A DNA stretch of 64,000 nucleotides from assembly GCA_016869675.1 (NCBI GenBank), contig VGDP01000006.1, positions 1 to 64,000 on the forward strand. The letters run 5' to 3'. Source of the stretch: Alphaproteobacteria bacterium. Lineage in GTDB: Bacteria > Pseudomonadota > Alphaproteobacteria > SP197. Both the position numbers and the translations under genes were made by a program. Shown here one piece after another: positions 1 to 64,000 of the stretch (positions are counted from its first letter, which is position 1; each line of letters starts with the position of its first letter). The notes beneath the pieces are model-generated. The model was given only the letters and a program-made list of their open reading frames with translations, ran no database searches and was not told where the DNA came from.

Positions 1-1
1 C

Positions 2-1058
2 CTAGAGCGGTTTCACTGAAGGTTGAGTCGTGGGGGATTTCCGGGGTCGGCGAACAGTGATTCTCTCGCCTTGTGATGAGCGAGGAGGGAGCGATGGGAC
101 GGCCTTTGAGTGTTGATCTTCGTCGGCGCGTTGTGGCGGCGATCGATGGTGGCTTGTCGACACGGGCGGCGGCTCGCCGGTTCGCGATCGGGATCGCGAC
201 GGCAGGGTCGTGGCATCGCCTGTGGCGTCGGACCGGGGATGTGCGACCGGGCCGGCAGGGCAAGCCGAGCGGCTCGAAGCTGGATACTCACGAGGGCTTC
301 ATCCTGGGCCTGATCGCGGAGAAACGCGACATCGCCTTGGCCGAGATCGCCGCGCATCTGGCCGAGGCCCATGGAGTCACGGCCTGCCCGGCGACGATCT
401 GGTACTTCCTGGACAAGCGCGGTCTGACGTACAAAAAAAGTCCGCGCACGCGAGCGAGCAGCAACGGGCGGACGTGAAGGCAGCTCGCCACGCCTGGTTC
501 GAGCGCCAGACCGATCTGCATCCGGCGACACGGGTCTTCATCGACGAGACCGGGGCTTCGACCAAGATGGCGCGCCTGCGTGGCCGCGCGCTCCGGGGCG
601 AGCGATGCCGTGCGAGCATCCCGCACGGTCACTGGAAGACCACGACGTTCACCGCCGCCCTGCGGCTCGACGGCCTGGCCGCCCCCATGATCCTCGACGG
701 CCCTATGCACGGCGCGGCCTTCCGCGCCTATGTCGAGCAGGCTCTGGTGCCCGAGCTCAAGCCCGGCGACGTCGTCGTCATGGACAACCTGCCGGCCCAC
801 AAGGTCGCCGGCGTGAGGGAAGCGATCGAGGCGGCGGGTGCTCGCCTGCTCTACCTGCCGCCCTACAGCCCCGACCTCAACCCCATCGAGATGGCCTTCG
901 CCAAGCTCAAGGCCCATCTGCGCAAGGCCGCCGCGCGAACCATTCCCGGCCTCTGGAACGCCATCGCCGAGGCCCTCGACGCCTTCGCACCGGCCGAGGG
1001 CGTCAACTACTTCGCCGCCGCAGGATACAACCTCGATTAAGTTGAATCGGCTCTAGAC
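2..1058 (+). mobile_element. IS630-family insertion sequence with terminal inverted repeats
   Basis: Left end CTAGAGCGGTTTCACT and right end (reverse complement) CTAGAGCCGATTCAACT form imperfect TIRs with TA at both ends; encodes a two-frame DDE transposase typical of IS630. Confidence 0.85.
73..1040 (+). CDS. IS630 transposase in two overlapping frames (orfA 73-477, orfB 210-1040), probable -1 programmed frameshift at A7 run 433-439
   Basis: ORF 73-477 has an HTH N-terminus ([28 protein letters not shown]); ORF 210-1040 has the DDE part ([35 protein letters not shown]); aaaaaaa at 433-439 lies at the crossover. Confidence 0.85.
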
Positions 1059-1171
1059 CCGCGTTCGCACGATCGTCAACGGATCGGCGGCCGCCCGCCC
1101 CGCCGTCGGCGGCGGTCAGGGCGAGTTCTGCTCCGTCGAAGCGCAATGGCGTACCAGTAGACGCTCGGCTG

Positions 1172-1606
1172 TCACACCAATCGACCAATGTTGGCGAGCG
1201 CGAGAATCGGCGGGAGAGCGGGGCCCTTCGACCGCCGTACCGCCGCGACGAAACGTGCGTCCGCCGTGACGACCGGCACGTTCTCGGTGCGCGCCAGAGC
1301 CAGGTAGCCGCAGTCGTAGATCGGACGGTCTAGTCGTGCGGCAAGCGCGAGGGCGCTGCGGATCAGTTCCTTGCCCGCGACGAGGCGGATGGGTGCTGCA
1401 AGGAGTTGCTCCATCACGATGAGGACGTCCTCGCTCAGCATCAACCCGCGACGGGCACGCATCCACAGCGCGTTGCCACATTCAAGCGGGAGGAACTCTG
1501 GCGCCACGAGGTTCCAAGAAGCGAGACGCCGGGCCTCGTCGCTATCGGGCTCGGGCAACACCCACTTGAGCACGACGCTCGCATCCACCACGGCCGATGG
1601 GTTCAC
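1172..1606 (-). CDS. PIN-domain VapC/FitB-type ribonuclease toxin
   Basis: MNPSAVVDASVVLKWVLPE...PIYDCGYLALARTENVPVVTADARF: PIN acidic residue pattern. Confidence 0.85.
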   Translation of the reverse strand: MNPSAVVDASVVLKWVLPEPDSDEARRLASWNLVAPEFLPLECGNALWMRARRGLMLSEDVLIVMEQLLAAPIRLVAGKELIRSALALAARLDRPIYDCGYLALARTENVPVVTADARFVAAVRRSKGPALPPILALANIGRLV

Positions 1607-1860
1607 CTGGGCAGCCCCGCCCGACGGTCGCGTTCCTCACAGATGATGTCCGTGCTATCGCCCGTGACCCGTCCCTTGAGTCTCTCGCGCAGTTCGGCCG
1701 CGCCGGCCCAGAAATCCCGGCTCGTCGAGGACGTCGTAACGAGTGCATCGTCGAGGATCGCGCGCGCCTCGGCTTCGGCGGCGCGGCCGTTCTCGGCGGC
1801 GCGGATCCCTAGCCGACGCACCAGGGCATCGTCCAGCTTGCGGATGGTCAGGGTAGCCAT
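1603..1860 (-). CDS. FitA/VapB-type ribbon-helix-helix antitoxin
   Basis: MATLTIRKLDDALVRRLGIRAAENGRAAEAEARAILDDAL; overlaps the start of the PIN gene (1603-1606). Confidence 0.8.
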   Translation of the reverse strand: MATLTIRKLDDALVRRLGIRAAENGRAAEAEARAILDDALVTTSSTSRDFWAGAAELRERLKGRVTGDSTDIICEERDRRAGLPR

Positions 1861-2020
1861 GGCATCTTCCTGAATGCTTGCATTGATGGCAATGATCGTA
1901 CTGCTAGCAAAGGGCTCACAAGCCCTTGATCGTCGCCGCCCGTACCGCCATTTCACCCTGGGTGTGATTGTGATTTAAGTCGCCGCGCCGGTCGTCGTTT
2001 GCCCGGCCCAAGGACCTTCA

Positions 2021-3037
2021 ATGGCCTCTCGCCTGCGGCTGCTCGTCATCACCGGGGACCACGGCGCGCCCGATCTGAACAAGCGCGGCGGCCGCTACAA
2101 CGAAGAGGACTTCGAGACCCACGGCCAGATGGTCGCGGCGTTGTCCTCGTTCGCCGACCTGGACGTGGCGGTGCAGAGCGACCACGGCGCGTTGCTCGAC
2201 CGCCTGCGCGACGATCCGCCCGACCTGGCGCTGAATTTCTGCGACACCGGGTTCAAGAACGAGCCTGCGCACGAGTTGAATATCCCGGCGTATCTGGAGC
2301 TTCTGGGCATCCCCTACAGCGGCGCGACGCCAGCCGCCATGGTGATGGCGGTGGACAAGGCCGCGGTGCGTCTGGTGGCGTGCGATCTGGGCATCGCGGT
2401 GCCCGGCGAGGAGTTCATCTGGGCGTCCGAGACCGCGCGGATGCCCGCCGGGCCCTACCCGGTGCTGATCAAACCGAACCGCACCGACGGCAGCGTCGGC
2501 ATCACCAAGGACGCGGTAGCCCGCGACGCGGCCGGGGCGGCGCGCTATCTCGCCTTCGTGCGCGACGACCTGCCCGGCTTCGACATCCTGGTGCAGGAGT
2601 ACCTGCCCGGGCCCGAATACGGCATCGGGCTGATCGGCAATCCGGAGGCCGGCTTCACCGTGCTGCCGGCGCTCGAGGTCGACTTCTCGGACCTGCCCGC
2701 CGGCCTAAACCCGATCCTGTCCTACGAATCCAAGGCGATCCCGGATTCGCCCTACTTTACGCGCATCCGCTACAAGCGCGCGGCGCTGGACGCGGCCGAG
2801 GAAGCGGTCCTGGTGCGGACAGCGCAGACCATGTTCCGCCGCTGCGGCCTGCGCGACTACGGCCGGTTCGATTTCCGGCGCGGCGCCGACGGCGCGATCA
2901 AGCTCCTGGAGGTCAACCCCAACCCGGCCTGGGCGACCGACGGCAAGTTGGCCTTCATGGCCGGCTTCGCCGGTATCGCGTACCCCGACATGCTGCGCGC
3001 CATCGTCGACGCGGCGCGCGCGCGCACCGGACGCTGA
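2021..3037 (+). CDS. D-alanine-D-alanine ligase-like ATP-grasp protein
   Basis: PYPVLIKPNRTDGSVGIT, VQEYLPGPEYGIGLIG, GRFDFRRGADGAIKLLEVNPNPAW. Confidence 0.8.
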   Translation: MASRLRLLVITGDHGAPDLNKRGGRYNEEDFETHGQMVAALSSFADLDVAVQSDHGALLDRLRDDPPDLALNFCDTGFKNEPAHELNIPAYLELLGIPYSGATPAAMVMAVDKAAVRLVACDLGIAVPGEEFIWASETARMPAGPYPVLIKPNRTDGSVGITKDAVARDAAGAARYLAFVRDDLPGFDILVQEYLPGPEYGIGLIGNPEAGFTVLPALEVDFSDLPAGLNPILSYESKAIPDSPYFTRIRYKRAALDAAEEAVLVRTAQTMFRRCGLRDYGRFDFRRGADGAIKLLEVNPNPAWATDGKLAFMAGFAGIAYPDMLRAIVDAARARTGR

Positions 3038-4255
3038 CTACGGCAGCACCAACGCGAACCAGCCGAGCGCCACGGCGAAGGCGAGCAGGGTCATGGGCAC
3101 GCCGGCGAGCGCGTGATCGACGAAGCCGAAGCGCTGGCCAACCGACGCCGCCCGTTCGGCAACGATGATGTTGGCGATGCTGCCGGTCAGCAGCAGGTTG
3201 CCGGCGAGCGTCGAGAGCACCGCGAGCGCGTGCAGGAACGCCGCGTCCACCGTGGGCATGGCCGCCAGCAGCAGCACCACGAGCGGCACATTGCCGACCG
3301 TGTTGCTGCCAGCGAGCGTGATCGCCGCCAACGCGCCATGGCCGGTGGGATCGATGCCCGCGCCCTCGAGGCCGGTAAGGAAGCGCGCCGGCAGCCCGGT
3401 CGCGGTGAACGCCGCCGTCACCACGAACAGGGCGGCGAACAGCACCAGCAGCGGCCAGTCCACGTCGCCCAGCATGGCGCGCGTCGGGCGGCGCCGGCTG
3501 ATCAGCAGCGCTCCGGCGATGACCAGGACGCTGGTCACCTGCGGCAGGCCGGCGGCGAAGGCGACGAGCAGCGCCACGGTCGCCACCCCGGCCTTGAGCG
3601 CCCCGGCGCGGTCGACGGCGGGCGCGGCCGTGGGCACCGGGTCCGGTGTATGGGCCAGCGCGCGCGCCCAGACGACCCGGATGGTCAGCGCCGCCGCGAC
3701 CAGCCCGATCAGCGCCGGCGGCCCGCACACGGCGAGGAACGCGAGAAAGTCCAGGTCACCGTGCTGGGCGATCAGGATATTCTGCGGGTTGCCGATGACG
3801 GTCGCAGCCGAGCCCGCGTTGGCGCCGGCCGCCAGCGCGATCAGGAAGGGCCGCGCGTCGAGCCCGCGCGCGACGATGGCGCGGCACAGCATCGGCGTCA
3901 TGGCGTAGACGACGACGTCGTTGGCGAACACCGCCGACAAAGCACCCGCCACCAGGACGGTCGTCACCATCAGCCGTGTCGAACCGACCCGGCTGGCGGC
4001 GATGCGCCAGGCGCACCAGTCGTAGAAGCCGCTGCCCGAGGCTTGGGCCGAGACGACCATCAGCCCGAACAGCACCAGCAGCGTACGCCCGTCGATGGCG
4101 GCAACCGCCGCCTCGGCCCCGATCGCCCCGGCGGCGTAGAGCACGATCGCGCCGATCAGCGCCACACCGGCGCGGTCGAGCGAAAGCCCGGGCACGCGCC
4201 CGGCCGCCATGCCCGCGTAGACCAGGGCGAAGACCGCCACGACCAGGGCGGTCAT
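3038..4255 (-). CDS. SLC13/ArsB-NhaD-type anion transporter
   Basis: Multi-TM MTALVVAVFALVYAGMAAGRVPGLSLDRAGVALIGA...SAVFANDVVVYAMTP...AGANAGSAATVIGNPQNILI; typical ion-transporter-superfamily repeats. Confidence 0.8.
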   Translation of the reverse strand: MTALVVAVFALVYAGMAAGRVPGLSLDRAGVALIGAIVLYAAGAIGAEAAVAAIDGRTLLVLFGLMVVSAQASGSGFYDWCAWRIAASRVGSTRLMVTTVLVAGALSAVFANDVVVYAMTPMLCRAIVARGLDARPFLIALAAGANAGSAATVIGNPQNILIAQHGDLDFLAFLAVCGPPALIGLVAAALTIRVVWARALAHTPDPVPTAAPAVDRAGALKAGVATVALLVAFAAGLPQVTSVLVIAGALLISRRRPTRAMLGDVDWPLLVLFAALFVVTAAFTATGLPARFLTGLEGAGIDPTGHGALAAITLAGSNTVGNVPLVVLLLAAMPTVDAAFLHALAVLSTLAGNLLLTGSIANIIVAERAASVGQRFGFVDHALAGVPMTLLAFAVALGWFALVLP

Positions 4256-5202
4256 GCGGCGGTAGCGGCGGCGGTCCTGCGTCGACGCCAGGGGCGCGCG
4301 GTGGCGTTGAACGCCAGCGACAGCCGATCGCACAGCGCGCGCCCCTGCGCGCGGTCCCAGCAGTTCACCAGCGCCAGGCGAAAGCCGCCGGGCGGCATGG
4401 AATGCTGGCTGGGGTCCTTGTCCTCGTGGAACGTGATCTGCAGGCTCGAGACGCCGGGCGTCGATCGCACCTCGGCCTGCAGGCCGGCGGGCGGGTGGCG
4501 GTAGCGCACGCCGTGGCGGCCGAACAGCACCACCGAGTAGCCGGTGCGCCGCTGCTCCTCGGGGAAGTCCCAACGGCCCTCGGCGTAGAGGCGTACCAGC
4601 GCCTCGACCCAGCCCGGGCCGTAAAGGTCCGGCCATTGGTCGGCGAAGCGCAGGTGCACCTCGATGATGCGCCCGCCGATGGTCTCGACGTTGAGCATCC
4701 CGGTGTAGCCCTTGAGATGCCGCCCGGTCCACGCGGCGACCCTGGCCGCCAGCGCCGGGCGCTCGTCCGCCTCGACGGCCCAGTGGTCGAACATGCCGCC
4801 GCCGATCGCGGCGCCGGTGGCGTGGCGCTGCCAACGGGCGTGCCCGTCCACCACGGCCACGTCGGTCGAGACGTGCTCGCCCTCGAGCAGCGTCATCCAC
4901 ATGTGGCCGGGCCGGTTGGCGCGCTTCATGCCGCGCGCGCTGCACACCACACGGCTGCCTGGGCCCATGCCGCGCATGTTGTAGATCGGCTTGCTGAACA
5001 CGGGATACGCCGTGGGCTCGACCCCGTGGGGCGCCGCCTCGAGGCCCTGGGTCTCGGCGATCAGCAGCTTGTTGTAGGTCCAGCGCTGGGCCGGGAACCA
5101 CATGTACGCATCCGCGTCCTCGGTCGGAACGCGCACGTCCGCCGGGCAGAGTACGTGATCGAAAAACTGGAACCGCCACGGGTCCCATTCGCAGATCGGC
5201 AT
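4252..5202 (-). CDS. uncharacterised protein, probable divergent ATP-grasp-like enzyme
   Basis: Order of motifs YPVFSKPIYN ... GHMWMTLLEGEHVSTDVAVVDG ... GYTGMLNVETIGGRIIEVHLRF resembles ATP-grasp; ATGA overlap with the transporter start. Confidence 0.55.
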   Translation of the reverse strand: MPICEWDPWRFQFFDHVLCPADVRVPTEDADAYMWFPAQRWTYNKLLIAETQGLEAAPHGVEPTAYPVFSKPIYNMRGMGPGSRVVCSARGMKRANRPGHMWMTLLEGEHVSTDVAVVDGHARWQRHATGAAIGGGMFDHWAVEADERPALAARVAAWTGRHLKGYTGMLNVETIGGRIIEVHLRFADQWPDLYGPGWVEALVRLYAEGRWDFPEEQRRTGYSVVLFGRHGVRYRHPPAGLQAEVRSTPGVSSLQITFHEDKDPSQHSMPPGGFRLALVNCWDRAQGRALCDRLSLAFNATARPWRRRRTAAATAA

Positions 5203-5255
5203 GGTCCGCCTCTCCGGCCGTCGAGTCTATCGGTCGTGCCGTGCCGCGAACAGGG

Positions 5256-5924
5256 TCATGCGCTGTCGTCCACCTCGGCGCCGGCGCCGCGCGAGCGCGA
5301 CAGCGCGCTGGCCGGGACGTAGGTGCGCCGGGCGAAATCGCGGAGCCGCGTCCACGTCGCGGGGTCGACGTCGACGCCGCGTGCGATGGCGTCGCGCCAG
5401 CGCCGGTCGAGCGCGGTCGCGGCGAGCGTGGCCGCCGCGCGTGGCGGCGGGCCCGCGACCCGGACATCGACGTTCACGTCGGACGCGGGAACGAGCACAG
5501 CGCCATGGAGCGCCAGCGCGCCAGCCGCGTCGAACCGCACCTCGGCGCCGTCCCAGGCGATCGTGAGCGCAAGACCGGTTCGGGCGAAGCGTTCGGCGGC
5601 GGCGACCAGGAACAACGGATCGCGTGCGTCCGTGACCTTGAGCCCACCGGCGCCGGAGCGCAGCCGTGCCACCGCGAGATCAATGAGCGTACCGGCATGG
5701 AACGCGCAGGAAGCATCCGCCAGCGCCACGCGACCATCGTCGAGCACCAGCCCGCGCGCCGGACCATGCTTCAGCGCGGCCGCCAGGGGATCGAGCGCCG
5801 GCAGGCCGCGCGCCTCGAGCCAAGTGGCGGCGGCCCCGGCCTCGGTATCCACCCCGGCCGTGGCGCCAGCGCCGCGCGCGGCCCGTTCGACCGTGGTGGC
5901 GATCTCGTTGAGCGAAACGTGCAT
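5256..5924 (-). CDS. DUF3726-like uncharacterised protein
   Basis: 222-aa ORF MHVSLNEIATTVERAARGAG...; same operon direction as its neighbours; family assignment from memory. Confidence 0.5.
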   Translation of the reverse strand: MHVSLNEIATTVERAARGAGATAGVDTEAGAAATWLEARGLPALDPLAAALKHGPARGLVLDDGRVALADASCAFHAGTLIDLAVARLRSGAGGLKVTDARDPLFLVAAAERFARTGLALTIAWDGAEVRFDAAGALALHGAVLVPASDVNVDVRVAGPPPRAAATLAATALDRRWRDAIARGVDVDPATWTRLRDFARRTYVPASALSRSRGAGAEVDDSA

Positions 5925-5930
5925 GGTCGA

Positions 5931-7595
5931 TCAGGCCGGCGTCGCGGCGAACGCCCAGTCGTCGGCGTCGGCGTGGCCGAACTCGTCGGCCAGCGGCGCA
6001 CCCTGGAACAACGTCACCCGGACCCAACGGTCGGACTTCGGATCGAAGCGCGACGCGCCGAAAAAGGCGAGCTTACAGCGCAGGATGTCGATCGGCAAGC
6101 AGGAACGGTCGAGCAGGTTGTCGCGGATCTCGGCGTAATCGAGCGACGCCAGGCTTTGCACGCGCGCGACCCAGTGACGGTGCTCGGGGTGCGCCAGCAG
6201 GAACGCGGCGACGGATGCGTCGGGCTGGCCCTCGAGCGCGCGGCGCAGCGCCTGCACCTCGCGCGCGACGCCGATGCGTGTCTCCAGCTTGGCGCCCGGC
6301 TCGGTCCACCGTTCGCCGAGGCGCGGCTCGAGCTTCTCCTCGGAGGCGTACCAGAACAAGTGCTGGGCGTCGGGGCGCGCGAAGTCGTAGCCGAGCGCCC
6401 AGCCGTACGCCTGGTCGATCAGCGCGCGCAGGCGCCCGATCGGCATGGTCGGGTCGGTCACGACGGCCTCGGGCGAGGCCATGGTGCCTTCCAGATCGTC
6501 GACCCCATCGCCATGAGGTTCCAGGATCAGGCTGGCCACCAGCTCCTGCAGGTCGAGCGACCCGGTCGCCTCGACCGTCGCCATCAGGCGGTGCCACGGC
6601 CGTTCGCCATCGGGCAGCGCGACGGACGCGAGTTCGCGGCCGAGCCCGTCGAGCCGTCCCCGGAGACCGGGATTGTCGGTACGCCAGCGGGCAACGTGGG
6701 CGTGGGCACGGGCGAGCACGGCGGCGAAGCGGGCGCGCGTGGCGGGCGTGGCGGTGGGCAGCGCGCGGACCCGCGCGATCGCCGTCTCGCGCGCCAGGAA
6801 CCAGCGGTGCACGAGTTGCGGGTGCCCCACGAGGAACGGCGCCATGCCGAGCCCGGTGGCATTACCGATGCCGAGCCCGCGGCGGAGTGCGCGATCGAGC
6901 GGCACGGCGCGCCCACCCGATCGTCGCGCGGCCATGTGGTCCGCCAGGTCGAGCGTGAAGTGGCGGATCAGGTAGACCGTGAGCATCTCGGCCTGGAAGG
7001 GGTGTTCCAGCACCGGGCCGTCGTGCAGACGCGGCCGGTCGGCGATGCCGAACTTGCCGTTGCCGTAGACCGCGGTGGTGCGCATCAGGTAGCCGACCTC
7101 GGCCAGGCGCCAGGCGTCCGGCTGGCGCCCGGCGGCCAGCCGTTCGACCACGTGTTCGAACAGGCGCACGCTGCGGTTGGCGCGGCTCAGCACCAACTCG
7201 TCGGCGCTGAAGCGCCCGGCCTCCTGGAGCGGCACCTGCGCCGCCAGCCGGTCGAGCACGTCGGGCGTGGCCTCGCCCACGGTCAAGGCGAACGAGGCAT
7301 CCCATGCCTCGGCGATGACGCGGTCGGTGCGCGCCGTGGGTGTCAGGTTCTGGCTGAACGCGGCCAGCCCGAAGATGCCGTGAGGCGTGGCGACGCGGTA
7401 GGCCGCGCGGCCGACGCCGTCGGCGTCGATCGCCCAGATGGGCCGCGACATGGACCATCTCTCGCGACCCATGCGGCGCACCAGGCTGCGCGTGAAGCTG
7501 AGGCGCGTGGGGAACGCGGCACCCATGCGCGCGAGCCGCATCACGACGTCGGGTGGTCGCAACGTCAGGCGTTCGGGCACTGGTTGAACGGTCAT
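5931..7595 (-). CDS. conserved hypothetical protein (554 aa)
   Basis: Long ORF with non-random composition; start overlaps the PBP1A stop by ATGA (7592-7595); 6 bp before the next ORF. Confidence 0.65.
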   Translation of the reverse strand: MTVQPVPERLTLRPPDVVMRLARMGAAFPTRLSFTRSLVRRMGRERWSMSRPIWAIDADGVGRAAYRVATPHGIFGLAAFSQNLTPTARTDRVIAEAWDASFALTVGEATPDVLDRLAAQVPLQEAGRFSADELVLSRANRSVRLFEHVVERLAAGRQPDAWRLAEVGYLMRTTAVYGNGKFGIADRPRLHDGPVLEHPFQAEMLTVYLIRHFTLDLADHMAARRSGGRAVPLDRALRRGLGIGNATGLGMAPFLVGHPQLVHRWFLARETAIARVRALPTATPATRARFAAVLARAHAHVARWRTDNPGLRGRLDGLGRELASVALPDGERPWHRLMATVEATGSLDLQELVASLILEPHGDGVDDLEGTMASPEAVVTDPTMPIGRLRALIDQAYGWALGYDFARPDAQHLFWYASEEKLEPRLGERWTEPGAKLETRIGVAREVQALRRALEGQPDASVAAFLLAHPEHRHWVARVQSLASLDYAEIRDNLLDRSCLPIDILRCKLAFFGASRFDPKSDRWVRVTLFQGAPLADEFGHADADDWAFAATPA

Positions 7596-9649
7596 CGGTC
7601 GCCCGATGTCTCAAAGCGATCGTTGGCGGGCGCGGCCGATTCGTCGAGCCCGAGGCCCTCCATGAGATCGCCGATCAGATCGTCGAACGGTTGCGCGTCG
7701 GGCTCGGCCGGCGGCTCGTCCACGGGCATGGCGTCGAGCAGCGGCTGGGCGGGGCGATCCGCCATGGCCGCGGTCATGAAGCGCGCGAAGACGCGGGCGG
7801 GCGCGCCGCCGCCGGTCACCTTCGCCATAGCGGCGTTGTCGTCGTTGCCGACCCACACGCCGGCGACCAGATCGCGCGTGAAGCCGACGAACCAGGCGTC
7901 ACGGTAGTCTTCGCTGGTGCCGGTCTTGCCCGCGACCGGCCAGGGCACGGCCGCGGCGGTGCCGGTGCCGAAGGTCACGACGCCGGTCAGCATGTTGATC
8001 AGGTCGGCGCGCGCGCGCGCTTCCAGGGCCACGCCGCCGCCCGAACCGCCGCGCGCGTACAGCACGTGGCCGCGCGGATCGCGCACCTCGGTGATGCCGT
8101 AGGGCAGCACCGCGCGGCCATCGTTGGGCAGCACGGCGTAGGCCGCCGTGAGTTCGAGCAGCGAAACCTCGGACGAGCCCAGCACGAGGCTGAGATCGCG
8201 CCGCAGCGACCCGGCGACGCCGAAGCGGCGCGCCACGTCGATCACCCGGTCGATGCCGACCTGCTGGGCGACCTGCAACGTCACGCTGTTCAGCGAACGG
8301 GCCAGCGCCTCGGCCAACGTGACCTCGCCGAAGTACCTGTCGTCGTAGTTGCGCGGCGCGAAGCCGGCGATTGAGACAGGCGCGTCGGTGAACCGGCTGG
8401 TCGGCCTGAGCCTGGCCTCGAGTGCGGCGGCGAACACGAACAGCTTGAACGCCGAGCCGGGCTGGCGACGCGCCTGGGTCGCCCGGTTGAACTGGCTGGC
8501 TTGGTAGTCGCGCCCACCGACCATGGCGAGCACGGCGCCATCGGGCGCCAGCACCACCAAGGCACCCTGGCTCATGCGCAGATCGGCGCCATTCCTCGCC
8601 AGTTCCTCGGTCAGGGCGCCTTCAGCGGCGGCCTGGAAACGCGCGTCGAGCGTGGTCACCACCACCACGTCGCCACGGTCCGGGCCGACATAGCCGCCCA
8701 GGTCGTCGAGCACCCAGTCGGCGAAGTAGCGCCCGCCGGTGCCGGTCGAGCGCACGGCCGCCGGTTCGGCCGGCGCGGCCTTCGCTTCGCGCGCCGCGGC
8801 GGCGGTGATGGCGCCGGTCTCGGCCATGGCGTCGAGCACCAGCGCGGCGCGCGTCTGCGCCGCCGGCAGGTCGCTGGTCGGCGCGTAGCGGGTCGGCGCC
8901 TTCAGCAGTCCCGCCAGCATCGCCGCCTGGGCGACCGTGAGATCGCCGGCCGAGCGGTCGAAGTAGCTCTGGGCCGCCGCGTCGATGCCGTAGGCGCCAG
9001 CGCCGAAATAGACCCGGTTGAGATAGATCGCCAGGATCGAACGCTTGTCGAAGGTGTGCTCGAGCCACAGCGCCAGCATCAGCTCGCGCGCCTTGCGCGC
9101 GAAGGTGCGTTCCGGCCCCAGGAACAGGTTCTTGGCGAGCTGCTGGGTGATCGTTGAGCCGCCCTGCACGACGCGCCCGGCCGCCACATTGGCCGCGGTC
9201 GCGCGCAGTAAGCCGAACAGGTCGACGCCGCCATGGTCGAAGAACCGGCGGTCCTCGATGGCGAGCACGGCGGCGATCAGGTCCGGGTCGATGTCGTCGT
9301 AGGCGAGCGGCCGACCGACGATGCCGCCGAGTCTGGTGATGACTGCGCCGTCCGCCGAGGTCACCACGATCGAGGGGCCCTGGCGCGGCTCCGCGAGTTG
9401 GGCGGTATCCGGGAGGTCGAGCGCCAGCCAGGCCGCGAACCCGGCGGCGCCGATGGCGACCCAGATGGCCAAGGCGATGCTCCAGCGCAGAAACCGCGCA
9501 CCCCAGCGCCGGCGCGCGCCTGCCATGGCGGCCTTGGCCTTGGCGCGGCGGCGGCCCTTGGCGGGCACGGCACCGCCCTTGGTGGGCGCGGCGCCCAGGC
9601 GCAGGCTGGGGTCGGCCTTGAGCTCGATCCGGGATTCGGCGCGGGGCAT
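7592..9649 (-). CDS. PBP1A-family bifunctional transglycosylase/transpeptidase
   Basis: AIEDRRFFDHGGVDLFGLLRA, GGSTITQQLAKNLFL, RQPGSAFKLFVF, AGKTGTSEDYRDAWFVGFT. Confidence 0.95.
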   Translation of the reverse strand: MPRAESRIELKADPSLRLGAAPTKGGAVPAKGRRRAKAKAAMAGARRRWGARFLRWSIALAIWVAIGAAGFAAWLALDLPDTAQLAEPRQGPSIVVTSADGAVITRLGGIVGRPLAYDDIDPDLIAAVLAIEDRRFFDHGGVDLFGLLRATAANVAAGRVVQGGSTITQQLAKNLFLGPERTFARKARELMLALWLEHTFDKRSILAIYLNRVYFGAGAYGIDAAAQSYFDRSAGDLTVAQAAMLAGLLKAPTRYAPTSDLPAAQTRAALVLDAMAETGAITAAAAREAKAAPAEPAAVRSTGTGGRYFADWVLDDLGGYVGPDRGDVVVVTTLDARFQAAAEGALTEELARNGADLRMSQGALVVLAPDGAVLAMVGGRDYQASQFNRATQARRQPGSAFKLFVFAAALEARLRPTSRFTDAPVSIAGFAPRNYDDRYFGEVTLAEALARSLNSVTLQVAQQVGIDRVIDVARRFGVAGSLRRDLSLVLGSSEVSLLELTAAYAVLPNDGRAVLPYGITEVRDPRGHVLYARGGSGGGVALEARARADLINMLTGVVTFGTGTAAAVPWPVAGKTGTSEDYRDAWFVGFTRDLVAGVWVGNDDNAAMAKVTGGGAPARVFARFMTAAMADRPAQPLLDAMPVDEPPAEPDAQPFDDLIGDLMEGLGLDESAAPANDRFETSGDR

Positions 9650-9703
9650 GGCAGCGAGATTAGGCGGGCAATCGGGCGAAGGTGTGACGCGCCGATCGTC
9701 GCA

Positions 9704-13338
<3,635 letters not shown>

Positions 13339-13346
13339 GCGGCCCC

Positions 13347-14471
13347 CTAGACGCGCATCGGCATGAGCACGTAGAGCGTGGCGGGATCGCCCAGGTCGCG
13401 CATCAGGGTCGGCGCCGCGGCATCCGCCATGGCGAACTCGATCGCCGCGCCGTCGGTGCGCTCGGTCATGTCGAGCAGGTAGCGGGCGTTGAAGCCGATC
13501 TCGATGGCCGGGCCGTCATAGGTGACGTCCAGCTCCTCGGCGGCGCTGCCGCTGTCGGGGCTGTTGGCCGAGAGCCGGAGCCGCCCGCCGTCCTTGCCGG
13601 ACTCCAGCGCCATCTTCACGGTGCGCGATCGTTCGGTGGAAATCGTCGCGACGCGATCGACCGCCTCGGAGAAGCGCTTGCCGTCCACCGCCATGATCTT
13701 GTCGTTCTGGGTCGGGATGACGCGCTCGTACTCGGGGAATGTGCCGTCGATCAGCTTGGAGGTGAGCACGACGCGGCCCAGCGCGAAGCGGATCTTGGTG
13801 CGGCTGACCCCGATGGTCACGGCGCCATCGGCGTCGTCCGCCAGCTTGCGCAGCTCGAGCACCGCCTTACGCGGCACGATGACGCCGGGGATGCCGGCGG
13901 CGCCATCGGGCATGGCCGTATCGAAGCGCGCCAGCCGATGTCCGTCGGTGGCCACGGCGCACAGCACCTGGTCGGCGGCCCGCGTGTGCAGGTAGACGCC
14001 GTTCAGGTAATAGCGGGTCTCCTCGGTCGAGATGGCGAACCGCGTGCGGTCGATCATGCGGCGCACCACGTCGACCGGCAGGGCAAACTCGTGGTCGAAA
14101 TCGCCATCCGCCATCACGGGGAAATCGTCGGTCGGCAGGCAAGGCAGGGCGAAGCGCGACCGGCCGCAGCGGATGGTGATGCGCCCGCCGTCCCCGGCAG
14201 TCTCGAGCGCGACCTCGGCGCCCTCGGGCAGCTTGCGCACGATGTCGTGGGCCAAGTGCGCGGGCACGGTGGTGCCGCCCTCGGCGCCCACGTGCGCGTC
14301 GACCGTCTCGACCAATTCCAGGTCCATGTCCGTCGCGGTGACCTCGAGCCGCCCGTCGCGCCCCATGAGGAGAACGTTCGACAGGATCGGGATCGTGTTG
14401 CGCCGTTCGACGACGCTCTGGACGTGGCTGAGCGCCTTGAGCAGCGCGGCGCGGTCGATGGCGAGCTTCAT
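13347..14471 (-). CDS. dnaN: DNA polymerase III beta sliding clamp
   Basis: MKLAIDRAALLKALSHVQSVVERRNTIPILSNVLL...TLYVLMPMRV. Confidence 0.98.
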   Translation of the reverse strand: MKLAIDRAALLKALSHVQSVVERRNTIPILSNVLLMGRDGRLEVTATDMDLELVETVDAHVGAEGGTTVPAHLAHDIVRKLPEGAEVALETAGDGGRITIRCGRSRFALPCLPTDDFPVMADGDFDHEFALPVDVVRRMIDRTRFAISTEETRYYLNGVYLHTRAADQVLCAVATDGHRLARFDTAMPDGAAGIPGVIVPRKAVLELRKLADDADGAVTIGVSRTKIRFALGRVVLTSKLIDGTFPEYERVIPTQNDKIMAVDGKRFSEAVDRVATISTERSRTVKMALESGKDGGRLRLSANSPDSGSAAEELDVTYDGPAIEIGFNARYLLDMTERTDGAAIEFAMADAAAPTLMRDLGDPATLYVLMPMRV

Positions 14472-14638
14472 GGCCTGGACGATCCGATGGCGCGTGACGG
14501 CGCCGGCACCCCCTTGCGCCGCCGCCCGCCTTTCCGCATGCGACATCGGAAAGGACATTGACTATACCAGATCAGCACAAAGGGTTAAGGATTTTCAACG
14601 GCTTGACGCCGTATGTTCACGGCCCGTTCCGGGTCGGT

Positions 14639-15808
14639 TCAGAGCCGCCGGAACTGTTTGGACAGCGCCAGGCCCTGGCGCTGGTAGGACGAGCCGATGG
14701 TGCCACCGTAGAGCTTGTCGGGCCGCGCCGTGAGGCGTTCGTAGAGCAGGCGGCCGAGGATCTGGCCGTGCTCGATCAGGAAGGGCACCTCGTGGCTGCG
14801 CACTTCGAGCACGGCACGCGTGGCGCCGCCGCCGGCCTCGTCGTGGCCGAAACCCGGGTCGAAGAAGCCGGCGTAGTGCACGCGGAACTCGCCCATCTGG
14901 GTGTCGTAGGCCGCCATCTCGGCCGCGTAATCGGGCGGCACGCTGATCGTGTTCTCGGAGGCCAGGATGTAGAACTCGCTGGGGTCGAGGATGATCGCGT
15001 CGTCCATGGTCGCGCTCACCGGTTCCCAGAACGCGGCCGGGTCGTAGGCGCCGACGAGGTCGATATCGACCACGTCCGTGTGCCGCCGGGCACGCCAGCC
15101 GATGATGCCGTTGGGGCCGGCGGTGCGCAGATCGACCGAGATGGCGAAACCGCCGTCGACCGAATCGTCGGCGGTGATCGAGACGACCTTGTCCCGTTCG
15201 CGCAATTCGCGCAGCGCGCGCACGCTATGGCGCGGCGAGCCCGAGCGCAGGCGGAGCTGCACTAGGCGCGAGCCCTTGCACACGATGACGCTGAAGCCGC
15301 GCGGCGAGATCTCGGCGTAGAGCGGCCCGCGGTAGCCCGGCCGCACCACGTCGAACTCGAGCCCGCCGTTGGTGATGACGCGGCTGAACACGTTGAGCCG
15401 CCCGGTCGAGCTCTTGGGGTTGGCGATGCCGCTGGTGCGGTAGCCGAGCCGCACGTGCTCCATGAGCGGCACGATGTAGACGCAGCCCTGTTCCAGCACG
15501 GCGCCGCGCGTCAGGTCGATCTCGTGCATGTTGAGCCGCTCGAGCTTCGCCTCGACGTCCTGGCCGGGCGCGGGCAGGAAGCTCGCGCGCACGCGGTAGG
15601 CCACGGCGCCGAGGCGCAGGTCGATGCTGGCCGGCTGGATCTGATCCTCGCCGATCTCCTCGGTCGCCGTGATCGCGCGCTCGTGCACCATGGCGCGCAG
15701 GCGCTGGGACGGCAGGATGCCGGTCGAACGGTCGCCGTCGCGCTCGGCCTCGTCCGCGCCCTGGTCGGGGAACAGGGTCTCGACGTCGGACCGGCCGTCG
15801 CTGGTCAT
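14639..15808 (-). CDS. dcd: 2'-deoxycytidine 5'-triphosphate deaminase (long form)
   Basis: GILPSQRLRAMVHERAI...QIQPASIDLRLG...NPKSSTGRLNVFSRVI...EISPRGFSVIVCKGSRLVQLRL. Confidence 0.88.
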   Translation of the reverse strand: MTSDGRSDVETLFPDQGADEAERDGDRSTGILPSQRLRAMVHERAITATEEIGEDQIQPASIDLRLGAVAYRVRASFLPAPGQDVEAKLERLNMHEIDLTRGAVLEQGCVYIVPLMEHVRLGYRTSGIANPKSSTGRLNVFSRVITNGGLEFDVVRPGYRGPLYAEISPRGFSVIVCKGSRLVQLRLRSGSPRHSVRALRELRERDKVVSITADDSVDGGFAISVDLRTAGPNGIIGWRARRHTDVVDIDLVGAYDPAAFWEPVSATMDDAIILDPSEFYILASENTISVPPDYAAEMAAYDTQMGEFRVHYAGFFDPGFGHDEAGGGATRAVLEVRSHEVPFLIEHGQILGRLLYERLTARPDKLYGGTIGSSYQRQGLALSKQFRRL

Positions 15809-15815
15809 GGCCCGT

Positions 15816-17201
15816 TCAGCCCTCGAGCATGCGCCGCAGCAGCTCGACGTCCTCGGCGAACGAGACGTCGCTGAGCCGCAGCTCCTCGACCTTGCGCACG
15901 GCGTGCATGACCGTGGTGTGGTCGCGGCCGCCGAACTTGCGGCCGATGTCGGGCAGGCTGCGCTGGGTCAGCTGCTTGGACAGGTACATGGCGATCTGGC
16001 GCGGCCGGGCGACGGCGCGCGCGCGCCGATCCGAGGTCATGTCGGCGAGCCGCATGTTGTAGTGCTCGGCGACGCGGCGCTGGATTTCCTCGACGGTCAC
16101 GTGGCGGTCGTGCGCGCGCAGCATGTCGCGCAAGAGATCCTGGGTGCCTTCAAGCGTGACAGCGCGACCGACGAAATTGGCGTGGACGATCAGGCGCGTC
16201 AGCGCACCTTCCAGCTCGCGCACGTTGCCCGAGATGCGGTGCGCGAGGAACTCGAGCACCCGGTGCGGCACCGGCTGGCGCGGCGCCAGGGTTTCCAGGC
16301 GCGCCAGCAGGATGCCGAGCCTGAGTTCGTAATCCGTCGGGTGCAGGTCAGCCACCAGGCCCCAGCCCAGGCGCGAACGCAGGCGTTCCTCGACGCGATC
16401 CAAGTCCTTGGGCTGGCGGTCGGCCGAGATGACGATCTGCCGGTTCTGGTCCACCAGGGCGTTGAAGGTGTGGAAGAACTCCTCCTGGGTCGACTCCTTG
16501 CCGCTGATGAACTGCACGTCGTCGATCAGCAGCACGTCGACCGAACGGAACAGCTCCTTGAACGCCATGGTGTCCTTGAAACGGAGCGCACGGACAAACT
16601 GGTACATGAACGCCTCGGCCGACAGGTAGATGACCCGTCGGTCGGGCGCCGTCTCGCGGATGTGCCAGGCGATGGCGTGCATCAGGTGCGTCTTGCCGAG
16701 CCCGACACCGCCGTAGAGGTACAGCGGGTTGAACGTGACCTCGGCGGATTCCGCGACGCGGTGCGCGGCGGCGTGGGCGAACTCGTTGGGTTTGCCGACC
16801 ACGAAGTTGGCGAAGGTGAAGCGCGCGTCCAGCGGCGCCGAGACGTTGCGCATGGCGCCGTCGACCAGGGTGGGACGCGGCGCGCCGTTGCTAGTGGCCG
16901 GCTCATCCGCGGTGGCAACCGCCTCGTCCTCGCCGCCGGCGGTCTCAGCCACGTCGACCGAGACCTCGCGCACACTGGCGTCCTCGAGCGCCCACAGAGC
17001 GCGCAGGCGGTCGGCGTAGCGCGAGACGATCCAATCGCGCACGAAGACGCTGGGCACCGACAGCACCACCAAGCCTTCGCCGACCCGGTCCAGGGTCATC
17101 CGGCGCACCCAGCTGCGGTACTGGGTCTCGCCGATCTCGGCGCGCAGGCGGGCGCGCACCCGTTCCCAACGCGCCTGGATGTCGATCGCGGGAGCCGTCA
17201 T
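15816..17201 (-). CDS. dnaA: chromosomal replication initiator DnaA
   Basis: FVVGKPNEFAHAAAHRVAE...YLYGGVGLGKTHLMHAI...LLIDDVQFISGKESTQEEFFHTFN...GGRDHTTVMHAVRKVEEL; start at MTAPAIDIQ. Confidence 0.98.
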   Translation of the reverse strand: MTAPAIDIQARWERVRARLRAEIGETQYRSWVRRMTLDRVGEGLVVLSVPSVFVRDWIVSRYADRLRALWALEDASVREVSVDVAETAGGEDEAVATADEPATSNGAPRPTLVDGAMRNVSAPLDARFTFANFVVGKPNEFAHAAAHRVAESAEVTFNPLYLYGGVGLGKTHLMHAIAWHIRETAPDRRVIYLSAEAFMYQFVRALRFKDTMAFKELFRSVDVLLIDDVQFISGKESTQEEFFHTFNALVDQNRQIVISADRQPKDLDRVEERLRSRLGWGLVADLHPTDYELRLGILLARLETLAPRQPVPHRVLEFLAHRISGNVRELEGALTRLIVHANFVGRAVTLEGTQDLLRDMLRAHDRHVTVEEIQRRVAEHYNMRLADMTSDRRARAVARPRQIAMYLSKQLTQRSLPDIGRKFGGRDHTTVMHAVRKVEELRLSDVSFAEDVELLRRMLEG

Positions 17202-17211
17202 GACCGGGCGC

Positions 17212-17661
17212 CTAGGTCTGGGTCCACGGCAGGCCGGCGGCTTTCCAGCCGGCCTTGGCGCCACGGTGGCCGGCGTCGTCTAGCGGTCCCTCGAAGCCGT
17301 CGGCCAGATTGTAGCAGCGCGCGAAACCGCGCTCGGTCATGGCGATCGCCGCGGCCTTGCTGCGCGCGCCGCTCCGGCACAGGAAGACGATGGCATCCTC
17401 GCGCGCGATGCTCGCCTCGGTCAGATCCTGTTCGAACGTCTGGTTCACGCTCATGGCCGGGTAGACCTGCCACGAGATCAGGTCGGGCTTCTTACCGAGC
17501 CGCGTCAGGTCGGGGAGGCCGACATAGGCCCACTCCGACGACGTGCGCACATCGACCAGGCGCGCGGTCGCTTCCGCCTCGATCACGCGCCACGCCTCGA
17601 CCGGCTGAAGATCGCCGGCATAGCCCACCGCCGAGCCGCCCCGCCCCGCGCCTCCGGCCAT
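17212..17661 (-). CDS. rhodanese-like domain protein
   Basis: ARLVDVRTSSEWAYVGLPDL...AIVFLCRSGARSKAAAIAMTERGF. Confidence 0.88.
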   Translation of the reverse strand: MAGGAGRGGSAVGYAGDLQPVEAWRVIEAEATARLVDVRTSSEWAYVGLPDLTRLGKKPDLISWQVYPAMSVNQTFEQDLTEASIAREDAIVFLCRSGARSKAAAIAMTERGFARCYNLADGFEGPLDDAGHRGAKAGWKAAGLPWTQT

Positions 17662-17792
17662 CCGCCTCCTCCTCTACCCGCCGTGGGGGGGCGCGCCACC
17701 CAAACGCATCCCCACGCAGCCGGAGTCGTTGCTCCGGCGGCGGCCGATCTCGACCGATCGTCTTCCTGATTTGGTCCGAGGCAGCGTTCCCC

Positions 17793-17824
17793 TCGAACCC
17801 ATTTACGCTCGAACCCATTTACGC
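17793..17824. repeat. two tandem copies of 16-bp unit TCGAACCCATTTACGC
   Basis: Direct reading: tcgaacccatttacgc tcgaacccatttacgc. Confidence 0.9.
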
Positions 17825-17918
17825 TAACCCGACGATGCCGTCCGAGGCAACGGGGATGAATCTAGAACGGCGATTCTTTAGCCCGGCGTTGCGACGGCGC
17901 GACACTCGCGCGACGGCG

Positions 17919-18197
17919 TCACGACGACGCCTTGCCGCCCATCGTCTTGATGCGCTTCGCCAGGCGCGAGACCTTGCGCGACGCGGCGTTCTTCGCCACC
18001 ACGCCGGCGCGCACGCCGCGCTTCAGTTCGGGTTCCGCCGCGCGCAGCGCCGCGCGCGCCTTGTCCGTGTCGCCGCCTTCCAGCGCGCGTTCGACCGCCT
18101 TGACGAACGTGCGCACGCGGCTCTTGCGCGCGGTGTTCACCGTGGTGCGGCGCACCGTCTGGCGCGCGCGCTTCTTAGCTGACTCCGTGTTGGCCAT
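17919..18197 (-). CDS. rpsT: 30S ribosomal protein S20
   Basis: MANTESAKKRARQTVRRTTVNTARKSRVRTFVKAVERAL... Confidence 0.97.
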   Translation of the reverse strand: MANTESAKKRARQTVRRTTVNTARKSRVRTFVKAVERALEGGDTDKARAALRAAEPELKRGVRAGVVAKNAASRKVSRLAKRIKTMGGKASS

Positions 18198-18252
18198 AAT
18201 CGGGTCCGTCCCAGTGGGAAAGCGGGGCTTATAAGCCTGCGGCGCCGGCCGG

Positions 18253-19026
18253 TCAACGGTGGCGGAACGCGGGCGCGCGCTTCTCGACGAACGCGGCCAT
18301 GCCCTCGGCCCGGTCGTCGTGGGCGAAGCACGCGTAGAACTGGTTGCGTTCGTACGTCAGGCCCTCGGCCAGGGTCGACTCGAAGGCGCGGTTGACCGCG
18401 TCCTTGGCCTTGGCGACCACGGGGCGCGAGAGCTTCGCTATGCTAGTTGCGATGGCCACGGCCTCGTCGACGACGCTGGCGGTGGGCACAACCTTGGCGA
18501 CCAGGCCCCAGCGTTCGGCGGTGGCCGCGTCGATCATCTCGCCGGTCAGCATCATCATCATGGCGCGCGCCTTGCCGATGGCGCGGGTCAGCCGCTGGGT
18601 GCCGCCGGCGCCGGGGATGACGCCCAGCTTGATCTCGGGCTGGCCGAAGCGCGCGTTCTCGGCGGCGATGATCATGTCGCACATCATGGCGACCTCGCAG
18701 CCGCCGCCCAGGGCGACACCGGCCACGGCCGCGATCAGCGGCTTGCGCGCGTGCGCGACGTCCGCCCATGAATCGATGAAGCGCGTCGCCGAGGCGGCGG
18801 CGAAGTCGAGCGCCTGCATCTCCTTGATGTCGGCGCCGGCGGCGAACGCGCGCTCGCTGCCCGTCAGCACCACGGCACCCACCGCGTCGTCCGCGTCGAA
18901 GGCGCGAAGCGCCGCGTTCAGCTCGGCGATGACCTGGCCGTTCAGCGCGTTCAGCGCCTTGGGCCGGTTGAGCGTGATCAGCCCCACGGGGCCACGCGTT
19001 TCGACGAGCAGGGTCTCGTAAGCCAT
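18253..19026 (-). CDS. enoyl-CoA hydratase
   Basis: [18 protein letters not shown]...[11 protein letters not shown]...[50 protein letters not shown]. Confidence 0.95.
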
Positions 19027-19079
19027 GGTCATGGTCTCCGTCGCGATCATTCGTGGATGGGATCGAAGGCGCGCCGCGC

Positions 19080-19433
19080 CTATTCGGTTTCCGGCGTCAG
19101 CGAGAAGCGCACGGTCAGGCCGGCGGCGTTCTCGGTCGTGGTGATGGTCAGGTGCTCGTCCTCGCGCACATAGGCGCCGGGTCCTTCGGCGCGCCAGCCG
19201 AGCTGCGGCAGTGTATCCGCGTAGAAGGTGGCGACGGAGGCGGCGTCCACCGGCCCGGCGGCGAAGGTCTCGACGATGCGGCCCGAGGCGCTGTCGAACA
19301 CGGTTCCCGCCCCCTGCACATCGGTCAGCCCTTCCATCAGCGGCAGATCGTCGATGCCGCGCACGAAGCCCTCGGCGAGCGCCGGGGCCGCGAGCGCGGC
19401 GAACACGACGGCGATTCGGAGCGCGGATAGCAT
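19080..19433 (-). CDS. small exported hypothetical protein
   Basis: [22 protein letters not shown] signal peptide; ORF trimmed to this ATG. Confidence 0.65.
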
Positions 19434-19440
19434 GGAAGCC

Positions 19441-20271
19441 TCAGCGTTGTCTGGCGGGACAATAGAACGTCGAGCGATTCGCTTGCACGATGCGCCGCAC
19501 CGTACCGCCGCAGCGGCAGCCCGGGCACTTGACGCCTTCGCGATCGTAGACCGCCCAGCGGTGCTGGAAGTAGCCAAGCTCGCCGTCCGCCTGCACGTAG
19601 TCGCGCAAGGACGAACCACCCGCCTCGATCGCCTCGGTCACGGCCTCGCGCAAGGCCTTGGCCAGCGCGTCGGCCCGCCGCCCGGTCACCGTGGCGGCCA
19701 GGCGGCGCGGCGACAGGCGCGCGCGCCACAGCGCCTCGCACGCGTAGATGTTGCCGATGCCGGCGACAACACGTTGGTCGAGCAGCGCCGGCTTGATCGG
19801 CGTATGCCTGCCGGCCAGGCGCGCGGCCAGGAACGGTCCGTCGAAGACGGCGTCCAGCGGGTCGGGCGCAAGCCCCGCCATCAGGGGATGGGTGTCCAGG
19901 TCGGCGCGGTCGACCAGGGTCATCAGGCCGAAACGGCGGGCGTCGTTGTAGACGACGCGGCGGCCGTCGTCGGTCTCGAACACCACATGGTCGTGGGGCG
20001 AGGGCGGCGGGCCGTTGCCGCCGGCGATCACCATACGACCCGACATGCCCAGATGGGCGATCAGCACCTCGGCGTTGTCCAGCTCGATCAACAGGTACTT
20101 GGCGCGGCGCGCGAGCCCGACGACCGTGCGCCCGGTCAGGCGCTGGGCGAAGCGTTCGGGGAACGGGATGCGCAGGTCCGGGCGGCGCTGCTCGACGCGG
20201 ACCAGCCGGCGCCCTTCCAGCACGCGGGCCAGACCGCGGCGCACCGTCTCGACCTCGGGGAGCTCGGGCAT
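19441..20271 (-). CDS. mutM: formamidopyrimidine-DNA glycosylase
   Basis: [21 protein letters not shown]...; C-terminal zinc finger [28 protein letters not shown]. Confidence 0.97.
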
Positions 20272-20318
20272 GGCGCCAAGCTAGCGCGCGGTTTACCACG
20301 GCGCTATGGTCCGCTGCG

Positions 20319-21089
20319 ATGGCCCGCCAGGCACCGCCCTCCCACACCGCGCCGATGGTCGATTTCGGCTTCCGCCGTGTCGCGGCGGACGCCAAGGCCG
20401 GTCTGGTGCGCGGCGTGTTCGATTCGGTCGCCGGCCGCTACGACCTGACGAACGACCTGATGAGCGGCGGCCTGCACCGGCTGTGGAAGGACGCGCTGGT
20501 ACGCCAACTCGACCCGCGTCAGGGCCAGCGCGTGCTCGACGTGGCGGGCGGCACCGGCGATGTGGCCCTGCGCATCGCGCGCCGCGTAGCCGAGCCGAGT
20601 GCCGTCACCGTGTGCGACATCAACCCGGCCATGGTGGCGATCGGGCGCGACCGCGCCATCGACAAGGGACTGGTGGACGCCATCGCCTGGGTCGTCGGCG
20701 ACGCCGAGGCCCTGCCCCTGCCCGACCGCTCGGTCGACGCCTACACGGTCGCCTTCGGCCTGCGCAACGTGACGCGGCTCGACGTCGCGCTCGCCGAGGC
20801 CCGGCGCGTCCTGGTGCCCGGCGGCCGCTTCCTGTGCCTGGAGTTCAGCCGGCTGGTCGTACCGGCGCTGCGGCCCATCTACGACGCCTACTCGTTCCGC
20901 CTGCTGCCCCTGATCGGCCAGGCGGTGACCGGCGACCGCGACGCCTACGCCTATCTGGTCGAGAGCATCCGGCGTTTCCCCGACCAGGCGGCATTCGCGG
21001 GCCGGATCGAGGCCGCGGGTTTCGCCGGTGTGCGCGCAACCAACCACTCGGGCGGCGTGGTCGCCATCCACGGCGCTTGGCGCGTCTGA
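20319..21089 (+). CDS. ubiE: bifunctional demethylmenaquinone/2-methoxy-6-polyprenyl-benzoquinol methylase
   Basis: [29 protein letters not shown]...[16 protein letters not shown]. Confidence 0.96.
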
Positions 21090-21092
21090 GGC

Positions 21093-22595
21093 GTGATCGC
21101 GACGCTGCGCCATCTGGGACGGCTCGGTCGGATCGCCGCGACGCTGGCGCGTCACGACGCGCTCGAGGCCCTGATGCCGACCGGCGCGCCGGCCTGGCTG
21201 CGCCGTTCCGTTCGGCGCTTCGCGCGGCCTGGCGCCGAGGCGCGACCCGGGCGGCGCATCGCGCGGGCGCTGGCCGACCTGGGCCCCGCCTTCGTCAAGC
21301 TGGGCCAGATGCTGTCGGTGCGCCCCGACCTGGTGGGCGAGGCGATGGCCGAGGACCTGGCGGACCTGCAGGACCGCCTGGTGCCTTTCCCGGGCCAGGC
21401 CGCGCGCGCGGCGATCGCGCGCGATCTGGGCCAGCCGGTCGAGGCCCTGTTCGCCACGTTCGACGATGACGCGATCGCCGCCGCCTCGATCGCCCAGGTC
21501 CACTGGGGTACCACGACCGACGGCCGCGAGGTGGCGGTCAAGGTGCTGCGTCCGGGCATCGAGGCGGCGTTCGAGCGCGATCTCGCCCTGCTCGCCTGGC
21601 TCGCGCGCCTCGCCCGGCGCCTGATGCCGGGCCTCGCCCGGCTCAAGCCGGTCGAGACCATCGCGACGCTGGCCGAGAGCGTGCGGCTCGAGATGGACCT
21701 GCGCATGGAGGCGGCGGCGGCCTCGGAGCTGGCCGAGAACTTCAAGGGCGACGCGGGCTTCCGCGTGCCGGCGGTCGACTGGGCGCGCACCGGCCGGCGG
21801 GTGCTTACGCTCGAACGGATCGCCGGCACCCCCATCGACGAGCGCGACGCGCTGATTGCTGCCGGCCACGACCCGCGCGTGGTGCTGACGCGCGCCGCCG
21901 AGGCGCTGTTCAGTCAGGCGTTCGGCGACGGCTTCTTCCACGCCGACCTGCATCCGGGCAACCTGTTTGTCGACGCGGCTGGCACCATCGTCGCGGTCGA
22001 CTTCGGCATCATGGGCCGGCTCGACTGGGCGACGCGCCGCCACCTGGCCGACATCCTGGTCGGCTTCCTGACGCGCGATTACGCCCGCGTGGCCGAGGCC
22101 CACTTCGCCGCCGGCTACGTGCCCGCCGGCCGCTCAGCCGCCACCTTCCGTCAGGCGTGCCGCGCGATTGGCGAACCGATCCTCGGCCTGGCGATGAACG
22201 AGATCTCGGTGGCGCGCCTGCTCGGCCAGCTGTTCCGTGTCACGCGCGACTTCGGCATGGAGACGCAGACGCAGCTCCTGCTGCTGCAGAAGTCCATGGT
22301 GGTGGCCGAGGGTGTCGGGCGCGCGCTCGACCCCACGGTCAACATGTGGGAGCTGATTAGGCCCCTGATAGAGAGCTGGGCGGCCGAGCACCGCAGCCCC
22401 GAGGGCCGCGTGCGTGACGCGCTCAGCGAGGGTCTCGCCGCCGCCGCGCGGGTTCCCCGCATTCTGGCCGAGGCCGAGGCCGCGCTCGCCACGCTCAAAC
22501 GCGCCGCGAACCAGGCGGAAGCCCCGCGCGCGTCCGCGCTGCTGCCCTGGCTGGCCATCCTGCTGGCGCTCGCCCTGCTCGCCCTCGGCGACTGA
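21093..22595 (+). CDS. ubiB: ubiquinone biosynthesis kinase-like protein UbiB
   Basis: DLGPAFVKLGQMLSVRPDLVGEAMAEDLADLQDRLVPF...ADLHPGNLFVDAAGTIVAVDFGIMGRL. Confidence 0.95.
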   Translation: MIATLRHLGRLGRIAATLARHDALEALMPTGAPAWLRRSVRRFARPGAEARPGRRIARALADLGPAFVKLGQMLSVRPDLVGEAMAEDLADLQDRLVPFPGQAARAAIARDLGQPVEALFATFDDDAIAAASIAQVHWGTTTDGREVAVKVLRPGIEAAFERDLALLAWLARLARRLMPGLARLKPVETIATLAESVRLEMDLRMEAAAASELAENFKGDAGFRVPAVDWARTGRRVLTLERIAGTPIDERDALIAAGHDPRVVLTRAAEALFSQAFGDGFFHADLHPGNLFVDAAGTIVAVDFGIMGRLDWATRRHLADILVGFLTRDYARVAEAHFAAGYVPAGRSAATFRQACRAIGEPILGLAMNEISVARLLGQLFRVTRDFGMETQTQLLLLQKSMVVAEGVGRALDPTVNMWELIRPLIESWAAEHRSPEGRVRDALSEGLAAAARVPRILAEAEAALATLKRAANQAEAPRASALLPWLAILLALALLALGD

Positions 22596-22600
22596 CCCCG

Positions 22601-22924
22601 CTACGTCGCGTTCAGCCGTTCCTGCACGGCGGCGACGAAGGCGCGCGCGGCGCCCTTGGCCACGCCCCGGATGTCCAGGTTGTTCGAGCCGCCCGAGGTC
22701 TCGACGATCACCGTGTCCCACACCACACCCTTGTCGTGCACGACCGAGGACAAGCGGCCGAACGCCGCGTGCTCGTCGGTGCACACCCAGGGCAGCAGCA
22801 GGAAGCGCACCTTGGACGTGGCGACGCCGTCCGCGCTCAGCGTCATGCGGTGCGGGAACAGGAAACGCGTCGGGCTGAGCCGCGTGAGCGCCCACAGGCG
22901 GCTCGAACGGATCGCCTCGGTCAC
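22601..22924 (-). CDS. small hypothetical protein (GTG start)
   Basis: VTEAIRSSRLWALTRLSPTRFLFPHRMTLSADGVATSKVRF...; follows the AbrB-like gene directly. Confidence 0.5.
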   Translation of the reverse strand: MTEAIRSSRLWALTRLSPTRFLFPHRMTLSADGVATSKVRFLLLPWVCTDEHAAFGRLSSVVHDKGVVWDTVIVETSGGSNNLDIRGVAKGAARAFVAAVQERLNAT

Positions 22925-22929
22925 GGCCG

Positions 22930-23187
22930 TCAGAGCTTGGCGCTGGTCACACGCGCGGGCGCCAGCGCCGGCGCATCGGCCGGCGCCGTGGCGGGCGCCG
23001 GGCCGTCCTTGGCGCCGAGACGCGCGATCAGGTCGCCCACGCCATAGCGCACGGGGTGGATCGTCAGGCCGGCCTTGCCGATGTTTACGTCGATCGGCGA
23101 ACCTTCGGTCAAGCCGTTGTCCTGGCAGAACGTGTCGGGCAGGACGACGACCAGGTGCTGGCCGGACTTGACCACATGGGCGCGCAT
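22930..23187 (-). CDS. AbrB/MazE-like (SpoVT-AbrB fold) small protein
   Basis: MRAHVVKSGQHLVVVLPDTFCQDNGLTEGSPIDVNIGKAGLTIHPVR. Confidence 0.6.
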   Translation of the reverse strand: MRAHVVKSGQHLVVVLPDTFCQDNGLTEGSPIDVNIGKAGLTIHPVRYGVGDLIARLGAKDGPAPATAPADAPALAPARVTSAKL

Positions 23188-23337
23188 CACGGGCCTCGTT
23201 GGCGGAAACGACCCCGAGTCTAGCGGAGCCCAGGGCGCCATGCACGCCATAGAGTGGGGTGTTCAGGCCATGATCGTCGCCTTGCCGGTCGGGCCGTGGT
23301 TACCCTACGTTCAGGCGATCGTCCAGGGAGCCCTATC

Positions 23338-23787
23338 ATGGCGCGTGAGCTGGCCTACGCGGGACGGCTGGTCTGGGATCGCGATCCGGGCGGGCGGGCC
23401 TACGCGCGCTCGTTCCGCGTCGCGTTCGACGGCAAGCCGCCGATCGTGGGCTCGGCCGATCCGCACTTCCAGGGCGACCCAGGCCGCCACAACCCCGAGG
23501 AGCTGCTGCTGGCCGCGGTCGCCGGCTGCCACATGCTGACCTACGTAGCTCTGGCCGAACGCGCGCGCCTGCCGCTGCTGGTCTACGAGGACAACCCGAG
23601 CGGCACGGTCGCTATGAAGGACGGCCGCATGCGCTTCGTCGACATACTGCTGCGTCCGCGCGTGACCCTGGGCGAGGGCGGCGACCGCGCCAAGGCGCTG
23701 GCGCTGCACGGTGCCGCCGCAGACTACTGTTTCATCAGCAACTCGGTCAACTTCCCCGTGCGCCACGAACCCGAGGTCGCGCCGTGA
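23338..23787 (+). CDS. OsmC family protein
   Basis: MARELAYAGRLVWDRD...GRHNPEELLLAAVAGCHMLTYVALAERARLPL. Confidence 0.88.
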   Translation: MARELAYAGRLVWDRDPGGRAYARSFRVAFDGKPPIVGSADPHFQGDPGRHNPEELLLAAVAGCHMLTYVALAERARLPLLVYEDNPSGTVAMKDGRMRFVDILLRPRVTLGEGGDRAKALALHGAAADYCFISNSVNFPVRHEPEVAP

Positions 23788-24986
23788 CCGAACGCCGCGT
23801 GCTGCTGATCGTCGGCGGCGGCATCGCCGCGTACAAGACGCTTGAGCTCGTCCGGCTCTTGCGCAAGGACGGCGTCGCCGTGCGCGCCGTGCTGACCGAG
23901 GACGGCGCGCACTTCGTCACAGCGCTCAGCCTCGCCGCGCTGACCGAGGACAAGGTCTACCAGGACCTGTTCTCGCTGACCGACGAGAGCGAGATGGGGC
24001 ATATCCGCCTCAGCCGCGAGGCGGACCTGGTGGTGGTGGCGCCGGCCAGCGCCGACCGGCTGGCGCGCATGGCCGCGGGCCTGGCCGGCGACCTGGCCGA
24101 CGCGGTGCTGCTGGCCACCGACAAGCCGGTGCTGGTGGCGCCGGCCATGAACGTGCGCATGTGGCGCCACGCGGCGACGCAGCGCAACCTGGCGCGGTTG
24201 CGCGTGGACGGCATCGCGACGGTCGGCCCGACCGAGGGCGACATGGCGTGCGGCGAGTACGGCATGGGTCGCATGGCCGAACCGGTGGTGATCGTCGAGG
24301 CAATCCGCGCGGCGCTCACGACCGGCACGCGTCTGGCCGGCGTGCGCGCGCTGGTAACCAGCGGCCCGACCCACGAGGCGATCGACCCGGTGCGCTACAT
24401 CGCGAACCGGTCGTCGGGCAAGCAGGGGCACGCCATCGCCGACGCGCTGGCGCGGCTGGGCGCCACGGTCACGCTAGTCAGTGGCCCGACCGCGCTGGCC
24501 GACCCGTCCGGCGTGACCACCGTGCGCGTGGAATCGGCGCGCGCCATGCTGGCCGCGTGCGAGGCCGCGCTGCCCGCCGACGTAGCGGTGTGCGCGGCGG
24601 CCGTCGCCGACTGGCGCCCGGCCGAGGCCGCCACGGCCAAACTGAAGAAGAAGGGCAAGGCGCCGCCGCTGGCCCTGGTCGAGAACCCCGACATCCTGGC
24701 CACGCTGGCGGCGCGCAAGAAGGGCCGTCCGCGGCTGGTGGTCGGCTTCGCCGCCGAGACCGAGAACCTGGTCGCTAACGCCTGCGCCAAGCTGGCCAAG
24801 AAGCGCTGCGACTGGATCGTGGCCAACGAGGTGGGCGCCGGCACCGGCACCTTCGGGGGCGACGACAACACCGTGCACTTGGTGCGCGACGGCGCCGCCG
24901 AGGCGTGGCCGCGCGCGACCAAGGCCGAGGTCGCGGCGCGGCTGGCGGAGCGCATCGCGGATCATCTGGCCGGGCGCCGCGCGTGA
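23784..24986 (+). CDS. coaBC: bifunctional phosphopantothenoylcysteine decarboxylase/phosphopantothenate-cysteine ligase
   Basis: [23 protein letters not shown]...[21 protein letters not shown]...PAMNVRMW...[24 protein letters not shown]. Confidence 0.97.
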
Positions 24987-25432
24987 CGCCGCCTATCGCC
25001 ATCCGCCGGCTCGACCACGGCCGCGACCTGCCGTTGCCGGACTACGCCACGGCCGCCGCCGCCGGGCTTGACCTGAGGGCGGCAGTCGAGGCGCCGTTGG
25101 TGTTGCTACCGGGCGAACGCGCCTTGGTGCCCACGGGCATCGCGCTCGCGATGCCCGACGGCTACGAGGCGCAGATCCGCCCGCGCTCGGGGCTCGCGCT
25201 GCGCCACGGCGTCACCCAGCTCAACACGCCGGGCACCGTCGACGCGGATTATCGCGGCGAGATTGGCGTGATCCTGATCAACCACGGCCAAGAACCATTC
25301 ACGGTGACGCGCGGCATGCGCGTCGCCCAACTTGTGGTCGCGCCGGTCGCCCGCGTGCGCTGGACCCAGGTCGAGGTTCTGCCCGAGAGCGAGCGCGGCG
25401 CCGGTGGCTTCGGCTCGACCGGGGTGGCGTAA
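24983..25432 (+). CDS. dut: dUTP diphosphatase
   Basis: [67 protein letters not shown]...[10 protein letters not shown]. Confidence 0.97.
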
Positions 25433-25530
25433 GGGGCACCGCCATCGCTGCGCGTCACACGGGACGGCGCGGACGCGGGCCTGCTGCGCCGCTGGGCCGC
25501 GGCCGGTGCCCGACGGACGAAGCGTTCTGG

Positions 25531-26565
25531 GTGCGGCTCGGCCGCGCGGGGCACCGGGTCGCCGTGCTCGACATTCCGAAGTGCCCTGTCAGCGCGATCC
25601 CCGCCGGCATTCATCTGTGCGGTTGGCTGGTGCACGGCCGCAGCCACCCGGAACCTGCCAGCCACCCCGCCACGCTGGCCGGCGACGTGGTCGGCCGCTT
25701 CGGCGCCGCGCCGCCCAGCCGTTGCAGCGAAATCGTCGAACCGATGGACGACGCCGAGACGCGCGCGGTCGCCGCCCGGCACTACCTGGCCGCCGAAGCC
25801 TGGGACGTCTTCATGGTCGCGTTCAAGGAGGCTCGCCGCGCCAGCCACATGCTGCGGCATCCGGTGGACCCCGGGCATCCCGCCTTCGACGCCGCGCGTG
25901 ACGTCCGCCTCGGCGCGCCGCCGCTGGCGGTCCAGCAGGCCATCGACGCGGCGCTCGGGCGGCTCCTCGCCCTGGCCGGCAAGGACGCGGCGACCGTCGT
26001 CTTCGCGCTGCTTGAAATGGCGCGCAACGTCACCGGCAAACACCTGCTGGACGATTTGGTCGCGCGCTTCGACCGCGCGCACGGCGCCGGGCGGGACCGT
26101 GCCGCGCCAACCTGTTCCGTGCTGCCGCACAACGAGGCAAGCGGCGCCATCCGCATCCACGTGGCGGGACGCTATCCCGGCGGGACCGTCGCGCCAGCCG
26201 CCGCGTTCGCGAACCTGCGCGGGCAACTGGCGCGCGTCCTGGCCGACCTGACCGACGCCGAGACCGGCCGCCCGGTCGTCGAGGCGGTGATCGAAACCGC
26301 CGAGACCTGGCCGGGCGCGCGCGTCGACATGCTGCCCGACCTGTTCGTCGTGTGGCGCCGGGACCAGCCGTTCCGCGCCATGCGCTCGGCGACCCTCGGC
26401 GTGGTCGAGGGGCCGCTCCCCGCCTACCGGCCGGGCAACCATGTACCGGGCGGTTTCTACGTCGCGGGAGGCACGCAGCGGCCTGCGCCTGGCCGTTCCA
26501 TGGCGGACTTCGCGGGTCTGATCGAAGGTCTCGCGGCCGCGCCGGGCGGTTTGGCACGTCCCTGA
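25531..26565 (+). CDS. alkaline-phosphatase-superfamily-like protein, possibly 5'-truncated/frameshifted
   Basis: VAVLDIPKCPVSAIPAGIHLCGWLVHGRSHPEPASHP...RSATLGVVEGPLPAYRPGNHVPGGFYVAGG resembles AP-superfamily phosphohydrolases; the N-terminal metal-binding region is not in frame. Confidence 0.5.
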   Translation: MRLGRAGHRVAVLDIPKCPVSAIPAGIHLCGWLVHGRSHPEPASHPATLAGDVVGRFGAAPPSRCSEIVEPMDDAETRAVAARHYLAAEAWDVFMVAFKEARRASHMLRHPVDPGHPAFDAARDVRLGAPPLAVQQAIDAALGRLLALAGKDAATVVFALLEMARNVTGKHLLDDLVARFDRAHGAGRDRAAPTCSVLPHNEASGAIRIHVAGRYPGGTVAPAAAFANLRGQLARVLADLTDAETGRPVVEAVIETAETWPGARVDMLPDLFVVWRRDQPFRAMRSATLGVVEGPLPAYRPGNHVPGGFYVAGGTQRPAPGRSMADFAGLIEGLAAAPGGLARP

Positions 26566-26621
26566 CTTTGCGCTACCACTAGGCGGGCCACGATCGCCGC
26601 GGAACCCCGCGCCCGCCGCCC

Positions 26622-27425
26622 ATGACCGATTTCGAGTTCACCGAACAGCAGATGCTGCGCTACGCGCGGCACATCGTGTTGCCCGAAGTGGGCGGCGTCG
26701 GTCAGGCGAAGCTTCTGCGCGCGCGCGTCCTGGTGGTCGGCGCCGGCGGCCTGGGTTCGCCGCTGCTGCTCTACCTCGCCGCGGCGGGCGTCGGCACGCT
26801 GGGCGTGGTCGATTTCGACACGGTGGACCTGACCAACCTGCAGCGCCAGATCATCCACGGCACCGACCGCGTCGGCGAGGCGAAGACCGCCAGCGCCGCG
26901 CGCTCGATCGCTGCGCTGAACCCCGAGGTGCGCGTGATCGAGCACCGCGAGCGACTGGGCGCCGCGAACGCCGTGGCGATCATCGAAGGCTACGACCTGG
27001 TCGCCGACGGCTCCGACAACTTCGCCACGCGCTACCTGGTGAACGACGCGTGCTTCCTGGCCCGGAAGCCGCTGGTCTCCGCCGCCATGATGCGCTTCGA
27101 GGGCCAGCTCACCACCTTCAAGGCGCACGAGCCGGGCAACCACCCGTGCTACCGCTGCCTGTTCAAGGAGGCGCCGCCGCCCGGCCTGGTGCCGTCGTGC
27201 TCCCAGGCCGGCATCTTCGGCGCCATCGCCGGGGTCATGGGCACGCTGCAGGCCGCCGAGGTTCTGAAGGAGATCGTCGGCATCGGCGAATCGCTCTCGG
27301 GCACGCTGGTGCTCTACGACGCGCTGGCGACGCGTTTCGACCGGCTGCGGCTCAAGCGCGACGCGGCGTGCGAGTTGTGCGGCCCGCAGGCAACGATCAA
27401 GGATCTGGCGCACCATGCCGGCTGA
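26622..27425 (+). CDS. HesA/MoeB/ThiF-family adenylyltransferase
   Basis: RYARHIVLPEVGGVGQAKLLRARVLVVGAGGLGSPLLLYLAAAGVGTLGVVDFDTVDLTNLQRQIIH...CYRCLF. Confidence 0.95.
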   Translation: MTDFEFTEQQMLRYARHIVLPEVGGVGQAKLLRARVLVVGAGGLGSPLLLYLAAAGVGTLGVVDFDTVDLTNLQRQIIHGTDRVGEAKTASAARSIAALNPEVRVIEHRERLGAANAVAIIEGYDLVADGSDNFATRYLVNDACFLARKPLVSAAMMRFEGQLTTFKAHEPGNHPCYRCLFKEAPPPGLVPSCSQAGIFGAIAGVMGTLQAAEVLKEIVGIGESLSGTLVLYDALATRFDRLRLKRDAACELCGPQATIKDLAHHAG

Positions 27426-27840
27426 CGCGCCGCCGCCCGCGAAGCTCTCGATCGTCGTGCTGGACGGATCGTACCAGCGCGTGCACTACGCCCTGGCGAT
27501 GGCGGCGGCGCAGCTCGCCATCGGGCGCCTGGCCACGCTGTTCTTCACCATGGGCGCGATCCGCGCGCTGCTCGCGCCGCGGGGCGACGGCGTGCCGGGC
27601 TGGCGCGCGCTCGATGGCGCCGCGCGCGACGACGCCATGGCGGCCAACGGCCTGGCCACGTTCGAGGAGTTGCTCGGCGCCTGCGCCGAGCTGGGTGCGA
27701 CGGTCCTGGTGTGCGACATGGGCCTGAAGGCCGAGGGGTTGACGCGCGCCGACCTGCGCGCCGACCTGACCATCGGCACGGGCGGACTCGTGACGTTCCT
27801 CAACGACGCGCGCGCCGACGGCGCCATGGTCGTGCTGTGA
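27415..27840 (+). CDS. DsrE-family protein
   Basis: HYALAMAAAQLAIGRLATLFFTMGAIRALL...LGATVLVCDMGLKAEGL. Confidence 0.75.
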   Translation: MPADAPPPAKLSIVVLDGSYQRVHYALAMAAAQLAIGRLATLFFTMGAIRALLAPRGDGVPGWRALDGAARDDAMAANGLATFEELLGACAELGATVLVCDMGLKAEGLTRADLRADLTIGTGGLVTFLNDARADGAMVVL

Positions 27841-28286
27841 GCACCTTCCGCGTGCGGCCCGCGCGGCGCGGCGATGCCGCCGAGATCGCGCGCCTGGCGC
27901 GCCAGTTCACCGCCGACGAAGGCGGCGGCAAGGACCCGATGAGCGTCGCGGCGATCCTGCGCCACGGCTTCGGTCCGCGCCGGGTGTTCTGGATCCTGGT
28001 CGCCGCGCGGGGCGCCGACATTCTGGGCTACGCCCTGGTCTATCCGGGCTACGACGCCGGCGAGTCTTCGGTCGGGCTGCACCTGTCGGACCTGTTCGTG
28101 CGCGCGGATGCGCGTCGCCAAGGCGTCGGCCGTGCCCTGATGGACGGGGTCGCCGCCGAGACGAAACGCATCGGCGGCGCCTGGTACACCTGGTTCGTGG
28201 TCAAGACGAACGCCGAAGGCCAGGCGTTCTACGCTCGCCTCGGCGCAAAGGAGCTTCCGAGCCTGCCGCTCTACATCGAGGTCTGA
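27837..28286 (+). CDS. GNAT family N-acetyltransferase
   Basis: VRPARRGDAAEIARLARQF...LSDLFVRADARRQGVGRALMDGVAAETKRIG; GTG start overlapping the previous stop. Confidence 0.88.
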   Translation: MSTFRVRPARRGDAAEIARLARQFTADEGGGKDPMSVAAILRHGFGPRRVFWILVAARGADILGYALVYPGYDAGESSVGLHLSDLFVRADARRQGVGRALMDGVAAETKRIGGAWYTWFVVKTNAEGQAFYARLGAKELPSLPLYIEV

Positions 28287-29500
28287 AGCGCGGGCCGCGC
28301 GCGCCACGCCGTGCGCGTGACGGTCAACATCGCCGCCGCGAGGATCACGTTGAACCCGGCGCCGAGCGCGAGCAGCGTGAGGATCGGGCCGTCGTCGGCG
28401 CCGTCGAAGGCGAGCGCGGCCAGCGGCGGCGCGATCGCCTGGGCCAGCAAGATCGGCATGGCCAGACGACCCATGAGCGCGGCGTAGCCGCGGGCGCCGA
28501 ACAGCGCCAGCGGCACCGTGCCGCGCGCGATGCTCTCGATGCCCACGCCGGAGGCGTAGATCACGATGGCGACGCCGGTGACCGGCAGGCCGAGCGCCAG
28601 CACCGCGAGACCGGCCGCCATCAGCGCGACCGAGGCGACCAGCGTCCACACCGGGTGATGGTGCCGGCTCAGCGCCATCTCGACGACGCGCGCGCCGACC
28701 TGGGCGGGGCCGATCAGCATGCCAAGCGCGACGGCGTCGGCGAGCTCGAGCCCGCGCGCGCGCAGGAACCCGATCAGGTGCACCGACATCACCGCGACCA
28801 GCACCTGCGCCAGCGTCAGGATCGCGGCCAGCAACCACAGGCAGGCGCGGCTTCGCGCCGGGCTCAAGGTCGTCGGCAGCGCGCCGTTGGCGCCGTCACG
28901 GGCGGCGATGTCGTCGCGCGCGGGCGGTGCGGGGATCGCCGCCAGGTGCGCCGGCAGGGCGAGCGCCAGGTGGATCGCGGCGTAGGTCAGGCACGCGCCG
29001 CGCCAGCCGAACGTCTCGACCAGCAGGGTCGTCAACGGCCAGCACACCGTGGACGCGAAGCCGCCGAACAGGGTCAGCACGGTGATGGGCGTGCGCGCCA
29101 GCAGCCCGAACTGCCGGCCCAGCGCGGCGAACGCCGCGTCGTAGAGGCCGATCCCCATGCCGACGCCGAGCACGACCCACGCCGCCAGGAACAGCGGCAG
29201 GCTGGGGGCCAACGCCAGCGCCGCGAGACCAAGGGCGATGACGGCCGAGCTGGCGGCCAGCACCGGACGGCCGCCGCGCGCCTCGATGGCGCGGCCCATG
29301 CGCGGCGACACCAGCCCGGCGACGAACAGCCCGATGCTGAGCCCGCCGACCACCCAGGGGAACGGCCAGCCCGTGTCCTCGGCGATCGCTTGCGCCGTCA
29401 CCGCCGGCAGGTAGTAGGTCGAGCCCCAGGCCAGAATCTGGGTCAGGCCGAGGGTCGAGACCAGGACGAGCGGCGCGCGGGTCACACCTAGGCGCAGCAC
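28271..29500 (-). CDS. MFS transporter (start inferred, GTG 29500 or 29485)
   Basis: LGLTQILAWGSTYYLPAVTAQAIAEDTGW...; 12-TM-like hydrophobicity; overlaps the 3' end of the upstream oxidoreductase. Confidence 0.85.
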   Translation of the reverse strand: MLRLGVTRAPLVLVSTLGLTQILAWGSTYYLPAVTAQAIAEDTGWPFPWVVGGLSIGLFVAGLVSPRMGRAIEARGGRPVLAASSAVIALGLAALALAPSLPLFLAAWVVLGVGMGIGLYDAAFAALGRQFGLLARTPITVLTLFGGFASTVCWPLTTLLVETFGWRGACLTYAAIHLALALPAHLAAIPAPPARDDIAARDGANGALPTTLSPARSRACLWLLAAILTLAQVLVAVMSVHLIGFLRARGLELADAVALGMLIGPAQVGARVVEMALSRHHHPVWTLVASVALMAAGLAVLALGLPVTGVAIVIYASGVGIESIARGTVPLALFGARGYAALMGRLAMPILLAQAIAPPLAALAFDGADDGPILTLLALGAGFNVILAAAMLTVTRTAWRARPALQTSM

Positions 29501-30819
29501 GCCGGAGCGCAACAGCCGGCTGCGACCTCGACCTTGGGGCCGGAGCACACGCCGGTGTCGGGCAGCGCGAGCTGCACCGCGCGCGCCGCCGCGTGGTCGC
29601 CGGCGAGCCAGGCCGCGATCGAGCGCACCTGTTCGTAGCCGGTCGCCATCAGGAAGGTCGGCGCGCGGCCATAGCTCTTCATGCCGGCGATGAAGAAGCC
29701 GGGTTCGGGGTGGGCCAGCTCGACGGCGCCGTGGGGATCGACGGTGCCGCACGAATGCTCGTTGGGGTCGATCAGCGGCGCCAGCGCGCGCGGGCAATCG
29801 AGCGCCGGGTCGAGATCGAGGCGCAGCTCGGTGAGGAACGAAAGATCGGGACGCAGGCCGGTGGCGACCACGAGCTCGTCGACCGCGACGGCGCGGCCGT
29901 CCTCGGCCACGACGCGCAGACCCTCGCCCGCGCGCTCGAGCGCGGCCACGTGGAACGGCGCCACCACCTCGAACGCGTCGCGCTCGACCAGGGCCTTGAG
30001 CCGCTGGCCGATGGCGCTGCGCTCGGGCAGTTCATCCTTGGTGCCGCCGCCGAACACCGCGGCCAGGTCGGCCCGCCGATGCGCCCACACCGGGCGCGGC
30101 GCGCCGGTCTGCTCGGCCAGCGTCGCGAGGTCGATCAGCGTGCCCACGGCCGAGTGGCCGCAGCCCACCACCATGACCCTTCGTCCGGCGTAGCGGTCGC
30201 GCTCGTCGCCCAGCACGTCGGGCATGCCGTAGCGGATGCGCGCGCGCGCCGCCGCTTCGCCGCGCGCCGGCAGACCGCTCGCGCCGGCCGGGTTGGGGTG
30301 GTACCAGGTGCCTGAGGCATCGATCACCGCGCGCGCCAGGATCGAGCCCTCGGTGCCGTCGGCGCGGACAAACCGCACCTCGAAGGGCGCCTCGCCCCGG
30401 CCGGGCGTGCGCATCTTGCCGAAGCGTCGGCGGGCGACGCCCGTGACCCGGTGGTCGAGCCGCAGGTGCCGCGCGATTTCCGGCAGCGCCGCGAGCGGCG
30501 CGAGATAGCGGTCGACGATGTCGCGGCCCGTGGGGAAGTCCTCGGGCTCAGGCGCGGTCCAGCCGCGCTTCTCCAGCAGGTCGGCGGCGGCGCAATCGAT
30601 GTTGAAGCGCCATGGCGAGAACACCGGCACGTGGCCCCAATCGGCGACCGCGTGGCCGACGCGCGGACCGGCCTCGAGCACGATCGGCTCCAGCCCACGC
30701 TCGAGCAGCCGCGCCGCGGCGGCCAAGCCGATCGGTCCGGCGCCGATGACGGCGACCGGCAGGTCGTTCGTCACCGACGATAGGCCGGGACGCGGTGCTT
30801 CGCGGGCGATCTCGTTCAT
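29488..30819 (-). CDS. flavin-dependent (ArsO-like) oxidoreductase with Cys-rich C-terminus
   Basis: VAVIGAGPIGLAAAARLLERGLEPIVLEAG...VMVVGCGHSAVGTLIDL...ends GVCSGPKVEVAAGCCAPACCA. Confidence 0.8.
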   Translation of the reverse strand: MNEIAREAPRPGLSSVTNDLPVAVIGAGPIGLAAAARLLERGLEPIVLEAGPRVGHAVADWGHVPVFSPWRFNIDCAAADLLEKRGWTAPEPEDFPTGRDIVDRYLAPLAALPEIARHLRLDHRVTGVARRRFGKMRTPGRGEAPFEVRFVRADGTEGSILARAVIDASGTWYHPNPAGASGLPARGEAAARARIRYGMPDVLGDERDRYAGRRVMVVGCGHSAVGTLIDLATLAEQTGAPRPVWAHRRADLAAVFGGGTKDELPERSAIGQRLKALVERDAFEVVAPFHVAALERAGEGLRVVAEDGRAVAVDELVVATGLRPDLSFLTELRLDLDPALDCPRALAPLIDPNEHSCGTVDPHGAVELAHPEPGFFIAGMKSYGRAPTFLMATGYEQVRSIAAWLAGDHAAARAVQLALPDTGVCSGPKVEVAAGCCAPACCA

Positions 30820-30886
30820 GGCTCGAGTCCTCTAACAGGGACGATGCATCGAAGGGCGATGGTCACAGGCAAAAAAGAGAGAGCGT

Positions 30887-31240
30887 TCAGGAACACGCCG
30901 ACGGGGCGCAGCCGCGTGCCAAGGACACGGGGGAGCCATCGAGCGCGCGCCCGGCATCGGTCAGCGCGCCGGCGATCTCGAACCACGCTTCGACGGCGAC
31001 GCGGTGGGCGAGACGGCCGCGCTCGGTCATGGTGTAGACCTTACGCCGGCGCCCGCCGGCCGTGGTCTCCTCGGCGGTGACGTAGCCGCCCGCCTCGAAT
31101 TCGCGCAGCGACGGGTAGATCGTGCCCTCGCTGGGCGAGCAGCAGCCGCGGGTCATGGCCTCGACCCGCCGCGCGACCTCGTAGCCGTGCTTCGGCCCTT
31201 CGGCCAGCGCAGCCAGGATGAACAGCTTGCTGAGGCTCAT
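30887..31240 (-). CDS. PadR-family transcriptional regulator with CC motif and Cys-containing C-terminal tail
   Basis: MSLSKLFILAALAEGPKHGYEVARRVEAMTRGCCSPSEGTIYPSLREFEAGGYVTAEE...RGCAPSACS; upstream in-frame ATGs exist (ORF to 31378). Confidence 0.88.
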   Translation of the reverse strand: MSLSKLFILAALAEGPKHGYEVARRVEAMTRGCCSPSEGTIYPSLREFEAGGYVTAEETTAGGRRRKVYTMTERGRLAHRVAVEAWFEIAGALTDAGRALDGSPVSLARGCAPSACS

Positions 31241-31369
31241 CTTGATGGTGCCGGTCCAGTAGGCCCGGCTGGTCAGATCCTGGCCGGCGCGGTCGTTCGG
31301 CCGGGCCGTGACGGCGGTTTGGTCGGTCGTGGGCGTCGAGGTAATCATGCGCATCACATATACATCGCC

Positions 31370-31385
31370 CCTCGACATGTCAAGG
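31370..31385. promoter_or_regulatory. candidate operator: near-perfect palindrome CCTCGACATGTCAAGG upstream of the padR operon
   Basis: Sequence cctcgacatgtcaagg; reverse complement CCTTGACATGTCGAGG (one symmetric mismatched pair); contains ACATGT. Confidence 0.4.
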
Positions 31386-31471
31386 GTCGATGCTTCGCTT
31401 GGGGTCAGCGCTATGGTCAGGCCGGCAGGCGTCGCCTACCGTCGGGGGTGCGCGAAACGACGAGGCACGAC

Positions 31472-31783
31472 ATGGCCCTGGAGCTTCGACCTAACTGCGA
31501 GATGTGCGATGTGGATCTGCCGGCGGCGGTGGTGAACGCGCGCATCTGTTCGTACGAATGCACGTTCTGCGCGGACTGCGTCGAGACCAGGCTGATGAAC
31601 GTGTGCCCCAACTGCGGCGGCGGCTTCGTGCCGCGCCCGATCCGGCTGGCGACCGCGTGGCGTCCGGGCGTATCGGCCGCCGACCAGCCGCCGGCGACCC
31701 AGCGGCGCCACCTCAAGTACCCGCTCGACGACATCGCCCGCCATATCGCCCGCATCCGGACCATCACGCCGGAGCGTCGCTAG
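31472..31783 (+). CDS. DUF1272-like cysteine-rich protein
   Basis: MALELRPNCEMCDVDLPAAVVNARICSYECTFCADCVETRLMNVCPNCGGGFVPRP. Confidence 0.85.
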   Translation: MALELRPNCEMCDVDLPAAVVNARICSYECTFCADCVETRLMNVCPNCGGGFVPRPIRLATAWRPGVSAADQPPATQRRHLKYPLDDIARHIARIRTITPERR

Positions 31784-31786
31784 CCG

Positions 31787-32305
31787 GTGACGAAGATCCT
31801 CGAGACCGAGAGGCTGCTGTTGCGCCGTCTGGAACCCGGTGATCTGGACGCGCTGGCGCGGCTCTACGCCGACCCGGAGGTACGACGCTACTACCCGGAA
31901 GGCACGCTCGACTGCGCCCAAACCAAGGACGAGCTCGACTGGTTCGTGGCCGGCGATCCCGACCACCCGGATCTCGGCCTGTGGGCGACGATACTCAAGG
32001 CGGAGGATCGCTTCATCGGCCGCTGCGGCCTGATCCCGTGGACCATCGACGGCGTCGCGGAGGTCGAGGTCGCCTATCTGATCGACAAGGCGTACTGGGG
32101 CCGCGGCCTGGGCGCGGAAGCCGCGCGCGGGCTGGTGCGTCACGCCGTCGACAACCTGGGGCTTGCCCGCCTCATCGCCCAGATCGACCCGGCGAACGAA
32201 GCCTCGGCGCGCACGGCGCGGGCCGCCGGCCTGGCCTTCGAGCGCACGGCGACCGTCGAGGGATCGTCGTTCGCCCTCTACGCGGTCGGCCGCGCGGCGC
32301 CTTAG
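31787..32305 (+). CDS. GNAT family N-acetyltransferase (RimJ/RimL-like)
   Basis: ILETERLLLRRLEPGDLDALARLYADPEVRRYYPEG...AYLIDKAYWGRGLGAEAARGLVRHA. Confidence 0.93.
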   Translation: MTKILETERLLLRRLEPGDLDALARLYADPEVRRYYPEGTLDCAQTKDELDWFVAGDPDHPDLGLWATILKAEDRFIGRCGLIPWTIDGVAEVEVAYLIDKAYWGRGLGAEAARGLVRHAVDNLGLARLIAQIDPANEASARTARAAGLAFERTATVEGSSFALYAVGRAAP

Positions 32306-32318
32306 TCCAGCGTGACGC

Positions 32319-33305
32319 CTACAGCATCGTGTCGATGACGCGGTCGGGTGGTTTGTGGCCGTCGGCGAAGGTCTTGATGTTGATGATGACCTTCTCGCCC
32401 ATGTCGATGCGGCCCTCGATGGTGGCCGAGCCCATGTGCGGCAGCAGCACGACGTTGTCGAGCTTCAGCAGCTTGGGGTTGACCGCCGGTTCGTGTTCGA
32501 ACACGTCGAGCCCGGCGCCGGCGATCTCCTTGGCCATCAGCTTGCGCGTCAGGCTCGCCTCGTCGATCACCTCGCCGCGGCTGGTGTTGACCACGTAGCA
32601 GTGCGGCTTCAACAGCTCCAACCGGCGCGCCGACAAGAGGTGGAACGTGGCCGGCGTGTGCGGGCAGTTGACCGAGATGATGTCCATGCGCGCCAGCATC
32701 TGGTCCAGGCTGTCCCAGTATGTCGCCTCGACCTCGGCCTCGACGTCCTCGGGCAGGCGTCGGCGGTTGTGGTAGTGGATGGCCAGCCCGAAGCCGCGCG
32801 CGCGCCGCGCCACCGCCAGCCCGATGCGACCCATGCCGACGATGCCCAGACGCTTGCCCCAGATGCGGTGGCCGAGCATCGAGGTCGGGCTCCAGCCGCC
32901 CCACTTGCCCGAGCGCATCAGCCGCTCGCCCTCGGCGAGCCGGCGTGGCACCGCCAGGATCAGCGCCATGGTCATGTCGGCGGTGTCCTCGGTCAGCACG
33001 CCCGGCGTGTTGGTCACGGTGATGCCGCGCTGGCGCGCCGTGGCCAGGTCGATGTGATCGACACCGGTGCCGAAGCTGGCGATCAGCCGAAGCTCGGGGT
33101 TGGCGAAGGCCAGAACCTTGGAATCGATGCGGTCCGTCACCGTGGGGACCAGGACGTGCGCGGCCTTGACCGCCGCCACCAGCTCGTCCTGGCCCATGGG
33201 GTGATCGTCCTCGTTCAGGCGGACGTCGAACAGCTCTTTCAGCCGGGCCTCGATGGCCTCCGGCAGCTTGCGCGTGACGATGACGAGGGGCCGCTTGCGG
33301 GCCAT
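32319..33305 (-). CDS. D-2-hydroxyacid dehydrogenase (glyoxylate/hydroxypyruvate reductase type)
   Basis: LIASFGTGVDHIDLATARQRGITVTNTPGVLTEDTADMTMALIL...LGIVGMGRIGLAVARRARGFGL. Confidence 0.95.
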   Translation of the reverse strand: MARKRPLVIVTRKLPEAIEARLKELFDVRLNEDDHPMGQDELVAAVKAAHVLVPTVTDRIDSKVLAFANPELRLIASFGTGVDHIDLATARQRGITVTNTPGVLTEDTADMTMALILAVPRRLAEGERLMRSGKWGGWSPTSMLGHRIWGKRLGIVGMGRIGLAVARRARGFGLAIHYHNRRRLPEDVEAEVEATYWDSLDQMLARMDIISVNCPHTPATFHLLSARRLELLKPHCYVVNTSRGEVIDEASLTRKLMAKEIAGAGLDVFEHEPAVNPKLLKLDNVVLLPHMGSATIEGRIDMGEKVIINIKTFADGHKPPDRVIDTML

Positions 33306-33462
33306 GGGCTGCTCCGTGGGCTCGACCGCGCCGACGGGCGCGCGCCGCGTCGACGGCTTGGTTTAACAAACGGCTCGACGCCGCACAATCGGTCGACGCG
33401 AACCGCGCCGACCCGCTCGCCCGCCGGTCACCGGCGGTACCCGCCCCGCGCGCGCCCTACTG

Positions 33463-33987
33463 TTGCCGGAAACGCCGAAACGCGCCACAAACGCGGCAAT
33501 GCCGCGCGCGCCCCTGCCGATCGTTCTGCTGGCCCTTGCCGCCTTCGTTCTTGCCGGCCATGCGACCGCCCAGACCGGGCTGCCGGTGCCGCGCTTCGTG
33601 TCGTTGCGCGCGACCGAGACCAATCTGCGCGCCGGGCCGGGCACCGGTTATCCAGTGGAATGGGTGCTGCTGCGCCAGGCCTGGCCGGTCGAGGTGATCG
33701 CCGAATACGACACCTGGCGCCGCGTGCGCGACGTCGAGGGCACGGTCGGCTGGGTGCATCAGACCATGCTGTCGGGCGAGCGCACGGTCGTCATCATCGG
33801 CGACATCCGCACACTTCACACGGAACCGGCCGAGGATGCCTCGGCGGTGCTGCGCGCCGGGCCCGGCGTGCAGGGCACCTTGATGACGTGCCGGGAGTCC
33901 TGGTGCCGGGTCGAGATCCGGGGCACGCGCGGCTGGATCGCGCGCGAGGCGATCTTCGGCGTGCTGCCCGACGAGACGTTCGAGTAG
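33463..33987 (+). CDS. bacterial SH3-domain exported protein
   Basis: Signal-like N-terminus; RATETNLRAGPGTGYPVEWVLLRQAWPVEVIAEYDTWRRVRDVEGTVGWVHQTML. Confidence 0.85.
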   Translation: MPETPKRATNAAMPRAPLPIVLLALAAFVLAGHATAQTGLPVPRFVSLRATETNLRAGPGTGYPVEWVLLRQAWPVEVIAEYDTWRRVRDVEGTVGWVHQTMLSGERTVVIIGDIRTLHTEPAEDASAVLRAGPGVQGTLMTCRESWCRVEIRGTRGWIAREAIFGVLPDETFE

Positions 33988-33989
33988 GC

Positions 33990-35177
33990 TTAGTCGCCCG
34001 TGGCGACCACCAGGGCCTTGGGCAGCAGGACCGCGTAGGTCCCGTCGTGCTTCATGGTGCCGGCGCGCCATTCGGCCTCGGCGCCGCCACCCCAGAACAG
34101 ATCGCCGCGCACCACGCCCTTGATCGCGCCGCCGGTGTCCTGGGCGACGACCAGGCGGCGCAGGCTCTCGTCGGGCACACCCTCAGCCGGCCCCGGCACC
34201 GTGACGTCGAGCCACAGCGGTACGCCGAGGGCGACGAAGCGGCGGTCCACCGCCAGGCTGCGTCCCGGCGTCAGCGCCACGCCGAACGCGCCGACCGGCC
34301 CCGGGCCATCGAGCACCCGGAAGAAGACGTACGAGCCGTTCAGGTTCATCACCGCGTCGGCTTCGTCCGGGTGAGCCTCGAGCCAGGCGCGGATGGTCTG
34401 CAGCGAGACCGCGTCTTTGGTCAGTTCGCCCCGTTCCACGAGCGCGCGGCCGATGGCGTAGTAGGACCGCCCGTTCTGGGCGGCGTAGCCGAGCCGAAGC
34501 TCGCCGCCTTCGGCCAGGCGGACCCGGCCCGAGCCCTGGATCTGCAGGAAGAACGCATCGATCGGATCGTCGACCCAGACCAGCACGGCCGCCCGGCCAT
34601 CCAACGCGCTGGCGGTGATGGCGGCGCGGTCCTCGTAGGGCACCAGCGCCGCTTCCTCCACCCGGCCCGCCACGGTGCGGCCCGCCAGGTCCTCGGCGAA
34701 GGCGCCGAGATCGACGGTCACCAGATCGTCGGGCCGGCCGAACAGGGGCACATCGTTGACAGCCGATGGCGTCAGGCCGCCGTCGAGCGTCGGTTCGTAG
34801 TAGCCGGTGAACAGGCCGGTTGCGCCGTCACCGTCGGTGACGCGCCAGGGCTCGAACCAGGTCTCGAAGAAGGCGCGGGCCGCCGTGCGATCGCCCAGCG
34901 CCACGGCCTCGGCCGCCTCGCACACCGCCGCCCAATCGGCGGCGGTGCCGTAGGCGGGCGCACGGCCAATCGCCGCGGTCGGATCCTTCTTCGCCCAGCG
35001 CGCGCAGCCGGGCAGGAACGTGGCGAGCGCGGCGGCGTGGTCGTCCGCGGCCCAGCCGGCCAGGTCTGCAAAGCCGATGGGTTCCAGCGTCAGCGCCGGT
35101 TCCGCTTCCTCAGGAGGTGCTTCGGGCGTCTCGCACGCGGCCAGCGCCAGCGTGAGTACCAACAGAATCCGCCTCAT
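33990..35177 (-). CDS. mltA: membrane-bound lytic murein transglycosylase A
   Basis: MRRILLVLTLALAACET lipobox; LFTGYYEPTLDG...IQGSGRVRLAEG...NGSYVFFRVLDGPGPVGAFGVALTPGRSLAVD. Confidence 0.93.
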   Translation of the reverse strand: MRRILLVLTLALAACETPEAPPEEAEPALTLEPIGFADLAGWAADDHAAALATFLPGCARWAKKDPTAAIGRAPAYGTAADWAAVCEAAEAVALGDRTAARAFFETWFEPWRVTDGDGATGLFTGYYEPTLDGGLTPSAVNDVPLFGRPDDLVTVDLGAFAEDLAGRTVAGRVEEAALVPYEDRAAITASALDGRAAVLVWVDDPIDAFFLQIQGSGRVRLAEGGELRLGYAAQNGRSYYAIGRALVERGELTKDAVSLQTIRAWLEAHPDEADAVMNLNGSYVFFRVLDGPGPVGAFGVALTPGRSLAVDRRFVALGVPLWLDVTVPGPAEGVPDESLRRLVVAQDTGGAIKGVVRGDLFWGGGAEAEWRAGTMKHDGTYAVLLPKALVVATGD

Positions 35178-35824
35178 TCGCCGCTGCGCGTCGCCACGAG
35201 CATCCAGTTGGGATCGCGCGAACGAGTGTCGCGCTCGAACGTCCACAGGTCGACGATGCGGTCCGTGCGGCGCGAATCGCCTTCGACGACGTCGCCGGTC
35301 GCGGCATCGCGCACCACGTCGACCTGGCGGCTGACCACCCGCACGGTCAGGCGCGCGACGCGCCGCTCGACCGCCGCCTCGACGATCGCGACCTCGTCGA
35401 CCGCCACCAGCGTCGTTTCGTGTTTGCGGCCCTGGGCGCCGCGCTGGGCCACGGCCTTGACGAAGCTGTCGTGCACGGCCGGCGACAGCAGCGACTTCAC
35501 ATCCGTCAGATCGCCCTTGGTGAAGGCGGTCACGATCATCTCGAAGGCGCCGCGTGCGCCGGCCACGAACTGGTCCTGATCGAACGACGAATCAGCCAGG
35601 TTGATCTGGGTCAGCGCGCCGGCGAGCGACGGTTCGACCGCCACGGGCTTCGCCGACAAACGATCCGGCAAGGCGACCACGTTGTCGCCGGCGCCGTTGG
35701 CCGCCGGGCGTCGGCGCACGGGTTCCTCGTGGCCGGTCCGCTTGCCCAGGGTCTGGTAGAGGCGCCAACCCACAACCACGGCGATGGCGGCGAACACGAC
35801 GAGCTCGATGAAGGAACCGTTCAT
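35174..35824 (-). CDS. Tim44-like domain protein
   Basis: MNGSFIELVVFAAIAVVVGWRLYQTLGKRTG...FVAGARGAFEMIVTAFTKGDLTDVKSLLSPAVHDSF. Confidence 0.9.
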   Translation of the reverse strand: MNGSFIELVVFAAIAVVVGWRLYQTLGKRTGHEEPVRRRPAANGAGDNVVALPDRLSAKPVAVEPSLAGALTQINLADSSFDQDQFVAGARGAFEMIVTAFTKGDLTDVKSLLSPAVHDSFVKAVAQRGAQGRKHETTLVAVDEVAIVEAAVERRVARLTVRVVSRQVDVVRDAATGDVVEGDSRRTDRIVDLWTFERDTRSRDPNWMLVATRSGE

Positions 35825-35971
35825 GCACCTAGCCTCGCGCGCCGGCACGCGACGCGGACGGGACGTCGGAACCTAGATACGGCGGCGGGGGGGCGAACGC
35901 AACGGGATCGGCCCGGTTGCCGACCCCCCTGATCCGTGTTAGCCACGCCCCGACCCTGTCGAGGAACCGCC

Positions 35972-36496
35972 ATGAGCGACCAGACCGATCCCGCGAAGCC
36001 GGCCGAACCCGCCGCCACCCCGGCGCCGCGCATGGTCATACACACGCAGTTCGTGCGCGACCTGTCTTTCGAGAACCCGCGCGGCCCGGCGGCGCTGGGC
36101 GATGCGGACGACAAGCCCCAGGTCGAGGTGCAGGTCAACGTCGAATCGAAGCGGGTGCCCGAGCAGGCCGACCGCTACGAGGTCGCGCTGAAGATCAACG
36201 CCACCGCCCGCAAGAAGACCGGCCCGGCGTTCCTGCTGGAGCTCGACTACTGCGGCGTGTTCGACATCACCGGCTTCGACAACAACGTGCTGGCCCAGGT
36301 CCTGCTGGTCGAGTGCCCGCGCCTGTTGTTCCCGTTCGCCCGGCGCATCGCGGCGGACGCGGTGCGCGACGGCGGTTTCCCGACCCTGTTCCTCGACCCG
36401 ATCGATTTCCTCGGCCTCTACCGCCAGCGGCTGACCGAGGAAGCGCGCAAGGCCAAGCTCATGAGCCCCGCCGAGGGTTCGGCCAAGCCCAACTGA
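35972..36496 (+). CDS. secB: protein-export chaperone SecB
   Basis: VIHTQFVRDLSFENPRGPAAL...FLLELDYCGVFDITGFDNNVLAQVLLVECPRLLFPFARRIAADAVRDGGFPTLFLDPIDFLGLY. Confidence 0.97.
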   Translation: MSDQTDPAKPAEPAATPAPRMVIHTQFVRDLSFENPRGPAALGDADDKPQVEVQVNVESKRVPEQADRYEVALKINATARKKTGPAFLLELDYCGVFDITGFDNNVLAQVLLVECPRLLFPFARRIAADAVRDGGFPTLFLDPIDFLGLYRQRLTEEARKAKLMSPAEGSAKPN

Positions 36497-36506
36497 GCGG
36501 GCGTCG

Positions 36507-37169
36507 TCAGCAGCGCCAGATCGGATCGCCGAGCTTCGCCAGGAACGCCTCGTGGGCCGCTAGTTCCGCCGCGCTGGGCGCGTGCGGACGGGGCACGCGG
36601 AACGCGCGCTGGATCGCGGCCGCGTTGGCCTTGCGCGCGGTCAGGTCCAGCCCCGCCTGGCGGTCGCCCAGGAGTTCGACATAGACGGCGGCCAGCAGCC
36701 GCGCATCGAGCAGCGCGCCGTGCAGTGCGCGTTCGCTGAGGTCGATGGCGAAGCGCTTGCAGAGCGCGTTCAAGTTCGCCGGCGCGCCAGGGAAACGCCG
36801 GCGCGCCAGCAACACGGTGTCGATCGCGCGCTCGGCGGGCAGCGGCGGCCGATCGAGCCGCGCGAGTTCGGCGTTGAGGAAGCCCAGATCGAACTCGGCG
36901 TTGTGGATGACAAGCGGCGAATCCGCCAGGAAGACTAGGAGGTCGTCGACGATCGCGGCGAACGGCGGCTCGTCCGCCAGGTCCTCGTTGCTGCGACCGT
37001 GCACCGCCTGGGCGTCGCGCTCGATGGCGATGCCGGGGTTGACGTAGCGCTGGAACGTGACGCCCGTCGGCACGTGGTTCTCCAGCTCGACGCAGCCGAC
37101 CTCGATGATGCGGTGGCCACGCGCCGAATCCAGCCCGGTGGTTTCCGTGTCCAACACCACTTCGCGCAT
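36507..37169 (-). CDS. dnaQ: DNA polymerase III epsilon subunit
   Basis: MREVVLDTETTGLDSARGHRIIEVGCVEL...LVIHNAEFDLGFLNAEL...LHGALLDARLLAAVYVEL. Confidence 0.96.
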   Translation of the reverse strand: MREVVLDTETTGLDSARGHRIIEVGCVELENHVPTGVTFQRYVNPGIAIERDAQAVHGRSNEDLADEPPFAAIVDDLLVFLADSPLVIHNAEFDLGFLNAELARLDRPPLPAERAIDTVLLARRRFPGAPANLNALCKRFAIDLSERALHGALLDARLLAAVYVELLGDRQAGLDLTARKANAAAIQRAFRVPRPHAPSAAELAAHEAFLAKLGDPIWRC

Positions 37170-37171
37170 GG

Positions 37172-37783
37172 TCAACGCCTCCGTCGTCGCGCGCCGCGGG
37201 CGCCCAGGCCGCGCAGCAGGGCGCGCACGGCCAGCAACGATACCCGGCGGCCACGCCCCGTAGGGATCACCGCGTCGGCGCGCCGGCGCTTCGCGGTGGC
37301 CGGCATCTGACGCGCCAGGATGTCGCGCAAGCGCGCCCGTGTCATCTCCGGCCGGCGCAGCACGCGCGCCCCCTGCACGAACGGCGGCGCGTCCACCACG
37401 ACCACCAGGTCGCAACGCTTCTCGCCGCCGGTCTCGAACAGAAGCGGGATATCGAGAACGGCCACGGCGCGGCGGCGGCGGCGTACACAGGCCAGGAACG
37501 CGGCTTCGCGCCGACGCACGAGCGGATGGACGATGGCTTCCAAACGGGCGAGCGCGGCCGTATCGCCGAACACCCGGCGGCCCAGCGCGGCGCGATCGAT
37601 GCCGCCATCGCGCGCCAAGCCGGGAAACGCCGCCAGCACCGGCGCGACGCCTTCGCCACCCGGCGCGAACAGGGCATGCACCGCCGCATCGGCGTCGAAC
37701 ACCGGCACGCCCGATCTTTGGAAATGACGGCTGACGGTCGTCTTGCCCATGCCGATCGAGCCGGTCAGGCCGATCACGATCAT
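37172..37783 (-). CDS. coaE: dephospho-CoA kinase
   Basis: [36 protein letters not shown]. Confidence 0.95.
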
Positions 37784-38622
37784 GGGCAGCCCAGCACGTG
37801 GGCACGCAAGCCGGCGGTCACGGTCGGGCGCACGCCGAACCATGCGGCGAAGCCCGGTACCGCCTGGTGCAACAGCATGCCGAGCCCGTCGACCGCCACC
37901 AGGCCGCGCGCCCGCGCCGCCGCCAGCAGCGGCGTCTCCAGCGGCACGTAGACCAGGTCGTTGACGACGCAGGCGCCATCCACCGGCGCGAGGTCGACGT
38001 CGAGCGGCGGCTGACCCGTCATGCCGAGCGACGTGGTGTTGACCACAAGCGCGGCGCCGCGCAGGGCGACGCTCCGTTCGTCCCATGGGCGCACGACGAA
38101 CGGCCCGTCCAGGTCGCGCGCCAGCCCTTCGGCGCGCGCGGGCGACCGGTTGACCAGACGGATCGCCTTGACGCCTGCGTCGATCAGCGCGGCGCACACG
38201 GCGCGCGCGGCACCGCCTGCGCCCAGCACGACCACGGGGCCGCCGTCGGCGCGCCAGGCCGGCGCGCCTTCGCGCAGGTTGGCCATGAAGCCGTGGGCGT
38301 CGGTGTTGCTGCCCGCGAGCGCGCCCTCCGCGTCGACCACAACCGTGTTGACTGCGCCGATGCGCCGGGCGAGCGCATCCACCGTGTCCAGCGCCTCAAG
38401 CGCCCGTTCCTTGTGCGGCACGGTCAGGTTCGCGCCCCGAATGCCGAGCGCCGGCAGGGCGCGCAGCGCCGTGGCCAAGTGCTCGGGTCGCACGGGGAAG
38501 GGAACGTAGACGCCGTCGATGCCATGCTCGGCCAGCCAATAGCCGTGCAGGCGCGGCGAGCGCGAGTGCACGACCGGCCAACCCATCACCCCGGCCACGC
38601 GCGCGGCGCCGCTGATCGTCAT
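37780..38622 (-). CDS. aroE: shikimate dehydrogenase
   Basis: [34 protein letters not shown]...[14 protein letters not shown]...[19 protein letters not shown] overlap with coaE. Confidence 0.96.
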
Positions 38623-39224
38623 GGCAGCCCGATCCCGTGGCCGCGCAGGAAACCCAGCAGCGGCAGCAACGGCAGGCCCAGGATGCCGCTGTGGTCGCCC
38701 GCGACGTTCGAGAACAACTGCAGCCCTGGTCCTTCCACCTGGTAGGCGCCGGGCGAGTGCAGCGCCGTCTCGCCCACCTGATCGAGGTAGCGCTCGATGG
38801 TCTCCGGCTCGAGTGGCCGCATGGTCAGGCGGGCCCGCTTCACGTGGTGCCACAGCCGGGCGCCATCGCGCACCACGACGACCGCCGAGACCAGCTCGTG
38901 GGTCGCGCCGGCGAGCACCGCGATCTGCGCATGCGCGTCGGCGCGATCAATCGGCTTGTCGAACCAGCGACGTCCAGCCGCCAGGATCTGGTCGGCGCCG
39001 ACGACCAGCGCGCCCGCGTGGCGCGCGGCGACGCGGCGCGCTTTCAGTTCGGCCAGGGTCTCGGCGGCACGGCCGGCGTCGACCTCTTCGGCGCGCAGGG
39101 CCTGCTTGACCTCGGCTTCGTCGATGGCCGCGACATCGACGCCGAAGACCAGCCCGACCGATCGCAGCAGCGCCGCGCGCGTGGTGCTGGCCGAGGCGAG
39201 AACGAGGGGCGGCGGCACGGTCAT
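38619..39224 (-). CDS. maf: Maf-family nucleotide pyrophosphatase
   Basis: LVLASASTTRAALLRSVGLVFGVDVAAIDE...VVGADQILAAGRRWFDKP...; ATGA overlaps with aroE and ppsR. Confidence 0.93.
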   Translation of the reverse strand: MTVPPPLVLASASTTRAALLRSVGLVFGVDVAAIDEAEVKQALRAEEVDAGRAAETLAELKARRVAARHAGALVVGADQILAAGRRWFDKPIDRADAHAQIAVLAGATHELVSAVVVVRDGARLWHHVKRARLTMRPLEPETIERYLDQVGETALHSPGAYQVEGPGLQLFSNVAGDHSGILGLPLLPLLGFLRGHGIGLP

Positions 39225-40057
39225 GGTACGGCGTCCAGCCGTTCCTGATGCAGGCGCAGGATCGCGGCGGCGGTTTCCTCGATCGAGCGCCGGGTGACGT
39301 CGATCACCGGCCAGCGCCGTTCGGCGAACAGCCGGCGCGCGTGCGCCACTTCCTCCTTCACCCGGTCGATATCCACATAGTCGGTCTGCTCCGCCTGATT
39401 GAGCATCAGCAGGCGGTTGCGGCGCACCTGGACCAGCCGTTCCGGGTTGTTGGTCAGGCCGACGATCAGGGGCTGCTTGGCACGCGACAACGCCTCAGGC
39501 AGCGGCACGCCCGGAACGATGGGCACGTTGGCCGCCTTGATGCCGCGGTTGGCCAGGTAGAAGCACGTCGGCGTCTTGGATGTGCGCGAGACACCGACCA
39601 GCACTATGTCGGCTTCCTCGATGTCGTGCGGCAACTGGCCGTCGTCGTGGGCCAGCACGAAGTGAATCGCGTCGATGCGTTGGAAATACTCGGCGTCGAG
39701 CGCGTGTTGCCGCCCCGGCTGGTCGCGGCTGACCACGCCGAAGTGGCCGCTGAGCACGCCGATGAGCGGGTCGAGCACCGAGACGGCGGGCACCTGGAGA
39801 CCACGGCAGGCGGCCTGCAGATGCTCGCGCAGCTTCTTGTTGACCAACGTGAACATCACCACGCCCGGGTGGTTCTCGACCGCCTCGAGCACCTTGTCGA
39901 GCTGGCGCTTGCCGCGGATCAGCGGCCACATGTGCTCGACCACGGCGACGCCCTCGAACTGGGAGAGCGCGGCGCGCGCGACGCTGTTGATGGTCTCGCC
40001 GGTCGCGTCCGAGATGAGGTGGAGGTGATAGCGGCGGTCGGCTGGATCGCTGGACAT
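39221..40057 (-). CDS. ppsR: PPDK regulatory protein-like kinase/phosphotransferase (DUF299)
   Basis: YHLHLISDATGETINSVARAALSQFEGV...DIVLVGVSRTSKTPTCFYLANRGIKAANVPIVPG. Confidence 0.94.
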   Translation of the reverse strand: MSSDPADRRYHLHLISDATGETINSVARAALSQFEGVAVVEHMWPLIRGKRQLDKVLEAVENHPGVVMFTLVNKKLREHLQAACRGLQVPAVSVLDPLIGVLSGHFGVVSRDQPGRQHALDAEYFQRIDAIHFVLAHDDGQLPHDIEEADIVLVGVSRTSKTPTCFYLANRGIKAANVPIVPGVPLPEALSRAKQPLIVGLTNNPERLVQVRRNRLLMLNQAEQTDYVDIDRVKEEVAHARRLFAERRWPVIDVTRRSIEETAAAILRLHQERLDAVP

Positions 40058-40411
40058 GGGATAACCCTGTGGACAACGGTGGACTTAGCAGATTCACCGC
40101 CGAGATTCGATGGCCGCCCACGCACCCGTCCCCACCGCCACGCCGTCGCCCACAGGCCGAGAATCCTGAGGATTGGTGATGATGGCCGCACGCGACGATC
40201 CCCGTGATTCCCTTCTCGCGCGTCGTGGACGTGGACCGACGAGGTGCGCTTCACGCCATCGATCCACCGATCGGCCCACCATCTTGGGCCATCGACTGTC
40301 GGTTCGTCGCTGTGTGCCGACCGACCTGTGGGCCGTCAGTCAATCCCCAGGAATCGCCGCCTACCACTATCTCTCACTTCCTTTATCCTCTAAGGAAAGA
40401 AGCGAAAAACC
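40058..40411. other. oriC: candidate chromosomal replication origin (oriC) region
   Basis: Divergent ppsR/hemE intergenic region with a DnaA-box-like TGTGGACAA at 40068-40076 and weaker matches (TTATCCTC 40383-40390); gene context as in Caulobacter/Rickettsia origins. Confidence 0.55.
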
Positions 40412-41479
40412 ATGACGTCCCCGGTCGGATCCCCTGCCCTAGCACGCACGACGGATCGGCGCCTGTTGCGCGCGATTCGTGGCGAGGCGCGTGTGCCCCC
40501 ACCGATCTGGCTGATGCGGCAGGCCGGACGTTACCTGCCGGAGTACCGCGCGATCCGCGCGGAGGCGAAGGGGTTCCTCTACCTCTGCTATGACCCGGCG
40601 ATGGCGGCTGAGGCGACGTTGCAGCCGGTCCGCCGCTTCGGGCTCGATGCCGCGATCCTGTTCTCGGACATCCTGGTGGTGCCCCACGCCCTGGGGCTCG
40701 CGGTCACGTTCGAGGACGAGCGCGGGCCGGAGGTTGAGCGCGTGGGGTCAGCGCGCGACCTTGACCGGCTCGATCCGACCGCAGCCGTGTCGCGGCTCGC
40801 GCCCGTGTTCGAGACCGTGCGCCGCGTGCGGGCGGCACTCGCATCCGATGCGACCCTGATCGGGTTCGCCGGTGCGCCGTGGACCGTGGCGACCTACATG
40901 GTCGAGGGCGGCACCAGCCGCGACTTTGCGGCGACCAAGCGTTGGGCCTTCAGCGATCCCGAAGGCTTCGGCCGGCTGATCGACACGATCGAGACCGCGA
41001 CGATCGACTATCTGGTCGCCCAGGTCGCGGCCGGCGCCGACGTGGTGCAGCTGTTCGACAGTTGGGCCGGCGTGCTGGCGGATGAGGACTTTGAGCGCTG
41101 GTGCGTAGCGCCGACCGCGCGCATCGTCGCCGCGGTCAAGGTGCGCGCGGACGTGCCGGTGATCGGTTTTCCCCGCGGCGCCGGCGTGCTGATCGATCGC
41201 TACGCGGCGGCGACAGGCGTGGACGCGGTCGGGCTGGACACCACGGTGCCGCTGGCCTGGGCGCGCGACGTGCTGCAACCGAAGGTGACGGTCCAGGGCA
41301 ACCTGGACCCGCTGCTGCTGGTCACGGGCGGTGCCGCGATGGAGCGGCGCGCGCGTGCCATCCTGGAAGCCCTGGGCCGCAGGCCGTTCATCTTCAACCT
41401 GGGTCACGGCGTGGTGCCCGAGACCCCGCCCGATCACGTGGCCGCGCTGGTCGCGTGCGTCCGGGGCTGGCGGCCGTGA
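40412..41479 (+). CDS. hemE: uroporphyrinogen decarboxylase
   Basis: PPPIWLMRQAGRYLPEYRAIR...FSDILVVPHALG...GFAGAPWTVATYMVEGGTS. Confidence 0.98.
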   Translation: MTSPVGSPALARTTDRRLLRAIRGEARVPPPIWLMRQAGRYLPEYRAIRAEAKGFLYLCYDPAMAAEATLQPVRRFGLDAAILFSDILVVPHALGLAVTFEDERGPEVERVGSARDLDRLDPTAAVSRLAPVFETVRRVRAALASDATLIGFAGAPWTVATYMVEGGTSRDFAATKRWAFSDPEGFGRLIDTIETATIDYLVAQVAAGADVVQLFDSWAGVLADEDFERWCVAPTARIVAAVKVRADVPVIGFPRGAGVLIDRYAAATGVDAVGLDTTVPLAWARDVLQPKVTVQGNLDPLLLVTGGAAMERRARAILEALGRRPFIFNLGHGVVPETPPDHVAALVACVRGWRP

Positions 41480-42504
41480 GCCGGCGTATCGCCGTCGTCC
41501 TGTTCAACCTGGGCGGTCCGGACCGGCCGGACGCCGTGCGACCCTTCCTCTACAACCTGTTCAACGATCCGGCGATCATCGGCCTGCCGGCGCTGCCCCG
41601 CCTGCTGCTGGCGACGCTGGTGTCGTCGAAGCGCGAGAAGGAAGCCAAGGGGATCTACGCGCGCATCGGCGGCGGCTCGCCGATCCTGGAGCTGACCTGG
41701 CGCCAGGCGCACGCGTTGGAGGCGGCGCTGGCCGGCGCGGACGAGATACGCGTGTTCGTTGCCATGCGCTACTGGCACCCCATGAGCGAGGAGACGGCGC
41801 GCGAGGTCGCCGCCTTCGCGCCCGACCGTGTGGTGCTGCTGCCACTTTATCCTCAGTTCTCGACCACGACGACGGAATCCTCGCTCGGCGAGTGGTGGCG
41901 GGTGGCGCGTCGTGTCGGGCTGACGGCACCCAGCCACGCCATTTGCTGCTACCCGGACGAGCCGTCGTTCGTCGCAGCCCATGCCGGGCTGCTGCGCCGT
42001 GCGCTCGATTCCATCCCCGGCCAGGCCGCGCGCATCCTCTTTTCGGCCCACGGCCTGCCGGAGAAGGTGGTGGCGCGCGGCGACCCCTACCCCTGGCAGG
42101 TCGAGCGCACCGCCCAGGCGGTGCTGGCGGCGCTGGGAGGCGGCCACGACGCGGTGGTGTGCTACCAGAGCCGCGTGGGGCCGCTGACGTGGATCGGTCC
42201 GTCGACCGAGCACGAGATCGCGCGCGCGGGACACGACGGCAAGGCGGTGGTGCTGGTGCCGATCGCCTTCGTCTCGGAGCATTCCGAGACCCTGGTGGAA
42301 CTGGACATGACCTACGCCGAGCTCGCGCGGGCGAGGGGTGTCGCGCGGTATGTGCGCGTTCCCGCGCTGGGCGAGGACCCGACCTTTATCGCGGCGCTGG
42401 CTGGCCTGGTGCGCGCGACGCTGACGCGGTACGAGCCGATGTCCAGCGGTGGCTGCCAGCGCTGCCCGGCGGCGCACCGGCGCTGCGCCCTGGCGACGCC
42501 ATGA
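41476..42504 (+). CDS. hemH: ferrochelatase
   Basis: VVLFNLGGPDRPDAVRPFLYNLFNDPAII...LLPLYPQFSTTTTESS...FSAHGLPEKVVARGDPYPWQVERT; GTG start overlapping the hemE stop. Confidence 0.97.
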   Translation: MSRRIAVVLFNLGGPDRPDAVRPFLYNLFNDPAIIGLPALPRLLLATLVSSKREKEAKGIYARIGGGSPILELTWRQAHALEAALAGADEIRVFVAMRYWHPMSEETAREVAAFAPDRVVLLPLYPQFSTTTTESSLGEWWRVARRVGLTAPSHAICCYPDEPSFVAAHAGLLRRALDSIPGQAARILFSAHGLPEKVVARGDPYPWQVERTAQAVLAALGGGHDAVVCYQSRVGPLTWIGPSTEHEIARAGHDGKAVVLVPIAFVSEHSETLVELDMTYAELARARGVARYVRVPALGEDPTFIAALAGLVRATLTRYEPMSSGGCQRCPAAHRRCALATP

Positions 42505-42941
42505 CCTGGCTGCGCGACGCCTATCCGTGGATCAAGGCGCTGCACGTCATCGCCGTCATGGCCTGGATGGCGGGGATGCTCTATCTGCCGCGCCTCTACG
42601 TCTATCACGCCGACACGGCACCGGGCTCGGCGGCCTCGGAGATGCTCAAGGTGATGGAACGGCGGCTGCTGCGCGCCATCATCAACCCGGCGATGATCGC
42701 GAGCTTCGTCTTCGGCATCCTGCTTCTGATCACCATCGACGCGTGGGACCAGGGGTGGGTGTGGGTCAAGATCGCCCTGGTGCTGGGCCTGGGCGCGCTG
42801 CACGGCGAGCTCGCGCGCTGGCGCCGCGACTTCGCCGCCGACCGCAACCACCATTCGGCGCGCTTTTACCGCGTGGTTAACGAGGTGCCAACGGTCATCC
42901 TGATTGCTGTCGTCATCCTGGTGATCGTCAAGCCGTTCTGA
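42501..42941 (+). CDS. hemJ: HemJ-type protoporphyrinogen IX oxidase
   Basis: MTWLRDAYPWIKALHVIAVMAWMAGMLYLPRLYVYHAD...; directly downstream of hemH. Confidence 0.95.
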   Translation: MTWLRDAYPWIKALHVIAVMAWMAGMLYLPRLYVYHADTAPGSAASEMLKVMERRLLRAIINPAMIASFVFGILLLITIDAWDQGWVWVKIALVLGLGALHGELARWRRDFAADRNHHSARFYRVVNEVPTVILIAVVILVIVKPF

Positions 42942-43136
42942 GCGCAACGGACCGTTGCGCGGCCGGGTCACCGTTGCTAAAGTGAATGGGCTGGCGCGCG
43001 ACCCGCTTCTGGCGCGCCCGTCCCACCCGCACCTTGAGCATCGCCCGGCGACGCCCGCCAACGCGCGGACGGTCCGGACCGGACCAGGCCCCTGGCGATG
43101 GCTTGCCCCGCACCCTCCTACTCTTTCGGACCCACC

Positions 43137-44393
<1,257 letters not shown>

Positions 44394-44399
44394 GCGCAA

Positions 44400-44427
44400 G
44401 GGGCCGCGCGCCGATGCCCGCGGCCCC
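44400..44427 (+). terminator. stem-loop after rho (9-bp stem GGGGCCGCG/CGCGGCCCC)
   Basis: Perfect inverted repeat just after the rho stop; no T-tract. Confidence 0.5.
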
Positions 44428-44438
44428 CATGATGTCCG

Positions 44439-44745
44439 CTACGCGGCGTGTCCCCTGATCGTCGCGAGGGTCGCAAGGGTCTGAAGGCACGCTTCGGCGG
44501 CCTCGACACCCTTGGTCGCCGCGTGTTCGGCGAAGAAGCGGCGATGGACGACGTGCTCGTGGAATGCCTGCGGTGTGAGCACGGCCGAGATCACAGGAAC
44601 CTCGGACTCCATCTGAACGCGCATCAGGGCGTCGATCACGGTCGCGGTGCCAGTTCGCTTGAACGAAGGCGACGTTGGGACCGCCATGGCATGCCGTGTC
44701 GGTTTTGGTGGGTCGGGGAAGTGAACCGGTCATGTCCTGCTCCAT
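44439..44745 (-). pseudogene. ribH2-type lumazine synthase remnant with internal deletion and frameshift
   Basis: N-terminal piece NVAFVQANWHRD (ORF 44266-44745 frame) joined out of frame to C-terminal piece ATVIDALMRVQMESEVPVISAVLTPQAFHEHVVHRRFFAEHAATKGVEAAEACLQTL. Confidence 0.8.
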
Positions 44746-44883
44746 GAAGTGAACCGTCTGGAACAGGGCGGACGGGCGTCATCGGCCAGCCGCGGCGAGG
44801 CTGGGCCATCGGAACCCGTTCTCTTTCATCCGGACTTTGACCGTCGGCATCGGCTTCTCACCGACTCTGCTGTCCCCGGCCGA

Positions 44884-45234
44884 CTAACCGACCGGGCGCT
44901 CGCGGGCTCGTGCGCCGAGGCGCGCACCGGTCGCCGGATGGTCCCGGGTCATGTAACGCCGTCCGGGGATGCCGGCCTCGCCCCAGGCGTCGTAGCCCGC
45001 GCGGCGCAGCACGGGCGCGGCCTGGCCGAGGACGGCGAGGTCATGGACCTCGGGCAGCAGGTCGAGGATCGGTCTGGCGGCGATACCGGGGATCGGCGTG
45101 GACCTGATGTGGTGGAGGCGGACGATGCTGTCGCCCATGTTGGCGACCAGCCTGGCCGTCTCGGCGGCGGCACGGTCCGCCCAGCGGGGATCGTGGGGCA
45201 CGAGACGCACGGCGATAGGCGGCGGCACGGGCAT
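44884..45234 (-). pseudogene. GrpB/UPF0157-like nucleotidyltransferase-fold protein, C-terminally truncated
   Basis: VRLVPHDPRWADRAAAETARL...LHHIRSTPIPGIAARPILDLLPEVHDLAVLGQAAPVLRRAGYDAWGEAGIPGRRYMTRD then degenerate tail and stop. Confidence 0.7.
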
Positions 45235-45243
45235 CGAGCTCGG

Positions 45244-45906
45244 CTAGCGGTACCCTACGGCGACGGCGGTGATGGCGAGCCCGACGGCGGCCTGGGTCGG
45301 GTCGACCACCGGCACGCCGAGCGCCGCCTGCACCTCGGCGCGGTAATCCGCCATGCCGGCGCAGCCCATGACGATCACGTCCGCCCCCTTCTCGTAGCGC
45401 AGCCGCGTGCCCACCTCGATCATGCGCACGCGGGTGCGCTCGGCGTCCGCCAGCTCGACCACGCCCATGTCGAGTGCGATCGACCCGGTTAACCGCTCGG
45501 CGATGCCCAGCGTGCGTGCCATGCGCACTTGACGCGCCACCGAGGCCGGGCGGATCGCGATGATGCCGACGCGTTCGCCCAGGTTGAGCGCTGTCGTCAA
45601 CCCGGCCTCGCCGATGCCGATGACCGGGTGCCGTGTGGTCTCGCGCGCGGCGTGCAGGCCGGGGTCCGAGAAGCACGCGATGATGAAGGCGGCCGACCGG
45701 TTGTCCTCGCGCGCGATCAGGGCGCACAGCGGCGGCACCACCTCGGCGATGTGGCGCGCGGTCTCGATGCCCCGCGGGCCCTCGGCCAGGGTGGCGCAGT
45801 CGATCGTGGGCCCGCCTTCGCGCCGCAAGGGCTCGACCGCCCGGTCCATGGCGTCGGTGACGCCCTGGCTCGAATTTGGGTTGATCACCAGGATGCGAGA
45901 GGTCAT
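45244..45906 (-). CDS. Asp/Glu/hydantoin racemase family protein
   Basis: ILVINPNSSQGVTDAMDRAVEPLR...FIIACFSDPGLHAARE...VIVMGCAGMADYRAEVQAALGVPVVDPTQAAVGLA. Confidence 0.9.
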   Translation of the reverse strand: MTSRILVINPNSSQGVTDAMDRAVEPLRREGGPTIDCATLAEGPRGIETARHIAEVVPPLCALIAREDNRSAAFIIACFSDPGLHAARETTRHPVIGIGEAGLTTALNLGERVGIIAIRPASVARQVRMARTLGIAERLTGSIALDMGVVELADAERTRVRMIEVGTRLRYEKGADVIVMGCAGMADYRAEVQAALGVPVVDPTQAAVGLAITAVAVGYR

Positions 45907-45913
45907 GGGCGCC

Positions 45914-46267
45914 TTATTCGGTCGTTCTCGAGGGAATGAGCGGGGCAAGCCGATGGACAAGCCGTGGCACGTCCTTGGTAACAGCATGCCAGACTTCTCG
46001 ATCGTCGAAGTCGTCGTAACCATGGATCAATCGATCGCGCATACCCGCGATGCGCTTCCATGGAACGTCCTCGTGGGTCATTCGAAAGCTATCGCTCGGG
46101 CGCTTGACGGCTTTGCCGATGATCAGGAGCTGGAACAGCACAGGGGACCGGAGCTTCTCGTCGCGCCGGAGATCGTCCTCGGCGAGACCCGCCATGAACG
46201 ACGCGACGCTCTTGCTGGCACCGACGACGTCCAGCACGGTCGCAAGATCACGCGGCGTAGACGACAC
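45914..46267 (-). CDS. HepT-like (DUF86) ribonuclease toxin
   Basis: RX4HXY motif R-DRLI-H-GY; LFQLLIIGKAVKRPSDSFR...DVPWKRIAGMRDRLIHGYDDFD. Confidence 0.88.
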   Translation of the reverse strand: MSSTPRDLATVLDVVGASKSVASFMAGLAEDDLRRDEKLRSPVLFQLLIIGKAVKRPSDSFRMTHEDVPWKRIAGMRDRLIHGYDDFDDREVWHAVTKDVPRLVHRLAPLIPSRTTE

Positions 46268-46577
46268 GGGCGGACCCCAGAATGTCGGCGCGGGGGATCC
46301 AGTTCTTGCTGTGCTCGACCGCTCGTCGCGTCACGAGATCGACCGGGCGACCGAAGACCTCGGCCAGATCCTCCTGCGCGCCGATGTGGTCCCACAGGCT
46401 CCAACGCGCTTCGGGATCGAACGTGACCAGCAGGTCCTCATCGCTGGCGGGCCCAGGTTTGCCGCGGGCGAACGAGCCGAACAGGGCGAGTTCGGTGATG
46501 CACCAGCGCCGGCAATCCTCGAGCAGGCGCTCGACGCACGTGCCCGGTGGCAGGTCGCGCGGACCGGGCGTCTTCAT
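46248..46577 (-). CDS. MntA-like minimal nucleotidyltransferase antitoxin
   Basis: ALFGSFARGKPGPASDEDLLVTFDPEARWSLWDHIGAQEDLAEVFGRPVDLVT; overlaps hepT by 20 bp. Confidence 0.88.
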   Translation of the reverse strand: MKTPGPRDLPPGTCVERLLEDCRRWCITELALFGSFARGKPGPASDEDLLVTFDPEARWSLWDHIGAQEDLAEVFGRPVDLVTRRAVEHSKNWIPRADILGSARVVYAA

Positions 46578-47509
46578 GCTGGCGGCACCACGCCGGTCTG
46601 GGACGTGATCAGCCCGTAGTGCTCGATGCGCCGGTGGGCGGCGAAGTTGAACACGGTCTCCTTTATGTAGCGGCCGGCGTCCAGGTCGCAGTCGTAGACG
46701 ATCAGCTCGTCGCCCTCGGTCATGGCCTGGGCGACGATCTCGCCAGTAGGGGCGACGATGCAGCTGCCGGCCATCATGTCCACGCCTTCCTCGGCTCCGG
46801 CCTTGGCGACGCCGACCACCCAGGTGCCGTTCTGGTAGGCGCCGGCCTGCATGGACATCTGGTTGTGCATCATGCGCAGGTGTTCGGATTCGCGCGCCAC
46901 CGCGTTGCGCACCGGCGTGTTGTAGCCGAGCGCCACCAGCTCGACCCCCTGCAGGCCCATGACGCGGAACGTCTCGGGCCAGCGGCGGTCGTTGCAGATG
47001 CACATGCCCAGGATGCCGCCCATGGCGCGGAACACCGGAAAGCCCAGGTCGCCCGGCTCGAAGTAGCGCTTCTCCAGGTGCTGCCAGGGGCGCTTCGGGT
47101 CGAACTCGGCGTGCCCGGGCAGGTGCACCTTGCGGTAGCGGCCGACGATAGCCCCTGAGGCGTCGACCAGGATCGCGGTGTTGAAGTGGCGCACGCGGCC
47201 GGCCTCGCGCACCCGTTCGGCGTAGCCGAGATAGAAGCCGAGCCCGAGCCGGCGCGCCGCATCGAACAGCGGCTGGACCTCGGGGTTCGGCATGATTGCC
47301 TCGAAGAAGCGGTCGACCTCGGCCTGATCGGTGATGAACCAGCGCGGGAAGAACGTGGTCAGCGCCAGTTCCGGGAACACCACGAAGCCGGCGCCCTTGG
47401 CGTGCGCCTTCTCCATCAAGGCGACCATGCGGCCGACCGCTTGGCTGCGCGGTTCGTCGCGCGCGATGGGGCCGAGCTGGGCGCCGGCGACCGTGAGGAC
47501 GCGGGTCAT
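46574..47509 (-). CDS. nitrilase-superfamily N-carbamoyl-(D-)amino-acid hydrolase
   Basis: VVFPELALTTFFPRWF...GRYRKVHLPGHAEFDPKRPWQHLEKRYFEPGDLGFPVF...ILGMCICNDRRWPETFRV. Confidence 0.92.
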   Translation of the reverse strand: MTRVLTVAGAQLGPIARDEPRSQAVGRMVALMEKAHAKGAGFVVFPELALTTFFPRWFITDQAEVDRFFEAIMPNPEVQPLFDAARRLGLGFYLGYAERVREAGRVRHFNTAILVDASGAIVGRYRKVHLPGHAEFDPKRPWQHLEKRYFEPGDLGFPVFRAMGGILGMCICNDRRWPETFRVMGLQGVELVALGYNTPVRNAVARESEHLRMMHNQMSMQAGAYQNGTWVVGVAKAGAEEGVDMMAGSCIVAPTGEIVAQAMTEGDELIVYDCDLDAGRYIKETVFNFAAHRRIEHYGLITSQTGVVPPA

Positions 47510-48927
47510 GAAGCCTCCGTCATTCGAGCAAGCGGCCCGGGCACGCCGCACGGCAGGAATTGGCCACGCCCCGGCTCGGCCAGGACCTTGCCTTCGTCCG
47601 CGACGATCGCACCGCCGGCGATCACGGTCACGGGCCAGCCGGTGACACGGCGGCCTTCGTAGGGCGTGTAGCCCACGTTGTCGTGCAGCAGGGCGGCGGT
47701 CACGGTAACGACGCGCGCCGGGTCCCAGATCGCGATGTCGGCGTCCGCGCCCGGCGTGATGGTGCCCTTGCGCGGGTAGAGGCCGTAGAGCTTGGCGTGG
47801 TTGGTCGCGGTCACGGCGACGAAGCGTTCCAGCGTCATGCGCCCCGTGACGACGCCCTCGGAGAACAAGAGTGGCAGGCGCAGTTCCAACCCCGGCACGC
47901 CGTTGGCCACGGTCTTGAACGGCGCGTCCGGGCCCTTGGCCAACTTGCCAGTGACGTCGTAGCGGTAAGGCGCATGGTCCGACGAATAGACGTCGAGCGT
48001 GCCGTCGATCAGGGCGCGCCACACGTGGTCCTGGTTCGCCGCCTCGCGCGGCGGCGGGCTGCACATGTACTTAGCGCCCTCGAAGCCGGGGCGGTCCAGA
48101 TCGGCGGCGGTCAGGAACAGGTACTGCGGGCACGTCTCGCCGTGCACGGCCAGGCCCTCGGCGCGCGCCCAGCGGATCTGCTCGATCGCCGCCGCCGCCG
48201 AGACGTGGACGATCAGCACGGGCACGCCGGCGATCTCGGCCAGCGTGATGGCGCGATGGGTCGCCTCGCGCTCGGCCTGGGGCGTGTGCGCGACGGCGTG
48301 ATACTTGGGCGCGGACCGGCCCGCGGCCAGCAGCTTCTCGGTCAGCCACTGGATCACGTCGTGGTTCTCGGCGTGGATCATGACCAGCGCGCGCTCGCGC
48401 CGCGCCAGGTCGAGCACCTCGAGCACCTGGCGGTCGTCGAGCCTGAGCCGCTCGTAGGTCATGTAGATCTTGAACGACGTGAAGCCGTCGCGGATCAGCA
48501 CCGGCAGGTCCTGCCCCAGCACGCTGGGCGTCGGGTCCGACACGATCAGGTGGTAGGCGTAGTCGATGTAGGACTTGCCGCGCGCCTCGGCGTGATAGTC
48601 CTCGACCACTTGGCGCAGGCTCTGACCACGGTGCTGGCAGGCGAACGGGATGAACGTGGTGGTGCCGCCCATCAGCGCCGAGAGCGAGCCCGACGCGAAG
48701 TCGTCCGCCGTGCGTAGACCGAACGACGAGGCCTGGGCGATGTGGCAGTGGCTGTCGATACCGCCGGGCAGCACCAGCCGGCCGCGCGCGTCGATCTCGC
48801 GCGTGCCCTTGCCCAGGTCCGCGCCCAGGGCGGCGATGCGCCCGCCACGCACGCCCACGTCGCACGGCGCCGTGTCGCCGGCCGTGGCGACTGTGCCGCC
48901 GCGGATCACCAGATCGAAGTCCGCCAT
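47506..48927 (-). CDS. dihydropyrimidinase/D-hydantoinase
   Basis: DLVIRGGTVATAGD...LPGGIDSHCHIAQ...GFTSFKIYMTYERLRL...VMIHAENHDVI...VYSSDHAPY. Confidence 0.93.
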   Translation of the reverse strand: MADFDLVIRGGTVATAGDTAPCDVGVRGGRIAALGADLGKGTREIDARGRLVLPGGIDSHCHIAQASSFGLRTADDFASGSLSALMGGTTTFIPFACQHRGQSLRQVVEDYHAEARGKSYIDYAYHLIVSDPTPSVLGQDLPVLIRDGFTSFKIYMTYERLRLDDRQVLEVLDLARRERALVMIHAENHDVIQWLTEKLLAAGRSAPKYHAVAHTPQAEREATHRAITLAEIAGVPVLIVHVSAAAAIEQIRWARAEGLAVHGETCPQYLFLTAADLDRPGFEGAKYMCSPPPREAANQDHVWRALIDGTLDVYSSDHAPYRYDVTGKLAKGPDAPFKTVANGVPGLELRLPLLFSEGVVTGRMTLERFVAVTATNHAKLYGLYPRKGTITPGADADIAIWDPARVVTVTAALLHDNVGYTPYEGRRVTGWPVTVIAGGAIVADEGKVLAEPGRGQFLPCGVPGPLARMTEAS

Positions 48928-49620
48928 CAACGCTCCCGCCCGTGACGGTTGGTAGTTAGGCAGGCCGGGGACGCATCGGTCAATGCGCCGTCCGCCGGGC
49001 AAACCTGATCCCACAGCGCCCGGACGCGCGCCACGTCGGCGGTATGCTCGGCGCGGTAGCGTACCGCCGTCTGGGCCAGGGCGTCCCGCCACGCGGGAAG
49101 GCCGGCGCCGTCGAGCGCGCTACCCGGCGTGGCCGGATGCTGGAGGATTATGCGGCGCACCGACGCGGTGTCCGGCGCCGCCTTGAAGTGGCCGGGCTCC
49201 CAGAAAAAGGTCATGCGTCCGTCCGTGTCTCCGGCGGCGGGGATGGGCTCGGTGGTCCACGGGTTGTACGCGATGAAATCGTAGAGCGCGAGCGGCGCGT
49301 CGGCGGGCGCGGAACGCAGCCGGTCCACCAGGGCGACCAGATCGCGCCGCTAGGCGTGGAGTGCCGGTCCCAGGCCGGCCACGCGCAGGCCTTCGAGGGT
49401 GTCCGCGTGGTAGGGATACGTCAGCACGACGACCGCGATGCCGCGCGCCCGCGCATCCTCGATCAGGCGTGCGAGGAACGGGAAGCGCCAGTGGTGTGTG
49501 GCCGGGCACGCGGCGAGCACCGCACCCTCGCGCGCGAAGCGGCGCAGGTTCTCGAGGTTCTTGAACGCGGCGATGGCAGCATGGCCGTCGCGCGCCAGAT
49601 CGGGCTCCATGGACGCGAGT
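48927..49620 (-). pseudogene. SGNH/AlgX-like acyltransferase-partner protein, 5'-truncated with internal stop
   Basis: EGAVLAACPATHHWRFPFLARLIEDARARGIAVVVLTYPYHADTLEGLRVAGLGPALHA-stop-RRDLVALVDRLRSAPADAPLALYDFIAYNPWTTEPIP: same frame split by TAG at 49350-49352; 5' end lost at the repeat at 49621. Confidence 0.65.
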
Positions 49621-49809
49621 GTGAAATCGCGCCCAACTTTGACCCCACCCCTTAAGCTTCGTAACCGGTTGCGTTCGTTGGAGAAAAGCTGATTCAGGTG
49701 GGGTCGCGTTTCGCGTCCAACCGTAGCCCCACCCGGGCACTCGATTCGACACTTCCATCAATGACTCAGCACCATATGATGGTGGGGTCACAGTTGGGCG
49801 CGATTTCAC
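49621..49809 (+). mobile_element. 189-bp MITE-like element, copy 1
   Basis: Begins GTGAAATCGCGCCCAACTTTGACCCCACC and ends GGTGGGGTCACAGTTGGGCGCGATTTCAC (about 29-bp TIR); reverse complement matches copy 2 at all but one position read. Confidence 0.9.
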
Positions 49810-49845
49810 AGACAAGAGCGGTATCCACAGACGGTGGTCGTCCTC

Positions 49846-51018
49846 ATGAAGATCGCGAAGCTCGAAGCCATTCCCGTCCGTATTCCCTACCGGCGGATCG
49901 AGGCGTCGTCGTTGATCGCGCGCGGTGGCATCACGGACGTCCTGGTCAAGATCACGACCGAGGACGGGATAGTGGGGTGGGGCGAATGCACCCGGGCCGC
50001 CGATGCCGCTGGCATCGAGAGCGCTGTGAAAGCTATGGCGCCCCTCGTGCTGGGGCGCAGCGCATGGGACAAGGAGAGAATCCACCGCGATCTAGCGGTG
50101 ACAGCGCTGTGGGCGTTTCAGCCCATGACCGGCAATTTCGCATTTGCCGGTATCGACATGGCGCTGTGGGACGCTTGTGGCAAGGCTGTCGGGCAGCCGC
50201 TTTACAGGTTGATCGGCGGGGCTATGCGCGAGGAGGTCGACTACTTCTACTACATGGAATGGGGCACGCCGGACGAGGTGGCACGCCAAGGACGCGATGG
50301 CCGCGAGCGCGGATACACGTGTTTCTACATCAAGGCGGGCGTCGATGAGAAACGCGAGGAAAGCATGCTCGAGGCCCTGCGCGATTCGATCGGGCCCGAG
50401 TGCCGGATCCGTATCGACGTCAACCAGGCATGGGACGTTCCGACAGCGCTGCGCCTCCTGAAGCGTTGGCACGAGCGCTTCACCCTCGATTTCGTCGAGG
50501 CGCCCGTGCGCATCGACCCGGTGGAGAACAACCTGGACCTAATGAAGCGCCTGGACGTGCCGATCTGCGTCAACGAAGGACTGTGGCGCGAGGCCGATGC
50601 CTGGCGCATCGTCAAATCCCGCTGCGGGCACTATCTTTGCTTTTCACCCTACTGGGTGGGATCGATCGCGCGATTCCATATGTTCTGCCACGCGGCCCAC
50701 CAGGAGGGCTGGCTGGTGTGCAAACACACCCACGGCGAGTTCGGGCTCGCGGCCGCCGCCGGACAGCATCTCATGCTGACGATTCCCAACGCCTGTCTCG
50801 GCCATCAGCAGACCGCGCAGATGATGGCAGACGACGTGCTGACCGAGGCGATCCCGATCGCGGCATCTCCCCGCTGGGGTCACATCGAACGGCCCGGCCT
50901 AGGCGTGGATGTGGACGAAGACAAGGTCGCCCGCTACCACGCGGACTACCGCGCTCAAGGGGATTTCAAGCCCTATCCTGCCGGGCTCGCGGCCGGCGCG
51001 GCGCCGAGGCGGGTATAG
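49846..51018 (+). CDS. mandelate racemase/muconate lactonizing enzyme-type (enolase superfamily) dehydratase
   Basis: ILVKITTEDGIVGWGECTRA...AFAGIDMALWDACGKAVGQPLYRLIGG...RIRIDVNQAWD...FVEAPV. Confidence 0.92.
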   Translation: MKIAKLEAIPVRIPYRRIEASSLIARGGITDVLVKITTEDGIVGWGECTRAADAAGIESAVKAMAPLVLGRSAWDKERIHRDLAVTALWAFQPMTGNFAFAGIDMALWDACGKAVGQPLYRLIGGAMREEVDYFYYMEWGTPDEVARQGRDGRERGYTCFYIKAGVDEKREESMLEALRDSIGPECRIRIDVNQAWDVPTALRLLKRWHERFTLDFVEAPVRIDPVENNLDLMKRLDVPICVNEGLWREADAWRIVKSRCGHYLCFSPYWVGSIARFHMFCHAAHQEGWLVCKHTHGEFGLAAAAGQHLMLTIPNACLGHQQTAQMMADDVLTEAIPIAASPRWGHIERPGLGVDVDEDKVARYHADYRAQGDFKPYPAGLAAGAAPRRV

Positions 51019-51092
51019 CGACGGAACCCTCCAGGCCCGATCGCGCTGGGGTCGCCGACGGGTCCGCATCTTCACGTCGCGGGGGATCTACC

Positions 51093-51989
51093 ATGAATGT
51101 TCGTTGCGTCGTTGAACGTCCATCGTGGCTAGGCGAGGGACCAATGTGGTCGGCGGCCGAGGGCTGCCTCTACTGGACCGACGTGCCCTCATACCGCGTG
51201 CACCGTTGGTATCCGGCCAACGATCGTCACGATGTGTTCGAGACGCCCGAGATGGTGACTGCCCTGGCCCCGCGTAGACGTGACGGTCTCATCGCCGCGA
51301 CGACATCGGGGGTGGAGCTCTGGAACCCTGACACGGGACATCGCCGCCGGCTCGCCGCGCCCGAAAGCAATTTGCCTGGCAACCGATCAAACGACGGCAG
51401 ATGCGACCGCCAGGGCCGGTTCTGGCTCGGGACCATGGCCAACAATCTGAATCCTGACGGCACCGGGCGCGACCTGCTCGAGCGAAGCGGCCACCTATAC
51501 CGCATCGATGCCGATGGGGCGGCAACCCGGATGGATGGTCCCTTCGGCATCTGCAACACACTCGCTTGGAGTCCCGACGACCGCACGATGTATGTCGGCG
51601 ACTCCCTCGTCGGCCTCTATACCTACGACTTTGATCTCCCGAGCGGTTCGATCAGGTGCCGGCGGCCGTTCGCGATGACGGACGACTCCTCGCTCGGCGT
51701 CCCGGACGGCTCAGCCATCGACGCGGACGGGTACCTGTGGAACTGCCGCTGGGGCGGCGGCTGCGTTCTGCGCTGGACACCCGATGGCCGGCTCGACCGG
51801 CGCGTCGACCTACCGTGCGACCAGGTCACGAGCGCGGCGTTCGGTGGCAAGAACCTTGACGTACTCTATGTCACGACGGCTCGCCACGGCCTGAGCGAGG
51901 AGACGCTGGCACGCCAGCCGCTCGCGGGCGCGGTCTTCGCGATCGACGCCGGTGTGCGAGGGCTTCCCGATGTTCCCTTTGTCGGCTAG
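51093..51989 (+). CDS. SMP-30/gluconolactonase family protein
   Basis: LGEGPMWSAAEGCLYWTDVPSYRVHRW...NDGRCDRQGRFWLGTM...GICNTLAWSPDDRTMYVGDS...VPDGSAIDADGYLW. Confidence 0.93.
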   Translation: MNVRCVVERPSWLGEGPMWSAAEGCLYWTDVPSYRVHRWYPANDRHDVFETPEMVTALAPRRRDGLIAATTSGVELWNPDTGHRRRLAAPESNLPGNRSNDGRCDRQGRFWLGTMANNLNPDGTGRDLLERSGHLYRIDADGAATRMDGPFGICNTLAWSPDDRTMYVGDSLVGLYTYDFDLPSGSIRCRRPFAMTDDSSLGVPDGSAIDADGYLWNCRWGGGCVLRWTPDGRLDRRVDLPCDQVTSAAFGGKNLDVLYVTTARHGLSEETLARQPLAGAVFAIDAGVRGLPDVPFVG

Positions 51990-52086
51990 GCACTGGGAAC
52001 GTCAGAGCCCATATTGGCGCGGTCAGGACCGTGCTATCGTCAAGGCCAACGGCGTCAATTTCGACGCCGATCAAGGGAGGAAAAGA

Positions 52087-53223
52087 ATGAACCAAAAGAG
52101 CCTGGTGCACGTACGGACGCTGGCCTCGTTGCCGCGTCGCGACCTCTTGAAAGGCGGAACAGCATTGAGCGCCGCCGCGGCCTTCGGTCTGCGGGGCGGA
52201 TCGGCGCGCGCCGCCGGAGCGGTCTCGCTGTTCGGTTGGCAGGACTACGACGCGGGCCTGCGCGTCGGCGATTTCCTTCAACGCGAAGGAATAGAGGTCA
52301 ACCTAACGCCTATCGGCAACAACGACGAGATCATCAGCCGCCTCTCGGCAGGCGGCGCGGGACAGATCGACTTGGTGACCCCTTACATGGGTTATATCCC
52401 GTTCATGGTCGCAGCGGAGTTGTTGGAACCGATTGACGAGGCCCAGGTGCCGAATCTCGCGAACGTCCCGGAGGTGTTCCGGAACGATTCGAACGTCATT
52501 GTCAACGGGACGAGATACTCCGTGCCCTTCACGTGGGGATCGGGTCCGATGGCGTACGATCCCGCCGTCATCGCCACTCCGCCCGAATCCTGGATGGATG
52601 TCTTCAAGCCGGAGTACGCCGGCAAGGTCGGCATGATGGATGACCCCATCGGCAACCAAATGCTCGCCGCCATCCTCGCGACTGACGCCAAGGTGCCGAC
52701 GATGCTAACGCCCGAACAGCTCGACCAGGCGACCGCGTTCCTGATCAGGCTGAAGAAGGAGGCCGTTCGCCAGCTTGCGGTTAGCTGGGGCGAACTCGCC
52801 AACGCGCTCGCCCGGAGCGAGGTGGTCATCACCTTTAGCGGCGGCGAGTTTCTCAAAAAGTTCGCGGGCGACGCCGGCAAGGAGATCGAGTTCACCTATC
52901 CGAAGGAAGGCACCTTCGCCTGGCTCGACAGTTACTGCATCGCCAAGGGCGCGCCAAATATCGAGGCGGCGCACAAATGTGCGAACCATATCCTCGATGT
53001 CGAAGCCCAGGTCGCGTTCGGCGAGAAGACGTTCCAGGCCATCGTCGTGCCCGAAGCCGTCGACAAGTTGCAGCCCGCGACCCGCGCACTCTATCCTTAC
53101 GACAACCTGGCGGAGTTCGAGCAGAAGGCGAAATTTTTCCCCATGCCGCCGCTGGAACCCGACGGGACCCACGCGAGCTACGCTGACTGGCAGACTGCGT
53201 ACCAGAAGTTCAAGGCAGCCTGA
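52087..53223 (+). CDS. ABC transporter substrate-binding protein (PotD/spermidine-putrescine type)
   Basis: Tat-like LPRRDLLKGGTALSAAAAFGL; LFGWQDYDAGLRVGDFLQREGIEVNLTPIGNNDEIISRLSAGGAGQIDLVTP. Confidence 0.9.
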   Translation: MNQKSLVHVRTLASLPRRDLLKGGTALSAAAAFGLRGGSARAAGAVSLFGWQDYDAGLRVGDFLQREGIEVNLTPIGNNDEIISRLSAGGAGQIDLVTPYMGYIPFMVAAELLEPIDEAQVPNLANVPEVFRNDSNVIVNGTRYSVPFTWGSGPMAYDPAVIATPPESWMDVFKPEYAGKVGMMDDPIGNQMLAAILATDAKVPTMLTPEQLDQATAFLIRLKKEAVRQLAVSWGELANALARSEVVITFSGGEFLKKFAGDAGKEIEFTYPKEGTFAWLDSYCIAKGAPNIEAAHKCANHILDVEAQVAFGEKTFQAIVVPEAVDKLQPATRALYPYDNLAEFEQKAKFFPMPPLEPDGTHASYADWQTAYQKFKAA

Positions 53224-53235
53224 CCGTCGCTTGCG

Positions 53236-53264
53236 CCGGGAGCGGGCGCGCATCCCGCTCCCGG
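53236..53264 (+). promoter_or_regulatory. intercistronic stem-loop (11-bp perfect stem)
   Basis: CCGGGAGCGGG-cgcgcat-CCCGCTCCCGG right after the substrate-binding protein stop. Confidence 0.65.
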
Positions 53265-53312
53265 GGCCCACTCAGCGGCACGTTCATCGCATTGTGAAAG
53301 AGCACGTCGATA

Positions 53313-54104
53313 ATGCCCGAGCTCGCAGGCAAGGTCGCGATCGTGACGGGCGCCGCGTCCGGGATCGGGCGGGCGGGTGCTCGCGTGTTCGCGCGCGAAG
53401 GCGCCACAGTGGTCATAGCCGACATTGACGCGAATGCGGGCGAACGTGAGTGCCGAGAGCTCGGGCCCTCGTCCGCTTTCGAGTTGACCGACGTGCGCGA
53501 CACGGCGCAGGTCCAGCGCATGGTCACATCGACAGTCGCGCGCTTCGGCCGGATCGACGTGCTCTTTCACAATGCGATGAACGTGCCGCTGATCAACCGC
53601 GAGGACCGCCGGGCGACCGACCTGCCGGAGTCAACTTGGCGGGCGATCATCGACCTAGTCCTGACCGGCACCTTCCTTTGTTGCAAGTACGTGGGCCGCC
53701 AGATGCTAGCGCAAGGATCCGGTTCGATCGTGCTGACCGCCACGACCGATGCTCTGATCGGCCAAGCCGGGATCGACGGGTATACGGCGGCGAAGGGTGG
53801 AGTCGTTGCAATGACGCGATCCTTGGCCGCGGGGCTGTCGCCCGAGGGCGTGCGGGTCAACGCGGTCTGCCCCGGTTTCGTCGAGACGCCGCACCAGGCG
53901 CCGTTCCTCGGCGATCCTCAGGAGCGCCGCAAGTTCGAGGAGCTTCACCTGATGGGCGTCATGCAGCCCGAGGACATCGCGGAGTTCGCGACCTTCCTCG
54001 CCTCGGACCGGGCCAAGCGCGTGACCGGCGGGATCTTCCCGGTCGATTCGGGCTACACTGCATTCAAGGGCCTGCTCTCGCTCAAGGATTCGATCGCGCG
54101 CTGA
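53313..54104 (+). CDS. SDR family oxidoreductase
   Basis: GKVAIVTGAASGIGRAGARVFAREGATVVIADID...GYTAAKGGVVAMTRSLAAGLSPEGVRVNAVCPGFVETP. Confidence 0.95.
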   Translation: MPELAGKVAIVTGAASGIGRAGARVFAREGATVVIADIDANAGERECRELGPSSAFELTDVRDTAQVQRMVTSTVARFGRIDVLFHNAMNVPLINREDRRATDLPESTWRAIIDLVLTGTFLCCKYVGRQMLAQGSGSIVLTATTDALIGQAGIDGYTAAKGGVVAMTRSLAAGLSPEGVRVNAVCPGFVETPHQAPFLGDPQERRKFEELHLMGVMQPEDIAEFATFLASDRAKRVTGGIFPVDSGYTAFKGLLSLKDSIAR

Positions 54105-54940
54105 TGCAAAGGCAGGCTGTCACCCTCCTTCTCCTTGGCCCCGCGGTGGTCATTCTGGGGGTCCTCTTCGTCCTGCCGCTTGGCTACTTCCTGGTCATCA
54201 GCTTCTGGCGCGTAGTCCTTTTCAAGCTGAAGCCCGACGCGACACTCGCAAACTACAACCAAGTTTTTGAGCTGCATCTTTCCACCCTGATCTTCACCCT
54301 AGAGCTCGCGCTCGTTGTGTCGCTGCTGACGACCACGCTGGGGTTCATCTTCGCCTACTTGATTCGTTTCAAGGCGGGGCGTTGGGGACCCGCGCTGCTG
54401 TTCATCGCGATGATCACGCTCTTCGGCGGCTATCTGATGAAGATCTACTCGTGGATGACAATCCTAGGTATCACCGGCGTTCTGAATACGGCCTTGCTCG
54501 CTCTGGGCCTCGTAGCCGAACCGCTGCCCTGGCTCTTCTATAACGAGGGCGCGGTCGTGGTGACACTCGTCAACTTCCTGCTGCCGATCACGATTCTTCC
54601 GATCTACGCCGCGATGCGAGGGGTCACCAACGTAGAGTTGGAGGCGGCCCGCGATCTCGGTGCGGGCGTCTGGCGGGCCTTTTCGGACATCCTCGTTCCG
54701 CGCTGCCAAGCTGGCATTGCGGCGGGCTTCGCGCTGTCGTTCCTTTTGGCCTCGGGCGATTACCTCACCCCGCAGCTCGTCGGCGGCAAGGTCAACATGA
54801 TCGGGGTCCAGATCGCTGCCCAGTTCGGGGGCATCTTCAACTGGCCCATGGGGGCGGCGATGTCGTTCGTGACGCTCGCCTGTTCGCTCGGCGTTGTGGC
54901 GGCCGCCATGGCTCTGCTCGCCTTGTGGCGGCCGCGATGA
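54104..54940 (+). CDS. ABC transporter permease (PotB-like)
   Basis: LLLLGPAVVILGVLFVLPLGYFLVISFW...EAARDLGAGVWRAFSDILVPRCQAGIAAGF. Confidence 0.92.
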   Translation: MQRQAVTLLLLGPAVVILGVLFVLPLGYFLVISFWRVVLFKLKPDATLANYNQVFELHLSTLIFTLELALVVSLLTTTLGFIFAYLIRFKAGRWGPALLFIAMITLFGGYLMKIYSWMTILGITGVLNTALLALGLVAEPLPWLFYNEGAVVVTLVNFLLPITILPIYAAMRGVTNVELEAARDLGAGVWRAFSDILVPRCQAGIAAGFALSFLLASGDYLTPQLVGGKVNMIGVQIAAQFGGIFNWPMGAAMSFVTLACSLGVVAAAMALLALWRPR

Positions 54941-55713
54941 ACGCGGGCGCGTCGTTCATTTGGCGAGGCATCGGGGCGCTCTTTGTCGTCTTCCTTCTGT
55001 CGCCCCTGCTGCTCGTCGTCCTGTTTGCTTTTACCAGCCGGGCGCAGTCCGCCTTTCCAATCGAGGCGCTGTCGCTGCGCTGGTGGCGAGAAATGGCCGC
55101 CGAACCGGAGTTTCTCCCAGCGCTCTGGAACAGCCTGGTCATCAGCGGCACCGTCGGCATCGTGTCCGCCGCGGTCGGCACTATGGCTGCGATGGGCCTG
55201 GTCCGGCTCGCGCCCCGGGCGGCACGCATAACCTCGGCGCTTCTTTGCGTGCCGCTGATGACGCCGCCTCTAGTGTTGGGTGTGTCGCTCCTCGGCCTTT
55301 ACGCTTGGGCGCACGTTCCGATGGGGCGTCTGACCGTCGTCCTGAGCCACCTCCTGTTCACCATGCCCTTCGTCGTGCTCGTGATCTACGCCCGCTTGCG
55401 CAACTTCGACGAGCGCGTTGTGGAAAGCGCGCGGGACCTCGGTGCCTCGCCGGTCCGGGCCTTCCTCACCGTGACCCTGCCAATCATTCGGCCGACGGTC
55501 GTGGGGGCGGCCCTGATCGCGATGGCGCTCTCGCTCGATGACTTCATCATCACCTTCTTCACCATCAGCGGTGGGGTGACCCTTCCGACCTTCGTGTTTG
55601 GCATGATCCGCACCGCATTGACGCCAGCCGCGAACGCTGTCGGCACTCTAATCCTGGCAATAACGATCGGGGCGACTCTTGCTGCGCTTTGGTTGACACG
55701 CTATCGCGACTAG
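54937..55713 (+). CDS. ABC transporter permease (PotC-like)
   Basis: LLVVLFAFTSRAQSAFPIEALSLRWWREM...ESARDLGASPVRAFLTVTLPIIRPTVVGAALIAMALSLDDFIITFF; ATGA overlap. Confidence 0.93.
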   Translation: MNAGASFIWRGIGALFVVFLLSPLLLVVLFAFTSRAQSAFPIEALSLRWWREMAAEPEFLPALWNSLVISGTVGIVSAAVGTMAAMGLVRLAPRAARITSALLCVPLMTPPLVLGVSLLGLYAWAHVPMGRLTVVLSHLLFTMPFVVLVIYARLRNFDERVVESARDLGASPVRAFLTVTLPIIRPTVVGAALIAMALSLDDFIITFFTISGGVTLPTFVFGMIRTALTPAANAVGTLILAITIGATLAALWLTRYRD

Positions 55714-55855
55714 CGACGACTCGTGTCTGACGTCAGAGCCTATGGGACGGATTGAGGGGATTTGGTAGTGGAGGATTTCTGGCTCATCGTAGGGACCGAA
55801 GGGACCGGGGATGAGGCAGAAATCTTAGGCTTCGACATCCGAGGCGGAGCAGACG

Positions 55856-56161
55856 GTGCGGGACGTCCGCCGTCGGACGCGTAAGCCGTATTCGGCCGAG
55901 GAGAAGATCCAGATCGTTTTGTCCGGGCTGCGCGGGGAGGCCAGTATCGCCGAGCTGTGCCGGCGCGAGGGGATCGCGGAGAGCCTAGGCTTGGTCCAAC
56001 AGATCCGTCCGCATGGCGAAACCGTTAGGGCCCCAGTCGCAGGGCACGACGAAATGAACGGCGAGATCATCGTCAACCATGCCGGTGTACGTACGGTCAG
56101 TCGAACGATCCGCGCCGTGACCCGGCTGGCGATCCGAGACGATTCGCTGTTCGGGCTGTAG
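55856..56161 (+). pseudogene. IS3-family orfA (HTH) remnant
   Basis: RRRTRKPYSAEEKIQIVLSGLRGEASIAELCRREGIAESL matches the IS3 OrfA N-terminus; homology lost afterwards and no orfB. Confidence 0.75.
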
Positions 56162-56305
56162 AGTTCCCTTTTCCCGAGATTTCTTTCCCTGATACGTCCG
56201 AGAAAATTCCCTGTTTCCATGCGTAGGGAATTCGCCTCCAAGTGCCTGTCGCTGCTCCGTGATTCAGCTCAATCCAAGCACGCGGGGCACCAGATCCGAA
56301 GAATT

Positions 56306-56494
56306 GTGAAATCGCGCCCAACTGTGACCCCACCATCATATGGTGCTGAGTCATTGATGGAAGTGTCGAATCGAGTGCCCGGGTGGGGCTACGGTTGGAC
56401 GCGAAACGCGACCCCACCTGAATCAGCTTTTCTCCAACGAACGCAACCGGTTACGAAGCTTAAGGGGTGGGGTCAAAGTTGGGCGCGATTTCGC
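56306..56494 (-). mobile_element. 189-bp MITE-like element, copy 2 (inverted relative to copy 1)
   Basis: Reverse complement nearly identical to 49621-49809 (single difference seen, in the terminal bases GTGAAA/GCGAAA). Confidence 0.9.
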
Positions 56495-57303
56495 AGTAAT
56501 GTGCCAGCGGCGCCAGAAGTCCTGGATGCTGGTGGCCTTGTAGGGCGAGTCGATGTTGGCCGACAGCCGGATGCCGAACAGGCGCGCCGCGCCCACCGCC
56601 ATGTCGCAGTAGCCCGAGAAGTCGAAGAAGAGCTGCATGGAGTAGGCCAGCGCGCCGCCCCAGGCGCGCGCCGCGTCGATGGTCTCGCCAGCCTCGGCGG
56701 CGGCGAAGACCGCCGTCGCGTAAGGCGCCACGCCGTCGGCCAGCACCGCCTTCTTGAACAGGCCGATGGCCAATATGGTCAGCCCGGCGGCGATGTCGTC
56801 GAGCCGGAGCGCCGCGCCGTGCGCGCGGAACTGCGGCATCATTTCGCGGTGGTGGACGATCGGGCCGGCGATGAGCTGCGGAAAGAACGTGACGAACAGC
56901 GCGTAGCTGACCAGATCGCGGTCGGCGACGCCGCCACACGCCACGTCCACCTGGTACGCGATCTGCTGGAAGGTGAAGAACGAGATGCCGAACGGCAGCA
57001 CCACGTGAAGCAGCTCGGCATCGGTACCCAGCGCGGCGTTCGCGGTCTGGATCGCGAAGTCGGCGTACTTGAAGTGGGCGATGAGGCCGAGGTTGAAGAG
57101 GACGCCACCGACGAGCACGGCCTTGCGCGCGCTTGGCCGCCCCCGCAGGCCGGCCGAGGCAAGCCAGAGCCCGAGGACGAAGTTGGCGGCGATCGAGCCG
57201 CCGAGCAGCAGGACGAAGCGCGGACCCCAAAAGCCGTAGAAGAAGATCGAGGCGCCGAGCAGCACGGCGAGCACCGCAAGCACCGCGCGCACCGGCCGCG
57301 CGC
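56495..57303 (-). pseudogene. MBOAT-family O-acyltransferase, C-terminus replaced by MITE (N-terminus apparently short as well)
   Basis: LGASIFFYGFWGPRFVLLLGGSIAANFVLGLWL...FGISFFTFQQIAYQVDV...FFPQLIAGPIVHHREMMPQF...FFDFSGYCDMAVGAARLFGIRLSANIDSPYKATSIQDFWRRWHIT then repeat-encoded residues. Confidence 0.8.
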
Positions 57304-57786
57304 TCAGGCATCGCTGGGTACCCACGTCGAGAAGTGCAGCAGGCTCTCGTAGCGCACGGGCGCGAAGCCGGCGCGCGCATAGAGCGCGAGCGCTGGCGCG
57401 TTCTCCCATTCGGTGACGACGCGCACGGCGCGGCGCCCCTCGCGCGCTGCGATCGCAAGGATCCGCGCGAGGAGCGCGGAGGCGATGCCGCGCCGCTTTG
57501 CCACCACCGAGACGAGGTCGATGCGGATGTCGTCGCCGTCCTGCGCGAGGGTGACGAAGCCGCTCTCGAGCGCCACGACGCGTTGGCGCGCGCCGGACAG
57601 CGCGTTCGCTATCCGCCGGGCCCAGAAGCGGTCATGGGCGGCGCGCGGGATCGCGACGTCGAGCGCGAAGCGGTCATGGACGAAATTCGCGGCGTGGCGT
57701 GCGATCTCGGACGGCGCGAGGTCGAGGCCGGGCAGGGCGGGCGCGGCCGGCGCGCGCGCGTTCTCACGCGGCCCCGGGCGCTGTAT
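57304..57786 (-). CDS. GNAT family acetyltransferase (start uncertain)
   Basis: LVSVVAKRRGIASALLARILAIAAREGRRAVRVVTEWENAPALALYARAGFAPVRYESLLHFSTW. Confidence 0.7.
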   Translation of the reverse strand: MQRPGPRENARAPAAPALPGLDLAPSEIARHAANFVHDRFALDVAIPRAAHDRFWARRIANALSGARQRVVALESGFVTLAQDGDDIRIDLVSVVAKRRGIASALLARILAIAAREGRRAVRVVTEWENAPALALYARAGFAPVRYESLLHFSTWVPSDA

Positions 57787-57840
57787 GACTAGGCGTCCGC
57801 GACGGGCCGCCCCGAGGCCTCGCGGGAAAGGAGACCGACC

Positions 57841-58611
57841 GTGAAAGCCGTGATCCTCGCCGGAGGAAAAGGCACGCGCATCGCCGAGGAGAGCGCGTCG
57901 CGCCCCAAGCCGCTGATCGAGATCGGCGGGCGCCCGATCCTCTGGCACATCATGAGCGGCTACGCGGCGCACGGCATCACCGAGTTCGTCGTCTGCGCCG
58001 GCTACAAGGGCTACATGATCAAGGAGTATTTCGTGAACATGCTCCTGCACCATGCCGACGTGGAGGTCGACATGGTGCGGCGCGAGGTCTCGCATCTCGG
58101 CGCGAACCCGCCGCCCTGGAAGGTGACCGTCGTGGACACGGGCCAGGAGACGATGACCGGCGGCCGGCTCAGGCGCGTCGCGCCCTTCCTGCCTCCCGGC
58201 GAGACCTTCTGCATGACCTATGGCGACGGCGTCAGCGACGTTGACATCGGCGCGACCATTGCCTTCCACCGCGCGCAGAAGGTCGCGGCGACGATGACCG
58301 TGGTGCGACCGCCGGCGCGCTTCGGCGCGGCGGAGCTCGACGGCGACCGCGTCGTCGCCTTCCGCGAGAAGACGCAGGCCGACAGCGGCTTCATCAACGG
58401 TGGCTTCTTCGTGCTCGAGCCCTCGGTGCTCGACCTGGTCGAGGGCGACGCGACCGTCTGGGAGCGGGCGCCGCTGGAGCGCCTCGCCGCGTCGGGCCAG
58501 CTCGTTGCGTTCCGGCACACCGGCTTCTGGCAGCCGATGGACACGCTGCGCGAGAAGCTCATGCTCGAGGAGCTCTGGGAAAGCGGCAGGGCGCCCTGGC
58601 TGAAGCGATGA
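57841..58611 (+). CDS. rfbF: glucose-1-phosphate cytidylyltransferase
   Basis: MKAVILAGGKGTRIAEESASRPKPLIEIGGRPILWHIMSGYAAHGITEFVVCAGYKGYMIKEYF. Confidence 0.96.
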   Translation: MKAVILAGGKGTRIAEESASRPKPLIEIGGRPILWHIMSGYAAHGITEFVVCAGYKGYMIKEYFVNMLLHHADVEVDMVRREVSHLGANPPPWKVTVVDTGQETMTGGRLRRVAPFLPPGETFCMTYGDGVSDVDIGATIAFHRAQKVAATMTVVRPPARFGAAELDGDRVVAFREKTQADSGFINGGFFVLEPSVLDLVEGDATVWERAPLERLAASGQLVAFRHTGFWQPMDTLREKLMLEELWESGRAPWLKR

Positions 58612-59672
58612 ACCCCTCCGCCGATTTCTGGGCGGGCCGGCGCGTCCTGCTGACCGGCCACACGGGCTTCAAGGGCAGCTGGCTCGCGGCTTGGCTCGCG
58701 CGCCTCGGCGCGCGCGTGCATGGCCTCGCCCTGCCGCCGGAGACGCGCCCGAGCCTGCATGCGCTCCTCGGCGCGGCGCCCGCGCTCGGCGAGACGATCG
58801 GCGACATCCGCGACCCCGCGACATGCGCCGCGGCGATGGCGGCGGCCTCGCCGGAGATCGTGCTCCATCTCGCCGCGCAGGCTCTGGTGCGGCGCTCCTA
58901 TCGCGAGCCGGCCGCGACCTACGCGACCAACGCGATGGGGACGCTCAACCTGCTCGAGGCCGCGCGCGGGCGACCCGGCCTGCGCGCCATCCTCGTCGCG
59001 ACCACCGACAAGGTTTATCGCAACGATGGTGCAGGGCGCGCCCTCCGCGAGTACGACCCGCTCGGCGGCCATGATCCCTACAGCGCGTCGAAGGCGGCCG
59101 CCGAGATCGTCGTGGAATCGCATCGCGCGAGCTTCCTCGCATCCGCCGGGGTGGGCGTGGCGACGGCTCGCGCGGGCAACGTGATCGGCGGCGGCGACTG
59201 GTCGGAGGACCGCATCATCCCCGACCTGCTGCGCGCGCTCGACGCGGGGCGGCCGGTCGAGCTGCGCTATCCCGACGCGGTGCGGCCCTGGCAGCACGTG
59301 CTCGAGCCGCTGGCAGGATACCTGCGCCACGCGCAGGCGCTCGCGGAGGATCCCGCCGGCGCTCCGACGGCGCTCAATTTCGGCCCCGATCCCGGCGCCT
59401 TCCTCACCGTGCGCGACCTCGTCGCGCGCTTCTCCGCGCGCTTCGCCGGCAGGCCCGGCTGGACGCCGCAGCCCGGCACGCATCCCGCGGAGGCCGGGTA
59501 CCTGACGCTCGACCCCGCGCGCGCCGCCGCGACGCTCGGCTGGCGGTCACGCCTCCCGGCCGACACGGCCATCGACTGGACCGCCGGCTGGCACGCGGCG
59601 CTCGCCGCGGGCGCGCGGGCTGCCGACCTCGTCCTCGCCGACATCGAACGCTACGAAGGCGCAACGCCATGA
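58608..59672 (+). CDS. rfbG: CDP-glucose 4,6-dehydratase
   Basis: FWAGRRVLLTGHTGFKGSWLAAWLARLGARVHGLALPPETRPSLH...AGNVIGGGDWSEDRIIPDLLRAL. Confidence 0.96.
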   Translation: MNPSADFWAGRRVLLTGHTGFKGSWLAAWLARLGARVHGLALPPETRPSLHALLGAAPALGETIGDIRDPATCAAAMAAASPEIVLHLAAQALVRRSYREPAATYATNAMGTLNLLEAARGRPGLRAILVATTDKVYRNDGAGRALREYDPLGGHDPYSASKAAAEIVVESHRASFLASAGVGVATARAGNVIGGGDWSEDRIIPDLLRALDAGRPVELRYPDAVRPWQHVLEPLAGYLRHAQALAEDPAGAPTALNFGPDPGAFLTVRDLVARFSARFAGRPGWTPQPGTHPAEAGYLTLDPARAAATLGWRSRLPADTAIDWTAGWHAALAAGARAADLVLADIERYEGATP

Positions 59673-60904
59673 CGACGCTGGCCTGCCGCTCCTGCGGCGC
59701 CCCGCTATCCCGCAGCTTCGTCGACCTCGGGCGCACGCCGCTCGCCAACAGCTACGTGCCGCCGCACGCCGCCGGCACGCCGGACCCGACCTTCCCGCTG
59801 CATGCGCGGATCTGCGACGCCTGCCTGCTGGTGCAGGTGGAGGCCGTGACGGCGCCCGAGGACATATTCGGCGAGTACGCCTATTTCTCGTCCTATTCCT
59901 CGTCCTGGGTCGCCCACGCGAAGCGCTTCTGCGAGGACGCGACGCGGCGCTTCGGCCTATCGGGTTCCAGCCTCGTGGTCGAGGTCGCGAGCAACGACGG
60001 CTACCTGCTGCGCCACTTCCTCGCCGCGGGCGTGCCGGTGCTCGGCATCGAGCCGGCGGCGAACGTCGCCGAGGCGGCGAAGGCGCTCGGCATCCCGGTC
60101 GAGGTGCGGTTCTTCAGTCGCGAGGCTGCGGCTGACCTCGTGGCCTCGGGCCGTGCCGCGGACCTCGTCGTCGCCAACAACGTCCTCGCGCACGTGCCCG
60201 ACCTCAACGACTTCGTCGCCGGCCTCGCGCGCGCGTTGAAGCCGTCGGGCGTTCTGTCGGTCGAGTTCCCGCATCTGCTGAACCTCGTCCGCGAGGCGCA
60301 GTTCGACACGATCTACCACGAGCACTACTGCTACTTCTCGCTGCTGGCGGTGGAGCGCGCCTTCGCGCGCCACAGACTGCGCGTCTTCGACGTTGAGACG
60401 CTGCCTACGCATGGCGGCAGCCTGCGCATGCTCGCCTGCCGCGCCGACGGCACGCCGCGCGCCGAGGAGCCGCGCCTCGCGCGGGTGCGCGGGATGGAGC
60501 GCGCCGCCGGGCTCGATCGCGTAGAGGCCTATGCGGGCTTCCAGGAGAAGGTCGACGCGGTTCGCGACGCGCTGCTCGCCTTCCTGCGCCGCGCGCGGGC
60601 CGAGGGACGCAAGGTCGCGGCCTATGGCGCGGCGGCGAAGGGCAACACGCTGCTGAACTACTGCGGCATCGGCACGGACCTCGTGGAGTACGTGGTCGAC
60701 CTCAACCCGCACAAGCAGGGGCGCCTGCTGCCCGGCTCGCGCCTGCCGGTCCATGCGCCGTCGCGCCTCGCCGAGACACGGCCGGACTACGTTCTGGTGC
60801 TGCCGTGGAATATCGCCGCGGAGATCACGTCGAGCATGGCGCATGTGCGTGGCTGGGGCGGCCGCTTCGTGGTCGCCGTGCCGACCACGCGCATCCTCGA
60901 CTGA
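59669..60904 (+). CDS. NDP-hexose C-methyltransferase-type SAM methyltransferase
   Basis: CRSCGAPLSRSFVDLGRTPLANSYVPP zinc-binding N-terminus; LVVEVASNDGYLLRHFLAAGVPVLGIEPAANVAEAA; KVAAYGAAAKGNTLLNYCGIG. Confidence 0.92.
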   Translation: MTTLACRSCGAPLSRSFVDLGRTPLANSYVPPHAAGTPDPTFPLHARICDACLLVQVEAVTAPEDIFGEYAYFSSYSSSWVAHAKRFCEDATRRFGLSGSSLVVEVASNDGYLLRHFLAAGVPVLGIEPAANVAEAAKALGIPVEVRFFSREAAADLVASGRAADLVVANNVLAHVPDLNDFVAGLARALKPSGVLSVEFPHLLNLVREAQFDTIYHEHYCYFSLLAVERAFARHRLRVFDVETLPTHGGSLRMLACRADGTPRAEEPRLARVRGMERAAGLDRVEAYAGFQEKVDAVRDALLAFLRRARAEGRKVAAYGAAAKGNTLLNYCGIGTDLVEYVVDLNPHKQGRLLPGSRLPVHAPSRLAETRPDYVLVLPWNIAAEITSSMAHVRGWGGRFVVAVPTTRILD

Positions 60905-60914
60905 GGACGCGGCG

Positions 60915-61775
60915 TCAGGCGCGGCGCAGGCCGAGGCTCCCGGCCACGAGGCGGCGCAGCTTCCAGGCGTGCCGGCCGGCGTAGCGCAGCAGCGAGGGAA
61001 GCAGCGCGGCGCGCTGCGCCGCGGGCAGGCCGGATTCGCCGAGCAGCCGCAGCGCCTCGCGCAGGAAGTCGCGGTAGAGGCGCTTCTGGTCCGCGAGCGT
61101 GCGCGGCTTGTAGCGCGCCTCGGAGAGCGGGGTTTGGCGCTGGTAGTAGGTCGCTTCATTCGACGCCGCGACGCGCCCATCGAGCAGGAAGGGCAGCAGC
61201 GTGACGAACTCGTTGCCCCAGGCATGGCCGAAGCGCTCGGTCGCGAGCTGCGCGCGCAGCAGCGCAGCGCGATCGACGAGGCCGTAGATCCAGCCGCTCT
61301 GCGCCCAGCGCAGCAGCGCCATCCGGCGCGCGAGGCCGCGCGCGGCCAGCAGCGACGCGGGCACGCCGAAGCGCAGGTCTTCCGCGCCGTCGATCGTCGT
61401 CTTCACCACCTGCGGCACGGCGAGGAGGCAGCCCGGCGCGCCCGTCGCCGCCTCGTGGAGCGCCGAGACGAAGTTCGGCGACCAGCGGTCGTCATGCGCG
61501 GCGAGCATGAACCAGCGCGCCTCGGCCACCTGCCGGACGAGGGCGAAGTTGCCGATCATGCCGAGGTTCTCGCGCTGGCGATGCAGCTCGATGCGGCTGT
61601 CGCGCGCGGCCCAGGCGGCGAGGATGCCGGGCGTCGCGTCGGTCGACGCGTTGTCGGAGACGACGATGCGCAGGTCGGCGAAGTCCTGCGCGCAGAGCGA
61701 GGCCATCGCCGCGTCGAGGTACTCGGCGCCGTTGTAGACGGGCAGGCCGATGGCGACCGTGGGCAGGGCGCTCAT
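60915..61775 (-). CDS. family 2 glycosyltransferase
   Basis: TVAIGLPVYNGAEYLDAAMASLCAQDFADLRIVVSDNASTDATPGIL. Confidence 0.93.
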   Translation of the reverse strand: MSALPTVAIGLPVYNGAEYLDAAMASLCAQDFADLRIVVSDNASTDATPGILAAWAARDSRIELHRQRENLGMIGNFALVRQVAEARWFMLAAHDDRWSPNFVSALHEAATGAPGCLLAVPQVVKTTIDGAEDLRFGVPASLLAARGLARRMALLRWAQSGWIYGLVDRAALLRAQLATERFGHAWGNEFVTLLPFLLDGRVAASNEATYYQRQTPLSEARYKPRTLADQKRLYRDFLREALRLLGESGLPAAQRAALLPSLLRYAGRHAWKLRRLVAGSLGLRRA

Positions 61776-62332
61776 CCGCCGCAGCGCTCCAGGAACGCCT
61801 CGACCGGGCCGTAGAGCACGTCCTCGAGCGCGCGCAGCCTGTCGTCGGGCCAGTCCCACCAGGCCAGCGCCAGCAGCCGCGCGACGATCTCCGGCGGGAA
61901 GCGGTGGCGCACCACCTGCGCCGGATTGCCGGCGACGATCGCGTAGGGCGGCACGTCGCGCAACACCACCGCTCCCGCGCCGACGACGGCGCCGTGGCGG
62001 ATCGTGACGCCGGACAGCACCATGGCGCGCGCGCCGATCCAGACGTCGTTGCCGATCGTCACGCCTCCGCGCGTCGTGGCGTCGCGGTTCCCCGCCGCGG
62101 GATCGAAGAGCAGCGTGCGGAACGGATAGGTCGAGGCGAGGTGCGTTGGGTGGTCCGCCTGTCCGAAGACCAGCACATCGGGACCGATCGAGCAGAAGCT
62201 GCCAATCGAGATCGGCGCCGCTGCGCTCGGTCGCACGAGGTTGCGCCTGGAGAGCCCGTAGCTGTGGCGGCCGACGCTCACGTGCTCGGGCAGCTTCGGC
62301 TCGCGCCGGCGGCGGAAGAGGCGCGCGATCAT
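61772..62332 (-). CDS. hexapeptide-repeat acetyltransferase (CatB/xenobiotic-acyltransferase-like)
   Basis: VSVGRHSYG...IGSFCSIGPDVLVFGQADHPTHLASTYPF...VTIGNDVWIGARAMVLSGVTIRHGAVVGAGAVVLRDVPPYAIVAGNPAQVVRHRF. Confidence 0.92.
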   Translation of the reverse strand: MIARLFRRRREPKLPEHVSVGRHSYGLSRRNLVRPSAAAPISIGSFCSIGPDVLVFGQADHPTHLASTYPFRTLLFDPAAGNRDATTRGGVTIGNDVWIGARAMVLSGVTIRHGAVVGAGAVVLRDVPPYAIVAGNPAQVVRHRFPPEIVARLLALAWWDWPDDRLRALEDVLYGPVEAFLERCGG

Positions 62333-63243
62333 CGGTCGGCTCCCTGCGCGCGCTGCCAGTCTATGGCGGCGGCGATGCTGTCCTCGAGATCGTGGCGGGG
62401 CGCGAAGCCGAGTTCGCCGCGCATGCGCGCCAACGCGGGAACGAGCCGCGCCGGCTCGCCCGCGCGCGCCGGCAGCGCGCCGAGGCGCAGCAGCTCCGGT
62501 CGCCCGCAGCGTGCGGCGACGCGGCGGGCGATCTCCGCGACGCTGGCGGGCGCGCCGCGTCCGAGATTGACGCGACCCTGGAGCGGCGAGGCGGCAAGCC
62601 GCGCGAAGGCGGCGCCGAGGTCGCGCACGTCGATCGGATCCTGGACCTGGGTCCCCGCCGTGCAGCGCGCCTCCTGCCCGGCATCGAGCGCGGCGACGAT
62701 CGAGGGCAGCAGGCGCCCCGCGCGCTCGCCCGGCCCGATCGCGTGGAAGACCACGCCCCATGTGGCCTCCATGCCCGTCTCGGCGGCGTAGGCCGCGGCG
62801 ACGTCCCAGAGCGCGCCCTTGGCGGCGCCGTAGAGCGTCGCGGGCCGCCGCGGTGCGTCCTCGCGCACGGGCGCCGCACCGATGCCCGTCCAGTCGTGTT
62901 CCGCGCATGTGCCCGCGCCGACGAAGCGCGTGCCGCCCGCCTCGCGGAACGCGCGCAGCAGCGTCGCGCCGGCGGCGAGCCAGTCGAGATTCGCCGCCGA
63001 GGTCCAGTAGCCGGGCCCGACATCCCAGGCGAGGTGGATGCAGGTATCGCATGCCGCGGCGGCGACGGCGCCGCGCAGCGCGGGGGCGTCGAGCATGTCG
63101 ACCGCACGCCACCGCAGCATGGCGCCCGCCGCCGGTCGCGGTCGCCGCGACAGCGCGACGACCTCCACGTCGTCGCGCGCGAGCGCGTCGAGGACGGCCC
63201 GCCCGACGAAGCCCGTGGCACCGGTGACCAGGACGCGCCTCAT
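62329..63243 (-). CDS. NAD-dependent epimerase/dehydratase
   Basis: RRVLVTGATGFVGRAVLDALARDDVEVVALSRR...LYGAAKGALWDVAAAYA. Confidence 0.92.
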   Translation of the reverse strand: MRRVLVTGATGFVGRAVLDALARDDVEVVALSRRPRPAAGAMLRWRAVDMLDAPALRGAVAAAACDTCIHLAWDVGPGYWTSAANLDWLAAGATLLRAFREAGGTRFVGAGTCAEHDWTGIGAAPVREDAPRRPATLYGAAKGALWDVAAAYAAETGMEATWGVVFHAIGPGERAGRLLPSIVAALDAGQEARCTAGTQVQDPIDVRDLGAAFARLAASPLQGRVNLGRGAPASVAEIARRVAARCGRPELLRLGALPARAGEPARLVPALARMRGELGFAPRHDLEDSIAAAIDWQRAQGADR

Positions 63244-63815
63244 CGCGCGAGTTCCGCTTCGGCCAGGCCGGAGAGCAGGGGCAGCGCGTGATCGCGCTCC
63301 GAGACGATCCTCGGCACGATCGGCCAGGCGACGGCGACGAGCGGATCGTCCCAGCGGAAGCCGCGCGCCAGCGCGGGCCGGTAGGTCGCGCCCATCATGT
63401 AGAAGACGCTCGTGTCATCCGCGAGCGTGACGAAGCCATGCGCGAAGCCGGCCGGCACGAAGAGCGCCCTGCCGTCATTCGCCGCGAGCTCCACCGCGGT
63501 CCACCTGCCGCGCGTCGGCGAGCCCGGGCGGATGTCGACCGCGACGTCGAACATCCGGCCCGAGAGGCAGCGCACGAGCTTCGCATCGGGCTCGGGCGCG
63601 GCCTGGAAATGCATGCCGCGCAGCGTGCCGCGGAAGCGGTTCGAGGAGATGTTGCATTGCGTGCCGAGCGGCGGCAGGCCGGCGGCGGCGAAGGCCTCCG
63701 CGCAGTAGCTGCGCTCGAAGCCGCCACGCTCGTCCTCCATGCGCGGCGTCTCGACGAGCACGACGCCGGGAAGGGATGTGGCAATGAAGCGCATGGGCGG
63801 CTCCAACATCTTCAT
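63240..63815 (-). CDS. dTDP-4-dehydrorhamnose 3,5-epimerase family protein
   Basis: GVVLVETPRMEDERGGFERSYCAEAFAAAGLPPLGTQCNISSNRFRGTLRGMHFQAAPEPDAKLVRCLSGRMFDVAVDIRPGSPTRGRW. Confidence 0.93.
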   Translation of the reverse strand: MKMLEPPMRFIATSLPGVVLVETPRMEDERGGFERSYCAEAFAAAGLPPLGTQCNISSNRFRGTLRGMHFQAAPEPDAKLVRCLSGRMFDVAVDIRPGSPTRGRWTAVELAANDGRALFVPAGFAHGFVTLADDTSVFYMMGATYRPALARGFRWDDPLVAVAWPIVPRIVSERDHALPLLSGLAEAELAR

Positions 63816-64000
63816 GCGCGCAGCGCGGCGTCGGCGCAGGCGGATGGACGATCGGGCCCCGACGGTTCGGAGGATAGCGCGCCCGCCACGCCGGCGATCG
63901 CCGGCAGGGCCTCGCCTCGGCGGTCGGCCGTGTCCACGTTCAGCGCAAAGACGCAGAACAGCGCGTAGGCGAGCAGCCCCGCGAAGGCGCCATGCGCGAG

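Follow-up and report, generated by a model that had tools for sequence, protein, structure and literature searches.

Two described catabolic systems stand closest to the locus analyzed here. In the pepD-hypothetical-dgcAB cluster for dimethylglycine of Pseudomonas and Vibrio, a dipeptidase gene and a hypothetical gene are combined with BCCT transport, according to excerpts of PMC12093977. A conserved homarine catabolic pathway of environmental bacteria is the subject of a 2026 Nature Microbiology paper (doi 10.1038/s41564-026-02313-7) cited in PMC13390433. Our locus lies in a window of 64,000 nucleotides, the whole stretch of alphaproteobacterial DNA that was analyzed. The locus includes a gene pair encoding a 554-residue protein of unnamed family, called U554 here, and a DUF3726 protein. 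Operons around this pair in other genomes resemble the dimethylglycine cluster in their dipeptidase gene, hypothetical gene, bearing on betaine catabolism and BCCT transporter, a likeness drawn by description and not by sequence. They differ from it in that the excerpts of PMC12093977 describe neither U554 nor DUF3726, and in that the U554 operons examined show no dgcAB or gbcAB. We consider it fairly probable that the locus is a composite of three units, namely a PBP1A gene, a U554-DUF3726 pair encoding a two-subunit enzyme of betaine-type catabolism, and a separate ligase-transporter module.

Results

Organization of the locus

Six genes were considered, five of them on the minus strand:

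2021-3037, plus strand: Ddl-like ATP-grasp gene (PF07478, 3.3e-15; TIGR01205, 74 bits)
3038-4255, minus strand: CitMHS/ArsB-superfamily transporter gene, module B, 405 aa (PF03600, 6.5e-50)
4252-5202, minus strand: divergent (second) ATP-grasp gene, module B (fold match; no Pfam hit)
5256-5924, minus strand: DUF3726 gene, probable small subunit (PF12525, 1.3e-13)
5931-7595, minus strand: U554 gene, unnamed family, probable large subunit (no family match)
7592-9649, minus strand: PBP1A-family bifunctional transglycosylase/transpeptidase gene (PF00912, 1.6e-62; PF00905, 7e-31; TIGR02074, 576 bits)

All six open reading frames were confirmed in the places and order given by a first-pass annotation of the window, with the exception of one start codon. 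The transporter frame was over-long (809 aa) in the automatic list of reading frames, and its start was corrected by an ATGA overlap with the stop of the second ATP-grasp gene. Another ATGA, at 7592-7595, joins the PBP1A stop to the U554 start, and 6 bp (5925-5930) separate U554 from DUF3726. Because a gap of 53 bp (5203-5255) then lies before the second ATP-grasp gene, the genes form two coupled blocks, PBP1A-U554-DUF3726 and ATP-grasp-transporter, and not the five-gene coupled operon proposed at first. The Ddl-like gene and the transporter gene, on opposite strands, abut end to end at 3037/3038. Between positions 1950 and 9750, no promoter-like sites were found, and the two terminator-like sites equaled the shuffled expectation.

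U554 and DUF3726 as a pair

We collected 108 U554 loci, 80 from a scan of genome contigs (46-58% identity) and 28 from relatives and a DUF3726 search; most were found with a single seed protein, and those of closely related genomes are not independent. With a DUF3726 profile, 99 of the 108 showed DUF3726 as the very next gene behind U554, on the same strand. A PF12525 search of 299 genomes of the phylum gave the same picture from the other side, with U554 adjoining DUF3726 in 21 of 21 loci other than our own. As judged by adjacency in both search directions, U554 and DUF3726 are an obligate pair, and its co-conservation without PBP1A, which the first-pass annotation had put forward for checking, was borne out. 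On a plasmid of Mesorhizobium sp. 131-2-1, the two are fused into one protein of 814 residues (WP_199201047.1) with an intact tail, GAGAGLSDND. Natural fusion and constant adjacency are a strong indirect pointer to a physical complex.

The window's DUF3726 protein belongs to PF12525, scoring 51 bits against a gathering cut-off of 22.1. The match concerns its N-terminal region, which is all that the model spans; the family is longer than the model and continues into a conserved C-terminal tail, SRxxGAGAGLxDND (alignment A3), which in the window copy is degenerate, SRSRGAGAEVDDSA. In the literature searched, no mention of DUF3726 was found and the operon was not named either. Comparison of DUF3726 with the Ldh2 N-terminal domain by hhalign yielded a probability of 11%. 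Homology between U554 and DUF3726 was likewise considered, and the comparison came out negative.

Sequence and predicted fold of U554

The description of both proteins as uncharacterized held. U554 showed no significant match in Pfam, NCBIfam or, when searched with a profile, PDB sequences. It is widespread: of 385 alphaproteobacterial genomes sampled, 52 contain it. An alignment of 56 sequences contained about 80 invariant columns, often polar, among them Arg89, Asp91, Arg92, Glu96, Trp98, Asp99, Arg138, Asn140, Arg144, Arg172, Lys181, Asn245, Glu270, Lys421, Glu423, Arg425, Arg506 and Lys508, and the window copy keeps these columns. AlphaFold2 produced a confident model (pLDDT 90.3, pTM 0.92). 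Foldseek comparison with 350,542 PDB chains gave no match (best E 0.31, TM 0.08), nor was a fold match found in BFVD. The predicted fold is unlike any solved structure in the PDB, and it is in this sense, new to the PDB, that it may be called new. Because the model matches nothing, no active site can be recognized in it.

Operons around the pair in other genomes

Elsewhere the pair is typically set in an operon with genes for a LysR regulator, an aldehyde dehydrogenase, an M19 dipeptidase-like protein and an Ldh2-family dehydrogenase, often accompanied by betaine transporters. The M19 gene was within 6 kb of U554 in 86 of the 108 loci; at the same range, Ldh2 was present in 47, aldehyde dehydrogenase in 40 and a BCCT transporter in 26. 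Gammaproteobacteria have operons of the form ALDH-M19-BCCT-U554-DUF3726, some ending in RidA, and on a conjugative plasmid of Pseudomonas ALDH-M19-BCCT-RidA diverges from LysR-U554-DUF3726. Annotated records show the order LysR-ALDH-dipeptidase-U554-DUF3726 both in Phaeobacter inhibens DSM 17395 (PGA1_RS18995-RS19015), where the dipeptidase is a membrane dipeptidase and DMSP demethylation genes adjoin, and in Aminobacter, where Ldh and glycine betaine ABC transporter genes follow. In Sinorhizobium meliloti, a distant U554 form is accompanied by a dipeptidase and by a protein with a weak likeness to DUF3726. Transporters of other kinds also occur, of the branched-chain amino acid type beside the Mesorhizobium pair and an ABC system with an extracellular solute-binding protein in Sinorhizobium.

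The second ATP-grasp gene, the CitMHS transporter gene and the Ddl-like gene were present in none of the 108 loci, contrary to the proposed co-conservation of the ATP-grasp proteins with the pair. Neither was anything found that would link the pair to the cell wall or envelope, as had been suggested; a single PBP match, weak and on the opposite strand, was seen among these loci. In the window, the PBP1A protein has both transglycosylase and transpeptidase domains and exceeds the TIGR02074 cut-off (508.75 bits), and its gene is preceded by what we take, by eye, to be gyrB, recF and dnaN. PBP1A is a housekeeping neighbor that stands outside the U554 operons of other genomes.

The pair in the window's own genome

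The genome from which the window comes contains a single U554 and a single DUF3726 gene. Neither M19, aldehyde dehydrogenase nor Ldh2 genes stand beside them, and the pair is here not part of a LysR-ALDH-M19-U554-DUF3726-Ldh2 operon. An M19 orthologue (50% identical) is encoded on another contig (C31), where a GMC oxidoreductase gene precedes it by about 2 kb; close orthologues of the aldehyde dehydrogenase and of Ldh2 were not found in this genome, the best candidates being 36% and 31% identical, respectively. When 107 U554 proteins were placed in a tree, the window copy formed a long branch, sister to a clade of 53 rows that mostly have M19 nearby. Since its partners are dispersed and it groups beside an M19-linked clade, the pair probably left its operon in this lineage, to stand behind PBP1A today.

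The ATP-grasp proteins and the transporter

The protein encoded at 4252-5202 yielded no Pfam or NCBIfam hit, and its profile matched no PDB sequence significantly. Its earlier description as divergent ATP-grasp-like was confirmed by the predicted fold (pLDDT 87.9). Matches of this fold in the PDB at E ≤ 0.001 numbered 409, and the best 50 of these either were ATP-grasp enzymes or contained a biotin carboxylase (ATP-grasp) part. Foldseek matched it to L-amino acid ligases (3vot, 4wd3) and PylC with E from 5e-13 to 3e-11, and for BL00235, RizA, BacD and PylC taken together E ranged from 5e-13 to 1e-9. It differs from these enzymes in being only 11-18% identical, shorter and without a Pfam ATP-grasp hit, and in having E181-V-H183 instead of the canonical metal-binding E-x-N, with a histidine that is invariant in 17 sequences. 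The protein occurs in 20 of the 385 genomes; none was found on viral contigs or plasmids.

The gene at 2021-3037 was rightly called Ddl-like at the level of the superfamily. Its product shares with D-alanine-D-alanine ligase the PF07478 C-terminal domain and an EVNPNP motif, but at 74.1 bits it falls far short of the TIGR01205 cut-off (245.65), and most of its relatives are longer proteins of about 620-740 aa, in which an N-terminal methyltransferase is fused to the ATP-grasp part as the C-terminal half. By these comparisons it is not a Ddl orthologue. It is present in 17 of the 385 genomes. Similarly, the designation of the transporter as SLC13/ArsB-type stands insofar as its CitMHS domain places it in the ArsB superfamily, but not as ArsB itself, for which it scored 35.7 bits against 415 (TIGR00935) and 51.4 against 457 (NF011980).

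That the two ATP-grasp genes and the transporter belong together found support in other genomes. The two ligase genes share five of the 385 genomes against 0.88 expected (p = 0.0009), or four when the window's own genome is left out (p = 0.005), and lie within about 8 kb on one contig in all five. The transporter gene is near both in loci L151 and L153 and beside a methyltransferase-ATP-grasp fusion in L227. The three genes are a separate, loosely conserved module (module B), most likely encoding two ligases for amide or peptide bonds and an exporter of their small product. Two further candidates were set aside. The ergothioneine genes egtB/egtD adjoin the second ATP-grasp gene in four genomes, all of one family, and the window's genome is without egtD. 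A CocE/NonD hydrolase gene is near module B in five loci, but with at least 12 paralogues in the window's genome this adjacency says little.

Discussion

According to the composite reading, U554 and DUF3726 would constitute a two-subunit enzyme for a betaine-type (quaternary ammonium) compound that enters the cell through BCCT or ProVWX transporters. Together with the M19 amidohydrolase, the aldehyde dehydrogenase and the Ldh2-type dehydrogenase (or RidA), the pair would break this compound down. As far as gene content goes, transport, M19 hydrolysis, semialdehyde oxidation and the imine/enamine chemistry of Ldh2 or RidA suggest that the ring or the amine of a quaternary ammonium compound is broken down. 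In the window's genome, the pair would have moved behind PBP1A, away from its partners, and would be translated from the PBP1A message. The second ATP-grasp and Ddl-like ligases would independently make amide or peptide bonds, and the CitMHS transporter would export a small product. More tentatively, U554-DUF3726 may be a two-subunit enzyme not described before, whose fold is absent from the PDB and which performs a key, hitherto unassigned step in the breakdown of a betaine-type metabolite in Alpha- and Gammaproteobacteria. Given the fixed link of U554 to DUF3726, M19 and betaine transporters, a direct test is feasible in genetically tractable marine strains and would give DUF3726 a function.

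The first-pass annotation had instead placed five or six genes in one envelope-linked or peptide biosynthesis pathway. Spacing in the window is tight, and the two ligases and the transporter do exist and go together in other genomes, but a single pathway is very improbable: PBP1A stands outside U554 operons, module B genes are missing from every U554 locus elsewhere, and over 385 genomes the distributions are independent, U554 sharing four genomes with the second ATP-grasp gene (2.7 expected) and three with the Ddl-like gene (2.3 expected). The neighborhood is not conserved as a whole, whereas U554-DUF3726 and module B each are. As this stretch shows, unrelated modules can be joined by nothing more than close spacing. 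We also think it unlikely that the pair is a decaying relic in the window's genome; the lost or dispersed partners, the long branch of U554 and the degenerate DUF3726 tail would agree with decay, but both frames are intact, the start/stop overlaps are maintained and U554 shares the invariant columns.

As to what the pair does, it might be no catalyst but serve in the regulation or maturation of the M19 enzyme or as its scaffold; M19 is the most constant partner after DUF3726 and accompanies even the distant Sinorhizobium form. Such a role appears improbable to us, for other M19 genes of the window's genome stand without the pair, and the many invariant polar columns of U554 look enzyme-like. 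Better placed, if still short of an even chance, is the proposal that the conserved U554-DUF3726-M19-ALDH-Ldh2-LysR operon encodes the pathway for homarine (N-methylpicolinate) reported in 2026, which would make the pair a known enzyme; a conserved homarine pathway in environmental bacteria is cited in PMC13390433. The taxonomic range, Ruegeria and other marine Alpha- and Gammaproteobacteria, fits; transporters, on the other hand, vary among U554 operons, and in the annotated records we saw no Mgd genes close to U554, although adjacency is not required. The gene types fit too, the homarine operon being presumably similar in make-up to this set. Homarine is a possible substrate of U554-DUF3726, and the enzyme may already have been described in the work on that pathway.

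What speaks against the pair as a two-subunit enzyme of betaine-type catabolism is the variety within the window's own family. Several of its U554 genes have no M19 gene nearby, and beside some no DUF3726 was detected; the neighbors in one subgroup are instead histidinol-dehydrogenase-like, CMD-like and class II aldolase-like. With neighbors so variable, the substrate may differ among family members.

A fusion and a divergent subgroup of U554

The 554-aa protein U554 and its partner, the DUF3726 protein, form one natural fusion in Mesorhizobium sp. 131-2-1 (WP_199201047.1; L240, 8947-11391). A divergent U554 subgroup (identity 32-40%) was found at loci L175, L176, and L178, where the usual operon gives way to neighbouring genes of M19 dipeptidase-like, histidinol-dehydrogenase-like, CMD-like, and class II aldolase-like type. 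The window's own genome (G000) has a GMC (choline-dehydrogenase-like) oxidoreductase near each of two M19 dipeptidase-like genes:

L109, 4469-9974, M19 dipeptidase-like gene and GMC oxidoreductase
L111, 4675-7425, M19 dipeptidase-like gene and GMC oxidoreductase

It also carries at least 12 paralogues of the CocE/NonD hydrolase family, about 50% identical and several of them in tandem, on contigs C1, C5, C13, C23, C27, C44, C57, and C62.

ATP-grasp genes and the window edge

In many Alphaproteobacteria (L227-L237), an N-terminal class I methyltransferase is joined to the Ddl-like (D-Ala-D-Ala-ligase-like) ATP-grasp domain, mostly in proteins of about 620-740 aa, whereas the Ddl-like protein of the window consists of the ATP-grasp part alone. 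Four genomes from a single family (L150, L152, L154, and L155) carry the ergothioneine synthesis genes egtB/egtD beside the second ATP-grasp gene. An IS630-type transposase near the Ddl-like gene, at the window edge, and a VapBC-like pair were both assigned by eye:

73-1040, IS630-type transposase, two overlapping frames (73-477 and 210-1040)
1172-1956, minus strand, VapBC-like pair
1172-1606, minus strand, PIN-type protein of the pair
1603-1956, minus strand, ribbon-helix antitoxin-like protein of the pair
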